DNA of 64,000 nucleotides. Origin: Chryseobacterium salivictor (GTDB lineage Bacteria; Bacteroidota; Bacteroidia; Flavobacteriales; Weeksellaceae). A program made the translations under genes and the position numbers. The notes beneath the pieces were generated by a model. It saw only the letters and a list, made by a program, of their open reading frames with translations, had not been told where the DNA came from and searched no databases. The stretch's first letter is position 1; each line of letters opens with the position of its first letter. This document shows positions 1-64,000 of this stretch, piece by piece. Location: NCBI RefSeq assembly GCF_004359195.1, contig NZ_CP037954.1, positions 2,790,001 through 2,854,000 of the forward strand. Reading direction: 5' to 3'.

Positions 1-519
1 GGAAACAGAAGCCGCCTTGTAAAACCTGTTATTTTTATAATTATAACATCTTTAATTTATACGCTTATAAGTCATTTTTTTCATATTGAAGAGGAATATA
101 TCAAATACGAAGGATCGGAAAAATCTTCGGTTTTCAAAATTGTACGGTGGTTACAGGCAAATTATGGCTATATGAATATTTTGACAGGTATATTTATTGC
201 GGTCTGGCTAAAATTGGTTTTTAAAAAATATAAATACAACTTTTTTGAATTGCTCGTAATGTTATGTTTTGTATTGGGGATTCCAATGTTGATCTATGCT
301 TTTTTTGCTTTTATCGAAGGAATTACGGATATCAGATTATTAAACATCGCAGGAATAATTGGGGTGATTTATGTAATTTGGGCAATGGCTCATTTCTTTG
401 AAAAAATGAAAACAGTTAACTATTTCAAAGCACTGGTCTGCTATGTATTGGGATTAATCACATTCTTCATTTTTATATTTGCAATAGGCATAACCACTGA
501 CGTGCTGACAAAACATTGA
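1..519 (+). CDS. DUF3667-type membrane protein, C-terminal part (cut by left edge)
   Basis: The reading frame is open from base 1 to the stop at 517-519, so the gene begins outside the window; the ATG at 172 is internal. The visible 172 residues hold about four hydrophobic segments and begin with a GNRSRLVKPVIF stretch. This resembles the 'GKR..Y..P..F' segment before the membrane part of DUF3667 proteins, a Bacteroidetes family that normally has an N-terminal zinc-ribbon-like region, which would lie off the left edge. The function of the family is unknown. The assignment rests on my recollection of the family pattern and not on a search. Confidence 0.6.
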   Translation, partial: GNRSRLVKPVIFIIITSLIYTLISHFFHIEEEYIKYEGSEKSSVFKIVRWLQANYGYMNILTGIFIAVWLKLVFKKYKYNFFELLVMLCFVLGIPMLIYAFFAFIEGITDIRLLNIAGIIGVIYVIWAMAHFFEKMKTVNYFKALVCYVLGLITFFIFIFAIGITTDVLTKH

Positions 520-620
520 AAAGTACGATTAGTTACTTTTAATATATTGGTAAATTCATGGACATCTTCTATGACGGTGACCACAGGAAATATTCGGCAG
601 TGGCGAAAACCAATTGAAAT

Positions 621-658
621 AAAAAAGTGCGGAGAAAAAATTTGAATTTTCCCCGCAC
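621..658 (-). terminator. Rho-independent terminator of the TonB receptor gene
   Basis: GTGCGG (627-632) pairs with CCGCAC (653-658), extended inward by GAAAA/TTTTC across one mismatch. On the minus strand a run of six T follows (621-626). It lies about 105 bases after the receptor's stop codon. Confidence 0.7.
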
Positions 659-763
659 GTCAATTGCGTTATGGATATCTGGAATCAGTAATAAAAATAT
701 TTTTATTCTGCGCCTTTTTAAGTGTAACGTTTAATGATCACGCTGTAATCCCAACATCTTTAC

Positions 764-3151
764 CTAAAATTCAAATATAAACCCAAAATACGGCAGCGGA
801 GAAGACCGTTTGATCTGTTCATAATGGAAATTATAAACCTGCTCATCTTTCGGTGCATTTGGATTATGTATGATGCCATTCCCGCTCGCGTCCCGCTCTA
901 AACCAATGACAGGCAAAGCACTTGGATTGTCGGATCCGTAAACATTCACCACATCTACATAGAAAGTCAACTGCCATTTGTTGAAAATCCATTTCTTTTC
1001 TACGCGGATATCCAACTGATGAACCAGATTTCCGCGAAGGGTGTTGAGTTGGCTGTAATCTGAAACCGGTCCGTTCGTAATATTCCAGTTGTACACGAGT
1101 TCACTCCTGTTGATATCATACGGTGTTTGCGGAAAACCACTTTGCATGCGGAATCTTGCACCGATATTCCAGTTTCTTTTAAAATATTTTCCACCGGTCA
1201 AGGATAAAATATGTCTGCTGTCCCAACTTGATGGTAATAAATCGCCTTTTGCATCACTAAATTTAGAATAACCGAAAGTGTAAGAAGCAATTCCGTAAAA
1301 ATCATTGACGGTTCTTTTTTGCGCTAGAACTTCCACGCCATACGTTTCACCAGTTCCGCGACTGTCTAGAGGTTCGGTTCCCACCACACCAAAATCACCG
1401 CCAAGATTGGCCAGCGAAATTTGATTTCTTAATGAGAACGGATAGTTGCGGTATTTTTTATAATACCCTTCTAAAGTAATGCGCAGATTATCTTTACCGT
1501 TAAACTCAAAACCAGTGACGACCTGCGTGTTTTTGATATATTTCAAAGTATTTTTATTCACCAGATTCCCGTTTTGCTGAAAACCTAACGCCGTGTAAGT
1601 CGGCAACATATAATAGATTCCGGCATTGGCATTAAAGGAAAACTGCTCGGCAAACAGATACCTCAAAGAAGCTCTGGGAGAAAACTGTTCTAAAGGATTA
1701 TTGGTAAGCTCAGAATAATTGCTGGCATCTAAACGGAATCCGGCAGAAACTTCCATCTTATTGTCAAATAATTTTTTTGCGCCCTGAAGATACAATCCGT
1801 ACTGAAACAGATCGAGATCAGAATCCGACTGATCGGTAACCGGTCCGTTTTGAGTAACGGTTTTTACAAACGACCGGTTGGTAAAATTGGAGAAATTAAG
1901 ATGGGCACCCGAGCTTAGTTTATAATCCGCAATCCGGAAATTACGGTCCACCCGGATTTTATTTTCACTCTCCTGGGAATGATAATCCAGCAGTAAATTC
2001 TCCGGAATTTCTATATTTTTAAAATATTTGGTGGATTTATTATCGAGCATATTTCGGCTCCAGGTAAAAAGCCAGTTCCCGTTTTCTACCAAATGACGGT
2101 ATCCCGTTCCGATGGTATAATTCCATTGTGGGGAAACCGGCAACCTTTCAATTAATGTTTGATTGTACAGAGATTCATTGGCTTTTTCATTAAATTTAAA
2201 TTCATCAAGCGCGCCTAAACCCAGAAAATAAAGTTCATCACCCGATCGGAATTTTTTAGAAATTTTAAAAGTAGCATCGCTGTAAGACGGTAAAAACGGA
2301 AGTCCCATCGCTTTAAATAAAAACTGAAGATTGGATTTCCGTGCGCTGAAAAGTCCGGTCCAGGATTGATCTCTGGAAAGTGGGCCATCGGCCATCAACT
2401 GAATATCATCAAAACCCACCACTCCTTTATAACCGATTTTATCTTTTCGGGCCTGTTTTAAATTAAATTCAAAAAGCGAAGATAAAGCACCGTTTCGGTT
2501 GGCTGGAAATGCACCGCTGTAAAAATCGACATCTTTAATAAAATCAATGGTCAGGATTCCTTTTGGCCCGCCACTCGCACCCTGAGTCTGAAAATGGTTG
2601 ATCACCGGAACTTCAATTCCATCGACGTAAAATTTGTTTTCGGCGGAAGAACCACCGCGGATAAACAAATCATTTCTAAAAGTCGCTGTGGTGCCCACTC
2701 CCGGAAAAGAAAGAATTGCTTTCGAAATATCCCGGTTGGAACCCGCATTTTTCTGAACTTCTTCACTTGTAATATTCCGCAGAGAAAGCGGACTTTCGGC
2801 CGTAGATTTATAGGCTTTTTTGGAAATGACGACCTCATCAATATTCGCCGTTGACAGTTTGGTAAGCCCAACCGAAAAACTTAGATTTTGATTCGGCAGA
2901 ACATCGATATCCTTTAAAAGTCCTTCTGAATAACCTTCCGAAGAAACTTGAAACTGATAAACCCCTACCGGAAGATTGGATAATGATACATTTCCGTCGC
3001 CCCGGAATTGAATGTCCGTAGCGTTTACCGTTACCGTTGCAGAAAGCGGTTTCTTGCTGAAATCGTCATATACATTAATGTTGATGCTTCCGGTTTGTGC
3101 AGAAAATAGGGACGCAAATAATAGTGCGAATAATAAAGATAATTGATTCAT
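764..3151 (-). CDS. TonB-dependent outer-membrane receptor
   Basis: A 795-residue protein with a signal peptide (residues 1-18, ending FSAQ), a carboxypeptidase-regulatory-like beta domain (about 22-100), a plug domain (about 107-230, with the motifs ISKAILSFPGVG, DLFIRGG and FYVDGIEVP) and a long beta-barrel region that ends in the aromatic residue expected of outer-membrane proteins (YFGFIFEF). Such receptors import a ligand across the outer membrane using TonB-ExbBD energy. No SusD partner, siderophore genes or regulator adjoin it, so the substrate cannot be inferred. It is not the SusC subtype, which is longer and paired with SusD. The nearest downstream gene on its strand is off the window; a terminator follows. 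Confidence 0.9.
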   Translation of the reverse strand: MNQLSLLFALLFASLFSAQTGSININVYDDFSKKPLSATVTVNATDIQFRGDGNVSLSNLPVGVYQFQVSSEGYSEGLLKDIDVLPNQNLSFSVGLTKLSTANIDEVVISKKAYKSTAESPLSLRNITSEEVQKNAGSNRDISKAILSFPGVGTTATFRNDLFIRGGSSAENKFYVDGIEVPVINHFQTQGASGGPKGILTIDFIKDVDFYSGAFPANRNGALSSLFEFNLKQARKDKIGYKGVVGFDDIQLMADGPLSRDQSWTGLFSARKSNLQFLFKAMGLPFLPSYSDATFKISKKFRSGDELYFLGLGALDEFKFNEKANESLYNQTLIERLPVSPQWNYTIGTGYRHLVENGNWLFTWSRNMLDNKSTKYFKNIEIPENLLLDYHSQESENKIRVDRNFRIADYKLSSGAHLNFSNFTNRSFVKTVTQNGPVTDQSDSDLDLFQYGLYLQGAKKLFDNKMEVSAGFRLDASNYSELTNNPLEQFSPRASLRYLFAEQFSFNANAGIYYMLPTYTALGFQQNGNLVNKNTLKYIKNTQVVTGFEFNGKDNLRITLEGYYKKYRNYPFSLRNQISLANLGGDFGVVGTEPLDSRGTGETYGVEVLAQKRTVNDFYGIASYTFGYSKFSDAKGDLLPSSWDSRHILSLTGGKYFKRNWNIGARFRMQSGFPQTPYDINRSELVYNWNITNGPVSDYSQLNTLRGNLVHQLDIRVEKKWIFNKWQLTFYVDVVNVYGSDNPSALPVIGLERDASGNGIIHNPNAPKDEQVYNFHYEQIKRSSPLPYFGFIFEF

Positions 3152-3189
3152 AAAGAAATTGATCTATTTTTTTTTAAATATAAGAAATG

Positions 3190-3642
3190 TTAAATGAAAT
3201 CGAGGGTCATTAAATACACGACAAACGCTGTAAATCCAGTGTAAACCAACCCTATAAACACGGCAATTCCCAGTCTTTTGTGAGACACCGAAAATTTTCC
3301 GGGCAGTGTTTTTTTAAATTTCCGACGGGACTTTATCATCAGAAAAGTCCATAAAATATAGGTGAGCACTGCACCGGTAATGTGAGCGGCGAGAAGGGTT
3401 TTAAAAACCGGATTATCGGCATGGGAACTGTCTTTGAACATGCTTCCCGAGCCACCCGAAAAACGGATGAGCAACTCCAACACCAGAACCGCCGCGATGC
3501 AGAATACATACACAAGCGTTTGTATTTTTTTATGGGTTTTATAATCTTTCTCTCTTGCTTTTTTAATGGCGTAATAACTAAAAGCCGGCGCGAGAAGCGT
3601 TATGACCAAAACGCCCGTCATAATGAAAACGGTTAAACTCAT
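3190..3642 (-). CDS. Small four-helix membrane protein, DUF420-like
   Basis: A 150-residue protein with four predicted membrane helices (about 5-25, 41-60, 82-105, 125-146) and conserved-looking histidines (THKKIQ near 37, AAHITG near 87, SHKRLG near 120). The pattern resembles the DUF420 family, which includes CtaM/YozB, a protein needed for cytochrome oxidase maturation in Firmicutes. No oxidase gene is nearby, so a role in haem-copper oxidase assembly is only a family-based suggestion. It lies 38 bases upstream of the TonB receptor start on the same strand and may share its transcript. The divergent neighbour is the LytS-type kinase. Confidence 0.5.
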   Translation of the reverse strand: MSLTVFIMTGVLVITLLAPAFSYYAIKKAREKDYKTHKKIQTLVYVFCIAAVLVLELLIRFSGGSGSMFKDSSHADNPVFKTLLAAHITGAVLTYILWTFLMIKSRRKFKKTLPGKFSVSHKRLGIAVFIGLVYTGFTAFVVYLMTLDFI

Positions 3643-3731
3643 GAATATTTATTTAATGCTGCAAAAATGCAACTAAGAAACAAGGAATTCAAATTTATTA
3701 GACGAACCGGCAGTTTTTCGGGACGAATTTT

Positions 3732-3764
3732 TTGTTAATACGGAAAAAAAATGATGTAATTTGC
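3732..3764 (+). promoter_or_regulatory. Promoter of the LytS/LytTR pair
   Basis: TTG at 3732-3734 is followed after 22 bases by TAATTTGC (3757-3764), which resembles the Bacteroidetes -33/-7 promoter with one base missing from TAnnTTTG. Transcription would start near 3768-3771, at the GTG codon taken as the gene start. This argues against translation beginning at the in-frame TTG at 3732. Confidence 0.45.
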
Positions 3765-3770
3765 ATCATC

Positions 3771-4823
3771 GTGAATCAACTGAATATCCTTAAAAAATCT
3801 TTACCTCCCGTTCTCGCGTGGCTTTCACTGGCAATTATTTTGTTGGTGCTGGTTCCATTGGCTTATCCGGTGAAATTACCGCTGGAATATCATTTTTATA
3901 ACTTCATCTTATTTTGGATTCTTTTTGGGGTTTATTATCTGAATGTGAATTTCCTTATCCCGATCATTTACAAAAAATACGGCCTCATTTCTTATCTCGG
4001 AAGTATTATCATCATTGGGATTGTTACGATTTTCTTCATGGATGAGATCCAAAATGCACTCCAAATCCGGCAATTAATTCATCAAAGATTAAATCCGAAT
4101 GAACCCTACGTTCGAAAAAGAAACGTTTTTATTTACTTCTACATCATTATTTTATTAGCCATTATTTTACTTTCGGGAATAATTTTGCAGTTGGTGAGAA
4201 AATGGAACCGGGAAGAGAAAAACAACAGTATTCTTCGGGAAGAAAAGGCTAAAGCAGAATTAATGACTTTAAAAGCCCAGATTCATCCGCACTTCTTCTT
4301 TAATACCCTCAATACGATTTATGCCCTCTCCCATTCCGATGTCCCGCAATCTCAGGAAGCTTTGCTGAAACTTTCAAAAATGATGCGTTTCGCAATGAAT
4401 GAAGAAAACCGCGAAAAGGTAAAACTGCAGGAAGAGATGGAGTTTATTAAAAATTATCTCGATTTAATGAAGCACCGCTTGCCAACTAACGTAGGTTTTA
4501 AAGCTGATATTTTAGACGTAAAATCCGATATAGAAATCGTTCCCATGATTTTACTGACCTTTATCGAAAACTGTTTCAAACATGGAATTACGACGGAAAA
4601 ACCATGCGGAATCAGCATTGAAACGCAACTGAAAGGCACTACATTTACGCTGAAAACGCAGAATGACATTTTTGAAAACAAGGCAAACGCTCTTGATTCT
4701 TCAGAAATTGGAATCGACAATACCGTCAGGCGTTTAGATATCTTATATCCGCAAAATTACACCTACCGATCCCACAAAGAAAACGGAACCTATTATTGTG
4801 AACTGCAAATCAATCTGAAATGA
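3771..4823 (+). CDS. LytS/YehU-type sensor histidine kinase
   Basis: A 350-residue membrane sensor kinase. Four hydrophobic segments fill the first 140 residues and a short coiled-coil linker follows. The His_kinase-type phosphoacceptor region HPHFFFNTLNTIYALSH (residues 172-188) carries the histidine, and an ATP-binding region contains the N-box FIENCFKHGI. It would autophosphorylate and pass the phosphate to the adjacent LytTR response regulator, with which it overlaps by ATGA. I chose GTG at 3771 because the open frame's TTG at 3732 coincides with a promoter -33 element. The signal is unknown. Confidence 0.85.
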   Translation: MNQLNILKKSLPPVLAWLSLAIILLVLVPLAYPVKLPLEYHFYNFILFWILFGVYYLNVNFLIPIIYKKYGLISYLGSIIIIGIVTIFFMDEIQNALQIRQLIHQRLNPNEPYVRKRNVFIYFYIIILLAIILLSGIILQLVRKWNREEKNNSILREEKAKAELMTLKAQIHPHFFFNTLNTIYALSHSDVPQSQEALLKLSKMMRFAMNEENREKVKLQEEMEFIKNYLDLMKHRLPTNVGFKADILDVKSDIEIVPMILLTFIENCFKHGITTEKPCGISIETQLKGTTFTLKTQNDIFENKANALDSSEIGIDNTVRRLDILYPQNYTYRSHKENGTYYCELQINLK

Positions 4824-5527
4824 AAATACGCTGTGTTGCCTTGGATGATGAACCTTTAGCACTGAAACTGCTTTCAGAATTCCTTTCAAAAATCGAGTTC
4901 TTACAGCTGGAAGCCTCATTTTCTTCCACGCCGGACGCTTTGAAATACATTTCTGAAAAAGAGATTGACTGTATTTTTCTGGATATTGAAATGCCCGGTT
5001 TAAACGGAATCGACCTGAGTAAAATCTTAAATAATTTTACAAAAAAACCCGAAATCGTTTTCGTAAGCGCTTATGGGAAATATGCAGTCGACGGCTTTAA
5101 ACCGGATGGAGCCGATTTTCTGCTGAAGCCTTACAGTTTTGAAGAATTAAAAGACGCCGCCCAAAAAGTGTTGAATTCCATTGAATTCAAAAACACCAAA
5201 ACGACCGATGATTCTTTCTTTATTAAAATTGATGCGCAACAGGTCAAACTGATCTCATCTGAGATTCTGTATATCGAAAGCATGCGGGATTATGTGAAAA
5301 TCTACACCAAAAACCGCGATGTCCCGTATATTCCTTTGATGACTTTAAAAAAAATTAAAACCGTTTTAAACGGGAAATATTTTCTGCAGATCAACCGCTC
5401 CCAAATCATCAACATTTCAAAAATAAGTGCTTACGGAAAAAACAGCCTGACCGTGACAGGAAAAAAATTTGCAGTAACCGGGAAATTTCAGAAGGAATTT
5501 GAGAGGCGTAAACTGACTTTTGTATAA
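4820..5527 (+). CDS. LytTR-family response regulator
   Basis: A 235-residue two-domain regulator. The receiver domain (1-120) shows the acidic pair DDE (9-11), phosphoacceptor Asp55 in FLDIEMPG, and the conserved Lys in LLKPYSFEE. A LytTR DNA-binding domain (about 135-230) carries ILYIESMRDYVKIYT and FLQINRSQIINIS. The start codon overlaps the kinase stop by four bases, so the two are translationally coupled and form one two-component system. In flavobacteria such pairs often control nearby or scattered genes; the targets cannot be told from this window. Confidence 0.9.
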   Translation: MKIRCVALDDEPLALKLLSEFLSKIEFLQLEASFSSTPDALKYISEKEIDCIFLDIEMPGLNGIDLSKILNNFTKKPEIVFVSAYGKYAVDGFKPDGADFLLKPYSFEELKDAAQKVLNSIEFKNTKTTDDSFFIKIDAQQVKLISSEILYIESMRDYVKIYTKNRDVPYIPLMTLKKIKTVLNGKYFLQINRSQIINISKISAYGKNSLTVTGKKFAVTGKFQKEFERRKLTFV

Positions 5528-5553
5528 TACATTTGGCATTCAACGCCGCGTCT

Positions 5554-5722
5554 TTATTGCTCATCCCAATGAAGTCCACCAGAATCGTCACCATAACGAA
5601 TTCTAAAATAGAGATCCGGTCTTTTATCCCCAGCAGGATACTGATTTATAAAAACCTTTTAAAACGCTGTCATAAAATAGTTTTCCGACCTTGATTTGGG
5701 CTTCATTGCGGAGGTATAAAAA
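5554..5722 (-). pseudogene. Frameshifted remnant of an unidentified protein gene
   Basis: On the minus strand, one frame reads LYLRNEAQIKVGKLFYDSVL and, after a single shift near 5655, another reads NQYPAGDKRPDLYFRIRYG and continues through DDSGGLHWDEQ to a stop at 5554-5556. The two halves look like one protein broken by an indel in a homopolymer-rich stretch, and an in-frame stop closes it upstream. I do not recognise the family. The rest of 5528-5858 holds nothing I can assign. Confidence 0.35.
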
Positions 5723-5858
5723 TTAAAACACACCGATTTTAAATTGGAAGTTTTTTTGGAAATCTATAAATCAGCCCTTTACCTTCGTTTTTGCTCCACC
5801 AATCTAAGAACGCTGAATAAAATCCATGGAACGACGATTAATTTTTCAGTTTTTAAAA

Positions 5859-5887
5859 TTGTTTAGAAATTAAATGTTGTATATTTG
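5859..5887 (+). promoter_or_regulatory. Promoter of initiator tRNA
   Basis: TTG (5859-5861), an 18-base spacer, and a perfect TATATTTG (5880-5887) match the Bacteroidetes promoter. The tRNA begins 11 bases after the -7 element. Confidence 0.75.
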
Positions 5888-5898
5888 CACCATAATAA

Positions 5899-5971
<73 letters not shown>

Positions 5972-5977
5972 CTAAAC

Positions 5978-6009
5978 AAAGAGAATCAAAAAATTGGTTC
6001 TCTTTTTTT
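5978..6009 (+). terminator. Terminator after initiator tRNA
   Basis: AAAGAGAA (5978-5985) pairs with TTCTCTTT (5998-6005), followed by a T run to 6009. In the following spacer (6010-6197) a 20-base motif close to TTTTCAGATTATCCAAA occurs twice, near 6089 and 6159; no gene is visible there. Confidence 0.8.
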
Positions 6010-6197
6010 GTGTGTTCTTTTTGTTTTATGTTTGAATGATCAATGCTGCGTAATTTTTCAGCCATTTTAACAAATCATTTTTTCCTTTTCAGATGATCCA
6101 AAATTTTTGCTTAGTCCCAAGTTTTGATGCCGATCCTCCTTTTTAAATTTTCAGATTATCCAAATTTTCGGAATCCGGCTCGGAAAGAAATTTCCAT

Positions 6198-6233
6198 AAA
6201 AAAATCCCTATAAGTATAAACTTATAGGGATTT
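6198..6233 (-). terminator. Terminator after tRNA-Ser
   Basis: AAATCCCTATAAG (6202-6215) pairs with CTTATAGGGATTT (6221-6233); on the minus strand a T run follows the hairpin. Confidence 0.8.
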
Positions 6234-6237
6234 GTGC

Positions 6238-6321
6238 GGAGAACTAGGGATTCGAACCCCAGGACCTGTTACAGTCAACAGTTTTCAAGACTGCCGCAAT
6301 CGACCACTCTGCCAGTTCTCC
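6238..6321 (-). tRNA. tRNA-Ser (TGA)
   Basis: The minus strand reads GGAGAACTGG... and ends ...CCTAGTTCTCC. The acceptor is GGAGAAC/GTTCTCC, the anticodon loop CTTGAAA gives anticodon TGA, and a long variable arm follows, as expected for a class II serine tRNA. The T-arm GGGGTTCGAATCCC is intact. CCA is not encoded. Confidence 0.95.
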
Positions 6322-6351
6322 AATGAAATTGATTTCTCTTTTTCAGTGGTG

Positions 6352-6382
6352 CAAATATAAAGACCTTTTATATATTGACCAA
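6352..6382 (-). promoter_or_regulatory. Promoter of tRNA-Ser
   Basis: On the minus strand TTG (complement of 6380-6382), a 20-base spacer and a perfect TATATTTG (complement of 6352-6359) form a Bacteroidetes promoter 30 bases before the tRNA. Confidence 0.7.
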
Positions 6383-6429
6383 ATTATTTTTACAAAAAAG
6401 TTTTAAATCCTTCATTATCAAAGGGAAAA

Positions 6430-6795
6430 TTAATTCTTAATGACTTGCAAACCCAGATAAACAGCGGCTAAACCCACCATAACACTCAATAAAATATAAA
6501 ATATCAATATCGGATAGTGCCCACTTTGCCATAATGAATAGCTTTCGGCGGAAAAAGTAGAGAAGGTGGTGAACCCTCCACAAAATCCGGTAATCAACAG
6601 AAACTTCAAATAATTATCTACTTTTATGAAATAAGATGTAAGCACGCCGATCAAAAAACAACCAATCATGTTCACCAAAAAAGTACCCATCGGAAAGGAA
6701 TTGATATTCCATAACTTCTGGGTATAGTTGGAAACCAGGAAACGCAGTACGCTTCCCAATCCTCCTCCTATGAATATGTAAAATAGATTTTTCAT
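6430..6795 (-). CDS. crcB: CrcB/Fluc fluoride channel
   Basis: A 121-residue membrane protein with four helices that matches CrcB (Fluc), a dimeric channel exporting fluoride. Visible motifs are [10 protein letters not shown] at the N-terminus, [14 protein letters not shown] in helix 2 and [13 protein letters not shown] in helix 3, the polar Phe/Thr/Ser track that lines the pore. The length is normal. I place the start at 6795 (MKNLFYIF); the frame extends six codons further upstream without family support. No fluoride riboswitch motif is visible upstream. The gene stands alone between tRNA-Ser and trxB; the spacer to trxB holds a short repeat array. Confidence 0.92.
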
Positions 6796-6862
6796 TTTTA
6801 AGTAACCATCCAATGCCCGATCTTAAAAGTCTCTGCCCGGCAAAAAAAATGTCCGCCCACAC

Positions 6863-6930
6863 ACTTGGCTCCTTTTACTTGGCTTTCTTTACTTTTACTT
6901 GGCTCTTTTTACTTTTTACTTGGTTCATTT
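6863..6930. repeat. Degenerate tandem repeat of an ACTTGGCTCTTTT-type unit
   Basis: ACTTGGCT or ACTTGGTT recurs four times (from 6863, 6878, 6897 and 6918), separated by T-rich stretches of varying length. On the minus strand the unit reads AGCCAAGTAAAAG. It fills the spacer between trxB and crcB. Confidence 0.7.
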
Positions 6931-6939
6931 CACCCGACT

Positions 6940-7881
6940 CTACGCCAGTTCGCCTAAATACTTCTCCGCATCCATAGCAGCCATACAACCACTACCTGCC
7001 GCAGTAATCGCCTGTCTGTACTGACTGTCCTGCACATCACCCGCCGCGAAAACTCCTGGTAAATTCGTTTTCGTTGAACCTGGAAGCGTGTTGATATATC
7101 CGTTCTCGTCTAAATTGATCTGACCTTTGAATATATCTGTATTCGGTTGGTGTCCGATTGCGATAAAGATGCCGTGAACATCAATTTTTGAGGTCTCCTG
7201 AGTTTGATTGTTAATCACCACAGCTCTTTCAACCAAAGAATTTTCGCCTTCAATTCCGGTCAGTTCGTGATTGAATAACACTTCGATATTCGGGGTATTG
7301 CTCACGCGGTGAATCATCGCTTTGGAAGCACGGAAATGGTCTTTTCTCACCAGCATTGTAACTTTGCTGCACAACTTTGCCAGATAAGTAGCTTCCTCCG
7401 CTGCGGTATCTCCTGCTCCAACAACAACAACTTCTTTGCCTTTGTAGAAAAATCCGTCACAGGTTGCACAGGCAGAAACTCCTCCACCGGAATATTTTTT
7501 CTCGTCATCCAGGCCTAAATATTTTGCAGTCGCACCGGTAGAAATAATGACGGATTTGGCCCAAATTTCTTTTTTTCCTGCCCAAAGCTTGTGAATCCCA
7601 CCAACTTCCTGAGAAAATTCAGCTTTGGTAATCATTTCGTAATGAACTTTGGTTTCGAATCTTTCGGCTTGTTTTTGCAGATCCATCATCATTTCGGGAC
7701 CGGTAATTCCGTTCGGATATCCAGGAAAATTGTCAACTTCGGTTGTGGTCGTTAATTGTCCGCCTGGTTCAAGACCAGTGTATAACTCAGGTTTCAAGTC
7801 GGCTCTGGCCGCATAAATCGCAGCAGTAAAACCGGATGGTCCGGAACCTACGATGACGCAGTCTAAAATATTGTCTTCCAT
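6940..7881 (-). CDS. trxB: Thioredoxin-disulfide reductase
   Basis: A 313-residue flavoenzyme that uses NADPH to reduce thioredoxin in the cytoplasm. FAD-binding GSGPSGFTAAIYAA lies at residues 12-25, the redox-active CATC at 138-141, the NADPH-binding GAGDTAAEEA at 155-164 and the second FAD motif FAAGDVQDSQYRQ near 285-297. The length is normal for the low-molecular-weight bacterial enzyme. The gene is monocistronic: 595 bases of repeat-rich spacer separate it from holA upstream, and crcB follows after 144 bases. No thioredoxin gene adjoins it. Confidence 0.97.
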   Translation of the reverse strand: MEDNILDCVIVGSGPSGFTAAIYAARADLKPELYTGLEPGGQLTTTTEVDNFPGYPNGITGPEMMMDLQKQAERFETKVHYEMITKAEFSQEVGGIHKLWAGKKEIWAKSVIISTGATAKYLGLDDEKKYSGGGVSACATCDGFFYKGKEVVVVGAGDTAAEEATYLAKLCSKVTMLVRKDHFRASKAMIHRVSNTPNIEVLFNHELTGIEGENSLVERAVVINNQTQETSKIDVHGIFIAIGHQPNTDIFKGQINLDENGYINTLPGSTKTNLPGVFAAGDVQDSQYRQAITAAGSGCMAAMDAEKYLGELA

Positions 7882-8334
7882 TATTTAAAATTAGATTTAA
7901 AATTGAATTTTTAAAGTTTTCAAAAATCGGGATTTATTTCGGGTTATCGAATTATTTGGCGATGAATTTTTTCGATGACTGAAAATGCGGGATCATTTTG
8001 CATTTGAAATTACTTTAATAAAAAGCGTTTAAAAGTAAGAATGCAAAAAAAGAGGAATACTTTCTTAGAAACAGACTAGATATATTATAAACACATAAGA
8101 CACATTAGTTTCTAATATTTTCATTAGAAAAAAGGACACATTAGTTGGAAAATCAAAGATTTTCTTAACTCATCCCGTTTTGGGAACGGGACAAGTTGTG
8201 AACTGATGTGACTTATTTATTTTTAGTTTTACTCAACTTATGTCTTAAAAATAAAAATAGTTTTTAAAACTAAACAGGCTCTAAAAGAAAACTTTCTAAT
8301 CATGACATGAAAAAATCTTGTTAAAAAATCCCAA
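7882..8334. other. Intergenic stretch upstream of trxB, no gene
   Basis: I see no coding frame. GACACATTAGTT occurs twice (near 8099 and 8136), and a short hairpin CCCGTTTTGGGAACGGG lies near 8178. It looks like accumulated interspersed-repeat debris. Confidence 0.5.
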
Positions 8335-8417
8335 CCGCGACCCGACCTGAATGGAGCTCTTTTTGCGGAACGAAGTGGAATAAAAAAGCGGGAATGGAGG
8401 GCGGAAATGTCGCCCCC
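8335..8417 (+). repeat. Dispersed intergenic repeat, copy A
   Basis: It contains CCCGACCTGAATGGAG, GCGGAACGAAGTGGAATAAA and the closing GTCGCCCCC. The CCCGACCTGA core is shared with copies near 17.8 and 39.4 kb, and the GGAACGAAGTGGAA-like part with the copy near 57.2 kb. Confidence 0.6.
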
Positions 8418-8476
8418 AAAAAAAATATAAAGTAAACATTCGACGCAGTCAAATAGTCGCCCAAAAAAGATAGATA

Positions 8477-9511
8477 CTAAGTCTGAACTTTGTATTGGTC
8501 GATATGCAAAATTTTGTAAACCATCTCTTTCAGCAATTCACCGTCGGTCATATTGATGGCGCCCAGTCCTTTGCTTTTGAGGTCGATTTCGCGTAAAATA
8601 GAAACAGCCCGTGTACAGTTTTTGAGATTATAAAAACGTGCCGCTTCCGCAAAATCTTTCAGAAAATAAGGATTGACGCCCATTACAGAAGCCTGGCTTT
8701 GTGGCGATTCTGCTTTCATGGTGTGAAAAATAATGAGGTTCGAAAAGAAATTATACAGATTTCCCGTGGTCATCACCAGGGAATGCGTCTTTGATTTCCC
8801 CATATAATGCGCGATTTTGAAGGCACCAAATTCGTCTTTTTTTCCCAGCGCTTTGATAAGTTCGAAAACGTTGAAATCTTTGCTGATACCGATATTTGTT
8901 TCAATCGTCTTTTCGTCGAGGATTTCACCTTCTTTCAAAATCATTTTCAGTTTCTGCAGTTCATTGGAAATCCGCGATAAATCGGTACCCAAATATTCGG
9001 CAAGCAAAGTTGGAATATTCGGTTTGGCTTTTAGTCCCGCGGTTTTAAGTTCAGAATCAATCCATTTTGCAATATTGTAATCTTTGACTTTTTCACTAAG
9101 AAACAGCATCTTTTTCTGCGTCAAAGTTTTGACAAATGCTTTCCGTGCATCTACTTTTTTGTATTTATAAGCGATAATTAAAACCGTAGATTCCACGGGG
9201 TTATCGGCGTAAGCCAACAACGCTTTGCTTTCAGCTTCAGTGAGGATAATATCCTGGGCTTCTTTTACGATAATCACTTGCCGGTCGCCCATCATGGGAA
9301 ACTGCCTCGCCAGAGAAAGTACCTCAGCAAACGTGGTGTCTTTTCCGTACACTACAGTTTGGTTAAAGGCTTTTTCATCTTCCGTTAAAACATCGTTTTC
9401 AAATGATTTTAAGGCAACGTCCATAAAATAGGGTTCTTCGCCATGAAAAAAATAAATAGGCAAAAGCTCTTTATTTTTAATATTTTTGAGGATTAAATCT
9501 AATTCTTTCAT
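8477..9511 (-). CDS. holA: DNA polymerase III delta subunit
   Basis: A 344-residue protein matching HolA, the delta subunit of the clamp loader, which opens the beta sliding clamp. The N-terminal AAA-like domain has LLPIYFFHGEEPYFMD in place of a Walker A motif, as is normal for delta, and QFPMMGDRQVIIVKEAQ further on. The C-terminal half (LGKKDEFGAFKIAHYMGKS, then NPYFLKDFAEAARFYN) matches the delta collar domain. Its start codon lies two bases from the start of the divergent nuclease-fold gene, so each promoter must lie inside or very close to the other gene. Confidence 0.93.
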   Translation of the reverse strand: MKELDLILKNIKNKELLPIYFFHGEEPYFMDVALKSFENDVLTEDEKAFNQTVVYGKDTTFAEVLSLARQFPMMGDRQVIIVKEAQDIILTEAESKALLAYADNPVESTVLIIAYKYKKVDARKAFVKTLTQKKMLFLSEKVKDYNIAKWIDSELKTAGLKAKPNIPTLLAEYLGTDLSRISNELQKLKMILKEGEILDEKTIETNIGISKDFNVFELIKALGKKDEFGAFKIAHYMGKSKTHSLVMTTGNLYNFFSNLIIFHTMKAESPQSQASVMGVNPYFLKDFAEAARFYNLKNCTRAVSILREIDLKSKGLGAINMTDGELLKEMVYKILHIDQYKVQT

Positions 9512-9513
9512 AA

Positions 9514-9948
9514 ATGGAACTTCCGAAACTGAATTTTAATGAGGATTTTGACTTTCAAATCAAGAGAGACAAAGATAAGTTTTTTATTTATGATCTGGTA
9601 CGCAAATCCTGGCTTCTGCTCACGCCGGAAGAGTGGGTACGGCAACATTGGGTGCATTATTTTCACCTGACAAAACGCAGAAACTTATCGTCTTTGATTT
9701 TAGAGAAAAAGCTGGTGTTGAATGGAACCACAAAGAGAATAGATCTTTTGGTGACCGAAAAAACGGTCGCTAAAATCCTGGTTGAATGCAAAGCACCCCA
9801 TATTAAACTGACCGAAAAAACCTTCGAACAAACAGCACGATACAATTCCGTTTTAGATGCAGAAGAAATTATTTTGAGCAATGGTTTGCAGCATATTTCC
9901 GCGAAGTTTGTTGATGGAAAATATGAATTCTACAAGGGTGAATTTTAA
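9514..9948 (+). CDS. Type I restriction R-subunit N-terminal-like (HSDR_N) protein
   Basis: A 144-residue protein that looks like a free-standing PD-(D/E)xK nuclease fold of the HSDR_N kind. RIDLLV (Asp77) is followed by KILVECKAP (Glu91 and Lys93), giving the D...ExK active-site arrangement. No helicase, methylase or specificity subunit is present, so it is not part of a restriction system here. Related short proteins are common in Bacteroidetes beside holA, as far as I recall. The substrate and role are unknown. A TATTTTTG element at 9481-9488, inside the first codons of holA, could be its promoter. Confidence 0.8.
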   Translation: MELPKLNFNEDFDFQIKRDKDKFFIYDLVRKSWLLLTPEEWVRQHWVHYFHLTKRRNLSSLILEKKLVLNGTTKRIDLLVTEKTVAKILVECKAPHIKLTEKTFEQTARYNSVLDAEEIILSNGLQHISAKFVDGKYEFYKGEF

Positions 9949-10013
9949 AGCTCATTTCTTTCCGATGCTATTTTCACCATCAATCCTGACTATTGTTATA
10001 ACATAAACATTGT

Positions 10014-10044
10014 TTGCTTTTTGACATTTTGAACCTTAGTTTTG
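10014..10044 (+). promoter_or_regulatory. Promoter abutting the NhaC-type antiporter start
   Basis: TTG (10014-10016), a 20-base spacer and TAGTTTTG (10037-10044) match the Bacteroidetes promoter. The ATG is at 10049, so transcription would start at or within a base or two of the start codon. Confidence 0.6.
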
Positions 10045-10048
10045 CACC

Positions 10049-11359
10049 ATGACAAAAACAAACGGCACTTTTCTCTCTATTTTACCCTTGCTCCTCTTTG
10101 TAGGAATTTTTTTAGGATTCGGAATTTACAATCAGGATTTTTATGCTTTGCCCTCTCCCATCGCTGCTTTGATCGGAATTGTTTCCGCCTTTGTTTTGCT
10201 GAAAGGAAAAGTGAATGAAAAAATCGATACTTTTTTGAAAGGTTGTGGCGATGGTAAAATTCTGACCATGTGTATTATTTACCTTCTGGCAGGCGCTTTT
10301 GCAACGGTTTCGAAAGCCACGGGAAGCGTTGATACCATTGTGAACTTAGGTTTGAATTATATTTCGGCGGCGTATTTTCCGGTGGGGATTTTTGTGATAG
10401 CCTCATTTCTGTCTTTTGCGTCAGGGACGTCGGTGGGTTCCATCGTAACTTTGGGCCCGATTGTTATTGACCTGGCAGAAAAAAGCGGTTCTCCCTTAGG
10501 ATTAATTGGTGCCGCTTTGCTTTCGGGAGCCATATTTGGCGATAATCTTTCGGTGATTTCAGACACGACGATTGCTGCGACACAGAGCTTGGGCTGCGAA
10601 ATGAAAGATAAATTCCGGGTCAATTTCAAACTCGCTTTACCTGCGGCAATACTAGCCATTATTATTTTAATTATTATCGGATTTAATCAGGAAGCGACCT
10701 CTGTTGTAATGGAACAAAAGGATTTTAATTTTATGCTGATCCTTCCCTATTTGCTCGTTATCACACTTTCTATTATTGGGATTAATGTCTTTGTCGTGCT
10801 CTTTTCAGGATTGCTTTTTGCGGGCGTTTTAGGAATGGGTTACGGAACTTTTGGCCTGATGGATTTTGCCAAAAGCAGTTATGAAGGTTTTACCAGCATG
10901 ACCGAAATCTTTCTGCTTTCGCTTCTTACCGGCGGTTTAGCAGCTTTGGTAGAACGGGCGGGCGGAATTAATTTTCTTTTAAGAAACATTAATAAAATCA
11001 TCAATTCCAAAAAAACGGCTTTATTAGGAATTGGCGGATTGGTAACGGTGGCGAATTTCTGTGTCGCCAATAATACGATCGCCATTCTAATCTCCGGCAA
11101 AGTCTCCAAAGAAATTACCGAAAAATACGGGCTGAAACCTCAGGAAAGTGCTTCCGTTCTCGATATATTTGCATGTTATGTTCAGGGAATTATCCCGTAT
11201 GGCGCGCAGATCTTGATTCTGATTTCTCTCAGCGGTTTCAAAATGAGTTATACCGATTTGGTTTTAAATTCTTTTTATCTGCATCTATTACTGGCAATTA
11301 CTTTGATCTCGATATTAGTCAGAAAAAAAACTTCTGCCGTAACACCAATGACAACTTAA
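10049..11359 (+). CDS. NhaC-family Na+/H+ antiporter
   Basis: A 436-residue inner-membrane protein with about 11-12 helices. The motif FLSFASGTSVGSIVTLGPI and the signature SGAIFGDNLSVISDTTIAA are those of the NhaC family, which exchanges sodium for protons; an organic-acid antiporter cannot be ruled out. A second half-repeat with NFCVANNTIAILISGK follows, as expected of the inverted-repeat architecture. The HAD phosphatase gene starts 8 bases after its stop, so the two are probably co-transcribed, although no functional link is known. Confidence 0.88.
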   Translation: MTKTNGTFLSILPLLLFVGIFLGFGIYNQDFYALPSPIAALIGIVSAFVLLKGKVNEKIDTFLKGCGDGKILTMCIIYLLAGAFATVSKATGSVDTIVNLGLNYISAAYFPVGIFVIASFLSFASGTSVGSIVTLGPIVIDLAEKSGSPLGLIGAALLSGAIFGDNLSVISDTTIAATQSLGCEMKDKFRVNFKLALPAAILAIIILIIIGFNQEATSVVMEQKDFNFMLILPYLLVITLSIIGINVFVVLFSGLLFAGVLGMGYGTFGLMDFAKSSYEGFTSMTEIFLLSLLTGGLAALVERAGGINFLLRNINKIINSKKTALLGIGGLVTVANFCVANNTIAILISGKVSKEITEKYGLKPQESASVLDIFACYVQGIIPYGAQILILISLSGFKMSYTDLVLNSFYLHLLLAITLISILVRKKTSAVTPMTT

Positions 11360-11367
11360 ATTAAAAT

Positions 11368-11979
11368 ATGGCAATTAAAAATATTATTTTCGATTTCGGC
11401 GGCGTGGTGATGGATTGGAATCCGCGCTATTTTTTCAAAGATCATTTTAAGGATGATGAAAAGATGGAACATTTCCTCAAAAATATCGCAACCGATGAAT
11501 GGAATGCAGAACAGGACCGCGGACGGACTTTAGCCGAAGGAACGGAAATCCAGGTGGCCAAACATCCGGAATGGGAAAAAGAAATCCGGGCTTATTACGA
11601 CAACTGGACGACCATGTTGAAGTCAGAAATCCCACATAACGTCGCTGTTTTACGAAAACTGGAACATTCTAAATATCATCTTTTTGGCTTGACCAACTGG
11701 TCGGCAGAAACCTTTCCTTACGCATTGGAAAATTATGATTTCTTTAAGATCTTTCAGAACAAAATCGTAGTTTCCGGAACGGAAAAACTCATTAAACCAG
11801 ATCCAACTATTTGGGAAGTTTTACTGGAACGGTATAAAATCAAAGCTGAAGAATCAGTCTTTATTGATGATAATGCCAAGAATATTGAATTGGCGAAAAG
11901 TCTGGGATTTATCTGCATTCATATCAAAAATGATACAGATTTAGAAAAGGAATTAAGAGATTTGGGAGTGGCGTTTTAG
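11368..11979 (+). CDS. HAD-superfamily (class IA) phosphatase
   Basis: A 203-residue hydrolase with the four HAD motifs in order: FDFGGVVMDW (nucleophile Asp9), LTNWS (Thr/Ser motif II, near residue 110), the Lys of LIKPDP (near 148) and FIDDNAKN (motif IV, near 171). The helical cap lies between motifs I and II. The pattern is that of the YihX/haloacid-dehalogenase-like subgroup, which dephosphorylates sugar phosphates. The substrate cannot be read from sequence. It is likely co-transcribed with the antiporter 8 bases upstream. Confidence 0.9.
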   Translation: MAIKNIIFDFGGVVMDWNPRYFFKDHFKDDEKMEHFLKNIATDEWNAEQDRGRTLAEGTEIQVAKHPEWEKEIRAYYDNWTTMLKSEIPHNVAVLRKLEHSKYHLFGLTNWSAETFPYALENYDFFKIFQNKIVVSGTEKLIKPDPTIWEVLLERYKIKAEESVFIDDNAKNIELAKSLGFICIHIKNDTDLEKELRDLGVAF

Positions 11980-12008
11980 TTTCAACTCACCCCTTATAAC
12001 GAAAATAA

Positions 12009-12047
12009 GAAGTGACGAAACTTTATAAATTAGAGTTTCTTCACTTC
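12009..12047. terminator. Bidirectional terminator between HAD and cupin genes
   Basis: GAAGTGA-C-GAAACT (12009-12022) pairs with AGTTTC-T-TCACTTC (12034-12047). It lies between two convergent genes and can serve both. Confidence 0.7.
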
Positions 12048-12072
12048 TTTCTCATTATTAAAACTACGATTA

Positions 12073-12432
12073 TTATTCTTCCCGATTCACCAAATCCATC
12101 GAAAATGCAGGCATGCAGATGGCCAGATAATCACAGGGGTTTTCAAACGGATTGCTGTACCGAACGCGCGCGCCTTTTTCAATCAGAATGCTTTGTCCGG
12201 TTTCTAAAACGACGGTTTCACCATCGATTACAAACTGCTTTTTCCCTTTAATGATATAGGTAAATTCATCGAATTCGGGGGTTTGAAAAGGTTCGCTCCA
12301 GTTGGGCGGTGCCACCATGTGAGCTATGGAAATATCAGAATTCCCGGTGGAATTTCCCCAGATTTCTTCAATGAGTTTTCCGTCTGTTGTTGGAACAACG
12401 AAAGGTGATTTTTGAATTTTATATTTTGACAT
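12073..12432 (-). CDS. Cupin-domain protein
   Basis: A 119-residue single-domain cupin. The beta-barrel core shows EFDEFTYIIKGKKQFVIDGE and the second motif GQSILIEKGARVRYSNP. The usual metal-binding His-x-His of motif 1 is not seen; acidic residues (EFDEF) occupy its place, so metal binding is uncertain. Similar small cupins are often annotated as sugar- or ethanolamine-binding cupins without known function. It is monocistronic and convergent to the HAD gene. Confidence 0.75.
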   Translation of the reverse strand: MSKYKIQKSPFVVPTTDGKLIEEIWGNSTGNSDISIAHMVAPPNWSEPFQTPEFDEFTYIIKGKKQFVIDGETVVLETGQSILIEKGARVRYSNPFENPCDYLAICMPAFSMDLVNREE

Positions 12433-12583
12433 AAAGAAGTTTTAATAGTGATTCAAAATTACGAATTAATCTTTTCCTTTCCGAAATCCAAAACTGAAAA
12501 TAAAAATGATTCAGAAAGTCTATGAGGAATTCAGATGAACATTCGGTTCATTATATGTAAATTTATCCTTAATAAAATTTAAA

Positions 12584-13330
12584 ATGATGATACGATCCTT
12601 ATTATTAACAGCAACAATTATGGTTTCAAGCAGTTTATTCAGTCAAAAAATGAACACCGTTTCTTATCAGGACGGAACTCAAAAACTCAGCGGTTTGGTT
12701 ACCTCAAATGCAGGAAAAAAACTGCCCGGAGTTTTGATTTTACCGGCGTGGAAAGGTATTGATGATGAAGCGAAAGCCGCTGCATCCGATTTGGAAAAAC
12801 AGGGTTATATTGCCTTCATTGCAGATATCTATGGCGAAGGAAACCATCCGAAAGACAATGCGGACGCCGCAAAAATTGCGGGTTCCTACAAGCAGAATTA
12901 TGAAGCGTACCAGAAAAGAATTGCTCTGGCCTTAGACCAATTGAAAAAAAACGGAGCGATTCCTGAAAAAATCGCGGTGATCGGCTACTGTTTTGGCGGA
13001 ACAGGCGCTTTGGAAGCAGCGCGCGGAAATCTTCCCGTTGCAGGGGTTGTTTCTATTCATGGCGGTTTAGGAAAGGACCAGGCCCGAAAAAACGGACCGA
13101 TTGCTGCCAAGGTGTTAGTTGAAAATCCGGCTGACGACCAAAGTGTAACTCCGGAAGCTTATAACAGTTTGATCAAAGAAATTAAGGAAGGAAAAGCCGA
13201 TTGGCAAATCATCACTTACGCCAATTCTAAACATACTTTTACGAATCCGGAATCGCCGGATTACAATCCGGTGATGGCGAAAAGAGCGTGGAATCATACT
13301 TTGATGTTTTTGAAAGAGATTTTAAAATAA
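12584..13330 (+). CDS. Secreted dienelactone-hydrolase-family protein
   Basis: A 248-residue alpha/beta hydrolase with an N-terminal signal peptide (about 1-21, ending SLFSQ), so it is likely periplasmic. The nucleophile elbow GYCFGG holds Cys136, as in dienelactone hydrolases, the acid is Asp184 or Asp185 in NPADDQSV, and the base is His217 in NSKHTF. Classical enzymes open dienelactones in chloroaromatic breakdown, but secreted homologues are widespread without that pathway, and no such pathway is present here. The ATGATG start leaves one codon of doubt. Confidence 0.88.
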   Translation: MMIRSLLLTATIMVSSSLFSQKMNTVSYQDGTQKLSGLVTSNAGKKLPGVLILPAWKGIDDEAKAAASDLEKQGYIAFIADIYGEGNHPKDNADAAKIAGSYKQNYEAYQKRIALALDQLKKNGAIPEKIAVIGYCFGGTGALEAARGNLPVAGVVSIHGGLGKDQARKNGPIAAKVLVENPADDQSVTPEAYNSLIKEIKEGKADWQIITYANSKHTFTNPESPDYNPVMAKRAWNHTLMFLKEILK

Positions 13331-13394
13331 GGAAAACGCTTAGCTTTATTTTTTTAACTTCAAAAATTTTCATTCTTCTTTTATTTAATAACTT

Positions 13395-13432
13395 AAAAAA
13401 AATCCTTTTCAAAAAATTATTGAAAAGGATTT
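13395..13432 (-). terminator. Terminator of scoB
   Basis: AAATCCTTTTCAA (13400-13412) pairs with TTGAAAAGGATTT (13420-13432); on the minus strand a T run follows. It lies between convergent genes and may serve both. Confidence 0.75.
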
Positions 13433-13453
13433 AATATAAAGATTTGATTTGGT

Positions 13454-14107
13454 CTAAAACTGCATTTCAGGAATTTCTCCGTCGATGATTAAATCGGCCT
13501 CCGTAGATTTTATAATTTGTTCCACAGAAACGCCGGGTGCTCTTTCTAAAAGTTTGAAACCATTTGGTGTAACTTCTAAAACAGCCATTTCCGTCACTAC
13601 TTTTTTCACGCAGCCTACTCCGGTTAAAGGTAATGTGCATTTTTTAAGGATTTTACTTTCGCCTGCTTTATTCACATGCATCATGGCAACAATAATATTT
13701 TCGGCAGAAGCCACAAGATCCATCGCGCCACCCATTCCTTTCACCATTTTTCCGGGAATTTTCCAGTTGGCGATATCGCCGTTTTCGGAAACTTCCATAG
13801 CGCCGAGAATGGTTAAATCTACTTTTTTGCTTCTGATCATGCCGAAACTGAACGCCGAATCAAAGAATGATGCGCCGGGAAGTGTGGTGATGGTCTGCTT
13901 TCCGGCATTGATTAAATCCGGATCTTCTTCACCTTCGAAGGGAAACGGTCCCATTCCGAGGACCCCGTTTTCACTTTGAAATTCTACCGAAAGATCGTGA
14001 GAAACGAAGTTCGCAACCAAAGTCGGAATTCCTATTCCGAGATTCACGTAATAACGGTCTTTCACTTCTTTGGAAATTCTTTGGGCGATTTGTTCTTTTG
14101 TAAGCAT
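13454..14107 (-). CDS. scoB: 3-oxoacid CoA-transferase subunit B
   Basis: The 217-residue beta subunit of a class I CoA-transferase, which moves CoA between succinyl-CoA and acetoacetate in ketone-body or branched-chain catabolism. The catalytic glutamate is Glu46 in SENGVLG; NLGIGIPTLV and GMGGAMDLVA are further family motifs. The length fits a separate B subunit. Its partner subunit A is normally adjacent in one operon, but here it lies 2.7 kb away (16832-17533) in the same orientation, with an ABC exporter and a toxin-antitoxin module between. Confidence 0.92.
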   Translation of the reverse strand: MLTKEQIAQRISKEVKDRYYVNLGIGIPTLVANFVSHDLSVEFQSENGVLGMGPFPFEGEEDPDLINAGKQTITTLPGASFFDSAFSFGMIRSKKVDLTILGAMEVSENGDIANWKIPGKMVKGMGGAMDLVASAENIIVAMMHVNKAGESKILKKCTLPLTGVGCVKKVVTEMAVLEVTPNGFKLLERAPGVSVEQIIKSTEADLIIDGEIPEMQF

Positions 14108-14205
14108 GATAAAAACTTTGACTGCAATTTAAATAAATTTCATTTCATATAAAAATGAGATTGATCCAATCGATGAGATTTCGCAAACAATCAGAATTAT
14201 ATCAG

Positions 14206-14213
14206 TAGTTTTG
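14206..14213 (+). promoter_or_regulatory. -7 element of the ABC exporter gene
   Basis: TAGTTTTG matches TAnnTTTG and lies 20 bases before the ATG. No clear TTG -33 element precedes it. Confidence 0.5.
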
Positions 14214-14233
14214 CACCTTATTATTTTACAAAA

Positions 14234-16033
14234 ATGAAAACGCTTTTACATTATTTAAAACCTCATAAATGGTTGTTGATTATATCTTTATTTTTGGCCA
14301 CCATCAATCAGGTATTCTCCCTGTTTGGTCCTGCGATTACGGGAAATATCCTCGATCAGCTCGTCACGCATCCGAACTTTTTTGACAAAGAAAAACTGTT
14401 GCCCAGAAATTTAGATGAATATTTTTATGGATCTGATCTTTATCACGGGGTCTTCTATTTTCTCGGACTTTTGATCGGAACGGCGATGGTAAGCCGAATT
14501 GCCAAAGCTTTTCAGGATTATGTCGTCAACGTGATTACCCAAAAATTCGGAGCCAATATTTTCACCGATGGATTACAGCATTCCATGGCACTTCCCTACC
14601 AGGAATTTGAAGACCAGAGAAGTGGTGAAACGCTTTCTATTTTAACGAAAGTTCGGGAAGATTCAGTGAAGTTTATAACGAATTTCATCAATATCTTTTT
14701 CGGGATTCTGGTGAGTATTATTTTCGTTTCTGTTTATGCGATCCGCCTTCACTGGTCCATTATGCCGGTATATGTGGTGGGAATTCTAATTATCTCTTTC
14801 ATCACCAATTTACTCAGCAAAAGAATTAAAAATATTCAGAAAACAATCGTTGCCGAAACCAACAGTTTAGCCGGAAGCACAACGGAAAGTCTGCGAAATA
14901 TCGAAATCGTAAAAAGCTTGGGCTTAACGAAACAGGAAGTGAAACGCCTGAACAGCAATACCTACAAAATTTTAGGATTGGAATTACGAAAAGTAAAAAG
15001 CATCCGTTCTTTAAGTTTTATTCAGGGAACGATGGTGAATTTTCTGCAACAGATGATTACGTTCACGTTGCTGTTTCTGATCTTTAAAAACATCGTAACG
15101 CCGGGACAATATTTATCCTTAATGTTTTACGGATTCTTTATTTTCGGACCGATGCAGGAAATCGGGAATATTATTATCTCTTATCGCGAAGCACAGGCTT
15201 CACTAAATAATTTCGATATGCTGATGAAAAAACCGGCAGAACAGAAACCGCAAACACCGAAAAAAATCGGTGCGATTGAAAAACTGGCTTTCAATCATGT
15301 CTCTTTTCAGCACCGCTCTGCTTCCTATAAAGCTTTGAATAACATTTCTTTTGAAGTGAAAAACGGTGAAACGATCGCATTTGTTGGTCCAAGTGGTTCG
15401 GGAAAAAGTACGTTGGTGAAATTGCTGGTCGGATTGTACCGCCCTAAAGAAGGAACTATTTTCTATAATAATATCAACGGGAATGAATTTGATTTCGATG
15501 AACTGAGAAATCAGATCGGTTTTGTCACGCAGGATACCCAGCTTTTTGCCGGAAGCATCAAAGAAAATCTCCTGTTTGTAAATCCGGATGCGACGGAAAA
15601 AGACTTAGAAATGGCTTTGAAAAAATCCAGCTGTACCGCCTTAATCCAAAGAGCCGAAAAAGGAATAGAAACCATCATCGGCGAAGGGGGTTTTAAATTA
15701 AGTGGCGGCGAAAAACAGAGAATTGCCATCGCACGCGCTTTACTCAGAAAACCGCATTTGCTGATTTTCGATGAAGCGACATCGGCTTTAGACAGCATTA
15801 CAGAAGAAGAAATCACTTCTACGATTATCGATGTTTCGAAAGAAAAAGAGCAGATCACGGTTCTCATCGCGCACCGGTTAAGCACCATTATGCACGCCGA
15901 CCGGATTTATGTTTTGGAAAAAGGACAGGTTATCGAGACCGGTTCTCATGAAGATCTACTGATTGAAAAAGGGTTGTATTATGCGATGTGGAGACAACAG
16001 ATTGGGGAAAGGAAAGTTGTGGAGAGTGTTTAA
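14234..16033 (+). CDS. ABC transporter, fused permease and ATPase (MsbA-like)
   Basis: A 599-residue half-transporter. Six membrane helices fill the N-terminal half (about 13-310). The ATPase domain has Walker A GPSGSGKS (385-392), the Q-loop VTQDTQLF, signature LSGGE (489-493), Walker B LLIFDE (509-514) and the switch His547 in IAHRLST. It would act as a homodimeric exporter of lipid, peptide or drug. It is transcribed opposite to the flanking CoA-transferase genes. A diverged second copy of its last 30 codons lies at 16614-16703, beyond the toxin-antitoxin module that follows. Confidence 0.93.
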   Translation: MKTLLHYLKPHKWLLIISLFLATINQVFSLFGPAITGNILDQLVTHPNFFDKEKLLPRNLDEYFYGSDLYHGVFYFLGLLIGTAMVSRIAKAFQDYVVNVITQKFGANIFTDGLQHSMALPYQEFEDQRSGETLSILTKVREDSVKFITNFINIFFGILVSIIFVSVYAIRLHWSIMPVYVVGILIISFITNLLSKRIKNIQKTIVAETNSLAGSTTESLRNIEIVKSLGLTKQEVKRLNSNTYKILGLELRKVKSIRSLSFIQGTMVNFLQQMITFTLLFLIFKNIVTPGQYLSLMFYGFFIFGPMQEIGNIIISYREAQASLNNFDMLMKKPAEQKPQTPKKIGAIEKLAFNHVSFQHRSASYKALNNISFEVKNGETIAFVGPSGSGKSTLVKLLVGLYRPKEGTIFYNNINGNEFDFDELRNQIGFVTQDTQLFAGSIKENLLFVNPDATEKDLEMALKKSSCTALIQRAEKGIETIIGEGGFKLSGGEKQRIAIARALLRKPHLLIFDEATSALDSITEEEITSTIIDVSKEKEQITVLIAHRLSTIMHADRIYVLEKGQVIETGSHEDLLIEKGLYYAMWRQQIGERKVVESV

Positions 16034-16092
16034 AAATTTTGTAATTTTAAATAAAGAAATCAAAATTATATAACCTTGTAAAAAATAGGATT

Positions 16093-16269
16093 ATGGACAA
16101 CATTTTAATCACCCCTAAAAACGAAAAGCAATTGAATTTGCTCAAATTATTGCTTGAAGAAATGAAAATTCAGTTTAGATACGAAAAAAATTAAATTGAA
16201 TCTATAAATCCTGAGCTCGAAAAAAAAATAAACGAAGCTCGACAAGAAAAAAAGAAGGAAAACTATTAA
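16093..16269 (+). pseudogene. Antitoxin gene with an in-frame stop codon
   Basis: The frame starts at ATG 16093 and reads MDNILITPKNEKQLNLLKLL onward for 33 residues, then meets TAA (16192-16194). It continues in the same frame for 24 more sensible, charged codons (IESINPELEKKINEARQEKK...) to a TAA at 16267-16269. Together they resemble the short acidic-basic antitoxins that precede Txe/YoeB-type toxins in Bacteroidetes. The toxin starts 19 bases later. The stop removes the C-terminal part, which usually wraps the toxin. Alternatives are a truncated but functional antitoxin, stop readthrough, or a sequencing error. Confidence 0.65.
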
Positions 16270-16288
16270 CCATTAATCCCAAAAAAAT

Positions 16289-16570
16289 ATGGGAAAGTAT
16301 ATAGTTCAACTTTCAAAAAGAGCTTTGAAGGATTTGAAAGCCATTAAAAAATCGGGCAGAAAATTGGATATGGAAAAGGTGCAAACTTTTCTCATTGAAT
16401 CAGAAGAGCATCCACGAACCGGCGCAGGTTCGCCAGAACAACTAAAGTACCATGACGGCGAAGTTTGGAGCAGAGAAGTTAATAAAAAAGTTCGCTTTGT
16501 GTATGAAATTTTTGAGGAAGAAGTTTCTGTTACGCTTATACAATCTTTGGGGCATCACAACGATAAGTAA
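16289..16570 (+). CDS. Txe/YoeB-family toxin
   Basis: A 93-residue RelE-fold protein. Members of the Txe/YoeB family cut mRNA in the ribosome A-site. Family features are the helical N-terminus (LSKRALKDLKAIKKSGRK), HPRTGAGSPEQLKYHDGEVW, the basic strand SREVNKKVRFVYEIFE, and the C-terminal GHHNDK. Here His-His stands where YoeB has a catalytic His-Tyr, so activity is probable but not certain. The frame is complete, although the antitoxin gene just upstream carries a stop. The module lies between the ABC exporter and a duplicated fragment of that gene's end, which suggests acquisition as a unit. Confidence 0.85.
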   Translation: MGKYIVQLSKRALKDLKAIKKSGRKLDMEKVQTFLIESEEHPRTGAGSPEQLKYHDGEVWSREVNKKVRFVYEIFEEEVSVTLIQSLGHHNDK

Positions 16571-16613
16571 AGTTTTCTGATTAAAAACCTCCACTCCTTA
16601 ACTTTAGAAAAAT

Positions 16614-16703
16614 GATTCTCACGAAAATTTGTTGGTCGAAAAAAGTTTGTCTTACGCGATGGGGAGACAGCAGATTGGGGAAAGGAAAGTGATTTTAAAC
16701 TAG
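16614..16703 (+). pseudogene. Duplicated 3' end of the ABC exporter gene
   Basis: The frame SHENLLVEKSLSYAMGRQQI followed by GERKVILN and a TAG aligns with the exporter's C-terminus SHEDLLIEKGLYYAMWRQQI GERKVVESV, about 20 of 28 residues identical. At DNA level 16656-16690 matches 15983-16017 at 33 of 35 bases. There is no start codon or remainder of the gene. It marks the far side of the toxin-antitoxin insertion. Confidence 0.85.
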
Positions 16704-16770
16704 ATATTAAAAATACCGACTCCAATTCACTTTTTCACAAAAAAGATAGACTAGAGCCTATTCTTATAAA

Positions 16771-16803
16771 AACTTTGCCAAAGTTCGGAACTTTGGCAAA
16801 GTT
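16771..16803 (-). terminator. Strong hairpin downstream of scoA
   Basis: AACTTTGCCAAAGTT (16771-16785) pairs with AACTTTGGCAAAGTT (16789-16803) across a 3-base loop, followed by T on the minus strand. Each arm is itself almost palindromic, so it may also be an interspersed palindromic repeat used as a terminator. Confidence 0.65.
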
Positions 16804-16831
16804 AATTTATAAAGAGAACTCTTCGGAGATT

Positions 16832-17533
16832 CTAATTTCGTTTCCTTACCGTTCGCTGCTCAATTCTTTTTTCGAACTTTTCTCCCTGAAAAATTCTTTG
16901 AACCATAATTCCGGGAATATGGATTTCGTTGGGATCAAGTTGTCCGGGTTCTACGAGTTCTTCTACTTCAGCAATCGTGATTTTTCCGGCACCAGCCATG
17001 GGCGCATTGAAATTTCGGGCGGTTCCTTTGAAAATTAAATTTCCTGCGTGATCGCCTTTCCAAGCTTTTACAATGGAAAAATCGGCTTTATAAGCGTGTT
17101 CGAGAATATGCATTTTACCGTCAAAATCTTTGGTTTCTTTTCCTACCGCGACTTCAGTTCCGTAACCTGCAGGCGTATAAAATGCGGGAATTCCACATTG
17201 TGCGGCGCGGCATTTTTCGGCCAAAGTTCCCTGGGGCGTAAGTTCTACCTCGAGTTCACCGGAAAGCATCTGTCTTTCGAATTCGGCATTTTCGCCGACG
17301 TAAGAAGCGATCATTTTTTTGATCTGCTTTTTCTGCAATAATAATCCCAGACCGAAATCATCAACGCCGGCATTATTGGAAATACAGGTAATATCTTTTA
17401 CATTGCTTTCTACCAAAGCATTAATTGAATTTTCAGGAATTCCGCAAAGTCCGAATCCTCCGACGATTAAGGTCATTCCGTCGCTGATTCCGGCGATGGC
17501 TTCCTGTACGTTTTTTACTCTTTTATCAATCAT
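16832..17533 (-). CDS. scoA: 3-oxoacid CoA-transferase subunit A
   Basis: The 233-residue alpha subunit of a class I CoA-transferase. The CoA-binding glycine motif [10 protein letters not shown] lies at about residues 25-34, with [36 protein letters not shown] and [10 protein letters not shown] further on. It must pair with subunit B, encoded at 13454-14107. The two genes share orientation but are separated by a divergent ABC exporter and its toxin-antitoxin insertion, so they cannot form the usual tight operon. The C-terminus (EQRTVRKRN) is a little longer and more basic than usual. Confidence 0.92.
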
Positions 17534-17703
17534 TTTAAAATTGTTTTTTAATTTGATCCTGTTACTTTCAGACCATTAAGGTATTCGGGATCTGCCAGAA
17601 CTGACCACAATTACTTTCCTTTTTTAAGGGCTGTTAAATTTAACAATTTTTTCGGAACTTTTCACCCTTTGGAAATCTTTGATTTTCAGCATAAAACCTC
17701 ATT

Positions 17704-17840
17704 TAAGGGATGGAAGCGGCATTCTTTTTTTATGGAAGGAGAAGGAAGCGCAAAAAAACAGAACGTACAGCCCGACCTGAGTGAGGAAATAGAGTTTCGT
17801 TTTCTGACGGGAGGTAATGACCAGGCGAAGGGCGCCCAAG
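17704..17840 (+). repeat. Dispersed intergenic repeat, copy B
   Basis: It starts GGATGGAAGCGGCATTCT (shared with copy D) and contains AGCCCGACCTGAGTGAGG, TTCTGACGGGAGGTAATGAC and GCGAAGGGCGCCCAA (shared with copy C). It is the longest copy and joins the parts seen separately elsewhere. The flanking bases 17534-17703 hold no gene. Confidence 0.7.
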
Positions 17841-17883
17841 AAGAGTAAGGTCAAGAAAGTGGTTATTTATTTTTTGTAAAGTG

Positions 17884-17914
17884 TTGGTAGATTGTATTTT
17901 TTGTCTTATTTTTG
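17884..17914 (+). promoter_or_regulatory. Promoter of rplS
   Basis: TTG (17884-17886), a 20-base spacer and TATTTTTG (17907-17914). The untranslated leader to the ATG at 17988 would be about 70 bases. Confidence 0.7.
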
Positions 17915-17987
17915 CAGCCTGTTAATCAACCTCTGACGAAAGGCGTGAACGTTGTTTAGCTTGACAAAAATATTTTTTATAAAAAAA

Positions 17988-18341
17988 ATGGATTTATTAC
18001 AGTACGTACAGGACAAGTACATTGCAAAAAAAGAATTTCCTAAATTCAAAGCCGGTGATACCATCACTGTGTATTACGAAATTAGAGAGGGTGCTAAAAC
18101 CAGAACCCAGTTCTTTAAAGGAGTTGTTTTGCAGATTAGAGGAACAGGAGGTACCAAAACTTTTACCATCAGAAAAATGAGTGGTGATGTTGGAGTACAG
18201 AGAGTTTTCCCTATGAACATGCCAGCTTTGCAAAAAATTGAAATCGACAGAAGAGGTAAAGTAAGAAGAGCGAGAATTTTCTACTTCAAAAACCTTAGAG
18301 GTAAAAAAGCGCGAATTAAAGACGCTTCTTACAAAAAGTAA
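17988..18341 (+). CDS. rplS: 50S ribosomal protein L19
   Basis: The 117-residue L19 protein, which sits at the 30S-50S interface. Typical motifs are FKAGDTITVYYEIREG, RTQFFKGVVLQIRGTGGTKT, FTIRKMSGDVGVQRVFP and the RGKVRRARIFYFKNLRGKKARI tail. I chose the ATG at 17988 (MDLLQYVQ); the frame is open 12 codons further upstream but those codons are not part of L19. It is monocistronic here, with its own promoter and terminator, and not joined to rpsP-rimM-trmD as in many other phyla. Confidence 0.95.
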   Translation: MDLLQYVQDKYIAKKEFPKFKAGDTITVYYEIREGAKTRTQFFKGVVLQIRGTGGTKTFTIRKMSGDVGVQRVFPMNMPALQKIEIDRRGKVRRARIFYFKNLRGKKARIKDASYKK

Positions 18342-18360
18342 TTCAATTTACGATATTAGA

Positions 18361-18392
18361 AAAACCCATCAATTTATTTTGATGGGTTTTTT
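18361..18392 (+). terminator. Terminator of rplS
   Basis: AAAACCCATCAA (18361-18372) pairs with TTGATGGGTTTT (18379-18390), followed by T. Confidence 0.85.
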
Positions 18393-18524
18393 ATTGCTGT
18401 AATGCCAAGATACATTCTTCTCTTATCTTATCTTCCAAAATCATTAAAATCACTAAACCCTAATTCAAAAATCGATTTGAAATAATTCCTTTAGAAATAA
18501 TGAGAAAACTGAACCGTTTTTGCA

Positions 18525-18556
18525 TAAAAAAAACCGCCCTGATCTGACAGGACGGT
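18525..18556 (-). terminator. Terminator of the M36 protease gene
   Basis: ACCGCCCTG (18533-18541) pairs with CAGGACGGT (18548-18556) with one wobble; on the minus strand a run of T follows. Confidence 0.8.
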
Positions 18557-18576
18557 ATAAAAATATTAATTACATA

Positions 18577-21171
18577 TTATTTTTTTATCATCAATTTAGA
18601 AGAGTAATTTACTCCTAAACCTGTAACTTTCACTACATAAACTCCATTTGGAAGAGCCTGTGTCTTTACTGCATCGCTGGAAGCAATTTTCTGGCTGGAA
18701 ACTAATTTTCCTGAAGCATCATAGATTTCAACACTTATTTTTCCTAAGATATTCTTCGCCGGTTTGATGAAGAATTCGTCTTTCGCAGGGTTTGGATAGA
18801 TGCTCATTGCATTATCAGCTGAAACATTACTTGTTGCCAAGTTCTTACATTCTTCAGGTACATCATAATCTTCAACTTGATCCATAATACTTAATTTTGA
18901 ACCAGCAGAAGCATTAACTCCTAACCCTCTCTTCGCAAAAGTCTCCCAAATCATACATTTATCTGCACCACCTGTTGTGGCAAGTTCTGCTTTTAAAATA
19001 GCATTTCTTCCGTCGATAAAAGTTGGGCTACAAGGCTGTAATTTCAAACCATCAACAACAAGTTGTAATACTCTTGTACTGCCGTTGGTTTTATTTGCCA
19101 TTACATCAGAAGAATATCCATATTTTTCTACATATTTCCAATGGAGATCCCACAGCATCGTTGCCCAAACGAACCCAATTGAATGAACTAATGGATCAGC
19201 ATCGGTTCCCATTCCATTGGTATTTGCATACGTAAAACTATTGATACCAAAATTAGGAGAATATTTTGCAGGACGGAGTCCACCTCCGGTAATGGGCTCA
19301 GAATTTACAAAAGTTGCGATTCCTCTTGGAATATCTTTGGTATCGCCAGTACGGTTTGTCAACATTAAAGCAAAGAAATCGGACCAACCTTCACCCATCT
19401 GTTCTGTTGACCCAGCGGGTGTCAAACAAGAAAAACCATCACCGGTTAATCTATTGGAAATTCCATGGCCATATTCATGAATAACAATTCCGTTGTCAAA
19501 ACTTCCATCTTTTGTTTTTTGGGTAGATGCATCATACTTCAAAGTAACATTCACATTTTTTGTAGCTAATAAATTCTTAATATAAAGCCCTTCATCATTT
19601 TCAATTAAAACTGATGGAATTTTAATAGTAGAATCAGTTCCTCCCATACCCGATGTTGGCGTAGAGTCTGGTAAATTATATATGATTGCTGCAGTTGCAC
19701 CGGCATCTTGAGCTATTTTCACCTTCACGGTAAATCCGCAAGTTCCTCTTTCTATCAAACCAATTTTACCCGTAAGTGATCCTGCAGGAAGAGGTGTACA
19801 CCCATCCGCAACTGAGGCTATTTTCACATCACCGGTTACCCCGGCAACAGTTAAACTGGGTCCAAAAGTGGTTGAAACTACGTTGGGTACAGTTCTACCA
19901 ATCGCTTCTGAAGGCGAATTATAAAAAACCCTATTGACTATAGAACCATCGAAAAGATACATCTGCATTCTTGGTCTGCTTCCATCAGAGGGTGTATAAA
20001 AATTAGCGTTATTTCGACCGCCTCCATCTTGCGCTTCCGCTTGAACATAATCATTCTGCTGACCACCTTTTCCAAAGTTATAGGCCTGAAAATTTCTGGC
20101 CGTTTCAGTAAAACCTAAACGATAGAAAATATCATGAACTTTATTATTGATGTAAAATAAATTGGTAATAGACGCATTTAGGTTAAAAGCCGCAATATCT
20201 TCCATAATAGGGAAATCGAAAATTCGGTTCGTGCCGCCATCGGCATACGCTCCAGCAGTATTACTCTTCGCCATGTCGTCATAAGCCATCACGTTGTTCC
20301 CGCGGGTTGTATTGTAATTGCCGACGTAAGTTCCGCCTGAGATAGAGTGCCACCCTTCTGGAGAGGCATCTAAAAACCAGGGATTACTTACTACTGAACG
20401 ATTGCCGTGGTTTGGACTTTCTAACGGCAAAGCAAACACATTGTAGCTTGCGCTATTGGGCGCTAAAGCGATAGGACCTATCATTACAGTCTCATCACTG
20501 AATTTTTCTGAAAAACCAACGGGCAAATGGGAGGAATAATCATGGTGAAAAGCATCGTGGTTAAAAGTACAAGAAAGTGTTAAATTATCTTTCCTCAAAA
20601 TCTCTCCGGTCATTGCATCTGCAAGCACATCCCAGTAATTTGAAGTTCCTTTTTCCTCAAAAATAAACTCATAGCATAATTTCAACTCACTGCTGTCCTG
20701 CGTTTGAAAATAGATCAGTCTGTTTTTCACCGTAGGAATCCCATCTTTATCGCTTTCATTAATTCCTATTATTTGATACTGGGATGGATTCTTTAAACCT
20801 AATTTCTGTGCCGCATTTGCGAAAGCAATAGGGCCGGCAACTGCCGAAGTGGGCTTAGCTGCACCTGAATAATTATTTTTGAAATCATCTTCATAATAGG
20901 TTACTTTTGATTCTTTGATTAAAGCGGTTCCTAATGCATTATAAACAGGGATTCCATTATAAGTCTGTTGGATTTTCACCACATCGCCTTTCATTGAGGT
21001 AGAAAAATCTTCACTAATGATCTCGAAGTTCTTTAAATCAGTTTTCATGAAATTATTCTGTGCAGAAATATGACTTTGAATAATCGTCTTAAAATCCTGC
21101 GAATTCGCATTCCCAAAAGAAAACAGGAAGCATACGGCCGCAATCTTCAAAGGTAAATTTCTATTTTTCAT
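18577..21171 (-). CDS. Secreted M36 (fungalysin-type) metalloprotease with T9SS sorting domain
   Basis: An 864-residue exported protease. Domains in order are a signal peptide (1-24), an FTP-type propeptide (about 30-195), the M36 catalytic domain interrupted by a protease-associated (PA) domain (about 425-545), and a C-terminal type IX secretion sorting domain (about 790-864, SIYPNPAKDEFFI and GVYVVKV). The zinc site is HEYGH (565-569) with third ligand Glu594 in MGEGWSDF. It would be secreted through the outer membrane by the type IX system and degrade extracellular protein. It is monocistronic, with its own terminator. Confidence 0.95.
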   Translation of the reverse strand: MKNRNLPLKIAAVCFLFSFGNANSQDFKTIIQSHISAQNNFMKTDLKNFEIISEDFSTSMKGDVVKIQQTYNGIPVYNALGTALIKESKVTYYEDDFKNNYSGAAKPTSAVAGPIAFANAAQKLGLKNPSQYQIIGINESDKDGIPTVKNRLIYFQTQDSSELKLCYEFIFEEKGTSNYWDVLADAMTGEILRKDNLTLSCTFNHDAFHHDYSSHLPVGFSEKFSDETVMIGPIALAPNSASYNVFALPLESPNHGNRSVVSNPWFLDASPEGWHSISGGTYVGNYNTTRGNNVMAYDDMAKSNTAGAYADGGTNRIFDFPIMEDIAAFNLNASITNLFYINNKVHDIFYRLGFTETARNFQAYNFGKGGQQNDYVQAEAQDGGGRNNANFYTPSDGSRPRMQMYLFDGSIVNRVFYNSPSEAIGRTVPNVVSTTFGPSLTVAGVTGDVKIASVADGCTPLPAGSLTGKIGLIERGTCGFTVKVKIAQDAGATAAIIYNLPDSTPTSGMGGTDSTIKIPSVLIENDEGLYIKNLLATKNVNVTLKYDASTQKTKDGSFDNGIVIHEYGHGISNRLTGDGFSCLTPAGSTEQMGEGWSDFFALMLTNRTGDTKDIPRGIATFVNSEPITGGGLRPAKYSPNFGINSFTYANTNGMGTDADPLVHSIGFVWATMLWDLHWKYVEKYGYSSDVMANKTNGSTRVLQLVVDGLKLQPCSPTFIDGRNAILKAELATTGGADKCMIWETFAKRGLGVNASAGSKLSIMDQVEDYDVPEECKNLATSNVSADNAMSIYPNPAKDEFFIKPAKNILGKISVEIYDASGKLVSSQKIASSDAVKTQALPNGVYVVKVTGLGVNYSSKLMIKK

Positions 21172-21417
21172 ATATATTATTTATTTGTCGCCGAATTTAT
21201 AAAAAAAATAGACATATTTTAAATTTTTAACACAAAAACACCAATAACGTTCACTTTAATTTTAAATATGCATGCAGGTTCCTGTGGATCAGATAGTAAT
21301 TCGCGGCTGTAAATATAGATCTTCATCGATTTTAGCACCTTGAAGGACAAACTCACACATAACCTAAGAAATAATTCTGCGAAAAATGAAATCAGTAAGA
21401 GTATTAATATATTTGCA
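21172..21417. other. Intergenic stretch between M36 protease and rpsA
   Basis: No coding frame or repeat is visible. It holds the upstream region of the protease gene, but I see no TAnnTTTG promoter I would trust. Confidence 0.4.
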
Positions 21418-21445
21418 AAAAAAATGAGCTGTCTTTCGACAGCTC
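21418..21445 (-). terminator. Terminator of rpsA
   Basis: GAGCTGTC (21426-21433) pairs with GACAGCTC (21438-21445) around TTTC; on the minus strand a run of eight T follows. Confidence 0.9.
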
Positions 21446-21471
21446 AAATTCTATAGTTTGAAAATCAAGGC

Positions 21472-23271
21472 TTATTTACCTTCCATTTTCTTTTTCAATT
21501 CTGCTAAAACATCTAAATCACCAAGAGTTGATTTTTCTTCGTTGTTTGAAGAACCTGTTGATTTGTTAGATGAAGTATTAGATGATGCCTCTCTTACATT
21601 TTTCTTTTCTTCGTCTCTGAAGATTCCTGTATGAGAAACCACTACTCTTTTGAATTCTTTGTTGAATTCGATCACTTTGAAATCAGCGCTTTCTCCTTTC
21701 TTGATTTTAGATCCGTCTTCCTTCTCTAATAATCTTGATGGACAGAATGCTTCAACTTCCAGATCTTCGAACTGAACCTGAGCTCCTTTGTCGAAAACTT
21801 CAGTTGCTGTTCCTGCGTGTACAGTTCCTTCAGCATATTTAGTTTCAAATTTATCCCAAGGATTCTCCTGTAACTGTTTGTGACCTAAAGATAATCTTCT
21901 TGCTGCTGTATCTAATTCTAGAACTACAACTTTCAATTGATCTCCAACTGCACAGAATTCTGATGGATGCTTGATTTTCTTAGTCCAAGAAAGATCAGAA
22001 ATATAGATTAGTCCGTCGATACCTTCTTCCAGTTCTACGAATACACCGAAGTTAGTAAAGTTTCTTACTGTTCCTGTGTGCTCTGAACCTACCGGATATT
22101 TAGCTTCGATATTCGACCATGGGTCTTGGCTTAACTGCTTCATACCCAAAGAGATTTTTCTGTCTTCTCTGTCTAAAGTTAAAACTTCTGCTTCAACTAC
22201 ATCTCCTACTTTTACGAAATCACCAGCACTTCTTAAGTGAGTTGACCAAGACATTTCTGAAACGTGAATTAAACCTTCAACACCTGGAGCAACTTCTACG
22301 AATGCACCGTAATCAGCAAGTACTACTACTTTACCTTTTACTTTGTCTCCAACTTTCAAGTCAGCAGAAAGAGCATCCCAAGGATGAGCTTCTAATTGCT
22401 TCATACCTAACTGGATTCTTGTTTTCTCATCATCAAAATCAAGGATTACCACTTTCACAGTCTGTCCGTCTTCCAGGATTTCTGATGGGTGATTCACTCT
22501 GCTCCAAGAAAGATCGGTAATGTGGATTAATCCATCTACACCTCCTAAGTCAACGAATACACCGTAAGAAGTAATATTCTTAACAGTACCTTCTAATACC
22601 TGACCTTTTTCTAACTGAGCGATGATCTCTTTTTTCTGACCTTCGATATCTGCTTCGATTAACGCTTTGTGAGATACGACAACGTTTTTGAATTCCGGGT
22701 TGATTTTCACAACTTTGAATTCCATTGTTTTACCTACGAACTGATCGTAATCTTTAATTGGTTTCACGTCGATTTGAGAACCTGGTAAGAATGCTTCAAT
22801 ACCATGAACATCTACGATCATACCTCCTTTTGTTCTTGATTTTACAAAACCATTAACGATTTCTCCAGTTTCGTGAAGTTCGTTAACTCGATCCCAAGCT
22901 TTCAGGATTCTGGCTTTTCTGTGAGATAATTGTAATTGACCTGATTTATCTTCTCTTCTGTCAACCATTACTTCAACCTCATCACCTGCTTTAAGCGCTG
23001 GATTGTAACGGAATTCGTTTAAAGAGATTACTCCTTCAGATTTGAAGTTGATGTCAACAATCGCTTCTTTGTCAGTAAGTCTTACAACTTTACCGATAAG
23101 AACGTCGTTGTCCTGAAGATTGTTAAGAGATCCATTATAGATTTCTTCCAGATCACTTTTCTCCTGTCTGGATTCTGCATCTAGACCTGATTCAAATGAA
23201 TCCCAATCAAACTGTTCTGGAGCTACGTTTTGGTTCAAAAGAACCTCTGCTTTGTCTGTCGTTTCTGACAT
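21472..23271 (-). CDS. rpsA: 30S ribosomal protein S1
   Basis: A 599-residue protein with tandem S1 RNA-binding domains; repeated signatures include GTVKNITSYGVFVDLGGVDG, KGKVVVLADYGAFVEVAPG and GTVRNFTNFGVFVELEEG, each followed by DGLI or EGLI with HVS/HIT/YIS. S1 binds mRNA at the 30S platform and helps start translation where Shine-Dalgarno sites are weak, as is usual in Bacteroidetes. The C-terminus is Ser/Asn-rich and ends with a short helix (DLDVLAELKKKMEGK), a typical flavobacterial tail. Codon use is strongly biased, as expected of a highly expressed gene. Confidence 0.95.
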   Translation of the reverse strand: MSETTDKAEVLLNQNVAPEQFDWDSFESGLDAESRQEKSDLEEIYNGSLNNLQDNDVLIGKVVRLTDKEAIVDINFKSEGVISLNEFRYNPALKAGDEVEVMVDRREDKSGQLQLSHRKARILKAWDRVNELHETGEIVNGFVKSRTKGGMIVDVHGIEAFLPGSQIDVKPIKDYDQFVGKTMEFKVVKINPEFKNVVVSHKALIEADIEGQKKEIIAQLEKGQVLEGTVKNITSYGVFVDLGGVDGLIHITDLSWSRVNHPSEILEDGQTVKVVILDFDDEKTRIQLGMKQLEAHPWDALSADLKVGDKVKGKVVVLADYGAFVEVAPGVEGLIHVSEMSWSTHLRSAGDFVKVGDVVEAEVLTLDREDRKISLGMKQLSQDPWSNIEAKYPVGSEHTGTVRNFTNFGVFVELEEGIDGLIYISDLSWTKKIKHPSEFCAVGDQLKVVVLELDTAARRLSLGHKQLQENPWDKFETKYAEGTVHAGTATEVFDKGAQVQFEDLEVEAFCPSRLLEKEDGSKIKKGESADFKVIEFNKEFKRVVVSHTGIFRDEEKKNVREASSNTSSNKSTGSSNNEEKSTLGDLDVLAELKKKMEGK

Positions 23272-23391
23272 AATTAAATAATTTGTATTCTTTATCTTTC
23301 AATATCTGGCTTAATGTGGTTGTTTGAAAAATACAGAAGATGTTAGTTGTTAATGTTTTACCTTAGCCAAATGCTTCCACAAAAAGTGGTG

Positions 23392-23399
23392 CAAAATTA
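23392..23399 (-). promoter_or_regulatory. -7 element of rpsA
   Basis: On the minus strand TAATTTTG, followed by CACC. It gives an untranslated leader of about 115 bases. No well-spaced -33 TTG is seen. Confidence 0.5.
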
Positions 23400-23484
23400 C
23401 GCTATTATTTTACAATACCTATTATTATCAATGAAATTTATGATGATTTTATGATAAAAAAAGACTTTAATAAATGCATTCCCT

Positions 23485-23492
23485 TACCTTTG
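23485..23492 (+). promoter_or_regulatory. -7 element of the DbpA-like helicase gene
   Basis: TACCTTTG matches TAnnTTTG and ends four bases before the ATG at 23497, so transcription would begin at or very near the start codon. A leaderless message is likely. Confidence 0.6.
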
Positions 23493-23496
23493 CAAA

Positions 23497-24804
23497 ATGG
23501 AATTACAGACAATTTATCAAAACCTGCAGATTCAGGATCTGAATCAAATGCAGAAAACGACTTATAAAGCTTCAGAAAACAACAAAGACGTTATTCTTCT
23601 TTCGCCTACAGGATCAGGGAAAACACTGGGTTTTCTATTTCCCGTTTTAAGAAATTTAAAGAGAAACACCACCGGAATTCAGGCGATTATTTTAGTACCG
23701 TCCAGGGAATTAGCACTACAGATTGAGCAGGTTTTCAAAAGCATGGGCACCGATTACAAAGTTACGGTTTGCTACGGCGGTCACGATAAAAAAATAGAAG
23801 TTAACAATTTAATTGAAGCTCCTGCACTATTAATAGGAACACCGGGCAGAATCGCTTATCATTTAAAAAATAACAATTTCGATCCTTCCACCATTGAAAC
23901 TATGGTTTTAGATGAATTTGACAAATCGCTGGAATTTGGTTTTCATAATGATATGAGTTTCATCATTAATGAAATGCCCAATCTTTCGCAAAGAATATTG
24001 ACTTCTGCCACCGCAATGCCGGAAATCCCGGAATTCACCGGAATCGAACGTCCTGAAAAGGTTGATTTTCTGAAAGTTTTGGAAATAAAACCAGATTTTC
24101 AACTGAGGAAAGTAATGACTACTTCAGAAGAAAAGTTAGAAACGCTATTTACTTTACTATGTAAAATCGGGAATAAAAGAACCCTCATTTTTTGCAACCA
24201 CCGGGACGCGGTCGACCGTATTTCGGAACTACTCAAGGAAAAAGGAATCTCACGAGAAACCTTTCACGGCGGAATGGAACAAGATGAAAGAGAACGTGCT
24301 TTGCTCAAATTCAAAAATGATTCTTCCCGTATTTTAATCACCACCGATCTAGCTTCCAGAGGTTTAGATATTCCTGAAGTGGAATCGATTGTCCATTATC
24401 AATTGCCTCCGAAAGAAGACGCGTTCGTTCACAGAAACGGACGGACTGCCAGAATGAACGCAAAAGGTTTTGTCTATTTAATAATGACAGAGGATGAAAA
24501 TTTCCCTTTCATTAAAAAAAACACACCCGAAGAAATTCTTACCCAGGATTATAAAATGCCGGCTAGAACGCCTTTTCTAACCATTTATATCAGCGCTGGA
24601 AAAAAAGATAAAGTAAATAAAGTGGACATCGTAGGTTTTTTAATTAAAAAAGGAGAACTGCAAAAAGAGGATATTGGACTGATTGAAGTAAAAGACACTA
24701 CTTCTTATGTCGCGGTAAACAGGCAAAAAGTGGTTGCTTTGCTAAAAAAATTAGAAAACCATAGACTGAAGAATAAAAAACTGAAAATCGAAATTGCTTA
24801 TTAA
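23497..24804 (+). CDS. DEAD-box-family RNA helicase with DbpA-like C-terminal domain
   Basis: A 435-residue ATP-dependent RNA helicase. Motifs are the Walker A SPTGSGKT (36-43), PSRELALQ (Ia), TPGRI (Ib), DEFD for motif II in place of DEAD, SAT (III), HGGMEQ, TTDLASRGLDIP (V) and HRNGRTAR (VI). The C-terminal 75 residues (FLTIYISAGKKDKVNKVDIV to SYVAVNRQ) match the DbpA RNA-binding domain, which in E. coli and B. subtilis docks on 23S rRNA hairpin 92 during 50S assembly. DEFD recurs in flavobacterial homologues as far as I recall. Confidence 0.92.
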   Translation: MELQTIYQNLQIQDLNQMQKTTYKASENNKDVILLSPTGSGKTLGFLFPVLRNLKRNTTGIQAIILVPSRELALQIEQVFKSMGTDYKVTVCYGGHDKKIEVNNLIEAPALLIGTPGRIAYHLKNNNFDPSTIETMVLDEFDKSLEFGFHNDMSFIINEMPNLSQRILTSATAMPEIPEFTGIERPEKVDFLKVLEIKPDFQLRKVMTTSEEKLETLFTLLCKIGNKRTLIFCNHRDAVDRISELLKEKGISRETFHGGMEQDERERALLKFKNDSSRILITTDLASRGLDIPEVESIVHYQLPPKEDAFVHRNGRTARMNAKGFVYLIMTEDENFPFIKKNTPEEILTQDYKMPARTPFLTIYISAGKKDKVNKVDIVGFLIKKGELQKEDIGLIEVKDTTSYVAVNRQKVVALLKKLENHRLKNKKLKIEIAY

Positions 24805-24810
24805 AAATAC

Positions 24811-24906
24811 CACGAATACACGAATTTTTCTTCAATGGGATGAAAATAAAAAACACTCCGCTGGTTTCTATAACCTCCATCAATTTTTAATTCGTGTATT
24901 TGTAGC
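24811..24906. repeat. Short inverted-repeat element (MITE-like)
   Basis: CACGAATACACGAATT (24811-24826) is mirrored by AATTCGTGTATTTGTAG (24889-24905), bounding a 96-base unit with no coding capacity just after the helicase stop. Confidence 0.6.
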
Positions 24907-24979
24907 AAAAATGACCGATAAAAATAAGTTTGCCCTGAAAATGAGCAATATTCTATTCAGAAAAGTCTTAATTTTTATG

Positions 24980-24987
24980 TAATTTTG
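24980..24987 (+). promoter_or_regulatory. -7 element of the MerR-family gene
   Basis: TAATTTTG lies 19 bases before the ATG at 25006. The in-frame TTG at 24985 falls inside this element and so cannot be the translation start. Confidence 0.5.
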
Positions 24988-25005
24988 TTTTTTGACCTTT
25001 TCCAA

Positions 25006-25347
25006 ATGAAAATTAATTTACCAGATAAGCTCTATTATTCTATTGGCGAAGTTTCCAAAGCTTTTGATGTCAATGCTTCGCTGATTCGTTATTGGGAGCA
25101 GGAGTTTCCTATCATAAAGCCCAAGAAAAACAAAAAAGGAAACCGATATTTTACTCCGGAAGACATTAAAAACCTGAAGATAATCTATCATTTGGTTAAA
25201 GAAAAAGGCTATACGCTCGATGGCGCCAGAATCGCTTTAACTACCAACTCTAAAATCTCTGAAACCGTCTCGATGATTGACCGGCTAGAGTTTGTAAAAG
25301 CTGAATTACAAAAATTAAAAGAATCACTCGCAGAAAGAGCCGAATAA
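25006..25347 (+). CDS. MerR-family transcriptional regulator
   Basis: A 113-residue protein with a winged helix-turn-helix of the MerR type in residues 1-75 (YYSIGEVSKAFDVNASLIRYWEQEF, then NRYFTPEDIKNLKIIYHLVKEKGYTLDGA) and a short dimerisation helix at the end. There is no C-terminal ligand domain or metal-binding cysteine, so it is of the short form common in Bacteroidetes, whose inducer is unknown. The helix-hairpin-helix gene begins 85 bases downstream and may be co-transcribed. The start is set by the promoter position. Confidence 0.9.
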   Translation: MKINLPDKLYYSIGEVSKAFDVNASLIRYWEQEFPIIKPKKNKKGNRYFTPEDIKNLKIIYHLVKEKGYTLDGARIALTTNSKISETVSMIDRLEFVKAELQKLKESLAERAE

Positions 25348-25432
25348 AAATAACTGTTTTTGTTAATAAAAATAGGTGTTTTTCACTTTTATACGATTTT
25401 TTTTCATAATAGCTTTACGGAAAATTACTATC

Positions 25433-26869
25433 ATGAGATTCTCCGTACCATTATCAGCAGCAAAAAATTATTTTCTGGGCTTTGCAGTAGCCTGTATTTT
25501 TTTGGGGTCTGGCTTGTACTTTTTCAATACCGACAAAACTGACGAAAAAGCACCGCTCACTTTTTTAGAGAGTTTAGAAACAGAAAACCTCACGACTAAA
25601 AAAGTCAGTTTAACCAAATTTAATCCGAATGACCTCGATGAACAGCAATGGATAAATTTAGGATTCTCTGAACGGCAGGTAGCCACCATCCTTAAATATA
25701 AATCTGTGGTGGGCGGAAATTTCAGTTCAAAGGAACAGTTCAGGAAATGCTATGCCATTTCGGAAGAAAAATATATGGAATTAGAACCGTATCTGCTTCT
25801 TCCCGACCACGCAAAAAAATCGAATTCTTACCAAAATTATGTGCGCAGTTACAGCTCCGGAAGAACTTACTACAGCGCTGCCACTTCACCGAAGAAGGGG
25901 TTATCTATTCCCGAAAAATTTGATCCTGACGCTTACAGCATCAATGATTTTATTAATTTAGGTTTTACAGAAAAGCAAGCCATTTCGATTTTGAAATATA
26001 AAAACTATCTGGGTGGAAGTTTTATCAGCAAAGAAAAATTTAAAGAATGCTATATCATCAGCGAAGAAAATTACAGAAAACTGGCCCCTTATTTACTTCT
26101 TCCTGAAACAGCTTCTGGAAACAGTTTCGAAAAAAAAACCTTTACAAGCCAGACTTCCTCCCATGAAAAACCAGCGGTTACTTATTCCCAATTTGACCCA
26201 AACACGACCAACCTTGAAGGCTGGAAAAATCTGGGTTTTTCTGAAAAACAAGCACAGGTAATCATTAATTACAGAGACAAAAATCTGAAAGGAAGCTTTA
26301 AATCATTAGAAGACATCGCCCGTTGCTTTGTAATTTCTGCGGAAAAATTTGAACAGTTAAAACCCTATATCATTTTAAATTCCCAAAATCTAAATAATAG
26401 AAACTTACCAAATCCGCCTGTTACTATAAACAGTCCTCCTCCTTATCAAAATGCCAAAACGCCAGGTAGTGAAGAAACAAAAACTGATTTTACGAAAACA
26501 GATTTGAACAAAATCACTTTCAAACAATTGATAGAGTTTGGTTTTGATGAAAAAAGTGCTGCAAGTTATATCGGATTTCGAAATAAATTGGGAGGATTCG
26601 TTTCTGCCAAGCAGATTGTCGACACCTACAATATCGACAGAGATCTCGCTGAAAAGCTGATAGCAACCGCACCTTTATCTACAGATAACATTCCAAAATA
26701 TGCTCTGATGGACGCCCCGGAATCCTGGTTGAAAAGCCATCCGTACTTTAAATACTACGCCGATAAAATCATCTACTATAGAATCAGCTATTCGGATGAG
26801 AAAAAATTTTTCAGAACAATGAACATCAAACCCGAAGCAGAGCAGAATATGAGATTATACCTTAAATAA
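25433..26869 (+). CDS. Membrane-anchored protein with four ComEA-like helix-hairpin-helix repeats
   Basis: A 478-residue protein. One membrane helix near the N-terminus (about 8-30) is followed by four repeats of about 60 residues, each of the form F(D/N)PN..., GF(S/T)E(K/R)QA..I..Y+, GGxFxSKE and Y.ISEE. They are spaced by low-complexity Ser/Pro/Asn linkers. Each repeat resembles the ComEA-type helix-hairpin-helix that binds DNA without sequence preference. The likely site is periplasmic, tethered to the inner membrane, and a part in DNA uptake or cell-surface DNA handling is plausible but not shown. The start at 25433 (MRFSVPLS) precedes the membrane helix; the frame extends 19 codons upstream. 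Confidence 0.8.
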   Translation: MRFSVPLSAAKNYFLGFAVACIFLGSGLYFFNTDKTDEKAPLTFLESLETENLTTKKVSLTKFNPNDLDEQQWINLGFSERQVATILKYKSVVGGNFSSKEQFRKCYAISEEKYMELEPYLLLPDHAKKSNSYQNYVRSYSSGRTYYSAATSPKKGLSIPEKFDPDAYSINDFINLGFTEKQAISILKYKNYLGGSFISKEKFKECYIISEENYRKLAPYLLLPETASGNSFEKKTFTSQTSSHEKPAVTYSQFDPNTTNLEGWKNLGFSEKQAQVIINYRDKNLKGSFKSLEDIARCFVISAEKFEQLKPYIILNSQNLNNRNLPNPPVTINSPPPYQNAKTPGSEETKTDFTKTDLNKITFKQLIEFGFDEKSAASYIGFRNKLGGFVSAKQIVDTYNIDRDLAEKLIATAPLSTDNIPKYALMDAPESWLKSHPYFKYYADKIIYYRISYSDEKKFFRTMNIKPEAEQNMRLYLK

Positions 26870-26899
26870 AAAATCAGCTTCCGGGGAAGCTGATTTTTT
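26866..26899. terminator. Bidirectional terminator
   Basis: AAATCAGCTTCC (26871-26882) pairs with GGAAGCTGATTT (26885-26896); A and T runs flank it, so it serves the two convergent genes. Confidence 0.85.
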
Positions 26900-26916
26900 A
26901 TAAAACACCGTCATTA

Positions 26917-28788
26917 TTAGTTTTTGATAAACTTCAATGATTCTTTATCAAGTTTTAAAATATAGACGCCAGGATTCAACTTTTGAACATTGATGAAGTT
27001 TTTATTCTTAAACGGTAAATTCTCCTGCTGAATAAATTTTCCTGAAATATCGTAAATAGAAGATTTTTGAATTTTCTCAACCTGCTTTCCTTTGATGTAT
27101 AAAGTATTTCCAACCGTAGGATTCGGGTACACAGACCAGTCGTTACTGCTGTAAATACTGACATCGGAAGCTGCTAAAACTCCTAAATTCTCACAATAAT
27201 CTGTCGGGTAACTTTGCCACTCCGAAAGCGAAAAAGTTTTGGCAGGATTCGTCACTGATGGCAATCTATAAAGGGAAACATCGGATAAAGTTGATGAATT
27301 ATTCATTCCGTAAGTTCCGATCGCCTCTACGGTGGTGGTATTATATTTCAATTCCATATAATTACTTCCCACGAAAGTCATTTGTGGAGCTGCGGAAACA
27401 AACTTCGCCTGTTCATTAGTAATGCAAGATAAATTAGCTCTCGGATTAAGAACTACAAAAGTTTCGTTATGCTCCACAGTTCCTTCCAATTCATAAGGAG
27501 CCGGAGAATAATAATTTGTTCCGCTATAGAACTGAATATTGATGCGATACTTGTTCAAATTAACAGCATGCCCGGTTTTATTCGTGATTTCAATAGCTTT
27601 ATTATCAGCTGTTCCTTCCAAATATTTGGTAATCATTAAATCTTTTGCATAAATATCCTCATCTAAAGTGGTTACGGACAACAAATTACTTTCCGGTGAT
27701 TCGGTGTAATTTCGGTAATATGCTTTTACCGTAAATTGATAAGAGGTAGACGGAGAAAGATGATCTGCCGTAAAATTTGCATTTTTTGTATAGCCAACCG
27801 AATTTCCGTTTTGAAAGATTTTATATCCCAAAACATCGCGATCTGAAGAAGGAGTCCAGATTAAATTAACAAAATACGCACTGGTCTGCGAACTGCTTAA
27901 ATTCTGTGGAGCTTGCGGAGTTATGACCGCGTGACTTTGCGACCAAATTGAGTCGACCCATTCGGGATGATCGATGAAGGGATTTCTGTTTTTCTGAATC
28001 GCATACACCGCATTGTTTCTCTCAACTTCTTTAGGCGAAACGGGATCATTCTTATGCCATTGCAGAAGCATTGCTAAAAACCAATCTTCATAAGCCTTCT
28101 CTTCTGTTCCATCCAGAGGGCTTGTGTCATTTGCTGGCGAAGTACCGTTATAGTAATTGAAAGAATTTAATTTTCCTTCATACCGAACCACATAATACAA
28201 TAAAGTTCTGGCAATATCACCTTTAAATTCGGAATTTGGCTCATAGACTCTGCCAGTATAAGCGGAATTTGGCGTGCCGTTTTTACTGATTTTAGAACCA
28301 TTGGTAAAAGTGTAATAATTCGGTGTTCCTGCAATTCCGTAAGGATAATTACTTCTTAGTTGATTAATTTTCGCATCGGTAGGGATCACAAAAAACAAAT
28401 CAGAATACATAGGATAATTGCTGTTGAAACTACTTTGCGGCATCATGTGTTCGCGGTTATACCCCAACCCTTCCGTTGCGGCAGAACTGATGAGATTTTC
28501 TTTGGTATAATGATAAGCAGTGGTTCCGTTTGGATTATTGCTGTACATATCCAGTAAATAAGTAGTGTTCGATGCATCATAATCATAATAATGATCCACG
28601 TCGGTTTGTCCATAGAAATTGGGCAAATCGCCATAATGCCAGGTAATGGTTTTGGAGGAAATGATATCATGAAGTTTCGATTTTAGTTCATACCCATTAA
28701 GCCCAGAAGTTCCGTCATAATAATTTGTCGGCGATTGAGAAAAAAAGAAGACAGGCAATAAGAAAACAGAAAATAAAAGTTGTTTCAT
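26917..28788 (-). CDS. Secreted endonuclease I-family nuclease with Fn3 and T9SS sorting domains
   Basis: A 623-residue exported nuclease. The signal peptide (1-18) is followed by an endonuclease I domain with the metal-site motif REHMMPQSSFN (about 112-122), DLFFVIPTDAKINQLRSNYP and FKGDIARTLLYYVVRY. A fibronectin type III domain (about 293-375) and a lamin-tail-like beta domain (about 380-510, EITNKTGHAVNLNKYRI) follow. The C-terminal T9SS sorting domain starts at VYPNPTVGN and includes NPGVYILKL. It would degrade extracellular DNA or RNA. It lies convergent to the DNA-binding repeat protein, though a functional link is only a guess. Confidence 0.92.
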   Translation of the reverse strand: MKQLLFSVFLLPVFFFSQSPTNYYDGTSGLNGYELKSKLHDIISSKTITWHYGDLPNFYGQTDVDHYYDYDASNTTYLLDMYSNNPNGTTAYHYTKENLISSAATEGLGYNREHMMPQSSFNSNYPMYSDLFFVIPTDAKINQLRSNYPYGIAGTPNYYTFTNGSKISKNGTPNSAYTGRVYEPNSEFKGDIARTLLYYVVRYEGKLNSFNYYNGTSPANDTSPLDGTEEKAYEDWFLAMLLQWHKNDPVSPKEVERNNAVYAIQKNRNPFIDHPEWVDSIWSQSHAVITPQAPQNLSSSQTSAYFVNLIWTPSSDRDVLGYKIFQNGNSVGYTKNANFTADHLSPSTSYQFTVKAYYRNYTESPESNLLSVTTLDEDIYAKDLMITKYLEGTADNKAIEITNKTGHAVNLNKYRINIQFYSGTNYYSPAPYELEGTVEHNETFVVLNPRANLSCITNEQAKFVSAAPQMTFVGSNYMELKYNTTTVEAIGTYGMNNSSTLSDVSLYRLPSVTNPAKTFSLSEWQSYPTDYCENLGVLAASDVSIYSSNDWSVYPNPTVGNTLYIKGKQVEKIQKSSIYDISGKFIQQENLPFKNKNFINVQKLNPGVYILKLDKESLKFIKN

Positions 28789-28955
28789 TGTTAAAATTTT
28801 GGATTGCTAAATTAGTTAAATAACTAATGTTTGATAACTAAAAATCATTAATTTTTTATGAATTTTTTAAACACTGACAATACTTTTTGAAAAAAGAACC
28901 ATCTATCACATATATTTTAAAGTTAAAAAAAATTTTCTTAATACATCATTTTAAT

Positions 28956-28963
28956 TATCTTTG
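28956..28963 (+). promoter_or_regulatory. -7 element of the acyl-CoA dehydrogenase gene
   Basis: TATCTTTG lies 17 bases before the ATG. No clear -33 TTG. Confidence 0.55.
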
Positions 28964-28979
28964 AAAACAAAAATAATAT

Positions 28980-30119
28980 ATGAACAGCGAGACTACTCAC
29001 AACCTTAATATGATCGCAGAAACCGCCAGAGATTTTGCAGAAAAAAATATTCGTCCTAACATTATGGACTGGGACGAAAGCCAAACTTTCCCCGTAGAAT
29101 TATTTCACCAGCTGGGTGATATGGGATTCATGGGAATCGTGATTCCGGAAGAATATGGTGGTTCGGGTCTGGGTTATCACGAATATGTGACTATTCTGGA
29201 TGAAATCTCACAGGTAGATCCTTCGATAGGACTTTCTGTCGCTGCCCATAATTCACTGTGTACCAACCATATTTATGAATTCGGGAATAAGGAACAAAGA
29301 CACAGATGGTTGCCGCAACTCGCTTCCGGTAAAGTCATCGGTGCCTGGGGATTAACCGAACATAACACCGGATCCGACTCTGGTGGTATGAGCACTACGG
29401 CCGTAAAAGATGGTGACGACTGGATTATTTCAGGAGCAAAAAACTTTATTACGCACGCCATTTCAGGAGATATCGCTGTAGTAATGACCAGAACCGGCGA
29501 AAAAGGAGCCAGAAATAATTCTACTGCCTTTGTTTTAGAAAAAGGAATGGCCGGATTTACGTCAGGTAAAAAAGAAAACAAATTGGGAATGCGCGCCTCA
29601 GAAACAGCAGAACTTATTTTTGACAGCGTAAGAGTTCCCGATGCAAACCGTTTAGGTGAGGTTGGTTCCGGCTTCAAACAGGCGATGAAAATCCTGGATG
29701 GAGGTAGAATTTCTATTGCTGCCTTAAGTTTAGGAATTGCAAAAGGTGCTTATAAAGCGGCTTTGAAATATTCGAAAGAAAGACATCAGTTCGGAAAAGC
29801 AATCAATCAGTTCCAGGCGATTAATTTCATGTTGGCAGATATGGCCACCGAAATCGATGCTGCCGAATTATTGATTCAGCGTGCTTCAAATCTAAAAAAT
29901 GCCAAACAGCCAATGACCAAAGAAGGCGCAATGGCAAAATTATATGCTTCTGAAGCCTGTGTAAGAATTGCTAATAATGCCGTTCAAATTTTCGGAGGTT
30001 ATGGTTATACCAAAGATTTCCCGGCTGAAAAATACTACAGAGATTCTAAACTCTGTACGATTGGAGAAGGAACTTCTGAAATCCAGAGATTGGTTATCGG
30101 AAGAGAAATTTCAAAATAA
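28980..30119 (+). CDS. Acyl-CoA dehydrogenase
   Basis: A 379-residue FAD enzyme that introduces the alpha-beta double bond in acyl-CoA, in fatty-acid or branched-chain amino-acid breakdown. The first signature is GAWGLTEHNTGSD (about 118-130) and the second QIFGGYGYTKDFPAEKYYRD. The catalytic base is Glu in CTIGEGTSEIQ, at the usual short-chain position. The length is typical. Chain-length preference cannot be read with certainty; the pattern is closest to short-chain or butyryl-type enzymes. It is monocistronic, with its own promoter and terminator. Confidence 0.93.
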   Translation: MNSETTHNLNMIAETARDFAEKNIRPNIMDWDESQTFPVELFHQLGDMGFMGIVIPEEYGGSGLGYHEYVTILDEISQVDPSIGLSVAAHNSLCTNHIYEFGNKEQRHRWLPQLASGKVIGAWGLTEHNTGSDSGGMSTTAVKDGDDWIISGAKNFITHAISGDIAVVMTRTGEKGARNNSTAFVLEKGMAGFTSGKKENKLGMRASETAELIFDSVRVPDANRLGEVGSGFKQAMKILDGGRISIAALSLGIAKGAYKAALKYSKERHQFGKAINQFQAINFMLADMATEIDAAELLIQRASNLKNAKQPMTKEGAMAKLYASEACVRIANNAVQIFGGYGYTKDFPAEKYYRDSKLCTIGEGTSEIQRLVIGREISK

Positions 30120-30142
30120 TTCTTGTAGAAAAAAATATAATT

Positions 30143-30175
30143 AAAAGCTGCTTCATTCATGAGTCAGCTTTTTTA
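30143..30175 (+). terminator. Terminator of the acyl-CoA dehydrogenase gene
   Basis: AAAAGCTG (30143-30150) pairs with CAGCTTTT (30165-30172), followed by T. Confidence 0.65.
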
Positions 30176-30193
30176 TTTATTAAACTGAATGTA

Positions 30194-30201
30194 TATATTT
30201 G
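30194..30201 (+). promoter_or_regulatory. -7 element before the pyrophosphohydrolase gene
   Basis: TATATTTG matches TAnnTTTG perfectly and lies 17 bases before the ATG. Confidence 0.6.
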
Positions 30202-30218
30202 TTAAAATTAAAAATTGA

Positions 30219-30686
30219 ATGGATAAAATAGATTCCCTAAATCAGGTTGCAGAATTTCACAAAACATTTAATGCGCCTGTACTGGAAAAACCGGCAATTC
30301 CCGACTTTGACCGGTGCAACTTGAGAATTGCACTTTTGCAGGAAGAATTAAATGAACTGAAAGACGCCATCGCCGACAAGAATATGGTGGAAATTGCAGA
30401 TGCTTTGTGTGATTTACAATACGTTTTAAGCGGAGCCGTTTTGGAATTTGGGTTGGGCGAAAAATTTGTCAGATTATTTAATGAAGTTCAGCGCTCCAAT
30501 ATGTCTAAAGCGTGCGCAAACCAACAGGAAGCTGCAGAAACAATCGCATTTTATAAGGAAAAAGGTGAAGCTGCTTACGCGCAAAATTCCGGGGATAAAA
30601 TTAATGTACACCGCCTGTCTGATCACAAAGTTCTCAAAAACCTCTATTACTCACCCGCAGATCTGAAAACCATCCTGGAAGAATAA
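30219..30686 (+). CDS. MazG-like nucleoside triphosphate pyrophosphohydrolase
   Basis: A 155-residue all-alpha NTP-PPase. The magnesium-binding signature is complete: LLQEELNELKDAI (EExxE near residues 46-50) followed after about 15 residues by EIADALCDLQYVL (ExxD). Such enzymes hydrolyse (d)NTPs to NMP and pyrophosphate, often as house-cleaning enzymes for damaged nucleotides. The C-terminal extension (KINVHRLSDHKVLKNLYYSP) recalls the HisE-like branch, although histidine biosynthesis is covered by hisIE in this window. It starts a likely operon with the next three genes. Confidence 0.87.
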   Translation: MDKIDSLNQVAEFHKTFNAPVLEKPAIPDFDRCNLRIALLQEELNELKDAIADKNMVEIADALCDLQYVLSGAVLEFGLGEKFVRLFNEVQRSNMSKACANQQEAAETIAFYKEKGEAAYAQNSGDKINVHRLSDHKVLKNLYYSPADLKTILEE

Positions 30687-30717
30687 TTATAATAATCCAT
30701 TTTCAATTACCTATACA

Positions 30718-31278
30718 ATGAGAAATTTCACTAAAACAATACTCACTGCATCTACGCTGTTTCTTGCGTTACAATCCTGCAATTCACAGAAAATTGTGAT
30801 AAACCGTGAAGTAGAGACAAAAAATGATGGAAAAATGCTTTTAGGACCTCAAACAAAAAATCAACTCTTAAAAGAGCCTTACAATGAATGGTTCGGAAAA
30901 GAACACGACGAATACCAAATTGATCAGAAAGCAATTGCCGAACTGAAAAAAGAAAAACTGAATTCTTACAATATCACTTTGGTAATGGGAACCTGGTGTG
31001 AAGACAGCCACCGCGAAGTTCCCAGATTATTCAAAATATTGGAAGCGGTTGGATATCCGGAAAATAAACTTACCATGATCGCGGTCAACCGTAAAAAAGA
31101 AGCTCCGAACGGCGAAGAAGGCCCCTTAAATATTCAGCGGGTCCCGACCATCATCGTACAGAAATACGGCAAAGAAATTGGCAGGATTATTGAAAGTCCT
31201 TCAACAGGATATCTGGAAAGAGATTTAGTGGATATCCTTAAAAAAGACAATACATCCCTCAAAGATTTAATAAAGTAA
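30718..31278 (+). CDS. Thioredoxin-fold lipoprotein with a single active-site cysteine
   Basis: A 186-residue exported lipoprotein: the signal peptide ends in a lipobox-like ALQSC with Cys21. A thioredoxin fold follows: MGTWCEDSHREVPRLFKIL (active-site region) and the cis-proline loop QRVPTIIV. The motif is WCEDS, so the second redox cysteine is replaced by serine and classical disulfide exchange is unlikely; a monothiol or structural role is possible. It sits 31 bases after the pyrophosphohydrolase and 2 bases before the DUF4230 gene, so all are likely co-transcribed. Confidence 0.8.
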   Translation: MRNFTKTILTASTLFLALQSCNSQKIVINREVETKNDGKMLLGPQTKNQLLKEPYNEWFGKEHDEYQIDQKAIAELKKEKLNSYNITLVMGTWCEDSHREVPRLFKILEAVGYPENKLTMIAVNRKKEAPNGEEGPLNIQRVPTIIVQKYGKEIGRIIESPSTGYLERDLVDILKKDNTSLKDLIK

Positions 31279-31280
31279 AT

Positions 31281-31895
31281 TTGAAAGCAAACCAAAAACC
31301 ATTATTCTTTATCGCCGGCGCAGTAGTGATGTTGCTCCTCTTTTTTCTGTGGAATTCTTTAACAAAAAAAGCTGAAGACAAAGTTCAGAACGATTATTAC
31401 ATCATTACCAATCAAATAAGAAAGCTGAATAAACTGGTCGTGCTGGAACAGGATTTCTCGAGCATGCAGAAAACGAAAATCACCTCACAGATGTTAGGCA
31501 GCTCGCTGCTACCTTCCTCTGAAAAGCAGATTATCACCTTTACCAAAACCAATGCACAGGTAACCTTCGACTTGTCTAAAATGAAAATAAAAGTTGATTC
31601 TATCAATAAAAAACTCATTATTACAGAATTACCAAATGCAGAAATCCGAATCATTCCAAGCGTTGAAATTCAATCTTTGGATGACGCTTTCTTTAATCGG
31701 TTTACCAGCAAAGATTTTCAGAAAATCACCAAATCAGCAAAAGACAACGCTTATAAAACGGTCAACCAAAACAGACTTCGGGATGAAGGTAAAAAACAAC
31801 TTTTAAAAGATTTAGATCAAATATTTGTTTTGGCAAAGGCTTTGAACTATAAAATAGAAGACCAGACCGGTCAGATCGATTTATCAAAACTTTAA
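31281..31895 (+). CDS. DUF4230-family membrane-anchored protein
   Basis: A 204-residue protein with one N-terminal membrane helix (about 8-24) and a soluble domain outside. IITNQIRKLNKLVVLEQDFS and the alternating strand pattern (KIKVDSINKKLIITELPNAEIRIIPSVEI) match DUF4230, a family of unknown function. The start codon is TTG at 31281, two bases after the upstream stop; the next ATG would cut into the membrane helix. Translational coupling to the thioredoxin-fold lipoprotein gene is likely. Confidence 0.75.
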   Translation: MKANQKPLFFIAGAVVMLLLFFLWNSLTKKAEDKVQNDYYIITNQIRKLNKLVVLEQDFSSMQKTKITSQMLGSSLLPSSEKQIITFTKTNAQVTFDLSKMKIKVDSINKKLIITELPNAEIRIIPSVEIQSLDDAFFNRFTSKDFQKITKSAKDNAYKTVNQNRLRDEGKKQLLKDLDQIFVLAKALNYKIEDQTGQIDLSKL

Positions 31896-31905
31896 TTATC
31901 AAAGT

Positions 31906-32094
31906 ATGGATTCTCCCAAAAATAAAAAAAACAAAGAAGCCCGCGTAAAAAAGGAAAATGAGGATTTACCCAATCTACCGGCCGCCACTGAAGAAATAAA
32001 AAATGAACATGCTGTAAAAAAACAAATTAAAAAAAGTTCCCGATTACAGCCCGATGGCAAGACTGACAATACAGATCAAAACAGCGAAAATTAA
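31906..32094 (+). CDS. Small charged hypothetical protein
   Basis: A 62-residue protein that is about half Lys, Glu, Asp and Asn with no hydrophobic core; it is probably disordered. I do not recognise it. The ATG lies 10 bases after the DUF4230 stop and the stop codon falls within a terminator hairpin, which supports it being the last gene of the operon. Confidence 0.5.
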   Translation: MDSPKNKKNKEARVKKENEDLPNLPAATEEIKNEHAVKKQIKKSSRLQPDGKTDNTDQNSEN

Positions 32095-32109
32095 TTTTCG
32101 CTGTTTTTT
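32080..32109 (+). terminator. Terminator overlapping a stop codon
   Basis: AACAGCGAAAA (32080-32090) pairs with TTTTCGCTGTT (32095-32105), followed by T. The TAA stop of the small charged protein lies in its loop. Confidence 0.85.
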
Positions 32110-32214
32110 ATTGTTAAAGTATTATTAAAGTCCGTCAGCACCAGCCAAATGTCACACAATTTGCATGCAATATGTTACGCATACCATTTTGCAGAATCCA
32201 ACAAATTTTCAGCA

Positions 32215-32586
32215 ATGACATATACTATAACCGGAGTTTTCCCAACCATCGACGACGCAATTTCAGCAGCCGAAAGCTTAACCAAAGCAGGATTTATCAA
32301 ACAATTTCCTGGTTTTACAAAAAATACTAAATTTCAACCTGAATCTTTGATAGAAGATCATTTTATCGACCGGAATGAAATTTCAGTGTATACCCCCAAC
32401 TTAAACCGGGCGCATAAAGCGAAAAATATTTTGATAAAATTTGGAGCTGAACTCAATAAGATAACAGGCATCTGCCACGAAAAAATACAGGATGCAAAAC
32501 TAGCAAAGACCTCGTTTATGCACTCTAGAAAGAGAAAAAAACTAAAGAAAAGTAATATCAAGTTTAACCAGGAGCCATTAAACTGA
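32215..32586 (+). CDS. YflT-like stress-type protein, paralogue 1
   Basis: A 123-residue protein. The N-terminal motif MTYTITGVFPTIDDAISAAE and GFIKQ followed by EISVYTPNLNRAHKAKNILIKFGA resemble the YflT / general stress protein 17M domain, a ferredoxin-like fold of unknown biochemical role. The C-terminus is very basic (SRKRKKLKKSNIKF). A paralogue with the same N-terminal motif lies at 35693-36217, so the pair brackets thrS-infC. I chose ATG 32215; the frame extends 22 codons upstream without family support. Confidence 0.7.
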   Translation: MTYTITGVFPTIDDAISAAESLTKAGFIKQFPGFTKNTKFQPESLIEDHFIDRNEISVYTPNLNRAHKAKNILIKFGAELNKITGICHEKIQDAKLAKTSFMHSRKRKKLKKSNIKFNQEPLN

Positions 32587-32616
32587 TGCCTCATCAATAT
32601 TTTTTTTAATAGTTAG

Positions 32617-32658
32617 AAATCGTCTCAAAATGAAAATATAGGGACGATTTCTTATTTT
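32617..32658 (+). terminator. Probable terminator before thrS
   Basis: GAAATCGTC (32617-32625) pairs perfectly with GACGATTTC (32643-32651) around an 17-base loop, followed by TTATTTT. Confidence 0.5.
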
Positions 32659-32822
32659 GAAGATGAGTTTAACAACTTCAGAAAATAAACTTTTCATTTT
32701 CAAAATCCAAACCCTTTATCTTCAACACTCAAAAATTTCTCATATTTTGGAACTGAATACCATCAGTTTGCACTAATGGATAGTTTTCAATAAAAGACAA
32801 TCCGATAAAGCAAAAAAATCCT

Positions 32823-32830
32823 TATTTTTG
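32823..32830 (+). promoter_or_regulatory. -7 element of thrS-infC
   Basis: TATTTTTG matches TAnnTTTG, followed by CAAC; the ATG is 22 bases further. Confidence 0.6.
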
Positions 32831-32852
32831 CAACTTAAATTTTTAGTTCAAA

Positions 32853-34772
32853 ATGATTAAAATCACTCTTCCCGATGGAAGCATCAAAGAATTTGAAGGC
32901 GCGATAACTCCGCTTGACGTAGCAAAATCAATTAGCGAAGGTTTGGCAAGAAACACCATTTCCGCAATTTTAAACGGAACACAGGTAGAAACAACCACTC
33001 CTATAACCACAGATTCTACGCTTCAATTGCTGACCTGGAACGATGATTTGGGTAAAAAAGCATTTTGGCATTCCTCTGCTCACCTTTTAGCACAGGCGAT
33101 TATGGAGTTTTATCCGGAGGCAAAATTAACGATAGGTCCGGCAATTGAGCAGGGTTTTTACTATGACGTAGATTTCGGCGACGAATCTTTATCAGAAAAA
33201 GATTTTGAGAAAATAGAAAAGAAAATGCTGGAGAATGCAAAAAAAAATACAACCTTCAGTCTATACCCTGTTTCAAAAGCAGATGCGCTAAAAGAATACG
33301 CCGACAATCCATATAAAACAGAATTAATTTCTAACCTGAATGATGGGGAAATTACTTTCTGTACCCACGATAACTTCACAGACTTATGTCGTGGCGGCCA
33401 TATTCCGTCAACCGGAATTGTAAAAGCAGCAAAAATTCTTAACGCAGCCGGAGCTTATTGGAGAGGAGACGAAAAAAACAAACAGTTAACCCGCGTGTAC
33501 GGAATCACTTTCCCGAAACAAAAAGATTTAACTGAATATTTAGAACGTCTTGAAGAAGCAAAACGGCGCGACCACAGAAAACTGGGTAAAGAATTAGGAA
33601 TCTTTGCTTTCTCTGAAAAAGTAGGTGCAGGTTTACCGTTATGGTTACCAAAAGGGACTGCACTCCGCAAAAAACTCGAGGATTTCCTATCGGCTGCTCA
33701 GAAAAAATCAGGGTACGAATTCGTAATGACGCCGCATATTGGTGCCAAAGAATTATACGTAACATCCGGTCACTGGGATAAATACGGCGCTGACAGTTTT
33801 CAGCCCATCAAAACTCCGAACGAAGGTGAAGAGTTTATGTTAAAACCAATGAACTGTCCACATCACTGCGAAATCTATAAAGTGGGGCAATGGTCTTACA
33901 AAGATTTACCAAAACGTTTTGCAGAATTCGGAACGGTTTACAGATACGAACAGTCAGGAGAACTCCATGGTTTGACCAGAGTCCGTGGCTTTACCCAGGA
34001 TGACGCACACATTTTCTGTACACCAGATCAGTTGCTGGCAGAATTCGAAAATGTAATTGATTTAACACTGTATGTTTTTAAATCTTTAGGATTTGAAGAT
34101 TTTGTCACTCAGGTTTCTTTAAGAGATCCGAAGAACAAAGAAAAATATATCGGCAGCGATGAAAACTGGAAAAAAGCAGAAGATGCGATTATACAGGCTG
34201 CTCAAAAGAAAGGCTTAAACTATGTGATTGAATATGGCGAGGCAGCTTTCTATGGTCCTAAACTCGATTTCATGGTCAAAGATGCACTCGGTCGTAAATG
34301 GCAATTGGGAACGATTCAGGTAGATTATAATTTACCGGAAAGATTTGACCTCTGGTACAACGGAAGCGATAATGAAAAACACCGGCCAGTGATGATTCAC
34401 CGTGCGCCATTCGGTTCTATGGAAAGGTTTATTGCAATTTTGCTGGAAAATACAGCAGGAGATTTCCCTCTTTGGTTAGCTCCAAATCAGTTCACTATTT
34501 TACCGATAAGTGAAAAATATGTGGATTATGCAAAAAAAGTTTCACAATTGCTGGAAAATCACGATATTTGTGGACTGGTTGATGAACGAAACGAGAAGAC
34601 GGGTAAAAAAATCCGGGATGCAGAATTACAGAAACTGCCATTTATGCTGATCGTAGGTGAAAATGAAGAAGGTACCGGAACAGTTTCTGTAAGAAGAAGA
34701 GGTGAAGGAGATCTGGGCACCATGAGCGTAGAAGACTTTATCAATTACTTCAAAAAAGAAGCAAAAATTTAA
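32853..34772 (+). CDS. thrS: Threonyl-tRNA synthetase
   Basis: A 639-residue class II synthetase. Domains are TGS (1-60, [20 protein letters not shown]), the editing domain with [10 protein letters not shown] (HxxxH-type) and LCRGGHIP, the catalytic core with zinc ligands (Cys in [10 protein letters not shown], and the HGLTRVRGF motif 2 region) and motif 3 [11 protein letters not shown], then the anticodon-binding domain (about 535-639). It charges tRNA-Thr in the cytoplasm. infC follows after 35 bases, a common Bacteroidetes and Firmicutes order; the usual next genes rpmI-rplT are not adjacent but lie 4.2 kb downstream. Confidence 0.97.
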
Positions 34773-34807
34773 AAAAAATAGAATTTAACCAATTAAAATA
34801 AGACACC

Positions 34808-35371
34808 ATAGCACAAAAATTTCATTACAGAGGTAGAGGTCCACAGAGACGTGTTCAAGAAGATTTGCACCAGATTAATCAAAAAATCCGGGCAAGAGAA
34901 GTACGTTTAGTAGGTGATAATGTGGAACCAGGCGTTTATCCGCTAGAAAAAGCTCTTGAAATAGCAAAAGATCAGGAATTAGATTTAGTGGTTATTTCAG
35001 ATAAAGCAGAACCTTTTATTTCCAGAATTCTGGATTATAAAAAGTTTCTTTATGAGCAAAAAAAGAAGCAGAAAGAACTAAAGGCCAAACAAGTAAAAGT
35101 GACCGTAAAAGAAATCCGATTCGGTCCGCAAACCGATGAGCATGATTACGATTTCAAGAAAAAACACGCCGAAAAATTCTTAGAAGAAGGTTCAAAACTG
35201 AAAACTTACGTTTTCTTTAAAGGCCGTTCAATCATCTTTAAAGATCAGGGAGAAATCCTTCTTCTTAAGTTGGCTCAGGAATTAGAGCACGTTGGAAAAG
35301 TTGATCAATTGCCGAAATTAGAAGGCAAGAGAATGATTATGATGATGAGCCCGAAAAAACCGGCTAAGTAA
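34808..35371 (+). CDS. infC: Translation initiation factor IF-3, starting at AUA
   Basis: A 187-residue IF-3, which binds the 30S subunit and checks start-codon fidelity. The N-domain holds [18 protein letters not shown] and the C-domain [19 protein letters not shown] and [13 protein letters not shown]. The conserved N-terminal residues [14 protein letters not shown] lie upstream of the first NTG codon (TTG 34865). An in-frame TAA at 34799-34801 closes the frame, which leaves ATA at 34808 as the only plausible start. Rare AUU, AUC or AUA starts are known for infC and let IF-3 repress its own translation. Codon bias is strong. Confidence 0.9.
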
Positions 35372-35415
35372 ATTTGATGATCAGTTGATTTTTCAACTTT
35401 GAATTATAAAATAGC

Positions 35416-35445
35416 AAAGAGATTCTTTTGAATCTCTTTTTTTTT
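35416..35445 (+). terminator. Terminator after infC
   Basis: AAAGAGATTC (35416-35425) pairs with GAATCTCTTT (35430-35439), followed by T. A similar hairpin follows the duplicated infC end at 36366-36403. Confidence 0.85.
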
Positions 35446-35692
35446 GCGTTAAAATCAAATATCTTTTTTACAATCGTACGCTGAAAATAACAATGGAAGA
35501 GGGAAAAAATAATGTTTAGACAAGACAGTTTAATTACAGAAAAATTTTCATTTAAAGAAACTTTACCGAAATTTCCGTTTCAGGGTTTGTGTTAAAAACT
35601 TGTAAAGTTGACTATAGGCATTGATTTTGTCATCATTTTTGATATGATATCAACTACCAAATTACCATTAATAATATTAAAAAATTAAAATT
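35446..35692 (+). other. Spacer before stress-type gene, with a 15-base palindrome
   Basis: No gene is visible. TTGATATGATATCAA at 35639-35653 is a perfect 7+1+7 inverted repeat 39 bases before the ATG and could be an operator. TTGATTTTG-like sequence just upstream (near 35621) is a poor promoter match. Confidence 0.35.
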
Positions 35693-36217
35693 ATGTCGTA
35701 TACCATCGTGGGAATGTTCCCGAACAATGAAGATTTAGATAGAGTCGAAAGACAATTCGAAAGTGCCGGTTTTCCAAAACAAGATTATACTATTTCGCGC
35801 TATTCCACTTCAGCATTAGACGACAAATCCTCAGGTTTTAATCATTTCAAGGAAGATGAAAAAACTTCGGGATTTTGGCATTGGCTTTTCGGTGATAATG
35901 AAGATGAAAAAAATAAATACAGTTATGCCGGTACAAAAAGTAATATTGTAACCGTTTACACTGATGAAATGGACCGTGCGGAAAAAGCGAGAAAAATCAT
36001 GAACGATGAAGGAGCAATTAACGTCAACGAATTTACAAAAGAAAGATATCCCGAAACCGCTCAAAAACATAATGATCTAAGTGAAGCGGAGCGCGCCAGA
36101 ATAATTACCAAAGCAAAAAACAATCTTTATTTTACCGACGCAACCCGGTTTTATGATGCCACAAGCGATGGCATGGAGTCGGATATGGACTCTGAAGGAA
36201 GTCGAAATACCTTTTAA
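35693..36217 (+). CDS. YflT-like stress-type protein, paralogue 2
   Basis: A 174-residue acidic, hydrophilic protein. MSYTIVGMFPNNEDLDRVER, SAGFPKQDY and TKSNIVTVYTDEMDRAEKARK match paralogue 1 at 32215 and the YflT / general stress protein 17M domain; the C-terminal third is low in hydrophobic residues. Homologues in Bacteroidetes are often linked to general stress genes; no biochemical role is known to me. It is inserted between infC and a duplicated copy of the infC 3' end, which suggests it was acquired with that fragment. Confidence 0.7.
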   Translation: MSYTIVGMFPNNEDLDRVERQFESAGFPKQDYTISRYSTSALDDKSSGFNHFKEDEKTSGFWHWLFGDNEDEKNKYSYAGTKSNIVTVYTDEMDRAEKARKIMNDEGAINVNEFTKERYPETAQKHNDLSEAERARIITKAKNNLYFTDATRFYDATSDGMESDMDSEGSRNTF

Positions 36218-36270
36218 AAAAAATTATTTCACAGCAATTTCGTTATTATTGAAATCGTTTTTTTAGCCTG

Positions 36271-36330
36271 AAAATGATTTCAATGATGAGCCCTAAAAAT
36301 CCTGCTAAATAAATTTGATGATCAGTTGAT
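36271..36330 (+). pseudogene. Duplicated 3' end of infC
   Basis: 36283-36330 matches 35342-35389 at 44 of 48 bases without gaps. In frame it reads KMISMMSPKNPAK and a TAA, against [13 protein letters not shown] and TAA in infC. Three of the four mismatches are synonymous, so this copy probably came from a functional infC. The 21 bases from the stop codon onward (36310-36330) are identical. The rest of the gene is absent. Confidence 0.9.
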
Positions 36331-36365
36331 GTACTGATTTCTTGCTAACATTGCTTTGATTGATA

Positions 36366-36403
36366 AACTAAAAAAGAGACTCTAACGAATCTCTTTTTTA
36401 GTT
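36366..36403. terminator. Bidirectional terminator after the infC remnant
   Basis: AACTAAAAAAGAGA (36366-36379) pairs with TCTCTTTTTTAGTT (36390-36403). It also serves the convergent MFS gene. Confidence 0.85.
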
Positions 36404-36442
36404 AAATACTAATTTATAAAATTTCAGCCTCAGTTATCAAAA

Positions 36443-37624
36443 TCAAAGTGCCAGTTTATCCGTTTCAAAACGTCCCTTTTGGTGTAAATACCGGTATCGC
36501 AAACTTATGAGCAATCCGAAAAAAGTCATTCCGACACCGACCAGTGCAGGGTAATTGAATGCATATCCTTTTTCTAACGGAATTCCGCCCAAAAAAGCTC
36601 CCAAAGCATTCGCAATATTAAATCCTGCCTGCATAAAAGCGGCTGCCATCATTTCGCTTCTTGGTGCCGCCTTCATCATCATAATATTAATCGGTGCTGC
36701 AACAGCCATGGACAGGGCTCCACAAATAAAAGTAAGCACCAGGGAAACACTTTGATATTCTGACAGAAAAAACACTCCCACTAAAGAAAACATCATTGAA
36801 AACAATAAAAGGGAGCATGTTTTTTCCGGACCCAACCGGTCAGATAAAAATCCACCGGCCAGGTTTCCGACGACCATTCCTGCACCGGCAAGCACCATTA
36901 CATAAGCCATGTGAGCACTGTCAATTTTTGACACTTCGGTCATTAAAGGCGTGATATAGCTGAACCACGTAAATAACCCTCCAAATCCGATGGCTGTAAT
37001 GAGCAAAACCAACCAGGATTGTTTATGTTTTAAAAATTTTAATTCCTCTAAAAAATGAGTCTCTCCTTTTCTTTCTATTTCCGGTAGCCAAAATTTTAAA
37101 GACAGAACGGTGGCCACCCCAATGATTCCAACAATCACAAAATACCACCGCCAGTGAAAGATGTGACCAATATAGGTAACGAACGGAACCATCGCGAGAT
37201 TCGCGACGGTAAGTCCCGTAAACATCAGTGATATATTAAATGCTTCCTTGCCTTTCTGTGCCATTCTTGCAGCAACCACCGTTCCCACTCCGAAGAATGC
37301 ACCGTGTGGTAAACCTGAAAGAAATCTGATGATCAGCATGGTAGTATAATCGGGCGCAATTGCCGAAAGACCATTAAATAAAGTAAAAATAACCATTAAG
37401 GCAATCAATACTTTTTTGGGTGGAAATCTCACTGCATATCCAATGATTAAAGGCGCTCCGATGACCACGCCAAAAGCATACGCCGAGATCAAATGCCCTG
37501 CTTGTGGAATGTTGACTTGTAAAGTATCTGCGATGTCCGGCAATAAACCCATTACCGCAAATTCCGTCGTTCCTATTCCTAAACCTCCGATGGCCAGAGG
37601 TATTATTCTTTTATCTAACTTCAT
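36443..37624 (-). CDS. MFS efflux transporter (AraJ/DHA1-like)
   Basis: A 393-residue protein with 12 membrane helices and the MFS half-repeat. The N-terminal GIGTTEFAVMGLLPDIADTL matches the AraJ/YdhP-type DHA1 group of sugar or drug exporters, and FLSGLPHGAFFGVGTVVAARM fits the antiporter-type helix 4-5 region. The substrate is unknown. I set the start at 37624 (MKLDKRIIPL), which has GGAG seven bases upstream; the frame extends seven codons further without support. The minus strand before it has a near-consensus CATTTTTG promoter element. Confidence 0.88.
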   Translation of the reverse strand: MKLDKRIIPLAIGGLGIGTTEFAVMGLLPDIADTLQVNIPQAGHLISAYAFGVVIGAPLIIGYAVRFPPKKVLIALMVIFTLFNGLSAIAPDYTTMLIIRFLSGLPHGAFFGVGTVVAARMAQKGKEAFNISLMFTGLTVANLAMVPFVTYIGHIFHWRWYFVIVGIIGVATVLSLKFWLPEIERKGETHFLEELKFLKHKQSWLVLLITAIGFGGLFTWFSYITPLMTEVSKIDSAHMAYVMVLAGAGMVVGNLAGGFLSDRLGPEKTCSLLLFSMMFSLVGVFFLSEYQSVSLVLTFICGALSMAVAAPINIMMMKAAPRSEMMAAAFMQAGFNIANALGAFLGGIPLEKGYAFNYPALVGVGMTFFGLLISLRYRYLHQKGRFETDKLAL

Positions 37625-37727
37625 TCTCCTATTTTCAAGGTGCAAAAATGAGGAAAATATTCAACGATTACTTCAATTTCTGTTATTTAAATCTGATTTG
37701 TGTGATTGATGGTATCAGTAAGAAAAT

Positions 37728-38198
37728 TCACAAAATATGTTTTTCCATTTTAATGTTTGCTCTTTCGTAAAGGCCTTCATCCAGCTTAATTTCAGAAAAA
37801 CCGTATTTACGGTAAAGGTGAATGGCAGATTCTAATTGCGTATTGGAGTATAAAATTAAAGTTTTTAGGTGTTTTTGTTTCGCAAAATCTAAGCAATGCT
37901 CCATTAAAAGTGTTCCGATTTTGTAGCCTTGTGCCTTTTCAGAGACGGCCATTTTTCCTAATTCATAAACACTTTCTGTTTTCTTTAACAGGGAAACGGT
38001 GCCCACAATTTTATCATTGAGTTTTGCATAAAAAATAAATCCACCTTTATCAATGATCTCTTCTCTTGGATTGGAGAGCGATTTTATATCACTTTCTTCC
38101 ACCCGAAAGTATTTTTCCAGCCATTCGTAATTAAGGAGTTTGATGGCTTCTTTCAGGTCGTCAGAATATTCTATTATTTCAATTTTATTTTGGATCAT
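37728..38198 (-). CDS. GNAT-family N-acetyltransferase
   Basis: A 156-residue single-domain acetyltransferase that uses acetyl-CoA. The acetyl-CoA-binding motif A is MAVSEKAQGYKIGTLLMEHC, preceded by KIVGTVSLLKKTESVYELGK and followed by motif B YRKYGFSEIKLDEG. The substrate cannot be inferred. It lies about 80 bases upstream of the MFS gene on the same strand, so co-transcription is possible. Confidence 0.87.
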   Translation of the reverse strand: MIQNKIEIIEYSDDLKEAIKLLNYEWLEKYFRVEESDIKSLSNPREEIIDKGGFIFYAKLNDKIVGTVSLLKKTESVYELGKMAVSEKAQGYKIGTLLMEHCLDFAKQKHLKTLILYSNTQLESAIHLYRKYGFSEIKLDEGLYERANIKMEKHIL

Positions 38199-38497
38199 GG
38201 TTTTTATAAATCGGTTTTTATAAAGGACTGTAAAGCTTCCAACAAAAATAATTTAAAAATGCGGAACGTTAAATATCGGCAGAATCTTTTGGAATTAAAA
38301 CTGTTCTGCGGAATCGGCGGTTATTTCCGACAGAGATTGCAGCGAGCAAATTACCGGAAATAAAGTTAATGATGTTTTCGGATTAAAGTAGTAGAATTTG
38401 CAAGGGAGGAAATGGAAACTGCCAAAGTGGGATATTTAAATTAAAACAAAAATATGGCTAAAATCCTTGTTGCAGATAGATAGATTTTCGAACGTTT
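38199..38497. other. Intergenic stretch with repeat-like debris
   Basis: No coding frame. ATTTCCG (38323-38329) is mirrored by CGGAAAT (38355-38361), in sequence that looks like an interspersed-repeat fragment. Confidence 0.35.
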
Positions 38498-39100
38498 TTA
38501 TTTTATCCCAAATTGTTTAACCATCCAATGATTAGTATGATTATCCACTAAATCTTTTTTAATTTTCTCATCTTTTGTATCTAAATATTTATAGACTTTT
38601 AGCGGAACAGAGTTTGGATATTGAATTAAGCTATTTGAAATTATTTCAGCAGACTCTTTCGTTGCTCCAGCAGAGTTTAAAGCTTCCGCTTTATAAATAT
38701 TAATAATTATAGGAACACTTCCGTAAGTGTTTTTCAATTCGCTTTCTAAATCTTTGATCAAATTAATCTGAAAATTTGGATCAGGCTGTTTTCCAACTGC
38801 AGCGGTTTCAGTAATATGGTTTTGGTATAGCAAAAACATAGTTAGTATCTGCAAATTTTTTGCTTTTTTATCAGAATATAACTTTTGAATTCTTTGGGAA
38901 ATGTCTTCGCTTAATTCCCCTTGATCAGATTGTAATCCTTGTTCGTAGAAATCATTGAAAAGATGATATACTGTTTTGTCAGCTTTGTCAGTTTTTGAAT
39001 CTTTTTTTATTTTTTCAATAAATGTTTTATAATCTTCAGAATTTTGGGAAAATAAATTGAGGGAAATTAAGAGTAAAAAGAATAGTATTAAATTTTTCAT
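38498..39100 (-). CDS. Secreted hypothetical protein, TPR-like
   Basis: A 200-residue protein with a signal peptide (1-18, ending LNLFSQ) and an all-helical body. Segments such as IINIYKAEALNSAGATKESA and NSLIQYPNSVPLKVYKYL resemble tetratricopeptide helices, but no clear repeat is complete. I do not recognise the family. It is likely periplasmic. It stands alone between intergenic repeat regions. Confidence 0.6.
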   Translation of the reverse strand: MKNLILFFLLLISLNLFSQNSEDYKTFIEKIKKDSKTDKADKTVYHLFNDFYEQGLQSDQGELSEDISQRIQKLYSDKKAKNLQILTMFLLYQNHITETAAVGKQPDPNFQINLIKDLESELKNTYGSVPIIINIYKAEALNSAGATKESAEIISNSLIQYPNSVPLKVYKYLDTKDEKIKKDLVDNHTNHWMVKQFGIK

Positions 39101-39280
39101 TTTTTAATAAGTTTTACTTGGTGGCGTTCATCTAAAACTACGGGCAACAAAACCATTACCCGGACAAGTCGGACATCTTCGTCATTCATTATCATCTCAA
39201 ATATAAAGAATAATTCCCACAAAAGATCTAAATTTCATCAACGATAATCATATCGGCACACAAAATCTTCTAATTAACAA
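39101..39280. other. Intergenic stretch, no gene seen
   Basis: Upstream region of the secreted hypothetical protein. No promoter of the TAnnTTTG type or repeat is evident. Confidence 0.35.
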
Positions 39281-39429
39281 AACGCTCCCGCGTGAGGGAT
39301 CGCAGCGGTTACCCCGGAATAAGCGGTGGGAAAGCTTTGGCATGAGGAGTATGAGCGGAGAGCCCGACCTGAAGGAGGGAATGGTTCCGTCGTCAGACGG
39401 GATAATGACCGACTGAAGGGCACGCCCAA
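39281..39429 (+). repeat. Dispersed intergenic repeat, copy C
   Basis: It contains CGTGAGGGATCGCAGCGG, AGCCCGACCTGAAGGAGG, GTCAGACGGGATAATGACCG and GAAGGGCACGCCCAA. The last three match copy B in the same order. Confidence 0.7.
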
Positions 39430-39492
39430 TTCTGAACTCAGGAACAAATTAACCTGCGAGAACCTTTATTGATATTCGGTCATAATATGTTT

Positions 39493-39521
39493 TTGTAATT
39501 CACTGAAATTTCGTACTTTTG
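39493..39521 (+). promoter_or_regulatory. Promoter of rpmI-rplT
   Basis: TTG (39493-39495), an 18-base spacer and TACTTTTG (39514-39521). The leader to the rpmI ATG would be about 80 bases, long enough for a control structure, but I see no clear one. Confidence 0.7.
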
Positions 39522-39607
39522 CAGTCTGAAAAATGTGTAGAATACTGTAAAGTGGGTGCACATGACAAGAAAATGACATTGATAACAAATAGATAAAATT
39601 AAGCAAA

Positions 39608-39805
39608 ATGCCAAAATTAAAAACTAAATCAGGTGCTAAGAAGCGTTTTAAGCTGACCGGAACCGGAAAGATTAAAAGAAAAGGTGCTTTCAAAAGCCAC
39701 ATCCTGACCAAAAAAGAAACGAAGCAAAAGAGAAATCTTACGCAAACTTCTTATGTTGCAGAAGTGGACAAAAAGAGCGTTTTACGTCAATTAGCTTTAA
39801 AATAG
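39608..39805 (+). CDS. rpmI: 50S ribosomal protein L35
   Basis: The 65-residue L35: [39 protein letters not shown] and the C-terminal KSVLRQLAL are the family signature. It is paired with rplT 117 bases downstream. In most bacteria infC precedes it directly; here infC is 4.2 kb upstream and a separate promoter drives this gene. Confidence 0.96.
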
Positions 39806-39922
39806 TTTTTATAAATCAACCGGTTTATAAGAATTAACAAATTCAGAAAATTTAACCCTGAAACGGTGCAAACAAGTGTAATGAAATAATTTGCCGCCCT
39901 TTTCAAAAAAACAAATTTAATT

Positions 39923-40267
39923 ATGCCAAGATCAGTAAATGCAGTAGCTTCAAGAGCTCGCAGAAAAAAAGTAATTAAGCTGGCGAAAGGTTTTTTCGGT
40001 AGAAGAAAAAACGTTTGGACCGTCGCTAAAAATGCCGTACAAAAAGCAATGCAATATGCTTACCGCGGTAGAAAAGAAAAGAAAAGAAATTTCAGATCTC
40101 TTTGGATCATGCGTATCAACGCTGGTGCAAGAGAACACGGAATGTCTTACTCCCAGTTTATGGGCGCTCTTAAAACGAACAACATCGAATTGAACAGAAA
40201 AGTTTTAGCTGATTTAGCAATGAATCACCCTGAAGCGTTCAAAGCAATCGTTGATCAAGTAAAATAA
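39923..40267 (+). CDS. rplT: 50S ribosomal protein L20
   Basis: The 114-residue L20, needed for 50S assembly. [60 protein letters not shown] and [10 protein letters not shown] are diagnostic. In several phyla L20 represses its own operon through the leader; no such structure is evident here. An AATAATTTGC element near 39884 in the spacer to rpmI could be a weak internal promoter. Confidence 0.97.
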
Positions 40268-40293
40268 ATGTAGAATTATTTGTTATCAATTAT

Positions 40294-40325
40294 AAATCTC
40301 ATACCACCAGGTATGAGATTTTTTT
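40294..40325 (+). terminator. Terminator of rpmI-rplT
   Basis: AAATCTCATACC (40294-40305) pairs perfectly with GGTATGAGATTT (40310-40321), followed by T. Confidence 0.9.
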
Positions 40326-40593
40326 ATGAGATATGCTCAGTTTTATATAAATTTTAAAAACTAAAGGTTGTTGACAAAAAAACACGCTTAAAAACAAATT
40401 GACAAAAGCTCTAAATGATGATGTTTTTTTTATAACGCAACGGCGCAACGGTTAGCTGACAATCATGCTGTTTTGCGTGTGTTTTTTAGGACGCAAGGAC
40501 GTTACACTTAGCAAATGCGCAAGAAGAAACAAAATTAGATCGCTTATTAATCTGTGAGATCTGTGGAATCTGTGAGAAGTAAAAGCCCTTATA
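40326..40593. repeat. Interspersed-repeat debris between rplT and hisIE
   Basis: It contains ACGCAACGGCGCAACGG, GGACGCAAGGACG and a triplet of near-identical units, CTGTGAGAT, CTGTGGAAT and CTGTGAGAA (40553-40579). No coding frame. Confidence 0.5.
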
Positions 40594-41184
40594 TTACTTT
40601 CTATTTCTTTCCAGCAACACCTCTTCGATCTCAGTTAGAGAAAAAGATTTTGCTTTCAGCAAGATTAAAAAGTGATACAGCAAATCTGCCGCTTCATTTT
40701 TAAAAAGATCGGCATTATCATCTTTCGCTTCAATGACCAGTTCTACCGCTTCCTCCCCTACTTTCTGCGCCATTTTATTGATGCCTCTCTGGTACAATTG
40801 GTAGGTGTAAGAGTTTTCAACTTTGTCATCAATTCGTTCTGAAACCGTTTCCTCTAATTCATACAAAAATCCACTCGATTTTTTTCCGCCAAAACAACTG
40901 AAACTTCCGGTGTGACAAACATTCCCTGCTGGTTTTGCCTGAATTAAAAGCGCATCGGAATCGCAGTCTTCTTTAATGCTTTTTACATAAAGGTAATTTT
41001 CAGAGGTTTCTCCTTTTAGCCAAATCCTGTTTTTGGTGCGGCTGAAGAAATGAACCCGTCCGTCTTTCTGAGTTAATTCCAGCGCTTCTGCATTCATATA
41101 ACCCAACATTAAAACCTGTTGTGTGCGGGAATCCTGAATAACTGCGGGAACCAAACCGTTCCCTTTTTCAAAATCTATATTCAT
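40594..41184 (-). CDS. hisIE: Phosphoribosyl-AMP cyclohydrolase / phosphoribosyl-ATP pyrophosphatase
   Basis: A 196-residue bifunctional enzyme of histidine synthesis steps 2 and 3. The HisI half (about 1-105) has FFSRTKNRIWLKGETS and the zinc-site residues DCDSDALL and CHTGSFSC. The HisE half (about 110-196) has the NTP-PPase motif KVGEEAVELVIEA and FKNEAADLLYH. It is the last gene of the minus-strand his operon, 88 bases after hisF. Confidence 0.96.
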   Translation of the reverse strand: MNIDFEKGNGLVPAVIQDSRTQQVLMLGYMNAEALELTQKDGRVHFFSRTKNRIWLKGETSENYLYVKSIKEDCDSDALLIQAKPAGNVCHTGSFSCFGGKKSSGFLYELEETVSERIDDKVENSYTYQLYQRGINKMAQKVGEEAVELVIEAKDDNADLFKNEAADLLYHFLILLKAKSFSLTEIEEVLLERNRK

Positions 41185-41272
41185 CTGTAATTTTTTATTG
41201 TTTTTAAATTAAATGTCATAAGCAAGCATCAGACTTTATTTGTGTTTATTGGTAAACTTGTTAATAACGATT

Positions 41273-42025
41273 TCACCGTATGGCGAGTTTATTTTGTTTT
41301 AAATGCCGTTTAAGGTCAGAAATATTGACTTCATTGAAATGAAAAATACTCGCAGCCAAAGCACCGGTCACTTTTGTTTGGGTGAAAACTTCGGTAAAAT
41401 CCTCCATTTTTCCTGCGCCGCCGGAAGCGATGACCGGAAGTTGACAAACCCCGGCAACATTCTGCAACATTCGGATATCGAAACCGTTTTTCGTACCGTC
41501 AAAATCCATGGAAGTCAGCAATATTTCTCCGGCTCCGAGATCAGTAACGGTTTTCACCCAATCCAGCGTTTTCAGTTCCGTCTGAATTTTTCCACCATTA
41601 ATGAAAACATAATCTTCACGATTAATATTCTTCGTATCAATCGCCACCACGACACACTGATTCCCGAATTGCTGTGCGAGTTCCCGAACGAGTTCCGGTC
41701 TCCGAACTGCCGCAGAATTGATGGAGACTTTATCCGCGCCGGCTTTTAATAAAGCTTCAACATCTTCTACAGAAGAAATTCCGCCACCAATCGTAAAAGG
41801 AATATTGATCTCTGAACTCAGTTTTTCAACGAGTTGAATCAAAGTTTTCCTGTTTTCTAAAGTCGCCGTAATATCCAGAAAAACCAATTCATCAGCACCG
41901 TCTTTGACATACTTCTTGGCAAGTTCCACAGGATCGCCGGCAATCCGTAAATCTTCAAACTGAATTCCTTTCACCGTTTTTCCGTCTTTGATATCCAGAC
42001 ACGGGATTATTCTCTTTTTCAACAT
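41273..42025 (-). CDS. hisF: Imidazole glycerol phosphate synthase, cyclase subunit
   Basis: A 250-residue (beta-alpha)8 barrel that uses ammonia from HisH to make imidazole glycerol phosphate and AICAR. Catalytic Asp11 is in IPCLDIKDG and Asp130 in VVVAID; phosphate-binding GGGISS and [11 protein letters not shown] are present. It starts directly after the hisA stop codon, with no spacer. Confidence 0.97.
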
Positions 42026-42739
42026 TTAATTAAATTTTTGAAGTTCTTTTAAACTGATTTTTCCCTCGTATAAAGCTTTTCCGATGATCGCTCCGGAACA
42101 GCCGATCTGTTTTAAATCCTGCAAATCCTGTATTGAAGAAATTCCGCCGCTTGCAATTAATGAAATTTTGCATTGACTTAAAATCTCTTTATACAATTCA
42201 AATGAAGGCCCTTCCAACATTCCGTCTTTTGAAATATCGGTGCAGATGACTTCTTTCAATCCTTTCGTTTCATAAGATTGAATAAAATCCAGAACATCCA
42301 GATCAGAATCGGTTAACCAACCGGACGTTTTTATTTTCCGGTCTAAACAGTCTGCGCCTAAAATTAATTTTTCGGCACCAAATTCACTAATCCATTCTTG
42401 GCAAAGTCCCAGATTTTCAACGGCAATACTTCCGATTGTCACTTGATTCGCTCCGGCATTGAAAGCACTTTGCAAACTTTCTCGCGTTTTTATGCCACCT
42501 CCAAAATCAATAATTAAATTCGTTTGAACTGCGAGCATTTCTAAAGTTTTTAGATTTTGAATGGTTTTCGCTTTCGCCCCATCCAGATCGACCAAATGTA
42601 GATATTGGATTCCGTGCTCTTCATATTCTTTGGCGATATCCAAAGGATTTTCATGATAGATTTTTTTGGTGTCGTAATCGCCTTTCGAGAGACGTACGCA
42701 TTTCCCGTCGATGATATCTATGGCTGGAATGAGTTTCAT
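42026..42739 (-). CDS. hisA: ProFAR isomerase
   Basis: A 237-residue (beta-alpha)8 barrel that isomerises ProFAR to PRFAR. Catalytic Asp8 in IPAIDIIDG and Asp130 in ILGADC, with GGGIKT and [11 protein letters not shown] phosphate loops. It adjoins hisF without spacing. It is separated from hisH by 158 bases that hold a small inverted-repeat element. Confidence 0.97.
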
Positions 42740-42755
42740 TTTTATTTTAGTTTTA

Positions 42756-42890
42756 AAACCACAAAAAGAACAAAAATTTTTTACTCCTTAAAGCAACTCA
42801 AAAATCTATAAAAGAATGAGAATAAATACATTCCTTTTGTCAACTTTAGGAGATAAAATGTAAACTTTTACTTCTGTGACTTTGTGGTTA
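42756..42890. repeat. Short inverted-repeat element inside the his operon
   Basis: AAACCACAAA (42756-42765) is mirrored by TTTGTGGTT (42881-42889), bounding about 135 non-coding bases between hisH and hisA, which otherwise abut or overlap their neighbours. It looks like a MITE-type insertion. Confidence 0.6.
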
Positions 42891-42897
42891 AAGTCTT

Positions 42898-43479
42898 TTA
42901 TTTTAATTTTAAAAAATTTTCAAGAATCTTAGAACCAACATCGCCAGATTTTTCAGGGTGAAACTGCGTTCCATAAAAATTGTCTTTTTGCAAAGCCGCA
43001 GAGAAAGGTAAAATATAATCGCACTCGGAAGTCGTATTCTCTCCCACTTCACAATAGTAGCTGTGGACAAAATAGAAATTATCTTCTGCGGAAATTCCTT
43101 CTAAAAGTTTACCTTCTATCGCCTGTAAATTATTCCAACCCATGTGCGGAACAATATCGGTGGCGGGAAATTCCTTTACTTTCAGATCAAAAATCCCCAG
43201 ACATTTGGTATTACCTTCTTCCGAAAAATTGCACAACAACTGTTGTCCCAAACAGATTCCCAAAAACGGTTGTTTCAAAGTCGGAATCAACGTATCTAAA
43301 TTTCTCTGTTTTAAATAATTCATCGCTGTCGAAGCTTCACCAACTCCTGGAAAAATTACTTTTTCAGCATTTCTGATTTCCTCAGAATCTGAAGTGATGA
43401 TGGTTTCAAAACCTAACTTTCTTACGGCATTTTCCACGGATTTTACATTTCCGGCGCCGTAATCGATGATTGCTATCAT
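42898..43479 (-). CDS. hisH: Imidazole glycerol phosphate synthase, glutaminase subunit
   Basis: A 193-residue class I glutamine amidotransferase that feeds ammonia to HisF. The catalytic triad is Cys76 in GICLGQQLL, with His174 and Glu176 in FHPEKSG; the oxyanion region is PGVGEAS. The start overlaps the hisB stop by four bases, which implies coupled translation. Confidence 0.97.
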
Positions 43480-44570
43480 AGTATACCTTTGGTACTTGGG
43501 ATGGAAAAATTGTTTTGATCCTGCTTTACGGCATCGCGTAAAACTTTGGCAAAAGCTTTGAAAATAGATTCAATTTTGTGGTGTTCATTCTCGCCCTCAC
43601 ACTGAATATTGAGATTGCATTTTCCGGTATCCGTAAATGATTTGAAAAAGTGATAAAATAATTCCGTCGGAACATCGCCAATTTTTTCTCTTTTAAAATC
43701 TACATTCCAAACGAGCCAGTTTCTACCTCCGAAATCCAGTGCAATCTGCGCCAAACAATCGTCCATCGGCAAAGCAAACGCGTATCTTTCTATTCCTTTT
43801 TTGGATCCCAAAGCCTGTTCAAAACAGGTTCCCAGAACCAAAGCCGTATCTTCGATGGTGTGATGTTCATCGACCTGCAGATCGCCATTGACCAAAATTT
43901 CCAAATCAAAATTTCCGTGTTTGGAGATCTGTTCCAACATGTGATCAAAGAACGCCAAACCTGTATTAATATTCGATTTTCCGCTTCCATCCAGATTCAG
44001 TTCGATGGTAATTTCGGTTTCTTTTGTTTTTCGGCTGATCTTTGCTTTGCGCGGAATCTGTTTTAAATATTGATAAATTTCATCCCAGCTTTCCGTGGTC
44101 AAAGTGGCGTCTTCCAAATTTTCCTTTCCAATAAAAATAGATTGTGTGCCTAAATTTTTCGCCAGTTCTACATCCGTTTTTCGGTCGCCAATGACGAAAG
44201 AGTTTTTCAGATCGTAATTTCCGTAAATGTATTTCTGCAGTAATCCGGTTCGCGGTTTTCTGTTGGGCGAATTTTCTGTTTCAAAACTGTTGTCAATAAG
44301 GAGATCAGCAAAAACAATATTTTCATTGGCTAAAATGGTCAGCATTTTCTCCTGAGGAATTCTGAAATCTTCTTCAGGAAAAGAATCCGTTCCCAAACCG
44401 TCCTGATTGGTCACCATGACCAATTCATAGTCGAGTTCGTTGACAATTTTGGCTAAATTCTGAATCACTTTCGGATAAAATTCCAGTTTTTCTAAAGAAT
44501 CTACCTGTAAATTTATCGGCGGTTCTATAATTAAAGTTCCGTCACGGTCGATGAATAATACTTTTTTCAT
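43476..44570 (-). CDS. hisB: Histidinol-phosphatase / imidazoleglycerol-phosphate dehydratase
   Basis: A 364-residue bifunctional enzyme. The N-terminal HAD phosphatase (about 1-165) has Asp8 and Asp10 in FIDRDGTL, then VMVTNQDG and [11 protein letters not shown]. The C-terminal dehydratase (about 170-364) has the manganese-binding [24 protein letters not shown] and [12 protein letters not shown] motifs. The fused form is known from enterobacteria and Bacteroidetes. It lies 3 bases after hisC and overlaps hisH. Confidence 0.97.
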
Positions 44571-44573
44571 GAT

Positions 44574-45596
44574 TTATATTTCTGATAATACGTTTAAAAC
44601 TTTTAAATTCTCTTCAGGTTTCCCGACACTCAGCCGGAGACAATTTTTTAACTGCGGGTGGCGAAGACTTGTATAAATATTGGCTTCATGTAATTTCTGA
44701 TAAACCTTTTCGGCATCTTTAAATTCCACCAGAAAAAAATTAGCATGTGACGGATATATTTTGACAACCTCTTTATTTTCTGCCAAACCTTTCTTCAATT
44801 TTTCTTTCTCTGCTAAAATGGTCTGAATGTTTTCAGCCTGTTCATCTTCTTTTTCCAATTGTTCCAAAGCCAGCCGCTGACTTTCTGAACTGATATTATA
44901 CGGAGGCTTAAACCGGTTAAAAAACGCAGCAATTTCTACCGATGAAATCCCAACTCCAATTCTTAATCCCGCCATTCCATAAGCTTTAGACAACGTTTTT
45001 AAAACAATTAAATTCGGATATTGATTCAGTAAACTGACTGTTGATTCCAGAGGCGAAAACTCGATATATGCTTCGTCCACAACCACGATTCCATTAAAAC
45101 TTTGAATAAAATACTCCAAATCATCAACCGAATTTCCTGTCGGATTATTGGGCGAACACAGGAACAAAATTTTAGCCTGAGTTTTTGAAATAGCATTTTC
45201 AAACTCCTTTTTATCCAACTGAAATTCTGAATTCAGCTGCAGTTTTTCAACTTGCACATTATTCATTTTCGCATAAATTTCGTACATGACAAAACTGGGA
45301 TTGAAAACCATTACCGAATCTTTCCCCGGATCACAAAATACTCTCATGATCAAATCGATCAGTTCATCACTTCCGTTTCCCAAAAACAAATTTCCGGTTT
45401 CAACCTTATTGATTTCCGCCAGTTTTTGTTTTAACCGAACATTTTCAGCATCCGGATAGCGGTTGAAATTTCCGAAAGGATTTTCGTTGGCATCCAGTAA
45501 AATGAACTGGTTTTTGTTTTCAACCGGTCGCGAAGTCGAGTAGGATTTCATTCCCACCAAATGCGGTCTGATTGTCTTTTCTAAATTAAATTCCAT
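44574..45596 (-). CDS. hisC: Histidinol-phosphate aminotransferase
   Basis: A 340-residue fold type I PLP enzyme. LDANENPFGNFNRYPD marks the N-terminus, NGSDELIDLIMRVF binds the cofactor phosphate, and CSPNNPTGN and VVDEAYIEFS follow. The Schiff-base lysine is in LKTLSKAYGMAGLRIG (near residue 208), and SLRHPQLKNCLRLSVG closes the protein. The start overlaps hisD by 11 bases. Confidence 0.96.
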   Translation of the reverse strand: MEFNLEKTIRPHLVGMKSYSTSRPVENKNQFILLDANENPFGNFNRYPDAENVRLKQKLAEINKVETGNLFLGNGSDELIDLIMRVFCDPGKDSVMVFNPSFVMYEIYAKMNNVQVEKLQLNSEFQLDKKEFENAISKTQAKILFLCSPNNPTGNSVDDLEYFIQSFNGIVVVDEAYIEFSPLESTVSLLNQYPNLIVLKTLSKAYGMAGLRIGVGISSVEIAAFFNRFKPPYNISSESQRLALEQLEKEDEQAENIQTILAEKEKLKKGLAENKEVVKIYPSHANFFLVEFKDAEKVYQKLHEANIYTSLRHPQLKNCLRLSVGKPEENLKVLNVLSEI

Positions 45597-46881
45597 TTTC
45601 TAAAGATTTTAAGCGAAGTGAAACTGCATTTTTGTGGGCCATCAAACCTTCTGCGGCAGCCATAATTTCTATTGTTTTTCCAATATTCTGAATCCCGGTT
45701 TTTGATATTTCCTGGATGGTTATTTTCTTGACAAAACTGTCGAGCGAAACACCGCTGTAATTCCTGGCAAAACCGTTGGTCGGCAAAGTGTGATTGGTTC
45801 CGCTGGCATAATCTCCGGCAGATTCCGGCGTATAATTTCCGAGGAAAACAGAACCGGCACTGGTGATTTTTGAAACAGAATTTCTGGGATTGTCAACCGC
45901 TAAAATTAAATGCTCCGGAGCATAAAAGTTACTCATTTCAATGGATTTATCAAGATTTTCCATTAAGATAAAAGAGCTTTTTTCCAAGGCAGATTTTGCG
46001 ATTTCGTTTCGCGGAAGATCGGATAACTGTTTTTTAATTTCCTTTAAAGTTTCATTAAAAACAGTTTCATCTGTCGCAATAAAAATCACCTGAGAATCGG
46101 TGCCGTGTTCGGCTTGTGACAATAGATCTGCCGCGCAAAATTCCGGATTTGCAGTTTGATCGGCAATCACCAGAACCTCACTGGGACCCGCCGGCAAATC
46201 GATTGCCACATTATATTCCATGGCCAATTGTTTCGCCTGCGTAACATACTGATTTCCGGGACCGAAAATTTTATCTGCTTTAGAAATACTTTCTGTTCCA
46301 AAAGTTAAAGCTGCGATCGCCTGGGCACCGCCAACTTTAAATATTTTGGAAATTCCACACAGATTTGCCGTGTACAAAATCGCGGGATTGACCGAACCGT
46401 CGTTTTGCGGTGGCGTACACAAAATAATTTCTTTACAACCCGCAATCTGAGCCGGAATGGCCAACATTAAAACGGTAGAAAAAAGCGGCGCCGTTCCGCC
46501 CGGAATGTACAACCCCACTTTTTCAATCGCTCTGGATTCGCGCCAACAGACGACGCCTTCTGTGGTTTCAATTTCATCGGATTTCTCTTTCTGAGCAAAG
46601 TGAAATTGGTAAATATTCTCCTTTGCCTGAGAAACCGCCTCTTTTAATTCCGGTGAAACCTGATTAATTGCCAATTCTATTTCCTCTTTCGCAACCAATA
46701 AATTATCGATGTTTACCCGATCGAATTTTTCCGAGAATTTTTTTAATGCTGAATCACCTTCATTTCTAACTTCAATGAAAATTTCCTGAACGGTATTTCT
46801 CAAATTAGTTTTTTCAAGAACCGGCCTCTGTAAAAGAGTTTCCCAGGTATTCTGCGCTGGATATTTAATAATATTTTTCAT
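45586..46881 (-). CDS. hisD: Histidinol dehydrogenase
   Basis: A 431-residue zinc enzyme that oxidises histidinol to histidine in two NAD-linked steps. GLYIPGGTAPLFSTVLM, KVGGAQAIAALTFG, DKIFGPGNQYVTQAK and DLPAGPSEVLVIAD are the family signature; SQAEHGTDSQ and TPESAGDYASGTNHTLPT carry active-site and zinc residues. The length is normal. It follows hisG after 47 bases. Confidence 0.97.
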   Translation of the reverse strand: MKNIIKYPAQNTWETLLQRPVLEKTNLRNTVQEIFIEVRNEGDSALKKFSEKFDRVNIDNLLVAKEEIELAINQVSPELKEAVSQAKENIYQFHFAQKEKSDEIETTEGVVCWRESRAIEKVGLYIPGGTAPLFSTVLMLAIPAQIAGCKEIILCTPPQNDGSVNPAILYTANLCGISKIFKVGGAQAIAALTFGTESISKADKIFGPGNQYVTQAKQLAMEYNVAIDLPAGPSEVLVIADQTANPEFCAADLLSQAEHGTDSQVIFIATDETVFNETLKEIKKQLSDLPRNEIAKSALEKSSFILMENLDKSIEMSNFYAPEHLILAVDNPRNSVSKITSAGSVFLGNYTPESAGDYASGTNHTLPTNGFARNYSGVSLDSFVKKITIQEISKTGIQNIGKTIEIMAAAEGLMAHKNAVSLRLKSLENGI

Positions 46882-46928
46882 ATCTAATCATCTAATGTCT
46901 AATATCTAATCGTCTCCTTTCTAATTTT

Positions 46929-47786
46929 TCACAAAACCATTTTTTCGATTGGGATGACCAGAATTCCTTCGGCTCCACATTTTTTTAATTCATCGATAAT
47001 TTTCCAGAATTCATTTTCGCGAACTACCGAGTGAATACTGCTCCATCCAGATGCCGCCAGCGGCAAAACGGTTGGAGATTTCATTCCGGGTAAAATTTCA
47101 ATAATTCTGTCAATAGCATCGTTCGGGGCATTCAGCAAAATGTATTTATTTTCCCGCGAATTGATAACCGCCTGAATTCGGAACAGGAAAGATTCCAATA
47201 TAACGGAAATATCTTCGGGAAGATTTTGACTGGAAATCAAAACGGCTTCACTCTTTAAAACCTGCTCCACTTCTTTCAAACCATTGTGCAAAAGTGTACT
47301 TCCGGAACTCACCAAATCCGCTATCGTGTCTGCTAAACCAATACTTGGCGCAATTTCAACACTTCCTGAAATCTCAACAATTTCTGCCTCAATATTATTT
47401 TTTTCGAAATAATTTTTAACAATGTTTGGATAAGAAGTCGCGATTTTCTTTTGGTTGAAAAAGCTGAGATCAGAATAGTCCTGCTCTTTTGGAATAGCCA
47501 ATGACAACCGGCAGTTGGCAAAACCCAGCTTTCTCACTACCTCTACATTTTTGCCTTGTTCTAGCACTTCATTTTCCCCAATGATCCCGATATCGACGAT
47601 GCCCTGTTCTACATATTTTGGAATATCATCATCGCGGAGGAAAAGAATTTCCAGCGGAAAATTAGTAGCTGAGTTTTTGAGTTTGCTTTTAAAATCCGGG
47701 ATTTTTATACCGCATTCTTTTAATAGTTCAAGAGATTTTTCGCTTAACCGTCCGGTTTTCTGGATGGCGATCTTTAATTTGTTCAT
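46929..47786 (-). CDS. hisG: ATP phosphoribosyltransferase, long form
   Basis: The 285-residue first enzyme of histidine synthesis, in the long form with a C-terminal regulatory ACT-like domain (about 210-285). It needs no HisZ. IAIQKTGRLSEKSLELL, ARYPN-equivalent ATSYPNIVKNYF, and GLADTIADLVSSGSTLLHNGL are diagnostic. The regulatory domain allows feedback inhibition by histidine. The gene is preceded by a leader peptide and attenuator, so both transcript level and enzyme activity are probably histidine-controlled. Confidence 0.96.
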   Translation of the reverse strand: MNKLKIAIQKTGRLSEKSLELLKECGIKIPDFKSKLKNSATNFPLEILFLRDDDIPKYVEQGIVDIGIIGENEVLEQGKNVEVVRKLGFANCRLSLAIPKEQDYSDLSFFNQKKIATSYPNIVKNYFEKNNIEAEIVEISGSVEIAPSIGLADTIADLVSSGSTLLHNGLKEVEQVLKSEAVLISSQNLPEDISVILESFLFRIQAVINSRENKYILLNAPNDAIDRIIEILPGMKSPTVLPLAASGWSSIHSVVRENEFWKIIDELKKCGAEGILVIPIEKMVL

Positions 47787-47832
47787 CTTCAGTTTTGGGA
47801 TTGGGTCTGAACAAATGTCTTAATTTTTTAAA

Positions 47833-47862
47833 CAAAAAAAACCGTCTTTGCTCAGACGGTTT
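47833..47862 (-). terminator. His operon attenuator
   Basis: On the minus strand AAACCGTCT, a 6-base loop and AGACGGTTT are followed by a T run. It stands between the his leader peptide and hisG, so it is an intrinsic terminator inside the operon's leader. AGACG just after the leader peptide stop can pair with CGTCT of the 5' arm, giving an antiterminator. Confidence 0.85.
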
Positions 47863-47906
47863 ATTATTATTTTAGCCACTTTGGACCACATTAAATCAAC
47901 TCGTCT

Positions 47907-47951
47907 TTAGATGAGATGATAATGATGGAATAAAGCGGTTGTATTTTTCAT
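47907..47951 (-). CDS. hisL: Histidine operon leader peptide
   Basis: A 14-codon frame, MKNTTALFHHYHLI, with three His codons (CAT CAT TAT CAT) close to its stop. The stop codon lies in the loop of a hairpin (CTCATC...GACGAG) that masks the AGACG segment. A promoter starts transcription about 12 bases upstream, and a T-run terminator follows before hisG. Ribosome stalling at the His codons would free AGACG to pair with the terminator's 5' arm and allow read-through. This is the classical attenuation layout; I infer it wholly from sequence. Confidence 0.85.
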   Translation of the reverse strand: MKNTTALFHHYHLI

Positions 47952-47966
47952 GTTATTTTAACTGTG

Positions 47967-47998
47967 CAAATATAGCTGATAAATTTCCGAATGTGCAA
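47967..47998 (-). promoter_or_regulatory. Promoter of the his operon
   Basis: On the minus strand TTG (complement of 47996-47998), a 21-base spacer and a perfect TATATTTG (complement of 47967-47974). Confidence 0.75.
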
Positions 47999-48057
47999 GA
48001 TATATTTTTTATAAAAACATAAACACCTGATAAACAGATACTAAATTTGATAATAAT

Positions 48058-48486
48058 TTATTTCTTCAACTTATTATAAAAATTTTGAAGGGTTTTTAAT
48101 TCGACTTCATTTTCCACCAATTTCTTCTTTAACTTATCGATATCAAGATGGAGTTCCGATATTTTTTCTTTAAACTTTTCCTTTTCTGCATCTGATTTAG
48201 CCTGCATTAATTTCTCATTCGCGTCTGTTTTCTTTTGCAGCAATAATTTCAACCTGGTTTCATATTTTGCTTTTTTACTGAAGTTCAGTTCGAACTGTTC
48301 GTCCATCTGTTTTATTTTATCTTTAGTACTCTTGTCCGCACTGCTCTGCATTTCGTTCAGAGCGCTGTTATAACCGGCATTGGAAACCAGTTCTTTGGTT
48401 TGCGTTTGTTCGAATCTTTGTTTCTCATCCTGCGAATACAGGAACGTGGACACTATAAAAAAAGCAAATAGTAAAATATTTTTCAT
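48058..48486 (-). CDS. Secreted coiled-coil hypothetical protein
   Basis: A 142-residue protein with a signal peptide (1-18, ending FLYSQ) and an almost wholly helical, Lys/Glu-rich body; residues about 50-140 form a probable coiled coil (KISELHLDIDKLKKKLVENE). I do not recognise it. It is likely periplasmic. It lies at the end of the glycosyltransferase cluster on the same strand, 53 bases after the GT4 gene. Confidence 0.6.
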   Translation of the reverse strand: MKNILLFAFFIVSTFLYSQDEKQRFEQTQTKELVSNAGYNSALNEMQSSADKSTKDKIKQMDEQFELNFSKKAKYETRLKLLLQKKTDANEKLMQAKSDAEKEKFKEKISELHLDIDKLKKKLVENEVELKTLQNFYNKLKK

Positions 48487-48539
48487 CCTGTTTTGTTGAT
48501 TGTAAAATAATTTCTGTTTTGAATACTTCTTTTGGTTAC

Positions 48540-49637
48540 CTAAAGAATCTGCCGGTAAACACTCATCAAATCCTGCGCAATATTTTCATCATTAAATTTT
48601 TGAACGAATACCAAACTTTTTTCTGCCCGACGTTTTCTTTCGGATTCGTTATTCCAGAGAAACAGAATTTTTGCTTTGATATCTTCAACATCATGAGGGT
48701 TAATATAAACTGAATCTTTTCCTCCAGCTTCCGGAAGACAACTTACATTACTTGTAATAACCGGTGTTTCAGAGAAAAGAGCTTCGATCACAGGAATCCC
48801 GAAACCTTCAAAAAAACTGGAATAAACGAAAATATCTGCGAGTTTAAAAATTGCCGCAAGTTCTTCCATTGAAACATTTTCCAGAAAGATAATCTGGCTC
48901 TTCAATTGATGCTTGAGGATATACTTTTCTATTTTCTTAAAGTATTTCGTTTTCTTACCGACGACGACCAAAGGAATTTTTGTTCCGTTAACCGCTTTCA
49001 CCACATTTAGTAAATTTTTACGTTCTTCGATGGTTCCAACATTCAGGATGAATCTTTCAGGTAAAAGATATTTTTCCTTAACTGAAATTAAAAATTCTTC
49101 ACTTTGATTTTCCTTGAAAGCGTGATGACAACCTTGGTAAACAACTCGGATTTTTTCTTCCGGAACTTTTAAGAATTTAATAATATCTCTTTTCGTCTGT
49201 TCAGAAATGGCAATAATAACATCCGCCTGAACGGAGGCTCTTTTAAATTTCCAGAAATGAATCATCCGGTCGAAAAAAGAATAATACTGCGGATATCTCA
49301 TGAAAATCAAATCATGAATGGTGACTATTTTTTTAATCGGTTGATCCGTCCATTTTAAAGGCAGTTCACCGGAAAGGCCGTGGAAAATACCGGCGTTTGT
49401 TTTTTGCGCGTCTATTCCCATTTTAAATTGCCGCGACATCGTTCCTTTGGAAGTTTCGACAAAAAAAACATTGGGTAAATTTAAAATATCTTTTCCTTTC
49501 TCAGATTGATTTTCATTGAAAAGAACATAGTCATTTTCAGGAAAAGAGGTCGCCAAAATCCTTACCAAATCGCGGGAATAGTTTCCTAAACCCGAACTGT
49601 TATTAAAGAAACGTTTCCCGTCAAAAGCAATTTTCAT
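48540..49637 (-). CDS. Glycosyltransferase family 4 protein
   Basis: A 365-residue GT-B retaining glycosyltransferase. MKIAFDGKRFFNNSSGLGNY is the acceptor-side N-terminus, RFILNVGTIEERKNLLNVVK begins the donor-side domain, and SSFFEGFGIPVIEALFSETP holds the E-x7-E catalytic motif. It would add a sugar from an NDP-sugar to a cell-surface glycan precursor. I chose the ATG at 49637, which overlaps the deacetylase stop as ATGA; the frame extends 21 codons upstream into that gene. Confidence 0.9.
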   Translation of the reverse strand: MKIAFDGKRFFNNSSGLGNYSRDLVRILATSFPENDYVLFNENQSEKGKDILNLPNVFFVETSKGTMSRQFKMGIDAQKTNAGIFHGLSGELPLKWTDQPIKKIVTIHDLIFMRYPQYYSFFDRMIHFWKFKRASVQADVIIAISEQTKRDIIKFLKVPEEKIRVVYQGCHHAFKENQSEEFLISVKEKYLLPERFILNVGTIEERKNLLNVVKAVNGTKIPLVVVGKKTKYFKKIEKYILKHQLKSQIIFLENVSMEELAAIFKLADIFVYSSFFEGFGIPVIEALFSETPVITSNVSCLPEAGGKDSVYINPHDVEDIKAKILFLWNNESERKRRAEKSLVFVQKFNDENIAQDLMSVYRQIL

Positions 49638-50410
49638 GATGAAATATTTTTTTGAAATTCCTGAAAAGTTCCGAACTGACAGCCGGAATTCTTTAGCCAA
49701 AATAGAAACTGATCAAACCTTTCGATCATTTCTTTTCCTGAATTTTTGGTTGCAAATCCGGGAAGTTTAAATTTCCCGTCTTTAATTTCTGCAAACTCCC
49801 AAGGATGAAAATAAATATTCAGATAGTTGTCTTTTTTCAAAACATCTTTCGCCAGTTTTTTATAGAAACTTAAAGGGAAATTATGGAAACTCAGCCAAAA
49901 TAACGGAATCCTGAAATTCGGAGAAACAGAAGCCGGAATCTGTAGAACGTCGCTTTCTTTAAAATAGGTTCGCGATACTTTTAAATTATTGTATCTTCCG
50001 GGAAGAAAGGTCGGGTTGACCGATGAATTGTAGGAATAACCGGCTTTTTCAACTTCTTTTTCATCCACTTTCATCATTCTCGGCATTCGAAGTCCGGTAA
50101 TCTCGGTATTAAAAAGTTCCATTAATCTTTCACGGGATTTTTTCAGATCTTCAATTTCAAATTTTGAATGAAACCAAGTATGAGAAGCCAATTCGTGACC
50201 TTCTTCTAAAAGCTGCTTTATTAAATCTTTATTATTTTCCGCAAAAACAACCGTTGAAAAAAAAGTAGCTTTCGCGCCATATTTTTTCAGAAGTTCCAAT
50301 ATATTCTGTAGTCCTTTTCTCGAAATTGAAAGCTGTTCCTCAAAGGAAATATCGCCTTTATACTCAAACGGCATATCAAATTCTTCAATATCAAAACTGA
50401 GTAAAACCAT
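49634..50410 (-). CDS. Polysaccharide deacetylase-family protein
   Basis: A 258-residue NodB-homology (CE4-like) protein. LLSFDIEEFDMPFEYKGD holds the catalytic Asp pair, KATFFSTVVFAE and GHELASHTWFHSKF the metal-binding His pair (HxxxH), and NIYFHPWEF the C-terminal histidine. No signal peptide is visible, so it is cytoplasmic and may act on a lipid-linked glycan or sugar. It overlaps the GT4 gene by four bases and follows the GT2 gene by two. Confidence 0.9.
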   Translation of the reverse strand: MVLLSFDIEEFDMPFEYKGDISFEEQLSISRKGLQNILELLKKYGAKATFFSTVVFAENNKDLIKQLLEEGHELASHTWFHSKFEIEDLKKSRERLMELFNTEITGLRMPRMMKVDEKEVEKAGYSYNSSVNPTFLPGRYNNLKVSRTYFKESDVLQIPASVSPNFRIPLFWLSFHNFPLSFYKKLAKDVLKKDNYLNIYFHPWEFAEIKDGKFKLPGFATKNSGKEMIERFDQFLFWLKNSGCQFGTFQEFQKNISS

Positions 50411-50412
50411 TG

Positions 50413-51342
50413 TTAAAAATTTTTGGAACGGATGATATAATTCGGTCTTTCTTTTACCTGTTTGAAGATTTTGCCCAGATAAATGCCGATGATTCCCATA
50501 ATGATTAACTGTAAACCGCCAAAAAAGACAACGGTCATAATCAAAGAAGCCCAGCCGGAAATTTCAGTTTTCGTAATAAAAGAATGAACCACATAAATTC
50601 CGTATCCGAAAATAGAAAAAACAGAGAAAATGAATCCAAGATACGCCGCCAAATACAATGGTTTCACACTAAATGCTGTAATTCCTGTAAAAGCAAACTT
50701 CATCATTTTTTTAAGATCATAACTGCTTTCACCAAACGTCCGCTCACCTGCGGTAAAACGAATTCCGGCTCGCCTGAAACCCATCCAGTTCGATAATCCC
50801 CGGAGAAAAATATCCGCTTCATTCATATTCCGCACAACACCGACCACCGAAGCATCCATTAATCGAAAGTCAGAACCGCCCCCTTCAGAAAGATTAACAT
50901 CGGATATTGCGGATAAAAACTTATAATAGATCGTAGACGTTTTTCTTTTAAAAGCAGAAATTTGTTTAGGATAAGTTCGTATCGTGTAAATGATATCAAA
51001 TCCTTCTTCCCATTTTTTTATCATGTCGGGAATGAGTTCCGGCGGATGTTGCAAATCGGCATCCATTGATATTACAGCGTTTCCGGTAGAGAGATCCATT
51101 CCAGCTTTTACGGCGGGTTGATGTCCGAAGTTCCGGGAAAATTCAATAAACTTTACTTCTTCAAAATTCCTGGCCAGTTGTTCGAGTTTTGCCTGAGTCT
51201 GGTCGCGGCTTCCATCATTTACAAAGATGATTTCGAAAGTGTAATTTTTAAGTTTAGCAAAAACTTCTTTGACTCTTTGATGAATCAAGACGACATTATC
51301 TTCTTCGTTATGAGCGGGAATGACGATGGAAATCTTCTTCAC
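50413..51342 (-). CDS. Glycosyltransferase family 2, polyprenyl-phosphate-type
   Basis: A 309-residue protein. The GT-A catalytic domain (1-225) begins ISIVIPAHNEEDNVVLIHQR, with FVNDGSRDQT and the metal-binding SMDADLQHPPELI. Two C-terminal membrane helices (about 232-254 and 266-292) place it in the GtrB/DPM-like group, which loads a sugar onto a polyprenyl phosphate at the inner membrane. The lipid-linked sugar could serve the GT87-type protein next door. Confidence 0.92.
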   Translation of the reverse strand: MKKISIVIPAHNEEDNVVLIHQRVKEVFAKLKNYTFEIIFVNDGSRDQTQAKLEQLARNFEEVKFIEFSRNFGHQPAVKAGMDLSTGNAVISMDADLQHPPELIPDMIKKWEEGFDIIYTIRTYPKQISAFKRKTSTIYYKFLSAISDVNLSEGGGSDFRLMDASVVGVVRNMNEADIFLRGLSNWMGFRRAGIRFTAGERTFGESSYDLKKMMKFAFTGITAFSVKPLYLAAYLGFIFSVFSIFGYGIYVVHSFITKTEISGWASLIMTVVFFGGLQLIIMGIIGIYLGKIFKQVKERPNYIIRSKNF

Positions 51343-51355
51343 AGCTGAAATTTAA

Positions 51356-52525
51356 TTAATCTAATTGATAATCTTTTTCGAAATCTTTGGTCAGCAATTC
51401 GTAAATAATCCGGAACCAAACGATGCAACAAGGTAATGCTTTTAAGGAATATTTCATAATATAATTATCCTTAATGAATTGGGGGAATAAATCCGAAAAT
51501 GAAAAACAGGTTAAGATGATGACAAAGATTAATAAACCAATTATTAATAGTGATCTTTCTTTTTGCATGATGAACCAAATCATCACTCCCGCAACGGCGA
51601 TAATAAAAGTCGGCGATTCTGAACCGGAACTGAAGAGAACAATGAACAAAAGGGTCGATGCTAAAATCATCAACTGAAACGAAAGATTTTTATATTGTTT
51701 TATCCGTAAATAAGGCAGGGCGAAAACGGCCATTCCAGGAAGGAGAAAAACCAGATTGGAAATATCGGCATGTCCGGAAATCCGTCTGACGATTCCCATC
51801 AGAGAATAGTCCTGTCTGTTTCCTAAAACCTGATTCGCTGCATTTTTCTCTGACAGTGACTGAAACCAGTCTGCATAAGACTGAAGCCCAAAATGGGGAC
51901 TTGAAATCAACATCGGCAATATCAAAAATAAAATACCGAATCCTAAAAAAGATAAGATGAATTTCCATTTATTCTTAATAAAGAAGAAAGAAGAAAGCCC
52001 GGCAATTCCGTAGAGTTTGACAAAAAATCCTATTAAAATGGAAATCGCTGACTGGGTTTCTTTCCGTTCGTAAATATAAACCGCCGACAACATTAATAAA
52101 CCCGTCAAAGCAATATTAAACTGAAGACTCACCGCAGCAGTAATGAATTCCTGCAAACATAACCAGGCAAAAAATGCTTTTTTCGGATTAGAGAACGGCA
52201 GTTTATGAATGGCATAAACAAAAACGAAAGTATTGGCAATATTCCATAAGATAATTCCCAACCAATCCGGTAATATGGCGAAAGGCGCAATTAATAGGCT
52301 GAATAAAATACCGTAATGATTGGAATCAAAATGGACATCAGGATATAAAAGATAGATGTTTTTCTGTGCCAAAGTATTGGTAAAAACATTTTTGAAGATC
52401 ATGTAATTATTATACTTTTCCGGTCCGCCGCGGTATTTTGCGATGGCAGATAAAGCAGAAACAAGAAAATAAATCCCAAAAATATATTTGGGATTTGATA
52501 TGAATTTTAGGAATTTATCTTTCAA
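51356..52525 (-). CDS. GT87/DUF2029-type polytopic membrane glycosyltransferase
   Basis: A 389-residue protein with about 10-12 membrane helices. An early extracytoplasmic loop carries Asp/Glu residues (YLLYPDVHFDSNHYG, near 60-74), in the place where GT-C enzymes such as GT87 mannosyltransferases hold the catalytic acid. Such enzymes transfer sugars from polyprenyl-phosphate donors outside the membrane, which fits the adjacent GtrB-like gene. The family call is from overall pattern, not a full motif. Confidence 0.7.
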   Translation of the reverse strand: MKDKFLKFISNPKYIFGIYFLVSALSAIAKYRGGPEKYNNYMIFKNVFTNTLAQKNIYLLYPDVHFDSNHYGILFSLLIAPFAILPDWLGIILWNIANTFVFVYAIHKLPFSNPKKAFFAWLCLQEFITAAVSLQFNIALTGLLMLSAVYIYERKETQSAISILIGFFVKLYGIAGLSSFFFIKNKWKFILSFLGFGILFLILPMLISSPHFGLQSYADWFQSLSEKNAANQVLGNRQDYSLMGIVRRISGHADISNLVFLLPGMAVFALPYLRIKQYKNLSFQLMILASTLLFIVLFSSGSESPTFIIAVAGVMIWFIMQKERSLLIIGLLIFVIILTCFSFSDLFPQFIKDNYIMKYSLKALPCCIVWFRIIYELLTKDFEKDYQLD

Positions 52526-52545
52526 TTTTAAGCAGTATATAAAGT

Positions 52546-53355
52546 TTAAACCGCTACATTATTTTCTCTCAAAGCATCGTTAAGAGAGGTTTTTTTATCA
52601 GTCGATTCTTTTCTTTGTCCGATGATTAAAGCGCATGGAACCTGAAATTCCCCAGCAGGGAACTGTTTCGTATAACTTCCGGGAATCACTACCGAACGGG
52701 CAGGAACTCTTCCTTTAATTTCTACCGGCGTATCACCGGTTACATCGATAATTTTTGTGGATGCCGTTAAAACAACATTTGCGCCCAGAACCGCTTCTCT
52801 TTCTACATGAACTCCTTCTACAACGATACATCTTGAACCCACGAAAACATTATCTTCGATAATTACCGGAGCAGCCTGCAAAGGTTCTAAAACCCCACCA
52901 ATTCCTACTCCACCACTCAAATGAACGTCTTTTCCGATTTGTGCACAGCTGCCAACCGTTGCCCAGGTATCCACCATGGTTCCCGAATCTACATAAGCAC
53001 CGATATTCACATAAGACGGCATTAAAATAACACCGGGCGCAATATAAGCGCCTTCTCTCGCTACAGCGTGCGGAACGACGCGAACCCCTTTTTCGGCATA
53101 GCCTCTTTTCAAAGGCATTTTGTCGTGAAATTCAAACGGACCTACTTCAATGGTTTCCATTTTTTGGATTGGGAAATACATGACCACAGCTTTCTTCACC
53201 CATTCGTTCACTTTCCAGCCATTGTCCGTAGGTTCGGCAACTCTGAGTTCGCCTAAATCTAATTGTCGGATTACTTCACGGATTGATGCTTTACTGTCAT
53301 CATTTTGTAACAGTTCCCGGTTGTCCCAAATATTTTCTATCGTTTGTTGTAACAT
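52546..53355 (-). CDS. dapD: Tetrahydrodipicolinate N-succinyltransferase
   Basis: A 269-residue enzyme of the lysine and diaminopimelate pathway. The N-terminal helical domain (1-100, WKVNEWVKKAVVMYFPIQKM) is followed by a left-handed beta-helix of hexapeptide repeats with GAYIAPGVILMPSYVNIGAY, VDTWATVGSCAQIG and HLSGGVGIGGVLEPLQ. The length is normal. Its product supplies meso-DAP for peptidoglycan, which fits the NlpC/P60 gene 40 bases upstream and the envelope-glycan cluster downstream. Confidence 0.95.
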   Translation of the reverse strand: MLQQTIENIWDNRELLQNDDSKASIREVIRQLDLGELRVAEPTDNGWKVNEWVKKAVVMYFPIQKMETIEVGPFEFHDKMPLKRGYAEKGVRVVPHAVAREGAYIAPGVILMPSYVNIGAYVDSGTMVDTWATVGSCAQIGKDVHLSGGVGIGGVLEPLQAAPVIIEDNVFVGSRCIVVEGVHVEREAVLGANVVLTASTKIIDVTGDTPVEIKGRVPARSVVIPGSYTKQFPAGEFQVPCALIIGQRKESTDKKTSLNDALRENNVAV

Positions 53356-53394
53356 ATTTATTGTTGAATTTTTAATTTTTGAATAAGGGCAAAT

Positions 53395-53934
53395 TTACAA
53401 AACTCTTCTGGCGAAAAGGTAAGCATTGTTCCAGTATTTTTCGTTAAGTGAAGAAATAATAACTCCTTTCGAAGTGGAGGAATGAATGAACTTAACCTCG
53501 CCATCATTTCCGATATCGTGAACGATTCCGACATGGTTAACTCTATTTCCGCCTGAGGTTGCAAAAAAGACTAAATCACCGGGTTTTGCTTCATTGATTT
53601 TAATAGAAATTCCCTGGTTTGACTGTTCTTCAGATCTTCTGGGGAGTTTGTAACTGTTTTCATCAAAAACTTTGGTCACTAATCCCGAGCAATCGAAACC
53701 GGCGGAGGTATTCCCTGCATATTTATAGGGTGCACCCAAATATTTTTCAGCATCTTTTAAAATTTTCTTAATTTCAGCATTGACTTTCCCCGAATAATTA
53801 GACTCCAAAGTTTTCAAATTATCTGCCTTTTTCACCGTCTTTGTAGGGATTTCTCTTTTTACCACCACATTCCTGGAAGAACCGCAGGAAATGATTACTA
53901 ATGCGGAAAAAGTAAGCATCAAATATTTCTTCAT
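53395..53934 (-). CDS. NlpC/P60-family peptidoglycan peptidase lipoprotein
   Basis: A 179-residue lipoprotein: the signal peptide ends in a lipobox with Cys17 (VIISCGS). The NlpC/P60 domain (about 55-179) has catalytic Cys82 in FDCSGLV and His134 in VNHVGIV, with PGDLVFFA between. It would cut a D-Glu-DAP type bond in cell-wall peptides in the periplasm. It heads a run of minus-strand genes that may be co-transcribed with dapD. Confidence 0.92.
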   Translation of the reverse strand: MKKYLMLTFSALVIISCGSSRNVVVKREIPTKTVKKADNLKTLESNYSGKVNAEIKKILKDAEKYLGAPYKYAGNTSAGFDCSGLVTKVFDENSYKLPRRSEEQSNQGISIKINEAKPGDLVFFATSGGNRVNHVGIVHDIGNDGEVKFIHSSTSKGVIISSLNEKYWNNAYLFARRVL

Positions 53935-54044
53935 TTTCTTAATATCACAATTTTCCCAAAAATAGTGAAAATATTCAAATCTTTCTTTTAATTTAAAGAC
54001 ATTTTCCTTTTTGGCAGCCGTTTTCTCATTTTTTTTAAAGAGTC

Positions 54045-54052
54045 TATCTTTG
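54045..54052 (+). promoter_or_regulatory. -7 element of prmC
   Basis: TATCTTTG matches TAnnTTTG, followed by C; the ATG lies 47 bases further. Confidence 0.55.
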
Positions 54053-54099
54053 CATTTGAAAAAAAGGATTTATATTTTTAAAATTCCGAAAAACCTACA

Positions 54100-54951
54100 A
54101 TGACTCTAAAGGACTACAAAATCTATTTTAAAGAGCAGGTTTCTGAACTGTACAGCGGTTCTGAAAGTTCAGTTTTGTTCGGTATTTTCGTGCAAAAACT
54201 GATGGACCTGAATCAGATTGAACTGCGAAAGGCGATGAATAATGAGGTTCAGGAGAAACAGTCAGAAGATTTTCAAAGGATCATTGATGAATTAAAATCG
54301 GGAAAACCTTATCAGCAGATTTTGGGTGAAACCGAATTTTACGGTCTGACATTTTTCGTAGATGAACACGTTCTCATTCCAAGACCTGAAACCGAAGAAC
54401 TTCTGGAATTGGCGATTGCGAAGATTAAAAGTTCAGGTTTAAATAAGAAAGATTTCAAAATTTTGGATATTGGAACAGGTTCCGGGATTATTCCGATTGT
54501 TTTAAAGAAACATTTTCCCAAAGCGGAAGTTTCGGCTATTGATTATTCTGAAAAAGCTTTGAAAACGGCCAGGAGAAATGCAGATTTTCATCAGGCTGAA
54601 ATTCATTTTATCCATCAGGATTATCTGACCGGAAATTTGACTGAAAATTATGACGTTATTATTTCGAATCCGCCTTATATCGGGATGGAGGAAGAAGATG
54701 AAATCGCAGATTCGGTAAAAGAGTTTGAGCCGAAAATGGCGTTATTTTCTCCAACTTCAAACGCATTAATTTTCTATGAAAAAATCGCTGAAGACTGCAA
54801 AAATCACCTCGCAGAAAATGGTTTGGTTTTTCTGGAAATCAATCAGAAATTAGGAAAAGAGACGCTGGAACTTTTTACTGATGTTTTGTCGGAAGTGGAG
54901 TTGATGAAAGATCTGTCTGGGAATGAGCGGTTTATCTGGGGGATTTCTTGA
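54100..54951 (+). CDS. prmC: Release factor glutamine N5-methyltransferase
   Basis: A 283-residue SAM-dependent enzyme that methylates the GGQ glutamine of release factors RF1 and RF2. The N-terminal helical domain (1-75) binds the release factor. LIPRPETEELL, the SAM-binding ILDIGTGSGIIPI and the catalytic IISNPPYIG follow in the expected order. The gene stands alone. Confidence 0.95.
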   Translation: MTLKDYKIYFKEQVSELYSGSESSVLFGIFVQKLMDLNQIELRKAMNNEVQEKQSEDFQRIIDELKSGKPYQQILGETEFYGLTFFVDEHVLIPRPETEELLELAIAKIKSSGLNKKDFKILDIGTGSGIIPIVLKKHFPKAEVSAIDYSEKALKTARRNADFHQAEIHFIHQDYLTGNLTENYDVIISNPPYIGMEEEDEIADSVKEFEPKMALFSPTSNALIFYEKIAEDCKNHLAENGLVFLEINQKLGKETLELFTDVLSEVELMKDLSGNERFIWGIS

Positions 54952-55010
54952 GTGATTGGGTGATTGGGTATTTGAGTTGTCGAGTCATTGGGTTTTTGAG
55001 TTATTGAACA
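54950..55010 (+). repeat. Degenerate GATTGGGT-type tandem repeat
   Basis: GTGATTGGGT occurs twice in succession, then TTTGAGTTGTCGAGTCATTGGGT and TTTGAGTTATTG. This low-complexity array starts at the prmC stop codon. Confidence 0.5.
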
Positions 55011-55040
55011 AGTCAATTAACTAATTTTTAATTTAATTTT

Positions 55041-55408
55041 TTATAAATATTCTATCTTATAATTCAACTCAATGGGATTGTTATTTTCCCTCATCTGCTT
55101 TTAAATATTTTCCGTTAACTGTTTTAAATTCATGCCAACAGGATTGCCGTTTTCGTCACCTACTTTGTACTTCATTCCTTTGCTCTTAATTCAGAAAACG
55201 GATGTGAATAATAATCTTTTTGTAACTTATTGTAGTTCTCCCAACTTATTTCTTTTCCTTTTCTCAGATTGAGCATTGTATTACCATTATGAATAGGGTC
55301 CCGTCTTGAACCGGTATTTTGGGATCAAACCAGGCAATCCAATTTCTACCTCCATATTTCACAGTCGCTTTATAAGACACCATCGCGCCAATTTTTACTT
55401 TCACAAAT
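55041..55408 (-). pseudogene. Decayed GLPGLI-family gene
   Basis: On the minus strand KATVKYGGRNWIAWFDPKIP and VQDG align with KATSEFGGRKWIAWFSPDIPIQDG of the intact GLPGLI gene at 55989. After a break, ENYNKLQKDYYSHPFSELRA and the terminal NNPIELNYKIEYL lie in other frames with stops between. The GLPGLI core and the whole N-terminal half are missing. The next gene starts where the homology ends. Confidence 0.8.
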
Positions 55409-55422
55409 ATTTTTAACGCTCT

Positions 55423-55845
55423 TTATTTTCTTTTTATTTCTATTGGTAAAGCAACAATATCAATTACATTTTCTCCTTGTTTATTTTTTCCTGCCATCCA
55501 TTTTTTTTGTTGTGTAATATTCTGAATTGTTTTCTTCAATTCTTTATTAAAATTTTCATCACTTCCATAAATTGAAATATTTAGAACTTCTCCATCGTTT
55601 TCAATCTTTAAAATTATTTTGGCTTTATAAGTTTTGTTTGTTTCTAAACCAGTCCTATCAATGTTAGCTTTTATTTCCTCAATGAATTTCTTATTTCCTG
55701 TCGGATATTGTGCCGGAAATGTAATATTTGGTGGTGGTGGAACATTTAAATCTTGCGGCTGTTTAGACTCAAATTCATTCCTTATTGTTTGCGATATTCC
55801 AAAGTGAAAGGATAGAAGTGAGATAATGATAATAATTTTTTGCAT
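55423..55845 (-). CDS. Secreted small protein with TonB-C-like domain
   Basis: A 140-residue protein with a signal peptide (1-19, ending FGISQ) and a Pro-rich linker (NVPPPPNITFP). The C-terminal domain (FPTGNKKFIEEIKANIDRTG, then ILKIENDGEVLNISIYG and NVIDIVALPIEIKRK) resembles the TonB C-terminal fold used by many secreted Bacteroidetes proteins. It lacks the N-terminal membrane anchor of true TonB, so energy transduction is unlikely. The start at 55845 precedes the signal peptide; the frame extends 10 codons upstream. Confidence 0.6.
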   Translation of the reverse strand: MQKIIIIISLLSFHFGISQTIRNEFESKQPQDLNVPPPPNITFPAQYPTGNKKFIEEIKANIDRTGLETNKTYKAKIILKIENDGEVLNISIYGSDENFNKELKKTIQNITQQKKWMAGKNKQGENVIDIVALPIEIKRK

Positions 55846-55988
55846 ATCGTTAGTTTTTAGACGGTTTTTCACCAATTATTTATAGTTTTTCCAAATTTGG
55901 AAGTAATGATTTAATCCTTTTTTATCACTATTATATCATAATTCCTATGTCTGGAAACTAAAAAATATTCTGTTCCATATAGCAGCAA

Positions 55989-56798
55989 TTACTTTAACAA
56001 ATCAATTTCTATTATATTATTATCTCTTCTGATTCTTTCAAGTAGATTTTTCTCTATTTCCCGTATGATTTCTGTGCCTGTTCGAAATTTACCGTCTGCA
56101 TTTCTTTGATCCGGTATTCTTCCAATTAAGTTCGCGGGGTTCTTTCTATAATTTTGATATACTTTTACATATTGGGGGAAAGTGACATTAACTTCCCTAT
56201 AATTTTTTACATCTGGATAAATAAAAGCAGTTTCATTATTTTTAATTCCCTTCAATTCGAAAATATGATTTTGCTTTTCATCCTCCACTTTGAAAATCAG
56301 TCCAGGTAAATCCTTAAACTTATAGGGTCCATCCTGAATGGGTATATCCGGCGAAAACCAGGCAATCCATTTTCGTCCGCCAAATTCAGAGGTTGCTTTC
56401 TGAACTTTGTGATCTAAAATATTTGAAAACTCGTTGATGAGTTCCCACTTAAAGTTAATTTCCTGTTTTATATTGTATCGATCATAGACAAGTCTCTTGA
56501 TATGCATGATTTGATTCGAATTAGGAGTTTTGATAATCCGATCATAAATCATCTCTTTATTGGGAGGCATCGTCATAAGCCCTTTTTTGCTGTCTGCTAA
56601 AAGGGTAGAATCAGAATTATATTGGGCAAAACTAAAATATTCTGATCGATCTTTTCCAATATCCAGAATCATCATTTCAGTTATTACATTTTCCGCAATT
56701 GTAGAATCCGGTATAAATTTATATTCGTATACAAACTGTTTTGATTGAGAGGAATACAAAAGGCAAAGAAATAGAAATATTAAGGGGAATTTGTTCAT
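55989..56798 (-). CDS. GLPGLI-family protein
   Basis: A 269-residue secreted protein with a signal peptide (1-19). QKATSEFGGRKWIAWFSPDIP, IQDGPYKFKDLPGLIFKVED marks the family, here with DLPGLI in place of GLPGLI. The family is restricted to Bacteroidetes and of unknown function, often found in tandem copies. A decayed paralogue lies at 55041-55408, with the TonB-C-like gene between. Confidence 0.9.
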   Translation of the reverse strand: MNKFPLIFLFLCLLYSSQSKQFVYEYKFIPDSTIAENVITEMMILDIGKDRSEYFSFAQYNSDSTLLADSKKGLMTMPPNKEMIYDRIIKTPNSNQIMHIKRLVYDRYNIKQEINFKWELINEFSNILDHKVQKATSEFGGRKWIAWFSPDIPIQDGPYKFKDLPGLIFKVEDEKQNHIFELKGIKNNETAFIYPDVKNYREVNVTFPQYVKVYQNYRKNPANLIGRIPDQRNADGKFRTGTEIIREIEKNLLERIRRDNNIIEIDLLK

Positions 56799-57120
56799 TT
56801 TTTTTTCAATTGTTTTGCAATTATTGTCATTTTAAAACTACAAATAATACTTGGATAAAAATGAAAATATCGAAATTGATAAAACTTTAAAAAATGTGCT
56901 TTCCACTTATTTTCAAACCAATTAAAATCGATGTTATGTAAAATGTATCATTGTGAAAAAACTGCTTAAAAATACGAAAATTTTATACCGGCAATAAACT
57001 TAATAAAGCGGAAAAACATTCTACAAGCCCAGAATAACATTGCCATTCCTGCAAAATAATAACATTGATTGCGGGAAATTACTTTGTTGTTTTTTCTTTT
57101 TCCTCAAATAACAAACCACC
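56799..57120. other. Intergenic stretch, no gene seen
   Basis: AT-rich upstream region of the GLPGLI gene. I see no coding frame or clear promoter. Confidence 0.35.
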
Positions 57121-57200
57121 TGAAATGATAGCCCCGATGGGAGCGGCATCCTATTGTGGAGCGTAGCGGGAACAATAGATATAGCGGACAGTGGGACGGG
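57121..57200 (+). repeat. Dispersed intergenic repeat, copy D
   Basis: It contains CCGATGGGAGCGGCATCCT (compare GGATGGAAGCGGCATTCT in copy B), GGAGCGTAGCGGGAACAA and ATAGCGGACAGTGGGACGGG. Copies A-D are all on the same strand. Confidence 0.65.
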
Positions 57201-57239
57201 TTTCTATAAAAAATCGAAATTCCGGTGCTCCTGAAAATT

Positions 57240-57896
57240 CTAGTTAATTCTCTTCTTTACGAAAACCATATACGACATATACAGCAACGGAAGTGCCATG
57301 ATTCCTAAGTAAAATGCGTTCTCGATAGCCCGCTCCGGCTGCAAAGCTACGGCATAAATCAAACCGAAAAATGCGCCGCCTAGATGCGCAGCATGTCCGA
57401 CATTGTCATGCTGTTTCGGATTCAGCATCATGTAAACGGAATAGGCGAAATAGGCGAATCCGAAAATATAGCCCGGAATGGCAATCGGTATAAAGAAAAA
57501 GTAAATCCCTAAATCGGGAATCATCGCAATGGAGGCAAATAAAATCCCTGAAACTCCACCACTCGCGCCAATCGCAGAATACCAGGACTGATTCTTGTAC
57601 AGATAAAGCGAGAAAATATTTCCCAAAAGAATGGAGCCAAAATAAACAAGCAGAAAGCCGAACGCTCCAAATGCCTGAACCACAATTGGGCCGAAGAAAT
57701 ACAGCGTCATCATGTTGAACAGCAAATGCATCAGATCGGCGTGCAGAAAACCTGCAGAAATCAAACGCACATATTCTTTGTTGCGAAGGATGGCCCCGAC
57801 ATTGAATTTGTATTTTTCGAAAAGCGCCTGATTGCTAAAGGCGATATAACTGAAAATCGCGGTGCCTGCAATAATAATCAAAAGAACTGGACTCAT
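57240..57896 (-). CDS. Rhomboid-family intramembrane serine protease
   Basis: A 218-residue protein with six membrane helices. The catalytic Ser112 lies in GASGGVSG and His171 in HAAHLGGAFFG; HLLFNMMTLYFFGP in the first loop and helix 2 is the other signature. It cleaves helical membrane segments of client proteins, which are not known here. clpS and the CNNM-type gene precede it on the same strand (spacers 42 and 32 bases), so the three may form an operon. Confidence 0.93.
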   Translation of the reverse strand: MSPVLLIIIAGTAIFSYIAFSNQALFEKYKFNVGAILRNKEYVRLISAGFLHADLMHLLFNMMTLYFFGPIVVQAFGAFGFLLVYFGSILLGNIFSLYLYKNQSWYSAIGASGGVSGILFASIAMIPDLGIYFFFIPIAIPGYIFGFAYFAYSVYMMLNPKQHDNVGHAAHLGGAFFGLIYAVALQPERAIENAFYLGIMALPLLYMSYMVFVKKRIN

Positions 57897-57938
57897 ATTT
57901 TTTTATAAAATAAAAGTTTCGAAATCCGAAACTTTGGT

Positions 57939-58256
57939 TTAAACAATTTCTGAAGTTAAACTTCTTGCTAATAATTTTTCGTGCATGGGTTTCAGCTTTT
58001 CTAAATCCCCGGTTTTTACGGTGCATTTGCCTTTGTAATGAACAAGCATGGTACACTGCTCGGCCTGTTCCAGGGTATGACCACAAATTTCGATCAGTGC
58101 TTCAATGACGTAATCAAAAGTATTGATATCGTCATTCCACAAAATCAGTTTATAAACTTCGTCTTCTCTTTCCAGAACCGCAATATCTTCTTCGGTTTCC
58201 CGTTTCGGATTTTCGTAATCCTTTATATTGGCCGGAATATTATAATGTAAACCCAT
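57939..58256 (-). CDS. clpS: ClpS adaptor of the Clp protease
   Basis: A 105-residue adaptor that delivers N-degron substrates to ClpA or ClpC. YKLILWNDDINTFDYVIEAL is the N-degron pocket signature, and the HTLEQAEQCTMLVHYKGKC helix follows. The start at 58256 (MGLHYNIP) is the ATG; a GTG seven codons upstream is in frame but unsupported. Confidence 0.93.
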   Translation of the reverse strand: MGLHYNIPANIKDYENPKRETEEDIAVLEREDEVYKLILWNDDINTFDYVIEALIEICGHTLEQAEQCTMLVHYKGKCTVKTGDLEKLKPMHEKLLARSLTSEIV

Positions 58257-58288
58257 TTCTTTAATTTTAAAAATCACTATTCTTTACA

Positions 58289-59647
58289 TTAAATTTCTCC
58301 TATTTCATTAGACAAATCATTCATGATGCGTGGTTCGTTGTAGGTTAATTCCACCAGATCCACACTTTTATTCTGCATTTTCAGAATTTTAACATGGTAG
58401 TTATTGATATTAAATTCCTCATTTTCAGCTGGAATATCTTCCAGTTCATGCAGGATAAACCCGGCCAACGTGTTGTATTCGCCGTCATCTGACAACGGGA
58501 ACATTTTGGGTAATTTTTCATTGATTTCATCTAAAGGCTGTGTTGCCTTAACCCAGAAAACATTCTCTCCCACTTTGTCAACAATTCTTTCTTCATCGTC
58601 TTCTTCATCCTGTATTTCGCCGACCAATTCCTCTAAAATGTCTTCCAAAGTAACAATTCCTTCGGTACCTCCAAATTCGTCAATAACTACGGCTAAATGC
58701 TGCTTTTTCTGCTGGAAGACTTTCAGCAGGTCAGAAATCTTTTTACTCCCGACCACAAAGAATGCATCCCGCATCAAATCTTTTAAATCATCATGATCGA
58801 TTTCACCTTTTCTCTTCACATATTCACGGATAATTTCTTTGGCGTAAAATATCCCGATGATATTGTCAATAGAATCCTGATAAACCGGAAGTCTGGAATA
58901 CCCGCCTTCCATAATGATATTAATGATATCCTCGATCGGCAGTTCGATATCAATCGACGAGATATTCTGTCTGGGAATCATGATTTGCTTTGCGGAGTGA
59001 TCTGTAAAATCGAACGCATTTTTAATGATTTCGTAATTCTCTTCTTCGATTTCCCCTGAGTCAGCAGATTGTTTTACAAGCAACTGCAATTCTTCAGTGG
59101 AGTGAATTTCCTGTTCTGAAGCAGGGTGAATTTTCACCAAACGCAGAAAAGCATTCGACATGTGATTCATCGACCAGATAAACGGTTTGAACACGGTATA
59201 GAAAACCCGTAAAGGAACCGCAATAAACATAGCGGTCTGCTCAGATTTTCGGATTGCAATTGACTTAGGAATTAATTCACCAAACACGATATGCATGATC
59301 GTAATAATCAGGAAGCTCAGAATAAGTGAAATGGTGGTAATCGTACTGTCTGCAACTGCTACATTAAAATAGTGGAAGAGATTTTCGATCACGTGATGCA
59401 TCGCACTTTCACCCACCCAACCTAAAGCAAGGGATGCTAAGGTAATTCCTAACTGTGTAGCAGAAAGGTATTCATCCAGATGCTTTATCAGATGCTCCGC
59501 CTGCTTTGCCATGGCGTTCCCCTCGGCGGCTTTTAATTGAATCTGAGAGTACCGGACTTTAACGATTGAGAATTCTGCGGCTACAAAAAAACCATTCAGT
59601 ACTACTAAAAATACAGCTAAAAAAAGCTTAATTATGTCAGAATCCAT
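58289..59647 (-). CDS. CNNM/CorC-type membrane protein with CBS domains
   Basis: A 452-residue protein. The DUF21 (CNNM) membrane domain (1-200) shows GFFVAAEFSIVKVR and LASLALGWVGE. A CBS pair (about 220-345) contains MIPRQNISSIDIELPIEDII and VIDEFGGTEGIVTLEDILEE, and a CorC/HlyC domain (about 360-440) ends it. Family members are linked to magnesium efflux or homeostasis; the older name 'hemolysin' is misleading. The start is normal. Confidence 0.92.
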   Translation of the reverse strand: MDSDIIKLFLAVFLVVLNGFFVAAEFSIVKVRYSQIQLKAAEGNAMAKQAEHLIKHLDEYLSATQLGITLASLALGWVGESAMHHVIENLFHYFNVAVADSTITTISLILSFLIITIMHIVFGELIPKSIAIRKSEQTAMFIAVPLRVFYTVFKPFIWSMNHMSNAFLRLVKIHPASEQEIHSTEELQLLVKQSADSGEIEEENYEIIKNAFDFTDHSAKQIMIPRQNISSIDIELPIEDIINIIMEGGYSRLPVYQDSIDNIIGIFYAKEIIREYVKRKGEIDHDDLKDLMRDAFFVVGSKKISDLLKVFQQKKQHLAVVIDEFGGTEGIVTLEDILEELVGEIQDEEDDEERIVDKVGENVFWVKATQPLDEINEKLPKMFPLSDDGEYNTLAGFILHELEDIPAENEEFNINNYHVKILKMQNKSVDLVELTYNEPRIMNDLSNEIGEI

Positions 59648-59737
59648 TTAGAAATTTAAAAATATTGCGACAAAGATACGTAAATAAAATAATTAATATT
59701 AACTATTCTGAGAATAGGAACTGAAGTTTACTCCAAA

Positions 59738-59767
59738 TAAAAAGCACCGATCAATGATGGTGCTTTT
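59738..59767 (-). terminator. Terminator after atpG
   Basis: AAAAGCACC (59740-59748) pairs with GGTGCTTTT (59759-59767); T follows on the minus strand. Confidence 0.8.
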
Positions 59768-59803
59768 CAGTTTTATAAAAGAAAACTATTGTTTTCTTAA
59801 AAT

Positions 59804-60661
59804 TTATGAATTTTTCAATGCTTCTGCACCTCCTACAATTTCCAAAATCTCGTTGGTAATTGCAGCCTGACGGGCCTTATTATAGAATATTTTAAGATCA
59901 TTTCTCAATGCTTCTGCGTTGTCGGTCGCTTTGTGCATCGCAGTCATTCTGGCACCGTGCTCTGAAGCTACCGAATCCAAAATCGCTTTGTAAACCTGAG
60001 TTTTTATCGACTTCGGCATTAATACTTCTAAAATTTCTTTCGCCGTAGGCTCAAAGATATAATCGGTATTGGAAACTTCGGTTTTTTCCGGTAATGCGAT
60101 CGGCAACAACTGTTCTTTAATAACTTCCTGTGTAGCCGCATTGATGAACTTATTGTAAATCAAATATACTTTGTCAAAACTTCCTTCACGGAAATCTTTC
60201 ATTACGTTTTCTACAAAATTGGAAACGACCTCGAAGCTCATGCCATCGAAAATAGCACTTTGATTATCGTACACTTTTCTGCTTCTGCGAACCGCGTCAT
60301 ATACTTTTTTACCAACGGTAAGAATTTCGATCTCATGCGCTGCATTTGCAACCGAGAGATTCAATTCTTTGATTACCGCAGAGTTAAATGCGCCGGCAAG
60401 ACCTTTATTAGAAGTGACAACGATGTAAAGAACTTTGTTCACTTCTCTTTCTTCGGTGTAGCCCGACACGCCTTCTAAATCTACCGTGGAACTTACATTC
60501 TCTATAATTTCCTGTAATTTTTCTGAGTAAGGTCTCAACATGACAATTGCATCGGTTGCTTTCTTCAGTTTCGCTGCCGAAACCATTTTCATCGCACTCG
60601 TAATCTGCATTGTCGAAGAGATTGAAGTAATTCTTCCTCGTATTTCTTTTAAGTTTGCCAT
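59804..60661 (-). CDS. atpG: ATP synthase gamma subunit
   Basis: The 285-residue central rotor shaft of F1. MANLKEIRGRITSISSTMQI TSAMKMVSAAK is the N-terminal coiled coil, VTSNKGLAGAFNSAVIK lies in the middle domain, and EHGARMTAMHKATDNAEALR plus ITNEILEIVGGAEAL close the C-terminal helix. It is the last gene of this operon; atpD and atpC, which follow in proteobacteria, are absent, as is usual in Bacteroidetes where they form a separate unit. Confidence 0.96.
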   Translation of the reverse strand: MANLKEIRGRITSISSTMQITSAMKMVSAAKLKKATDAIVMLRPYSEKLQEIIENVSSTVDLEGVSGYTEEREVNKVLYIVVTSNKGLAGAFNSAVIKELNLSVANAAHEIEILTVGKKVYDAVRRSRKVYDNQSAIFDGMSFEVVSNFVENVMKDFREGSFDKVYLIYNKFINAATQEVIKEQLLPIALPEKTEVSNTDYIFEPTAKEILEVLMPKSIKTQVYKAILDSVASEHGARMTAMHKATDNAEALRNDLKIFYNKARQAAITNEILEIVGGAEALKNS

Positions 60662-60683
60662 TCTATGAAGTCAATGTTTAAAA

Positions 60684-60717
60684 TTCAGTATTCAAGAATA
60701 AAATCCTGAATACTGAA
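60684..60717 (-). other. Perfect 11-bp hairpin between atpA and atpG
   Basis: TTCAGTATTCA (60684-60694) pairs with TGAATACTGAA (60707-60717) around a 12-base loop, 14 bases after the atpA stop. There is no strong T run, so it is more likely a processing or stability element, or a repeat relic, than a terminator. Confidence 0.6.
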
Positions 60718-60730
60718 AATTGAATATTTT

Positions 60731-62308
60731 TTAGTTGTATTTCGATGCTAATTCTACAGCGGCCTGTTTCAGAATATCTGTAATCGAGTTGTCAATTTTT
60801 CCGGATTTAATGGCTGCCATTGTTTCAGGATATTTTGATCTCAGGAACGCTACATATTCTATCTGGAATTCTTTCACTTTATTGATTGGGATATTTCTCA
60901 ACAGGTTTTCTGTTCCAGCATAAATCATCGCAACTTGGCTATCCACAGGAAGTGGAGAGTTTACCGGTTGTTTCAGGATTTCTACGTTTCTTTCCCCTTT
61001 AGAAATAACTGCCTGCGTGGAAGCATCTAAGTCTGAACCAAATTTAGCAAATGCTTCCAGTTCTTTATATTGTGCCTGATCCAGTTTCAAAGTTCCGGAA
61101 ACTTTTTTCATTGATTTAATCTGAGCATTACCTCCAACACGCGATACAGAAATACCTACGTTAATTGCCGGACGGACTCCTGAGTTAAACAAATCGGTTT
61201 CAAGGAAAATCTGACCGTCTGTAATCGAAATTACGTTGGTAGGAATATACGCTGAAACGTCCCCTGCCTGAGTTTCGATAATCGGAAGTGCGGTTAAAGA
61301 ACCTCCTCCTTTTACCAAAGGTCTCAATGAATCCGGTAAATCATTCATCTGTGCTGCAATCGTATCATCTTTGATGATTTTTGCTGCTCTCTCCAATAAT
61401 CTGGAGTGAAGGTAGAAAACGTCTCCCGGATAAGCTTCACGGCCCGGTGGTCTTCTCAACAAAAGAGAAAGTTCACGGTAAGCCACCGCCTGTTTGGATA
61501 AATCATCATAGATAATCAATGCCGGACGACCGGTATCGCGGAAAAACTCACCGATTGCTGCTCCTGCCATTGGTGCATAAACCTGCATCGGTGCCGGATC
61601 AGAAGCGTTTGCTGCTACGATTACCGTATATGCTAAAGCGCCTTTATCTTCTAATGTTTTAACAATCTGAGCAACGGTTGAACCTTTTTGTCCAATCGCT
61701 ACATATATACAGAATACAGGTTCACCTGCATCATAAAATTCTCTTTGATTAATAATCGTGTCAATCGCTACCACAGTTTTCCCTGTCTGACGGTCACCGA
61801 TGATTAATTCTCTTTGTCCTCTTCCTACAGGAATCATCGAGTCAATCGCAACGATACCGGTTTGTAACGGTTCAGTTACCGGCTGACGGAAAATTACTCC
61901 CGGAGCTTTTCTTTCCAATGGCAATTCATACGTTTCACCAGTGATTGGTCCTTTACCGTCAATAGGATTTCCTAAGGTATCTACTACTCTTCCCAACATT
62001 CCCTCACCAACTTTGATCGATGAAATTCTTTGAGTTCTGTTAACCGTGTCACCTTCTTTTACTAATTTGGATTCCCCCAAAAGAGCGACCCCAACGTTGT
62101 CTTCAGCAAGGTTAAGAACGATTCCTTCAACACCGCTTTGGAATTTTACCAATTCACCGTACTGAACATTTTCTAAACCGTACACTAAAGCGATACCATC
62201 ACCGATGGTTAATACCGTTCCTACTTCTTCTACATTCGACTGCGTCTCGAAGTTGGCTAGCTGCTGTTTAAGAATTGCAGATACTTCTGCCGGATTTATT
62301 TCTGCCAT
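60731..62308 (-). CDS. atpA: ATP synthase alpha subunit
   Basis: A 525-residue F1 subunit. The Walker A is GDRQTGKT (171-178), PAIN-type signature [15 protein letters not shown] is present, and [13 protein letters not shown] and the catalytic Arg region (ISVSRVG) follow. It binds non-catalytic nucleotide in the F1 hexamer. Codon bias is strong, as for a highly expressed gene. Confidence 0.97.
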
Positions 62309-62326
62309 TTTATGGTTGTTTTTGTC

Positions 62327-62866
62327 TTAATTTAATTGAAATTCTTTTTTCAGTCGGCTTAATTTTGATTTCACCGATGCGTCTACCTGCTGATCGCCCA
62401 CCCGTAAAATATATCCTCCTAAGATCTCAGGATTGATGATAGATTTTACATCGAACTGGTTATTATGATTAACAAGGCTGGTAGATTTCAGAATATTTTT
62501 AATATTTTCATCAGAAAGTGCGGTTGCAGAAGTCAGCGTAATTCTCTGTACTCCATTCATATCATCCACTTTATTAATAAATTCCTGTCCGATATTGATC
62601 AACTGTGCTTCCCGGCCATGCTTGATAACCAATTGGATTAAATTTCTGGTCACTGGAGAAAAGCTCTTGAAAATCTCTTCGGAAACACTTATTTTTTTCT
62701 TCACCTCGATAATCGGCGAATGGAAAAAGCTCTGCAACTCTTTTGATTTTTCGATGGTATTCACCAAGTCCTTCATGTCACCAAAAACAGAAGCTGTACT
62801 TCCTGCTTCCTGGGTGAAATTCAGTAAACCCTGTGCATACCTTTTTGCAACTTTACTTGTACGCAT
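62327..62866 (-). CDS. atpH: ATP synthase delta subunit
   Basis: The 179-residue peripheral-stalk subunit that links F1 to subunit b. The N-terminal helical domain holds VAKRYAQGLLNFTQEAGS and NLIQLVIKHGREAQL; the C-terminal strand region ends ILGGYILRVGDQQVDASVKS, the family signature. It overlaps nothing: one base separates it from atpF. Confidence 0.94.
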   Translation of the reverse strand: MRTSKVAKRYAQGLLNFTQEAGSTASVFGDMKDLVNTIEKSKELQSFFHSPIIEVKKKISVSEEIFKSFSPVTRNLIQLVIKHGREAQLINIGQEFINKVDDMNGVQRITLTSATALSDENIKNILKSTSLVNHNNQFDVKSIINPEILGGYILRVGDQQVDASVKSKLSRLKKEFQLN

Positions 62867-62867
62867 A

Positions 62868-63356
62868 CTAGTTTAAGTTAGAAGTATTAAGGATATTCGC
62901 TACCAATGCATCCTGTGCACCATCGTTATCCAGTTTCTGTTTCAAAATAGATTCTGCAATGTTTACAGACAAGGTACCGATTTGGCTTTTGATGTCTGCC
63001 ATTGCAGCAGATTTCTCAGCCTGAATAGTTTGTCTGGCAGCGTCAATCATTTTATCGCCTTCTGCTTTTGCAATACCTTTGGCTTCCCCTACAATTCTGT
63101 CTCTGATATCTCTGGCTTCTTTTAAAATCTGATCACGTTCAACTTTCGCCTCACGGATGATGATTTCGTTTTCAGCTTTCAGGTTTTCAACTTCCTGTCT
63201 GGCCAATTTAGCCTGGTTCAAAGAATCTACAATGGTAACTTCTCTTTCGTTAATTGCAGTTAAAATTGGTTTCCATGCAAACTTTGCCAATAAAAACAAA
63301 AGGATCAAAAAGGTTAAAGTCATCCAAAACAATAAGCCAATTCCCGGTTCTATCAT
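62868..63356 (-). CDS. atpF: ATP synthase b subunit
   Basis: A 162-residue peripheral-stalk protein with one N-terminal membrane helix (about 5-27, GLLFWMTLTFLILLFLLAKF) and a long hydrophilic coiled coil (30-150) rich in Lys, Glu and Ala. The length is standard. It follows atpE after 93 bases. Confidence 0.95.
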   Translation of the reverse strand: MIEPGIGLLFWMTLTFLILLFLLAKFAWKPILTAINEREVTIVDSLNQAKLARQEVENLKAENEIIIREAKVERDQILKEARDIRDRIVGEAKGIAKAEGDKMIDAARQTIQAEKSAAMADIKSQIGTLSVNIAESILKQKLDNDGAQDALVANILNTSNLN

Positions 63357-63449
63357 AATTGTAATTTTTTGTAATTTTTTTTCTATATGGAATTTAAAAA
63401 ACTCTTAGCAGAGCCAACCGCGCTGCTAAGAATTAGTTTCTGAGGTTTC

Positions 63450-63671
63450 TTATTTTACGAACGCTCCAAAGATGATCGCGATCAAACCAGCACCCTCGAT
63501 AAGTCCTGCAGCAATAAGCATTGCTCCCTGGATTTTACCTGCCTGCTCTGGTTGTCTTGCAATAGCATCCATTGCATGTCCACCGATTTTACCAATACCT
63601 AGACCAACGCCTAATACTGCTAATCCGATTCCAACGTAAATAAGTCCAGTTCCTTGTGAAATGATTTCCAT
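63450..63671 (-). CDS. atpE: ATP synthase c subunit
   Basis: The 73-residue proteolipid of the F0 rotor ring: two helices joined by a polar loop (IARQPEQAGK). The ion-binding carboxylate is Glu59 in GLIEGAGLI. A Gly, not the Ser or Thr of sodium-type rings, follows this Glu, so coupling to protons is likely. Confidence 0.96.
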   Translation of the reverse strand: MEIISQGTGLIYVGIGLAVLGVGLGIGKIGGHAMDAIARQPEQAGKIQGAMLIAAGLIEGAGLIAIIFGAFVK

Positions 63672-63712
63672 AATAAAAAAATATATAGGTTAAAAATATT
63701 CTAAATTAAATA

Positions 63713-64000
63713 CTAATGCGCTCCTTCGTGTTCGTGCTCCTGTACTGCAATCCCAATAAACAAAGCAGAAAGAACGGTAAAAATATACGCCTGTAAAGCT
63801 GCTACCAATAGTTCCAATACTCCGATGAATAAACCAAGTGGAACAGAAGCAAAACCTAAAAGCGGTGTTTTAAAGATAAAGATCAATGACATAATCGCCA
63901 ACACCATAATGTGACCTGCAGTGATGTTTGCAAAGAGACGCATCATCAAGGCAAATGGTTTGGTGAAAATCCCGATGATTTCAATCGGCACCATAATCGG
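63713..64000 (-). CDS. atpB: ATP synthase a subunit, C-terminal part (cut by right edge)
   Basis: The frame runs open to base 64000, so the gene begins beyond the window. The visible 95 residues contain [20 protein letters not shown] with the essential stator arginine, and the last helix [20 protein letters not shown]. The C-terminus is rich in His and Glu (HEHEGAH). Bacteroidetes a subunits have a long N-terminal extension, which would be off the edge. Confidence 0.95.

Follow-up and report, generated by a model that had tools for sequence, protein, structure and literature searches.

A histidine attenuator before hisG of Chryseobacterium salivictor and a possible second, translational gate formed by its terminator strand

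The window analysed here, 64,000 nucleotides of the Chryseobacterium salivictor genome (NZ_CP037954.1, positions 2,790,001 to 2,854,000), carries on its minus strand a complete histidine operon, hisG-D-C-B-H-A-F-IE (hisGDCBHAFIE), downstream of a leader region. Its genes are hisG (46929..47786, with the ATG at 47786; TIGR00070, TIGR03455), hisD (45586..46881; TIGR00069), hisC (44574..45596; TIGR01141), the bifunctional hisB (43476..44570; NF003937), hisH (42898..43479; TIGR01855), hisA (42026..42739; TIGR00007), hisF (41273..42025; TIGR00735) and hisIE (40594..41184; NF002747). The leader starts with a putative promoter (47967..47998), composed of TTGC at 47998-47995, which we take to be the -33 element, and of a -7 box, TATATTTG, at 47974-47967. 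The -7 consensus is given as TAnnTTTG in the available text of PMC9723704. Downstream lies a leader peptide ORF of 14 codons, MKNTTALFHHYHLI (47907..47951, ATG at 47951 and TAA at 47909-47907), whose His and Tyr codons (HHYH) occupy 47927-47916. In the MFE fold of the window a hairpin, 1:2, is predicted across the leader stop codon (47876..47938), and segment 2, AGACG (47902..47906), is the antiterminator strand suggested by sequence, folding and comparison. The intrinsic terminator 3:4 (CCGTCT GAGCAA AGACGG) with its U-tract is placed by sequence and folding at 47834..47859, where CCGTCTGAGCAAAGACGG (47859-47842) is followed by eight T. An earlier note, made from the sequence alone, had proposed a histidine attenuator at this site; the parts that it listed, from the promoter through the 14-codon HHYH peptide, AGACG and the T-run terminator to hisG, are all located on the minus strand in that order, and the hairpin that it placed around the leader stop codon is present in the predicted fold. 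When 47000-49000 was scanned with Rfam, no family reached its gathering score, the top by bits being Phe_leader at 27.6 against a cut-off of 55, and no His_leader or T-box row was returned up to E=5.

Conservation of the leader was evaluated in 161 distinct hisG upstream regions, picked via hisG homology alone. They are a sample of genome matches weighted to the family of the window (85/161), with 36 regions from the rest of the order and 40 from the rest of the class Bacteroidia, and they derive from 164 sampled loci after removal of L052, L065 and L073 (same genomes as L085, L087 and L081). A short ATG ORF with at least three His within five residues, ending 60-230 nt before hisG, is present in 149 of the 161 loci, while the next most frequent residue, Lys, is clustered in this way in 10 of 161. 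By taxonomic level, the His leader is found in 84/85 loci of the family, 33/36 of the rest of the order and 32/40 of the class-wide sample; the 12 loci that lack it include all three sampled loci of one family (f16) with genomes of 0.6 Mb. A second set, which comprised 80 loci and was reduced to 70 by taking out 6 already present in the first set and 4 without an ATG, contains a His leader in 66 (stop 40-230 nt before hisG). In the phylum outside the class, no His ORF was seen in the five loci examined of 30 listed, which is not evidence of absence since the hisG start could be placed in only two of the five.

The terminator was then considered, by requiring a finder score of at least 20 and at least 15 nt of untranslated region (UTR) after the hairpin, and 141 of the 161 loci have one. 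The 20 loci left out (score below 20 or UTR shorter than 15 nt) include L062-L064, whose hairpin was missed by the finder and in which the additional element described below is visible by eye. Significant antiterminator pairing (p<=0.05) is seen in 103 of the 141 loci in which both leader and terminator are present, and its mean energy is -11.5 kcal/mol for a locus with its own arms as compared to -8.6 kcal/mol with arms swapped between loci. In particular, the antiterminator and the terminator arm change together among relatives, as in AAGACG/CGTCT, CAAGCG/CGTTTG, CAGGCG/CGTCTG and AAGGCG/CGCCTT. The AGACG/CGTCT pairing of the window is short and does not reach significance by itself (p=0.11 vs shuffles); the evidence for it is comparative. 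In folds of nascent RNA that ends short of arm 4 and has its first His codon occupied by the ribosome, 4 nt or more of the terminator arm are paired with upstream RNA in 98/98 loci, with a mean energy of -14.2 vs -14.7 for the terminator. The earlier note had named lack of conservation of the His codons or of the AGACG/CGTCT pairing as grounds for its refutation, and both are conserved, the codons in the two sets of loci and the pairing by co-change. A classical histidine attenuator before hisG is therefore supported, with a response to histidine that would follow from its arrangement. The leader, the terminator and the antiterminator pairing of a ribosome-mediated attenuator have stood up to comparison, but the suggestion that it would be exceptional in this phylum has not, because such attenuators are common across the sampled Bacteroidia and were reported for flavobacteria in 2021 (PMC9723704, available text).

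Between the terminator and hisG there is a further element, which the earlier note had missed. This element, TTTGTTCAGAC (segment 5, 47805..47815), recognized by pairing analysis and seen again in the second set, is complementary to the 5' arm and loop of the terminator, GTCTGAGCAAA (segment 3, 47847..47857), and, together with one base on its 5' side, to the start of hisG, UGAACAAAU. In the predicted fold of the window, 47816-47808 is paired with the hisG start region, (A)UGAACAAAU (segment 6, 47777..47785), and the full leader is predicted to form three hairpins, at the leader stop codon, the terminator and the hisG start codon. A word of 9-10 nt is present three times in the region, twice in direct orientation and once inverted. 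In relatives all three words may differ together, as with loop GAGTAAATC, element GATTTACTC and start AUGAGUAAAU; with loop GAGTACA, element TGTACTC and start AUGAGUACA; and with loop GAGTTTT, element AGAACTC and start AUGAGUUC.

Pairing of the terminator strand with the element (3:5) is found at p<=0.01, relative to shuffled UTRs, in 101 of 141 loci: 74/81 in the family, 22/34 in the rest of the order and 5/26 class-wide, where the match of L146 is probably due to chance. Pairing of the element with the hisG start (5:6, p<=0.05) accompanies it in 81 of these 101 loci, being not significant in the other 20, and occurs in only 2 of the 40 others (L059 and L123); in L059 the element is visible by eye but its 3:5 pairing falls short of the threshold (p=0.015). 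The two duplexes, found separately, overlap by at least 6 nt in 96/101 loci, and when the element is fixed by 3:5 only, at least 6 contiguous pairs reach the start codon in 87/100. In the second set, 3:5 is present in 28/46 loci, with 5:6 in 20 of these 28 and in 0/18 of the others; among the 28 are records titled Myroides odoratimimus, Flavobacterium aquatile and Cryomorpha ignava and some Bacteroidales MAGs. Leader and terminator occur without 3:5 in 11 order-level loci. At the order level, L090, L091, L096, L099, L111 and L114 keep the His leader with no significant 3:5, and codon 2 of hisG is not AGY in five of these six. The three-way element is also seen in four MAGs titled Bacteroidales (L238, L241, L242, L285) and in one titled Bacteroidetes (L254), which, provided that these titles are correct, extends it beyond Flavobacteriales; in four of these five MAGs codon 2 of hisG is AGC instead of AGT, matched by a G in the element.

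Several controls bear on these complementarities. Of the 101 loci, L146 (no ungapped run, no clear hisG start), L061 and L122 (not anchorable) were taken out, which leaves 98. With the element defined by 3:5 only, hisG starts pair better with their own element than when swapped (0.88 vs 0.82), a difference reached in 0/2000 permutations; with one locus per genus group (25 groups, the four ungrouped loci being lumped) swapped pairing equals or exceeds own pairing in 4/2000, and in the second set the corresponding figure is 80/5000, which weakens the case. The UG of the start codon is paired into the UTR with a mean probability of 0.90 as compared to 0.49 in shuffled UTRs (n=98), exceeding 0.8 in 82 loci, and masking is not raised in loci without the element (0.27 vs 0.30 shuffled, n=46). 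At the level of single loci, at most 1 of 20 shuffled UTRs masks the start as well as the real one in only 52/98. These shuffled UTRs, for which only pairs between the UG of the start and the UTR were counted, replaced a reversed-element control in which masking was no weaker than with the real element (0.79 vs 0.65; above 0.5 in 88 vs 89 of 98 loci) and which was dropped because the reversed element, as seen in some loci, still pairs with AUGAGU. GU pairs exceed AC mismatches by 40:7 in 3:5 (p=5e-7) and 34:18 in 5:6 (p=0.018), as RNA pairing predicts, while the remaining kinds of mismatch (45 in 3:5 and 50 in 5:6) are as frequent as GU. The 3:5 duplex is stronger than 5:6 in 98/98 loci, loop costs not being counted. 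At positions where loop and start differ, the element pairs with both in 37 cases, with the loop only in 42, with the start only in 23 and with neither in 12. Codon 2 of hisG is AGY or AAY in 119/124 loci with the element vs 17/92 without it, a count from which L250 was dropped, into which L298 was not entered, and whose second group holds second-set loci without a terminator test. Starts other than AGTAAA score 0.813 with their own element vs 0.775 with the common one; for the AACAAA starts of Kaistella and neighbours the figures are 0.98 and 0.67. Covariation in 5:6 is modest, and much of the co-change rests on these AACAAA starts.

Folding of the RNA in different states was used to evaluate what the element could do. 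In the full-length RNA at equilibrium with arm 4 free, the start is predicted to be masked, with a probability of 0.82-0.87. With arm 4 blocked, masking is still 0.81 and 3:5 only 0.10 when the ribosome is placed on the first His codon, while it is 0.41 with the ribosome on the last His codon (3:5 above 0.5 in 61/98 loci) and 0.36 with the ribosome on the leader stop codon (62/98). In these last two states the ribosome covers segment 2 and the start opens; indeed, in full-length folds opening requires that neither 2 nor 4 has access to 3. A model in which antitermination frees the start at equilibrium is therefore not supported for a ribosome placed on the first His codon, and it was rejected in favour of a kinetic version, as release of the start would need kinetics if the full-length RNA at equilibrium keeps it paired in the antiterminated state. 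Such kinetics may be available during transcription: in nascent RNA that already includes 5 and still lacks 6, the first His codon being occupied by the ribosome, 3:5 has a probability above 0.5 in 78/98 loci when arm 4 is blocked and in 34/98 when it is free.

From these elements a mechanism with two gates can be proposed. At the first, enough His-tRNA would allow the leader to be read to its stop, so that hairpin 1:2 forms and the terminator 3:4 stops transcription, while with scarce His-tRNA the ribosome would wait on the His codons, 2 would pair with 3 and RNA polymerase would pass. The second gate would be represented by element 5, about 20 nt before hisG, which has two possible partners: the start (6), whose AUG it would hide, and strand 3, an imitation of the hisG start with which it could pair more strongly. 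In RNA made by leaky read-through, 3 would be locked in the terminator hairpin, 5 would pair with 6 and hisG would be poorly translated; where antitermination has left 3 open, 5 would emerge before 6, capture 3 and leave the start free for the first ribosomes. Strand 3 would in this way hand the attenuation decision to translation. The complementarities that the second gate requires are demonstrated by comparison. That a ribosome-mediated histidine attenuator is here joined to a second, translational gate on hisG is the reading that we find somewhat probable, the gate, its direction and its size being inferred. It is conceivable, though we hold it more tentatively, that three competing helices (antiterminator, terminator and anti-mask) share one strand, which mimics the start, that kinetic strand exchange carries the decision to translation, and that this constraint shapes the N-terminus of HisG in many Flavobacteriales and in some other Bacteroidia. 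A start-codon hairpin is a plausible brake, since initiation in Flavobacterium johnsoniae is tuned partly by mRNA structure around the start, as described in the available portion of PMC6847099. If the second gate is real, the strand of a textbook switch would also serve a translational stage, in a setting where structure at the start tunes initiation, and it would offer a mutable system in which to ask whether a mature mRNA remembers a co-transcriptional RNA decision.

The same pairings could arise in other ways. The attenuator may be a plain one accompanied by a constitutive start-codon hairpin, in which 5:6 fixes translation at a low level or shuts the start in nascent RNA, and 3:5 is without regulatory function or does no more than prevent refolding of the terminator strand. 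Such an arrangement would be compatible with conservation of both pairings, and the full-length RNA is indeed predicted to be start-masked in most of the states examined. We nevertheless consider it rather unlikely, as conservation of 3:5 equals or exceeds that of 5:6 (0.915 vs 0.88, a figure that is partly by construction because the element is defined by 3:5) and as the last four bases of the element, those beyond the start codon, pair with the terminator arm (0.72) and not with the bases before hisG (0.18), which is what would be expected of a competing strand. It is improbable that the element is a by-product, any resemblance of strand 3 to the hisG start being accidental or due to the common MSKLK start, with no selection on pairing. 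Ten aligned HisG sequences have MSKLK as their consensus start, and wobble lets A/T-rich words pair so easily that swapped pairing already reaches 0.82; the swap, shuffle and second-set tests, the co-change in the AACAAA starts and the lack of a convincing case at trpE (see below) nonetheless speak against this reading.

Action in trans has a model in the rnTrpL RNA of Sinorhizobium, and the long complementarity between the terminator arm and loop and the hisG UTR would allow the arm and loop of a terminated leader to pair with element 5 of the full-length his mRNA. This is quite improbable here, given that strand 3 is closed in the 3:4 hairpin of the terminated RNA, that every full-length mRNA has its own copy of 3 in cis, and that pairing in trans would presumably expose the start under abundant histidine. 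The repeated word, twice direct and once inverted, could also mark binding sites of a DNA- or RNA-binding regulator, which we regard as highly improbable: the word changes between lineages while complementarity is kept, and this, together with the excess of GU over AC mismatches in both duplexes, points to RNA pairing.

The proposed attenuator with a translational gate can be compared with known systems. It shares with the proteobacterial hisL attenuator, represented in Rfam by His_leader, the His-codon ORF, a protector hairpin (predicted here), the antiterminator strand complementary to the terminator 5' arm, the U-tract terminator and the site before hisG; it differs in having no Rfam family at gathering score and in an extra element that pairs with the terminator strand or the hisG start, and we know of no such element in hisL. 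The trp operon of Bacillus subtilis, where TRAP makes the control protein-mediated, and the ermC-type leaders, which act at the translational level only, also have a leader RNA in which the initiation site of the first gene can be masked. Attenuators of Bacteroidetes/Chlorobi are reportedly mentioned by Vitreschak et al. in 2004. A paper of 2010 stated that, ermC apart, no leader-peptide system outside Proteobacteria and Actinobacteria had been known before its own finding in Firmicutes (PMC2965389, in part). For B. thetaiotaomicron leader-like sORFs have been noted, with no histidine or hisG in the parts of the main text covered (PMC7366714). The closest case by organism is Flavobacterium psychrophilum, for which clues for leader-peptide attenuation at amino-acid operons were described in 2021, together with a structured 5' element upstream of hisG that is shared with other Flavobacteriaceae genera and had no Rfam hits; it thus shares with our locus the flavobacterial host, the leader-peptide attenuation and the hisG 5' element (PMC9723704, in part). 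The available text of that paper describes no start-codon hairpin or three-way pairing, and its Table S7 or Appendix D9 may show one. The closest case by logic is yxjB of B. subtilis, where ribosome stalling on a leader peptide governs a terminator and a hairpin hides the initiation region in read-through RNA, so that transcriptional and translational gates coexist in one leader, the hairpin being a prediction in our case (PMC6851288, in part). Unlike our locus, yxjB responds to tylosin and not to an amino acid and hides a Shine-Dalgarno sequence, and no overlapping antiterminator is identified for it in the available part of PMC6851288, whereas here the terminator strand can compete for the masking strand. 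At hisG the predicted fold does not sequester a Shine-Dalgarno sequence; it pairs the start codon and the codons after it. Attenuation at His codons upstream of hisG is, in any case, common across the sampled Bacteroidia, and their phylum is said to lack Shine-Dalgarno sequences (PMC6847099, in part). Collectively, the attenuator itself is of a known kind and not new, while the start-mimicking terminator strand and the three-way element are new as far as we have searched: in a literature search limited to open-licence papers we came upon no account of a first-gene start imitated by a terminator strand.

Other amino-acid genes and other starts were considered as well. Upstream of trpE in the genus (L185-L204, the genome of the window being L191) there is a second amino-acid attenuator, with a Trp-rich leader ORF and a terminator. 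The same three-way architecture finds no convincing case there: among the 19 of 20 loci tested (L204 was left out), none reaches p<=0.01 for 3:5 (lowest 0.03, in L200) and none p<=0.05 for 5:6 (lowest 0.06, in L203). For pheA, inspection of 20 loci by eye only revealed no leader ORF, the start of L167 being probably mis-set. Within the window, hisG ranks third among 45 genes for the energy of the UTR-start duplex, and its z of -4.47 is the most extreme among eight listed genes. Stronger duplexes are predicted for the genes at 12584-13330 and 11368-11979 (-11.5 and -9.6 kcal/mol), so that hisG is not alone in the window in having a start predicted to be masked. Lastly, in two relatives the hisG match is split in two pieces (G098:C1:366633-367477 and G111:C1:786927-789518) with the His leader still upstream (L079 and L068), and one of the G098 pieces contains two in-frame stops. 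Moreover, 9 of 36 same-genus genomes have no hisG match, which suggests histidine auxotrophy within the genus.
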